Assembly: GCA_009618505.1 (NCBI GenBank) | Contig: WJOQ01000022.1 | Span: forward strand, 1 to 10,665 | Length of the DNA: 10,665 bases | Origin: Clostridia bacterium | Lineage (GTDB): Bacteria > Aerophobota > Aerophobia > Aerophobales > AE-B3A | Reading direction: 5' to 3' | In this document: in pieces, positions 1 to 10,665 of the stretch | How the letters are laid out: the number at the start of each line of letters is the position of its first letter | Position numbering within the stretch: position 1 is the first letter of the stretch | Notes under the pieces: generated by a model | What the model saw: only the letters and a program-made list of their open reading frames with translations | The model's database searches: none | Told to the model about the DNA's origin: nothing | Position numbers and translations under genes: made by a program

Positions 1-54
1 AGACCTGGCCAAATTCTGATTTGGTTTACATAAGAAGCTTCTTATGTAAAGTCT
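1..54. repeat. Cruciform-like hairpin cluster with perfect 26-bp palindrome
   Basis: Three nested or adjacent inverted repeats are visible. CCAAAT (9-14) pairs with ATTTGG (19-24) across a 4-base loop. TTTACATAAGAAG (25-37) is followed directly by its exact reverse complement (38-50), giving a 26-bp palindrome with no spacer. AGAC (1-4) pairs with GTCT (51-54) and would close both into a three-way junction. A palindrome without a spacer suits a DNA cruciform or a dimeric protein site as well as an RNA hairpin. The element may continue left of the window. No function is recognised. Confidence 0.75.
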
Positions 55-76
55 CCTGATGTTGAATATTGTTATA

Positions 77-129
77 AACTAAGCCGACTCAGCCCGTAGG
101 GCTTAGTTCCGATAACGCCGTTATCGGAA
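77..129. repeat. Two abutting stem-loops
   Basis: AACTAAGCC (77-85) pairs perfectly with GGCTTAGTT (100-108). A competing stem uses ACT-c-AGCCC (87-95) with GGGCT-t-AGT (99-107). Directly abutting is a 10-bp perfect stem, TTCCGATAAC (107-116) with GTTATCGGAA (120-129), on a 3-base loop. There is no T-run after it, so it is not a standard intrinsic terminator. It seems to continue the structured block that begins at base 1. Confidence 0.7.
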
Positions 130-274
130 AGGCTGGTTGATTGAAGAATGAGATATGTGGAAAGATGTGAAGTGGAGTTTGGAAGGAGTTGAATGCTTGG
201 ATCAAACGATGAGATGGATGGCTTGGTGTTACGTGAATGGAAGGTAGATATGTGTATGGAATGCGCTGGAGAGA

Positions 275-345
275 AGCGGAGCGAAACTCGTCCACTACTG
301 AGGAGAGTTAAGTTAATAAGAACTAGGTAAATGGACGAGGAGCGC
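275..345 (+). repeat. Hairpin module A
   Basis: The module begins with AGCGGAGCGA (275-284). CTCGTCCA (287-294) pairs perfectly with TGGACGAG (332-339), and GCG (281-283) can also pair with CGC (343-345) across a 3x3 internal loop. The loop ends with AGAACTAGGTAA (319-330), just before the right arm. The same leading word and the same 12-base loop word recur in module B with a different stem sequence. Confidence 0.65.
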
Positions 346-410
346 TACGCGGTGGGGTTAGGGAATTACGTTGATTGATGTTAGGTGAAGATTGGAAGGT
401 GAGCAAGGAT

Positions 411-477
411 AGCGGAGCGACGCTAATTCGCTGCTGAGTAGTTTTACGTTAACTAGAACTAGGTAAGCGAGTTAGCG
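411..477 (+). repeat. Hairpin module B, same loop as A with a different stem
   Basis: The leading AGCGGAGCGA (411-420) and the loop word AGAACTAGGTAA (455-466) are identical to module A. The stem here is CGCTAATTCGCT (421-432) with AGCGAGTTAGCG (466-477), 12 bp with one T427/G471 opposition. That would be a G-U wobble in an RNA read from the + strand but an A-C mismatch on the other strand. The loop word overlaps the right arm by one base. A conserved loop with a changed but still complementary stem suggests selection on pairing. Confidence 0.7.
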
Positions 478-522
478 GCGTGTAGCGGGGACGTGAGAAG
501 GTTTCCCAAGGAATAGGCGCTG

Positions 523-584
523 AAGTATGATAGGCGAGTTAGTGGAGCGCAGCGGAGCTAATTCGCCTTGGAAGCTCGATACTT
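523..584 (+). repeat. Hairpin module C, inverted use of module B stem words
   Basis: AGGCGAGTTAG (532-542) pairs with CTAATTCGCCT (558-568). The single odd pair, G538/T562, is again a wobble only for + strand RNA. An outer stem AAGTAT (523-528) with ATACTT (579-584) encloses it. The loop holds GGAGCGC and AGCGGAG, words also found beside modules A and B. The 9-mers GCGAGTTAG (467-475, 534-542) and CTAATTCGC (423-431, 558-566) occur twice each, so modules B and C could exchange partners. Confidence 0.68.
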
Positions 585-760
585 TGGTTGAGAGATTAAG
601 GTGAGAAGATTGGAGTTAGTGCTTAGCTTGCGATGGAGTTGGATAGCCTGGTGAGACTTACCATGATTGAGTGAGTAAAGAGTTCGAGAGTTGATTGAGT
701 TGAGTCGATGAGATTTTCAAAAGTTAGAAATTTTTCTTTCTATATTTATATTTAGGTGGC

Positions 761-949
761 TTGGAAATAAAAGTGCAACGAGAGGAGAGAGGCAGAGAAA
801 AAAAGACGCTCATAGAGGCTCATGGAGGCGCTTTGTCAAGGGAAGGTGATCTTATCCTGGATAGAATTAAGGGATTAGCTGCTAAAGAAAAGAGAACGGG
901 CTCGGCTATTTTAAGGGAAGTCCTGGGAAAATATCTAAAAAATAAGTAA
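761..949 (+). CDS. Small ribbon-helix-helix-like protein, possible antitoxin
   Basis: This is a highly charged protein of up to 62 residues. Its second half (about 30-60) has the pattern of the helical part of ribbon-helix-helix regulators: LILDRIKGLAAKEKRTG then SAILREVLGKYLKN, as in CopG/Arc-type antitoxins. The resemblance is by pattern only. Start choice is uncertain. TTG at 761 lies one base after AGGTGG (754-759), which is too close, while an in-frame GTG at 773 has 13 bases of spacing. The frame is supported by a diverged copy at 1991-2040. It lies 63 bases upstream of the HEPN gene on the same strand, as expected of an antitoxin-toxin operon. It could instead be an unrelated small DNA-binding protein. 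Confidence 0.55.
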   Translation: MEIKVQREERGREKKTLIEAHGGALSREGDLILDRIKGLAAKEKRTGSAILREVLGKYLKNK

Positions 950-1012
950 AGGAGGGATCGTACAAAGTTCGAGAAAGGAAATATAGTCAAATATAAAGCG
1001 GGAGGTAATGCT

Positions 1013-1693
1013 ATGGTGCAAGGTCAATCACAAATTGCGGGAGAAAAGGAAGAGGAGAGGGATATTTGGTACACGTATCATGCGTTGGCTCTCAGAGCGA
1101 CAAGAGAAGCCCTTGGCCAGGATTTGGATGTTAAGGCTAAGGTTCGGGAAGAGAAAAGCGATGAATGTTTAGCTTGCGTACAAAACAGTCGTCCACCATG
1201 TTTCTCAAAATCTATCGTTGCGATAGTTATGTGCGTTTTTGTTATCGAATATAGGATCAATGAAACAGCACGATGTGAAGGAATTCAGCAAAACAAAAAA
1301 GTTCGTTCATACATTAAATATGAGCCCGATCCCGATACAGTAGATTCATGCCTTTCGTACGATACCACAAAAGAAAGTATCTGCAACAAGGAAAAAAAGT
1401 TCAAGTGCCTCTCTTTGTATGAGAAATGGCGTAACATAGAAAAAATTTTGAAAAAGAAAGACACACAGGAATATCTTGACTCCGTACAAAAACTGTACAA
1501 ATGGATTTGGGTCAGAAACAAAATTGCTCATGGTGACTACGAAGAAATAATGAAAATTCAAATATCTCCAAAACAAGCTCTTATTTGCTATGATGATATC
1601 ACCAGGGCAATATTTGGATTGAATACTGCTGTGGGTTACGGTACGAAAGGGGAGAACGACAGGGACTGCAACAAAATGCTTTTGGGGGAGTAA
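1013..1693 (+). CDS. HEPN-domain protein, candidate ribonuclease toxin
   Basis: The protein has 226 residues. The ATG at 1013 follows GGAGG (1001-1005) with 7 bases of spacing. The key motif is RNKIAH (residues 168-173), an R-x4-H motif of HEPN domains, in the context LYKWIWVRNKIAHGDYEE. Earlier helices fit the fold: SIVAIVMCVFVIEYRINE (67-84) and SLYEKWRNIEKILKKK (134-149). HEPN proteins are mostly metal-independent RNases in toxin-antitoxin, abortive-infection and CRISPR systems, and Arg and His form the dimeric active site. The N-terminal 60 residues are charged and not recognised. The protein is Cys-rich (about ten Cys), unusual for a cytosolic HEPN. A small RHH-like gene lies just upstream, and no nucleotidyltransferase (MNT) partner is present. 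Toxin activity is inference; a non-catalytic HEPN role is possible. Confidence 0.7.
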   Translation: MVQGQSQIAGEKEEERDIWYTYHALALRATREALGQDLDVKAKVREEKSDECLACVQNSRPPCFSKSIVAIVMCVFVIEYRINETARCEGIQQNKKVRSYIKYEPDPDTVDSCLSYDTTKESICNKEKKFKCLSLYEKWRNIEKILKKKDTQEYLDSVQKLYKWIWVRNKIAHGDYEEIMKIQISPKQALICYDDITRAIFGLNTAVGYGTKGENDRDCNKMLLGE

Positions 1694-1761
1694 AACATTT
1701 GCCCATAGTTGAGTCCGAATTACTTCGTCTTTTTTCGAGATTGAACCTGTCAAACCGGCCA

Positions 1762-1877
1762 ATGCCTATAATTATCAGAGTTAGCGAAAGTGTTATTGAG
1801 CCGGGTGTTGGAATAGGAGAGTGTTGAGTAAAGGCAGGCTTGAGGATATACGAAAAATTATTGGTGAACATTTTTAA
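1762..1877 (+). pseudogene. Possible remnant coding fragments
   Basis: Two short frames follow one another. One opens at ATG 1762 (MPIIIRVSESVIEPG...) and ends at TGA 1825-1827. The other begins at TTG 1824, four bases after GGAG, and encodes 17 residues including GRLEDIRKIIGEHF, which looks like the end of a helical protein. A single frameshift would join them. They may be the decayed tail of a gene, or chance. Apart from these, 1694-1990 shows nothing I can name. Confidence 0.2.
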
Positions 1878-1990
1878 ATTTACTATCGGCTAGGTGATTC
1901 AGATTTTGCCACCGGGATCTATCGAAACGAGAAGAAGAAAAAGAGAAGAAATCGCAGAATCAGGTCAAAATAGGATTTTAGTTCTCCTGG

Positions 1991-2040
1991 GGAGAAAAAA
2001 AACTCTCACAGAGGCTCATACAGGCACTTTGGTAAGGTGA
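1991..2040 (+). pseudogene. Frameshifted partial copy of the gene at 761-949
   Basis: This segment aligns with 795-845, sharing the A-tract, CAGAGGCTCAT-like and GGC(A/G)CTTTG words at roughly 80% by eye. Relative to the first copy it lost one base after the A-tract. Past that point it translates as TLTEAHTGTLVR followed by TGA, against TLIEAHGGALSR in the intact gene. Several differences are synonymous. Weaker likeness (CCTGG, AATTA, GCTAA) may extend to about 2085. It shows that the small gene or its locus was duplicated and one copy decayed. Confidence 0.55.
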
Positions 2041-2156
2041 GGCAGCCTATATGACCTGGGGAAAATTAGCCTTGCTAATAAGTCATTTTGTAATATGTTT
2101 TAGTTCTATCTTGTAGCGATTTTTAAGGGGGGTAAATGGAAGGATAAAATATGTGA

Positions 2157-2184
2157 GAGGCTATTAAGTAATCTTTAATAGCTC
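2157..2184 (+). repeat. Stem-loop followed by a U-rich tract
   Basis: GCTATTAA (2160-2167) pairs perfectly with TTAATAGC (2175-2182), and GAG/CTC can extend the stem. Downstream lies a loose T-rich stretch (2185-2220) rather than a compact T-run. It could be a weak intrinsic terminator or the first element of the structured block that follows. Confidence 0.45.
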
Positions 2185-2221
2185 CTTTAGTTTAAAAAGT
2201 TGGTTTTTGTCTTTTTCTTAA

Positions 2222-2326
2222 AGAGAGTTTAGCTCTCTAACTGGACAGTAAGGAAGAGGCTGCATCTGTTGCCGCACTTCGGTGCGGTGAGGGGGTGGCA
2301 GTCTTGACCGGATTAACTGTCCAGTT
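2222..2326 (+). ncRNA. Candidate structured RNA with nested stems and UUCG tetraloop
   Basis: AGAGAG (2222-2227) pairs with CTCTCT (2233-2238). Immediately after, an 11-bp perfect outer stem joins AACTGGACAGT (2239-2249) and ACTGTCCAGTT (2316-2326). Inside, AAGA (2254-2257) pairs with TCTT (2302-2305) and CTGC (2260-2263) with GCAG (2298-2301), separated only by a GG bulge. The apical stem is CCGCAC-TTCG-GTGCGG (2272-2287), a cUUCGg tetraloop, extendable by three pairs (2269-2271 with 2288-2290). The unpaired G-run and GACCGGAT could be functional loops. It matches no riboswitch or RNA family I know. It lies 81 bases before the lipoprotein gene, so it could be a leader, an independent small RNA or a mobile-element relic. 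Confidence 0.55.
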
Positions 2327-2407
2327 GCCGGAAGAGATATGTGCCCCCTTTTTTATTGAAAATAAAGAGACTCGCAGGAATAAAATGATAAGGCCAGAAG
2401 AAAGAGT

Positions 2408-2950
2408 ATGAAGAAGCGTCTGAAGCAATTCTTAATTGTGGGAATATTGAGTATATGTTTGGTATCTTTGATAGCCTGCAGGGGAAGATACAAAGAGCTT
2501 CCTCAGATAGAGGTCCTCTTTTCTCCTGAGCAAGGTGAAGAAATTCTGGCAGAACTTACGGAGGCGATTCAAGGGGCTGAGGAACGAATTTATATCCTGA
2601 TTTACAGTTTTACATTGGATGAGCTTGCTAGAGTTCTGATAGATAAGCACGAACAAGGGATAGATGTAAGAGTTGTTATGGATAGAGTGCAGGCAAGCTC
2701 AAGGAGTGCAGTTACCGAAATATTAAACCAGGCAGGGATTCCTTTGTTAATTAAGACCGGAAGCAAAGGTGGATACATGCACCTCAAGGTATTGATTGCT
2801 GATGAGACTGTTTTTACAGGAAGTTATAACTTCTCTAAGAAAGCTACTTATAATAGCGATGAGAACTTTCTGATTATCAGAGATAAAAGGATTCTACAGG
2901 CTTATCTTGAGAAGTTCAATCGGCTTTGGGCGAACGGACAGGAAGGCTGA
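2408..2950 (+). CDS. Lipoprotein of the single-HKD phospholipase D/Nuc nuclease family
   Basis: The protein has 180 residues. Its N-terminus (KKR, a hydrophobic stretch, then lipobox LIAC at 21-24) predicts a signal peptide and lipid attachment at Cys24, so the enzyme faces outside the membrane. Residues 33-176 form one PLD domain. The HKD motif is H125-x-K127-x4-D132, followed by TGSYNFS (137-143) and NSDEN (149-153), the standard active-site order. The length fits the Nuc/PLD6-type single-domain enzymes, which dimerise to build one active site and cleave DNA or phosphodiesters. A role in nuclease scavenging or lipid hydrolysis cannot be separated from the sequence. The SD before ATG 2408 is weak (AGAAAGAG). 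The next start candidate lies two bases after its stop. Confidence 0.85.
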   Translation: MKKRLKQFLIVGILSICLVSLIACRGRYKELPQIEVLFSPEQGEEILAELTEAIQGAEERIYILIYSFTLDELARVLIDKHEQGIDVRVVMDRVQASSRSAVTEILNQAGIPLLIKTGSKGGYMHLKVLIADETVFTGSYNFSKKATYNSDENFLIIRDKRILQAYLEKFNRLWANGQEG

Positions 2951-2951
2951 A

Positions 2952-3071
2952 GTGGACAAAGACGTTCTGGGAGCGGGAAGTAGAAGACAAGACGCTGTCC
3001 CATTAGTGACTTCCTCTCCACCTGAGAGTTTAGGCAGTCTTCCTAGAAGGGATATATACCCCATATTGTAG
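2952..3071 (+). CDS. Doubtful 39-codon ORF after the PLD gene
   Basis: A GTG at 2952, two bases after the PLD stop, follows AGGAAGG at the end of that gene, so translational coupling is possible. The product (VDKDVLGAGSRRQ..., ending IYPIL) is rich in Pro, Ser and Arg and resembles nothing I know. It may be chance. Confidence 0.22.
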   Translation: MDKDVLGAGSRRQDAVPLVTSSPPESLGSLPRRDIYPIL

Positions 3072-3403
3072 CTGTGAGAATTATCTTTTGGACACAGTCG
3101 ATCCCCCAACTCTCTTTTTAACCTAGCCCTTCCTGTGAGATTTGTCAAAATTAAGTGAAAAAGGCGACAAAAAGTCCTCAATCTGTAAACGGGAGTGTAG
3201 ATAAAATGAGGGCTTGGGTTTAGAGGAAGGGGGTCAATGTCCTACTTTTACACAGAAGAAGATAAATAACAAAAATCATTAAAAGAGAAGCTTAAAATTA
3301 AGAACTAAGAGTTTGATTTTTTAAAGAACTGGGGAGAGATGCAAACCTATACGGATAAGCATTTGTCCTTATGAAAGGCTATTATGGAATTTCTCTATTA
3401 GGT
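3072..3403. other. Intergenic region between convergent genes
   Basis: No gene is supported here. AAACCTA (3343-3349) and TAGGTTT (3399-3405) form an inverted repeat whose right arm covers the pyrE-like stop codon. A smaller ATAAG/CTTAT pair lies inside. This could be a weak bidirectional terminator, but there is no clear T-run. The minus-strand frame at 2894-3181 has no SD or family likeness and overlaps the PLD gene, so I do not call it. Confidence 0.4.
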
Positions 3404-4081
3404 TTACATATGGTCGCGAGAGTATTCTACCTCCATACGATTTCTGCACAAATGGCAGGAAGATTTGTCCACGTTCTCTACGTTGAGTTTAATAAGGACA
3501 TGGAGATTGATTCCTTTTAACCGAAGTTGTTTTAACGGAGCTTCGTCTCTAGCCGCAAATAACCCAATTCCTACTACCTTTGCTTCCTTACTCGCAACGA
3601 GTTTTATCAACCGTTTTAATCCTTCGCCGGTAGTAGTTAGGTCATCGATGATGAGAACATCGTCTCCCTTCTCAATTTTTCCAGTAAGAAGTTCAGGAAT
3701 GGGCCTTCCGCTTTCCTCAATTTTTGCTAGAGCACCTTGAATGTTAGGAATTACAGCTCTAAGTTTAGCAGAAACTTTGTCTACCAGTAATGACCCTGCA
3801 GTTACTCTCCCGATTACCACATCGACATGCTGATCCTTAAATTTCTTAGTCAATTCTTGAGCAATATCGTCCAAAAAGCCATTATTGCACTTCTCTGCTA
3901 TAAGACGGAATTTGAGAAAAACAGGAGTATGTTTTCCCGAAAGCAACTCCCAATGTCCTTCAAGTAAAGCTCCTGATTCAACAAGTTTTTCCGCAATGGT
4001 GGATTCATTTAAGTGGCTTAAAGGTTCCATGATACTCACGATGCTCCTCACCTGAGAGATATCTTTAATTCCTGGATCCAT
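3404..4081 (-). CDS. pyrE: Orotate phosphoribosyltransferase-like protein
   Basis: The protein has 225 residues. The type I phosphoribosyltransferase fold is shown by VLIIDDLTTTGEG (142-154), the PRPP-binding motif with its two acidic residues. LLSGKHTPVFLKF (47-59) resembles the OPRT N-terminal SGxHS segment, and VDVVIGRVTAGSLL (86-99) the central strand and loop. The protein ends with CHLC (209-212), comparable to the CPLC tail of one OPRT subfamily. OPRT joins orotate and PRPP to make OMP, the step before PyrF, which is encoded upstream on the same strand. The start is firm because AAAGGAGG precedes ATG 4081. The region normally carrying the conserved catalytic lysines (120-130) reads KIEESGRPIPELL and is divergent, so another PRPP-dependent base transferase is possible. 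Confidence 0.72.
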   Translation of the reverse strand: MDPGIKDISQVRSIVSIMEPLSHLNESTIAEKLVESGALLEGHWELLSGKHTPVFLKFRLIAEKCNNGFLDDIAQELTKKFKDQHVDVVIGRVTAGSLLVDKVSAKLRAVIPNIQGALAKIEESGRPIPELLTGKIEKGDDVLIIDDLTTTGEGLKRLIKLVASKEAKVVGIGLFAARDEAPLKQLRLKGINLHVLIKLNVENVDKSSCHLCRNRMEVEYSRDHM

Positions 4082-4235
4082 AGTTCCCTCCTTTTATCAA
4101 TAATAGTACTGTCAAAAATTTCTTAATGATTTTATTCTAAACCCTTTATTATCAAGTGTTTTGGTGAAAGTGACTTGCCTTCCCCTTTGCTCTATGCCAA
4201 GTGAGAAGTTCTCTCATAAAACTTTCGACACTACC

Positions 4236-5087
4236 TCAATAATACTTAAGTCTTGCAGTCATTCCGCATAGAGAGCAGCCCGACTTCGGAACAACATTCA
4301 AGTCCAAATTAAGCAAGGATCTATTTACAGGTAGTTGCCTGTTGGGGATGTCCACGTTAATAAGGCAGATGATGTCAAATATATTTGCCTTTATTTTATC
4401 CCTCAAGTAATTAATGGTCTGAGAAAGGAAATCATCCCCGATGGCTAACGGCTCAGCAATAACGATGCGATCCTTTTTTCTTATCCGTATTTTATGAGCT
4501 TCTGTGAGATCTTTTTCTGTGATAGGAATGACTTCAGAGTCAATTATGTTACCTACATCCACCAGTAAACCTGACCATGCCCATCTTTGCAGATAGGTGA
4601 TTGCTTTTATACCCTGGTCTGTATATGCGGTAATTAATTCGTCTCGGATCCAGTCCCGGCATCGAGCATTGCTTAAACAAGAAAATCTCTCTATATCGAA
4701 ACTGTAAGTACAACAATAATTTTGCCCAAAGGCTGCATGTTTCTTTATGAAAAATCCTTTCAGGTCGTCAGCTAACTCTGTTTTATCTATATTAGTGTGA
4801 GTGATATTGATGTTTGTGATTCTTGCTATCACTTGAGGTTTAGATAATTTACTAGGTTTTAATATGCATTTTAATCCAAATATAATTCCCTGTGCTATAT
4901 CTCGTAGTTTGTGTAGCCCTTGTTTTAATACACTTCTGACCCTCTTGACTGTTAATATCAACGATAAGATGGGTATTAGGGGAATGAATAAGAAATATAG
5001 CCTGATAGTTGCCCAATTGACTGATTCTAGATAAATTAAGCTGCTAATCGTGCTGATAATTGTAGAAAGAACTAAAAAGAGACGCAT
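4236..5087 (-). CDS. Membrane-anchored degenerate OPRT-like protein
   Basis: The protein has 283 residues. Two hydrophobic segments (about 3-20 and 27-47) followed by basic residues predict membrane anchoring with a cytoplasmic C-terminal domain. Residues 105-275 follow the OPRT layout. GIKAITYLQRWAWSGLLV (159-176) stands at the VDVVVGPAxGG strand. The PITEKDLTEAHKIRIRKKD segment (188-206) stands at the AEREDG hood. IVIAEPLAIGDDF (208-220) stands where VVVEDVVTTGGS binds PRPP. LDLNVVPKSGCSLC (261-274) matches the OPRT tail. The PRPP loop has lost its acidic pair and Thr-Thr-Gly, so catalysis is unlikely. It lies between pyrF (13 bases upstream) and pyrE, in operon order. The SD is weak (GAGAG). 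A regulatory or scaffold role is inference. Confidence 0.6.
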   Translation of the reverse strand: MRLFLVLSTIISTISSLIYLESVNWATIRLYFLFIPLIPILSLILTVKRVRSVLKQGLHKLRDIAQGIIFGLKCILKPSKLSKPQVIARITNINITHTNIDKTELADDLKGFFIKKHAAFGQNYCCTYSFDIERFSCLSNARCRDWIRDELITAYTDQGIKAITYLQRWAWSGLLVDVGNIIDSEVIPITEKDLTEAHKIRIRKKDRIVIAEPLAIGDDFLSQTINYLRDKIKANIFDIICLINVDIPNRQLPVNRSLLNLDLNVVPKSGCSLCGMTARLKYY

Positions 5088-5100
5088 CCTTATGTTTCTC

Positions 5101-5820
5101 TCATTGGATTTCTATCTCCTCCAATATTCTCATAGCTGCTTGCACTGGGTTTTTGGCCTTTCGGATCGGTCGCCCGACAACGATAAACGTTGCGCCTGCT
5201 ACAATAGCTTCTCTCGGGGTAAGGGTTCTTTTTTGGTCATCTGGTGGTGATCCTGGGGGTCTTATTCCAGGGGTTCCTATAATAAAATCCGCGCCACAGG
5301 TAGTTCTGATGATGCTGGTTTCTTTGGGCGAAGCTATAACGCCATCTAGACCAGCTTTTTGCGCGAGAAGAGCGAGATGTTTTACATGTTCTTCAATGGA
5401 ATTGTTAATTCTTAATTGATTCCTTAGGGTAGGTTGATCGATACTTGTTAATACTGTAACACCGAGGATTTTTGGTTTTTTGAATCCGAGCCGATCGGCT
5501 TCTTCTTGTGCGCTTTGAACTGCCGCTTTCATCATTTCTTTACCTCCCGATACGTGGAGGTTAAACATAGAAACACCAAGGGAAGTGGCGATCCTACTGA
5601 CTTGAGCAATTGTGTTTGGGATATCGTGGAACTTAAGATCTAAGAAAACTTCTCCACCTAATTCCTTTATGGCAGAAATGATTTCAGGTCCTTCTTTGGT
5701 ATATATCTGAAATCCGATTTTAAATATGCCAACATATTCGGACAATTGTTTAACTAATCGTTCAGCAGTACTCTTATCATCAACGTCTAAAGCTAGACAT
5801 AGTCTTCCCTTAGTTTCCAT
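5101..5820 (-). CDS. pyrF: Orotidine 5'-phosphate decarboxylase
   Basis: The protein has 239 residues, the usual length for bacterial type 1 PyrF. It decarboxylates OMP to UMP, the last step of de novo pyrimidine synthesis, in the cytosol as a TIM-barrel dimer. The signature DLKFHDIPNT (61-70) contains the catalytic Asp61-Lys63-Asp66 set. LALDVDD (9-15) and FKIGFQIY (33-40) supply the first Asp and Lys. PGIRPPGSPPDDQKR and the phosphate-binding VVGRPI motif complete the active site. AAGGGG lies six bases before ATG 5820. A good promoter is upstream at 5919-5947, and the OPRT-like genes follow on the same strand. Confidence 0.95.
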   Translation of the reverse strand: METKGRLCLALDVDDKSTAERLVKQLSEYVGIFKIGFQIYTKEGPEIISAIKELGGEVFLDLKFHDIPNTIAQVSRIATSLGVSMFNLHVSGGKEMMKAAVQSAQEEADRLGFKKPKILGVTVLTSIDQPTLRNQLRINNSIEEHVKHLALLAQKAGLDGVIASPKETSIIRTTCGADFIIGTPGIRPPGSPPDDQKRTLTPREAIVAGATFIVVGRPIRKAKNPVQAAMRILEEIEIQ

Positions 5821-5918
5821 GGTGGACCCCTTTGTATTACTCAGTTTTAAAGAACAGCTCGAGAATCAAAAAGCTATTTTTCGAATTACATAACCATTGC
5901 GAATGCTTTATCTTTCAA

Positions 5919-5947
5919 ATCTTACCAAACGATGGATGTATAGTCAA
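5919..5947 (-). promoter_or_regulatory. Promoter for the pyrF operon
   Basis: Read on the minus strand, TTGACT (5942-5947) and TAAGAT (5919-5924) are separated by exactly 17 bases, a good sigma-70-type promoter. Transcription would start near 5912 and leave a leader of about 90 bases. I see no PyrR-type anti-antiterminator sequence or T-rich attenuator in that leader. The -35 lies in TAGTCAATTGTTGATA, a partial inverted repeat that could bind a regulator. Confidence 0.7.
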
Positions 5948-5986
5948 TTGTTGATAGCTCAGAGTTTAAAATTCGTGTGTTCACCT

Positions 5987-6172
5987 TTATTTTGCTTTGT
6001 GTTTAGTGGGGTCTACGAGTATATAGTGTTGACCAGACTTAGGAGTAGGGGGAAGAGGTTCTCCTTTAGTTACAGTTCTCTCTTGTCCTGTTTTCCCACC
6101 TTTGGGTCCTATGATTTCGTATTGACCAGAAGTGGAAGCCTTTTGTCCAGGTCTAAATGTTTTTGTAGGCAT
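5987..6172 (-). CDS. YjzC-like small protein
   Basis: The product has 61 residues and opens with PTKTFRPGQKASTSGQYE, the FRPGQKAPxSGxY start typical of the YjzC family of small proteins of unknown function. It continues with a Gly/Lys/Thr/Pro-rich, probably extended sequence. I chose ATG 6172 because AAGGTG lies about seven bases upstream. An in-frame GTG at 6181 would add three residues but overlaps that SD. The gene follows the ImmA-like gene by 35 bases on the same strand and may be cotranscribed. Function is unknown. Confidence 0.75.
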   Translation of the reverse strand: MPTKTFRPGQKASTSGQYEIIGPKGGKTGQERTVTKGEPLPPTPKSGQHYILVDPTKHKAK

Positions 6173-6207
6173 CTCTATCACCTTACCCTATAATTAATCG
6201 CAACTTC

Positions 6208-6918
6208 TCAAGTAGCTTGTTTCTCTTGGACGATGAATTCATCAATCAAACCAAGGTCCCTTACTCTCCGTGCTAGGGCCTCTTTAGAAACCTGGAATTT
6301 TGTGGCGATACGCGGTATTAATGAGAGTAAGAGGGTGGCCCTCTTTAGTTTTGTAGGATGACCCTTATTATTTTGAAAAATATAACTGCGAAGTAGCTGA
6401 TTTAACAAACGGGGTCTAAAGCCTCCTCTTTTTGCCATTATTCGAATTCCTTTCAAGTTCACTAAATTTCTCCATTTTGCATCTTTATGGTCAAGTATCT
6501 CTCTTAAAAAGGATTCACAGACTAAGCCCCTTGGCATTAATAAGCTAGCTGCGAAAGCATTTGCATCGTCTTCCATTTCCTTTTTGTTTTTTGGGCTGGT
6601 TGTCAAGCTTTTTGACCTATCGCTCTCTGCATTGAAAAAAACATGCCGAAGACAAATATGCCCGATTTCATGGGCGACGGTGAATCTTTGTCTTGGTATG
6701 CCGTCGGCAGAATTTAAAACAATGCGTTTTTCGTTTAAAATAAGTTTACCAGGGGCATTTCTGCCGAGATTAGTTATATCGAGACGAAGTTTGTATAAAA
6801 GTTCCGCTATTAGCTCAACAGGAATAGGAAGCCTGAGCTGCTGGTGGAATTGCTTTCGGAACTCATCTAGCAAAATTTCCGCCTCCTGTTCTATACTCTC
6901 ACGGTTTTGAGCGCCCAT
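6208..6918 (-). CDS. ImmA/IrrE-family metallopeptidase
   Basis: The protein has 236 residues. HEIGH (83-87, in RFTVAHEIGHICLRH) is the zinc-binding HExxH motif. DDANAFAASLLMP (117-129) is the second family signature, with Asp118 at the position that is usually Glu and acts as the third ligand. The C-terminal part (about 170-230) is helical and basic and probably recognises a partner. In this family ImmA cuts or disables its partner XRE repressor in response to damage or cell signals, as in ICEBs1; IrrE/DdrO is the Deinococcus counterpart. Here the XRE gene ends four bases upstream, with AGAGGA between, so the two are coupled. This supports a derepression switch. Pairing as a toxin-antitoxin system is an alternative. 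Confidence 0.88.
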   Translation of the reverse strand: MGAQNRESIEQEAEILLDEFRKQFHQQLRLPIPVELIAELLYKLRLDITNLGRNAPGKLILNEKRIVLNSADGIPRQRFTVAHEIGHICLRHVFFNAESDRSKSLTTSPKNKKEMEDDANAFAASLLMPRGLVCESFLREILDHKDAKWRNLVNLKGIRIMAKRGGFRPRLLNQLLRSYIFQNNKGHPTKLKRATLLLSLIPRIATKFQVSKEALARRVRDLGLIDEFIVQEKQAT

Positions 6919-6922
6919 TCCT

Positions 6923-7279
6923 CTACTCTCTCCGTGCCATTTCCCTTATCAGTTTCATTATAGATTGTTCGCAATTGGGCGACCGAAGAATTTCATCTCT
7001 GTTTTTAAGTATATTTTTTACAAACGTATCCGGTATTTTGTCAGCCAGAAGCATGAATTTTTCTGAGAGCCGTTCATGAGATTTCCCATCTGACAACGCT
7101 TGTGCGAATTTCTCTAGTACCTTTCGACCAGGACCTTGTTTGTGGCCAAGCCTGTTATTTTCAATCTTGCTAATATAAGTATGGCTAACATGCGCTTTTC
7201 TAGCTAAGTCAAGCTGAGTCATTTCTTTGGATAGTCTTAATTGTCTTATTGTTGTTCCGAGGGTTTCGTCTGGTGACAT
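6923..7279 (-). CDS. XRE-family transcriptional regulator
   Basis: The protein has 118 residues. A Cro/CI helix-turn-helix domain covers residues 8-64: LGTTIRQLRLSKEMTQLDLA, then KAHVSHTYISKIENNR (recognition helix about 32-41). The rest is helical and charged, probably for dimerisation or ImmA contact. AAGGAGG (7286-7292) precedes ATG 7279 and lies within the last codons of a 32-codon ORF whose stop is two bases before this start. The palindrome at 7411-7445 over the promoter is the likely operator, which predicts autorepression. The ImmA-like peptidase follows directly. Confidence 0.9.
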   Translation of the reverse strand: MSPDETLGTTIRQLRLSKEMTQLDLARKAHVSHTYISKIENNRLGHKQGPGRKVLEKFAQALSDGKSHERLSEKFMLLADKIPDTFVKNILKNRDEILRSPNCEQSIMKLIREMARRE

Positions 7280-7281
7280 AA

Positions 7282-7380
7282 TTAACCTCCTTCGGACCTA
7301 GCGTCGTAAGATATTCTTGAGCGTTGAATTAATGACGGGTTAATTTCTTTAATCTTGCGCCAAGGATTATCGGTTGACAT
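7282..7380 (-). CDS. 32-codon leader ORF coupled to the XRE gene
   Basis: ATG 7380 follows AGGAG (7390-7394) with nine bases of spacing. The product starts MSTDNPWRKIKEINPS and continues with a basic and polar sequence ending ARSEGG. Its TAA (7282-7284) is two bases before the XRE ATG, and its final codons GAA GGA GGT are the XRE gene's SD. Translation of the small ORF would therefore uncover or occupy that SD. It is the first ORF of the transcript. It could be a real small protein or only a coupling leader. No family is recognised. Confidence 0.6.
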   Translation of the reverse strand: MSTDNPWRKIKEINPSLIQRSRISYDARSEGG

Positions 7381-7410
7381 CTATATCTGCTCCTGTGGTA
7401 TATTTAACTA

Positions 7411-7445
7411 ATATACTTGCACTTGAAGTTCAAGTATAAGTATAT
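7411..7445. promoter_or_regulatory. 35-bp perfect palindrome, probable operator
   Basis: ATATACTT (7411-7418) mirrors AAGTATAT (7438-7445), and ACTTGAA (7421-7427) mirrors TTCAAGT (7429-7435), all centred on G7428. The repeated ACTTG and ACTT half-sites suggest two stacked dimers or a wide site. It covers the -10 and start region of the XRE operon promoter, which fits a repressor-operator arrangement. It lies about 140 bases from the divergent recombinase promoter. Confidence 0.75.
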
Positions 7446-7466
7446 AACAAAATTTTAAAGTGTCAA
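7439..7466 (-). promoter_or_regulatory. Promoter of the leader ORF-XRE-ImmA operon
   Basis: On the minus strand, TTGACA (7461-7466, consensus) and TATACT (7439-7444) are 16 bases apart. Transcription would begin near 7432, inside the palindrome, with the 32-codon ORF about 50 bases downstream. Confidence 0.75.
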
Positions 7467-7479
7467 CCCCTTGTTACGT

Positions 7480-7501
7480 AAAAGCTTAAATTTCCGCTTT
7501 T
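7480..7501. repeat. Short hairpin between divergent promoters
   Basis: AAAAGC (7480-7485) pairs with GCTTTT (7496-7501) over a 10-base loop. TTACGTAA (7474-7481) overlaps it. It may be a spacer hairpin insulating the two divergent units, or chance in A/T-rich DNA. Confidence 0.3.
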
Positions 7502-7585
7502 TGTAAAAGGTTGGGTATATTTAAACATTTAGGGAAAATCTGTCAAATGAATATTATCGGAATTTAGAGGGAAATATAACCTCTC

Positions 7586-7613
7586 TTGACTTGTTTGGGG
7601 AAGTTAGTATAAT
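7586..7613 (+). promoter_or_regulatory. Promoter of the HTH-recombinase operon
   Basis: TTGACT (7586-7591) and consensus TATAAT (7608-7613) are 16 bases apart. Just upstream, AGAGG (7566-7570) and CCTCT (7580-7584) form an inverted repeat next to the -35 that could be a regulator site. The SD AAGGAG (7633-7638) lies downstream. Confidence 0.8.
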
Positions 7614-7646
7614 TTAAGTGAAGTAAAAAATTAAGGAGAAGGTAAA

Positions 7647-7829
7647 ATGCCAAAGTTATTATCCACAAAGGAAGTTGCTAATATCCTGAGTGTTTCTGCG
7701 AAAGTAGTTAGAGGATATATACAACAAGAGGGACTGATAGCTATAAGGTTAAAACGAAGATTAAGGATTGACGAGAAGGATCTTGGTAATTGGCTGGAAG
7801 AGAGAAAGACAGGGAACAGAAAAGAATGA
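7647..7829 (+). CDS. Excisionase-like HTH protein
   Basis: The protein has 60 residues and is a MerR/excisionase-type winged helix (HTH_17 type). LSTKEVANILSVSAKVVRGY (5-24) holds the helix-turn-helix, IRLKRRLRIDEKDLGNWLEE (33-52) the wing and the last helix. Such proteins bind DNA and often act as excisionases or recombination directionality factors, or help a recombinase at its site. AAGGAGAAGG precedes ATG 7647. Its stop overlaps the recombinase start as ATGA, so the two are coupled and probably act together. Confidence 0.85.
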   Translation: MPKLLSTKEVANILSVSAKVVRGYIQQEGLIAIRLKRRLRIDEKDLGNWLEERKTGNRKE

Positions 7830-8527
7830 AAGCGGTTGGCTATATCAGGGTGTCCACTGAGGAGCAGGTAAGGGAAGGAATATCCCTGGAGGTTCAGGAA
7901 GATAAAGTTAAGAAGTATGCAGACCTTCATAATTTAAGACTCACAGAAATTATAAGAGAGGAGGGTAAGTCGGGCAAGGACCTTGACCGGGAGGGAATAC
8001 AGAAAGTTATAACTCTATGTAAAGACAGAAGCGTTGATCATCTAATCGTTTATAAAATGGACCGGTTAACCAGGAGAACTCTAGACCTCTTAATTTTAGT
8101 AGAGGAAGTGTTTAAGCCTAATAAAGTGCAATTTCATTCTATCACTGAAAGAGTGGATACCTCTACGGCTCAGGGTAAATTCTTCTTAACCATTATCGGA
8201 GCTATGAGTCAAATGGAACGGGATTTAATTTCTGAGAGAACGAGCGAGGCTTTAAGATATAAAATATCCCAGGGAGAAAATGTAGGAGCTCCTCCATTAG
8301 GATTTTTAGCTGAGGATAAAAAGCTTTACCGGGTAGACGGGGAATTTGAGGTTGTAGAACATATCAAGAGACTGAAAAGAAAGAAGCTATCCTTGAGGCA
8401 AATTGCTAACCGCTTGAATGAACAGGAAGTCCCTACTAAACGGGGAGGATCCTGGTATGCAGGGACGGTAAGGTATATCCTCCGTAATAGTAGATATAGA
8501 GAGGTTAAGCAGGGTGTTAGTGTATAA
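7826..8527 (+). CDS. Compact serine recombinase
   Basis: The protein has 233 residues, starting at ATG 7826 in the ATGA overlap with the HTH gene. An earlier in-frame ATG (7790) would run deep into that gene and is less likely. The resolvase catalytic domain spans 1-145: YIRVST (6-11) with nucleophile Ser10 and Arg8, KMDRLTRRT (77-85), and MERDLISERT (130-139). The C-terminal part, APPLGF (155-160) then SLRQIANRLNEQEVPTKRGG (189-208) and TVRYILRNSRY, is a short recombinase DNA-binding domain. It lacks the zinc ribbon and coiled coil of large serine integrases of 450 or more residues. Together with the HTH partner it may move or invert a local segment. Its stop lies in a hairpin (8522-8547). 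Confidence 0.9.
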   Translation: MKAVGYIRVSTEEQVREGISLEVQEDKVKKYADLHNLRLTEIIREEGKSGKDLDREGIQKVITLCKDRSVDHLIVYKMDRLTRRTLDLLILVEEVFKPNKVQFHSITERVDTSTAQGKFFLTIIGAMSQMERDLISERTSEALRYKISQGENVGAPPLGFLAEDKKLYRVDGEFEVVEHIKRLKRKKLSLRQIANRLNEQEVPTKRGGSWYAGTVRYILRNSRYREVKQGVSV

Positions 8528-8547
8528 AAAGGGGACGGTTTTTATAC
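8522..8547 (+). terminator. Hairpin overlapping the recombinase stop
   Basis: GTATAAAAA (8522-8530) pairs perfectly with TTTTTATAC (8539-8547) around GGGGACGG. The left arm contains the TAA stop (8525-8527). The right arm begins with a T-run, so it could end transcription. The GGGGACGG core resembles words in repeats spread by REP-type elements, but only one copy is present here. Confidence 0.4.
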
Positions 8548-8616
8548 GGAGAATAGAAATAGCTAATGAAGAATAGACTTATTTGTGAAAATAATTTGGA
8601 AGTTTTGGGAAGATTA

Positions 8617-8660
8617 AAGTTACGATAGCTTAACTTCACATAAATAGAATATGGTATCGT
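8617..8660. promoter_or_regulatory. Inverted repeats upstream of the methyltransferase
   Basis: ACGATA (8622-8627) pairs with TATCGT (8655-8660). Overlapping it, AAGTTA (8617-8622) pairs with TAACTT (8631-8636), so the two pairings compete. No clean promoter hexamers are seen in 8528-8686. These could be operator sites for the restriction-modification genes; no controller gene is present. Confidence 0.3.
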
Positions 8661-8686
8661 GAATAAAGAAATGGGAGGTTGGTAAT

Positions 8687-9697
8687 ATGACTAATAAACA
8701 GACCACTTTAGCCTTGTTTCCAGGGGTGTGTGTTCAAAATGATAATAAAGAGAAACTTACACGATTGGATTTAGACGATGCTCTGAAAGAAAAGTTATTG
8801 CCTTTTTGCCGGCTCAACTATGGTGAGATTTGGGAAGATCCCGTAAAAGGACATAGAGTTGGTGTGTTAGACGCTACAAGCTATGAAGATGTTAAAAAAA
8901 TAATGGGCGACGAAAGAGCAAAGTTAGTAGTTAATGATCCGCCATATAATGTTGTGGTTGGTAATAATAATACCGAGAATCTATTTAAGAAAACTTTAAA
9001 TGAATATATAGTTTTCTCTCAAGAATGGGTGAAGAATGCCGTTTCTATTATGGATAGCAATGCACATTTGTATATATGGTTAGGTGCTGACCAAAAAGAT
9101 GGTTTTCAACCACTTCCAGATTTTATGATTATGATGAGAAATATTAAGGAATTAAGAGCTAGAAATTTTATTACCTTAAGGAACCAGCGAGGATATGGAA
9201 CACAAAAAAATTGGATGTGGGTAAGGCAAGAATTGTTATATTATGTAAAGGGAGACCTGGAATTCAAAGTAGTATATACAGATATACCAAAAATATTAAA
9301 AGGATACTACAAGGTAATAAATGGTAAAAGAACTGAAAATATGGAGCGAAGTAAATCAGATACAATTAGACCAGGAAACGTTTGGATAGACATTCAACAG
9401 GTATTTTATAGGATGGAGGAAAACGTTCCTGGTTGCTACGCTCAGAAACCTTTAAAAGCAATTGAAAGAATAATTTTAACGAGTTCAAGGGATAAAAATA
9501 TTGTAGTTGATTTCTTTTCTCATTCGGGGACTACTTTATTAGCTGGCGAAAAATTAAATAGACAAGTATATACTTTTGACAATGATCCAATTTTTGCAGA
9601 ATTAACTATTAGAAGACTAGAACGCTATAGACAAACTGGCAAATGTGGGTGGCAATGGAATAACCCTTTTCCTGAGATTGATATCAAGGTATCTTAG
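8687..9697 (+). CDS. DNA (adenine-N6 or cytosine-N4) methyltransferase, beta-type order
   Basis: The protein has 336 residues. NDPPYN (83-88) is motif IV, the catalytic DPPY. QKPLKAIERIILTSS (253-267) is motif X. VVDFFSHSGTT (273-283) is motif I, with SHS in place of the usual xGxG, and YTFDND (295-300) is motif II. Motif IV before motif I, with a long middle segment (about 140-250) as target recognition domain, is beta-class order. DPPY favours adenine-N6 methylation, but N4-cytosine is not excluded. GGGAGG lies eight bases before ATG 8687. The nuclease gene begins two bases after its stop. Together they form a type II restriction-modification system in which this enzyme protects host DNA. 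Recognition sequence unknown. Confidence 0.88.
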   Translation: MTNKQTTLALFPGVCVQNDNKEKLTRLDLDDALKEKLLPFCRLNYGEIWEDPVKGHRVGVLDATSYEDVKKIMGDERAKLVVNDPPYNVVVGNNNTENLFKKTLNEYIVFSQEWVKNAVSIMDSNAHLYIWLGADQKDGFQPLPDFMIMMRNIKELRARNFITLRNQRGYGTQKNWMWVRQELLYYVKGDLEFKVVYTDIPKILKGYYKVINGKRTENMERSKSDTIRPGNVWIDIQQVFYRMEENVPGCYAQKPLKAIERIILTSSRDKNIVVDFFSHSGTTLLAGEKLNRQVYTFDNDPIFAELTIRRLERYRQTGKCGWQWNNPFPEIDIKVS

Positions 9698-9699
9698 AG

Positions 9700-10407
9700 A
9701 TGAATTTAAAACAGTTAAAAGAGCACTTAAATAGATTTGCGGCTGACTTGCAAAATGGCGATAGAAAACTTCTTAAAGTGCGCTTGGAAAGTCTGATATC
9801 TGTTTTCCCTTTCAGCGAATACGAATACATGCTTATGTTCTTAAAAGACAGAAAAATTATAACTTTTGAAGAGTATGAGAAATTAAGAGAGAATTACGTT
9901 AAAGCAAATAAATATCTTAAGCTTTACGGGATGGCTCCACGCATATTTGGCCAAATTTGGGGCGAAAAACATATAAGAGATTTAGATAGCAGATTCAAGA
10001 GAGCAAATAAATCTTTGGATCCAAAGTACAACGGGCAATACGATGTTTGGATAGATGGCCTTAGAGTGGAAATAAAAGCATGCCGGGCAATACACACTAA
10101 AAAAAGAGGAGATATTGTCTCAAAAGCATTGCGATATGATTCAAAAAACCCCTTCTGGATGAATTTTCAACAGTTAAAACCCGATCATTGTGATGGATTT
10201 GTTTTTATTGGTGTATGGGTTGACCAAATAGTGTATTGGGTTCTGACTAGCAAAGAGGCAAAAAAAAATAAGCATATTAGTCACCAACATAGAGGCGGAA
10301 TAGAATATCAAATAGGAATAACTGACAAGAACATAGCAGAATTTGACATATATAAAACACCACCTTCTAAAATCGCTGAGACTATTCTTCAAATAAAAAC
10401 ACAATAA
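9700..10407 (+). CDS. Type II restriction endonuclease, PD-(D/E)XK fold
   Basis: The protein has 235 residues and follows the methyltransferase by two bases. The catalytic core is YDVWIDGLRVEIKACR (114-129): Asp115, then Glu124-Ile-Lys126, an ordered D-x8-ExK that fits the PD-(D/E)XK nuclease active site binding Mg. NFQQLKPDHCDGFVFIGVW (155-173) fits the later core strand. The N-terminal 70 residues are helical and charged, probably for dimerisation or DNA contact. The gene is A/T-rich like the methyltransferase, which suits joint transfer. The nuclease cuts unmodified DNA. I do not recognise its specificity, and a different nuclease-like role is unlikely given its neighbour. Confidence 0.82.
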   Translation: MNLKQLKEHLNRFAADLQNGDRKLLKVRLESLISVFPFSEYEYMLMFLKDRKIITFEEYEKLRENYVKANKYLKLYGMAPRIFGQIWGEKHIRDLDSRFKRANKSLDPKYNGQYDVWIDGLRVEIKACRAIHTKKRGDIVSKALRYDSKNPFWMNFQQLKPDHCDGFVFIGVWVDQIVYWVLTSKEAKKNKHISHQHRGGIEYQIGITDKNIAEFDIYKTPPSKIAETILQIKTQ

Positions 10408-10415
10408 AAGTAGCG

Positions 10416-10545
10416 ACCTTGTGGTATTGAAACAAGGTATTTAAGGCACAAAAGCAATAAAGTAGCCAGGCTTAAAAATCAAGAGGAATTAGAGATAAAG
10501 CTAATAAAAATTGAGGGCCTACTTTACAAAAAAACTGAAGTTTTT
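10416..10545. repeat. Three inverted repeats after the endonuclease gene
   Basis: ACCTTG (10416-10421) pairs with CAAGGT (10433-10438). TAAAGTAGCC (10458-10467) pairs, with one bulge, with GGCCTACTTTA (10516-10526). AAAAACT (10530-10536) pairs with AGTTTTT (10539-10545). The long-range middle stem competes with a local AGCC/GGCT hairpin (10464-10472). The region could hold the restriction-modification terminator and the leader of the next gene. Confidence 0.4.
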
Positions 10546-10560
10546 AAGTGAGGAGAGATA

Positions 10561-10665
10561 ATGGCTAAACTAAAAGAAGAGAGAAACAAAAATTTCCTGG
10601 AAAACTGGCAAAAGGGCTTGAGTAATACCAGCCTGACAGAGAGAAGAAAGGAGAAAAAATGGTAG
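10561..10665 (+). CDS. 34-codon ORF overlapping a downstream start
   Basis: ATG 10561 follows AGGAG (10551-10555). The product is very basic and polar (starts MAKLKEERNKNFLENW, ends RRKEKKW) and helix-prone, with no family recognised. Its TAG is the last codon of the window. A second start, ATG 10660 preceded by AAGGAG, overlaps its end in another frame, so a further gene probably begins here and runs off the window. The small ORF may be a coupled leader for that gene. Confidence 0.5.
   Translation: MAKLKEERNKNFLENWQKGLSNTSLTERRKEKKW

Follow-up and report, generated by a model that had tools for sequence, protein, structure and literature searches.

The window (the whole stretch of DNA analysed, 10,665 nucleotides) has no credible gene in its first 760 bases. 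The longest stop-free frame overlapping positions 130–760 has 90 residues, and a coding tract was rejected: a relative search with a 72-residue frame at 89–307 on the − strand yielded one candidate and no match. On the + strand, 130–760 is a non-coding tract poor in C (11%, against 34% G), and in it lie hairpin modules A (275–352) and B (411–488), hairpin C (519–588), and diverged spacer repeats, among them 154–186 and 367–399 (76%). In two of the spacer comparisons, between 4 and 9 of 500 shuffles aligned as well as the real sequence; in two others the counts were 24/500 and 227/500. TRF found no tandem repeats in 1–760, and a simple scan of 1–2420 returned no terminator-like sites. Promoter-like sites were at chance level (6, shuffle mean 4.8). 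Near the start of the window lie a perfect 26-base palindrome with two 13-base arms (25–50) and two short hairpins (77–108 and 107–129). The palindrome comes with the word TTATGTAAAGT at 42, which resembles a XerD arm of a dif-like site.

The non-coding tract is followed on the + strand by a 62-aa reading frame (761–949) with a weak RHH resemblance (RHH_1, E 0.061, under the cut-off) and by a gene for a 226-aa HEPN-like protein (1013–1693; HEPN_RiboL-PSP, E 0.00053; 20.4 bits, the family cut-off being 28.4). A search with the latter gave 17 proteins, the window's own included, and R168, N169, and H173, which make up the R-N-x-x-x-H motif of HEPN, were invariant in all 17 aligned rows. The protein had HEPN-type matches only and none to the ToxN family. 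The 226-aa protein is a possible RNase toxin and the 62-aa protein a possible antitoxin for the adjoining HEPN gene. One relative of the HEPN protein (40%) was located in a genome, at a single Nitrospirota locus (L001), and none was found in viral contigs, plasmids, phages, or 395 Nitrospirota genomes. A 48-base direct repeat (799–846 and 1995–2042, 79% identical) flanks the HEPN gene, and by eye its second copy resembles a degraded remnant of the 62-aa frame.

A long imperfect hairpin lies further downstream at 2230–2335, with AACTGGACAGT...ACTGTCCAGTT arms and a CCGCAC-TTCG-GTGCGG tip. Its folding energy was −51.5 kcal/mol (z −5.15), which 0 of 200 shuffles equalled; this is a stronger signal than that of the modules. 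Rfam gave no match near threshold. The hairpin is possibly a structured leader belonging to the gene at 2408, or else a small mobile element of palindromic type. A 283-aa frame at 4236–5087 (−), between PyrE-like and PyrF genes, had no Pfam match, and its protein relatives were the window's own only. It is weakly similar to the PyrE neighbour, at 25% over 153 aa (E 5e-4), and is perhaps, on this similarity, a decayed or fast-changing paralogue of it. PyrF relatives reached at most 57% among 148 genomes and at most 58% among 80. An M78 peptidase and HTH pair is located at 6208–7279 (−; PADLOC capP 3.4e-24, capH 8.6e-8). At 7647–8527, a MerR-like HTH frame (HTH_17) overlaps a serine recombinase frame, a layout reminiscent of IS607-type transposases. 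No viral locus was found for the 62-aa frame or the recombinase. At 8687–10407, a DNA methylase adjoins a type II restriction enzyme match (2e-42). Three IMG/VR contigs encode relatives of the methylase (82%, 82%, and 72%).

Hairpin modules A and B

Module A consists of outer arms (276–283/343–350), an inner stem (287–294/332–339), and an apical loop carrying CTGAG...GTTAA..AGAACTAGGTAA. Module B is its paralogue, with an inner stem at 421–432/466–477. With B shifted by 136 positions relative to A, the alignment needs no gaps; 53 of 78 columns are identical, and the similarity score is 63, compared with a maximum of 38 in 500 shuffles. As the initial annotation had stated, they share two words exactly, AGCGGAGCGA at 275 and 411 and AGAACTAGGTAA at 319 and 455, and neither has a third exact copy within the window. 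The 5' word is invariant, the outer 3' ends differ, and conservation is highest in the loop, exceeding that of the stem. The paired positions coincide between the modules (i+j = 626 in A and 898 in B).

The two stems had been described as completely different and yet paired. The pairing was borne out: in the shared stem of 8 pairs, 9 of 16 arm letters differ between A and B and 8/8 pairs form in both. "Completely" was too strong a word, because 7/16 arm positions and 3/8 pairs are unchanged. Four of the remaining pairs changed on both sides and one changed via G-U. Outside the stem arms, 16 of 62 positions differ. In register i+j = 626 the four double-changed pairs still pair, against at most two in every other register. 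The pair adjoining the stem of A, 295/331, is an A-C mismatch.

Low-complexity, purine-rich DNA, once duplicated locally, could also have kept this pairing by luck. Stems of at least 12 pairs in 130–760 (two seen) were reached by 15 of 200 shuffles and the number of Watson–Crick-only stems of at least 8 pairs by 22 of 200, so that the bare count is not exceptional, and the comparison concerns one paralogue pair and a stem picked after it had been seen. However, when the observed number of changes was placed at random, all 8 pairs survived, four or more of them by double changes, in only 85 of 200,000 trials starting from A and 88 of 200,000 starting from B, for a stem chosen after being seen, and the register of the stem is the best of all registers. 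Chance is rather unlikely. The strength of the signal lies in the paralogy and the shared register, not in the stem count. In the one comparison made, that of A with B, the stems covary. This covariation is to be read with caution because template switching, according to PMC8794818, can alter several pairs at once.

The initial annotation had assigned the structure to + strand RNA on the ground that the odd pairs are G-U only on that strand. The pairs themselves are as described (427/471, T-G; 538/562, G-T, on the + strand), and the argument built on them is weak because composition alone makes a G-T mismatch about three times as likely as A-C (0.34 × 0.27 against 0.28 × 0.11). It is also weak because module A folds equally well on the − strand (z −4.3 on + and −4.55 on −), as do the hairpins of 1–131. 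B (z −3.65 on + and −1.66 on −) and C (−2.62 and −0.66) favour the + strand. Three control stretches between or beside the modules had no excess structure (z −0.85 to 0.4).

Hairpin C and its complementarity to module B

Hairpin C has a lower stem (519–528/579–588) with three G-U pairs, which was missing from the initial annotation, and an upper stem (532–543/557–568) with an additional G-U at 543/557. The upper stem is composed of words resembling those of B with their order exchanged, in agreement with the earlier observation: C is identical to the 5' arm region of B (411 against 546) at 18 of 21 bases and to its 3' arm region (464 against 531) at 20 of 25. In each case 0 of 200 shuffles did as well. 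The score of the gapped B–C alignment was reached by 7 of 500 shuffles.

It had further been proposed that the arms of B and C can swap partners, perhaps as an RNA switch. On paper the two 5' arms form 12 pairs with each other and the two 3' arms 11 pairs, and the complementarity on which the proposal rested is real. The exchange itself is opposed by energy. The local hairpins fold at −67.0 kcal/mol, whereas the form with paired 5' arms reaches −55.7 and that with paired 3' arms −52.6 or −47.3 kcal/mol, penalties of 11.3 and of 14.4 to 19.7 kcal/mol, respectively. At the three positions tested, the local pairing probability was at least 0.998. The local partners would also lie closer together in transcription order. 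Since the exchanged forms are 11–20 kcal/mol worse than the local hairpins, a switch is very improbable and was rejected.

Search for relatives of the modules

Rfam gave no match at family thresholds, in keeping with the earlier statement that the modules match no known family. A permissive scan of 1–2000 returned five matches far under threshold, among them WT1-AS_5 (477–552, 15.7 bits against 80). We also built a covariance model, R1. Within the window this model gives good matches to A and B, a faint signal on the reverse strand of both, and 6.4 bits for C. R1 with strict filters found no match across 295 genomes, and none was found at 15 other loci. No credible module copy was obtained by blastn in phages and plasmids. 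Comparison of the DNA of 1–2400 with 8 viral records gave none either, and in blastn against 230 genomes, with few candidates scored per genome, it hit five: one hit was the HEPN piece of the genome G001 and four were short stretches outside the modules.

Sequence patterns were searched as well. In IMG/VR, three patterns gave 0, 1, and 3 exact matches (L023, L025, L026, and L027), of which L025 and L027 share one identical stretch. All four sit in open reading frames and, compared with R1, matched only at the loop word, only in truncated form, or not at all; they were judged to be chance matches and were rejected as module copies. A one-mismatch pattern was found in 1 of 395 genomes (L024), not above the reversed control, and a two-mismatch pattern in 165 of 395, where the reversed control matched widely too. 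The six two-mismatch matches that were compared with R1 (L028–L033) had no match to it.

Covarying copies of the modules were thus not found in the collections searched, from which the source genome was absent. These negative results are weak because the genomes all came from the phylum of L001 (a Nitrospirota MAG) and did not include the source genome, and empty results obtained without a positive control carry no weight. At L001 the HEPN gene starts about 108 bases past the preceding reading frame, and the module model had no match there. One case is little, and it does not show the modules to be a companion of the HEPN family.

Origin of the modules and comparison with known systems

What the initial annotation observed holds in substance, and its interpretation as a repeat-containing structured RNA on the + strand is supported in part: A and B did diverge while staying paired, and Rfam gave no match at its thresholds. 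The switch and the RNA antitoxin are not supported, and the strand argument is weak. A new structured RNA of the + strand, either a leader or a small RNA with repeated hairpins whose apical loop would be a putative binding site, perhaps controlling RHH/HEPN, is a possible but doubtful explanation. It is consistent with pairing kept although 9 of 16 arm letters changed, compared with 16 of 62 positions elsewhere, with the conserved loop word, with the better folding of B and C on the + strand, and with the C-poor, G-rich composition of that strand. However, no Rfam threshold was reached, covarying copies elsewhere were not found in the collections searched, promoter-like sites were no more frequent than expected by chance and terminator-like sites were absent, and the HEPN relative at L001 has only its short upstream stretch, with no module. 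The more specific proposal of a new RNA class, in which the RHH/HEPN pair would have a leader of repeated hairpins, their 33-base apical part conserved, and the putative HEPN RNase or small protein would bind or cleave them in autocontrol of the operon, is improbable.

An RNA antitoxin, also suggested earlier, would here be of type III and act on HEPN; it would explain why hairpins are repeated ahead of a gene that may encode an RNase. Its anatomy does not agree with the locus, where TRF tandem repeats in 1–760, a terminator-like site before the toxin gene, and a ToxN-like toxin were not found. The units are spaced by 136 bases, and between the hairpins and HEPN sits a short reading frame. The antitoxin was therefore rejected on anatomy as barely conceivable.

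We favour, tentatively, a cluster of locally duplicated palindromic intergenic repeats. This is supported by the paralogy of A and B with 8/8 pairs kept through 9 changes, by the recurrence of B words in swapped order in C and of spacer words, by the equal folding of A on both strands, and by further palindromes in non-coding DNA (25–50, 77–108, 107–129, and 2230–2335). It also agrees with accounts that REPIN hairpins commonly show compensatory changes (PMC3116915) and that template switching can create and mend stems (PMC8794818). On the other hand, no scattered copies were seen: apart from A and B, R1 has no good match in the window, with C at 6.4 bits. In contrast to a REPIN, the stem is less conserved than the loop, and B and C favour the + strand.

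From these data we infer the following order of events. A hairpin unit of about 78 bases would have been duplicated locally to give A and B, and a rearranged piece would have given C. After the duplication, the middle of the stem was probably altered on both arms together, and the hairpin would have survived because of this joint change. The likeliest cause would be one acting on the DNA itself, either template switching between the arms during replication or constraint on a folded single strand, as in REP/BIME-type repeats. The modules would then have no specific RNA function. If they are such repeats, they provide a small, clean case of pairing kept through change that helps tell template switching from RNA selection. 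If they are RNA, they represent an orphan motif beside a HEPN locus.

The modules resemble ToxI as described in PMC8860590 in that units are repeated ahead of a gene that may encode an RNase. They differ from it in numbering two to three, with a spacing of about 136 bases, rather than forming short tandem repeats, in being predicted hairpins rather than a known pseudoknot, and in having HEPN in place of ToxN with an intervening reading frame. Like tandem riboswitch-type leaders (PMC9481103), they place one structured module directly after another of similar build, upstream of a gene; in contrast to those leaders, they have no Rfam match at threshold and no relatives found in the collections searched. 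No RAYT/REP tyrosine transposase was detected among the window proteins scanned with Pfam. In REPINs, two invariant inverted ends flank a less conserved hairpin spacer, while in the modules the loop and 5' word are kept, the stem is variable, and the 3' ends are different. The modules are not classed as REPIN because of this difference in layout. As imperfect palindromes in extragenic DNA they nevertheless agree with REP/REPIN, and they share with REP, BIME, and REPIN elements, as portrayed in PMC3116915, repetition, predicted single-strand folding, and compensatory changes between the arms.
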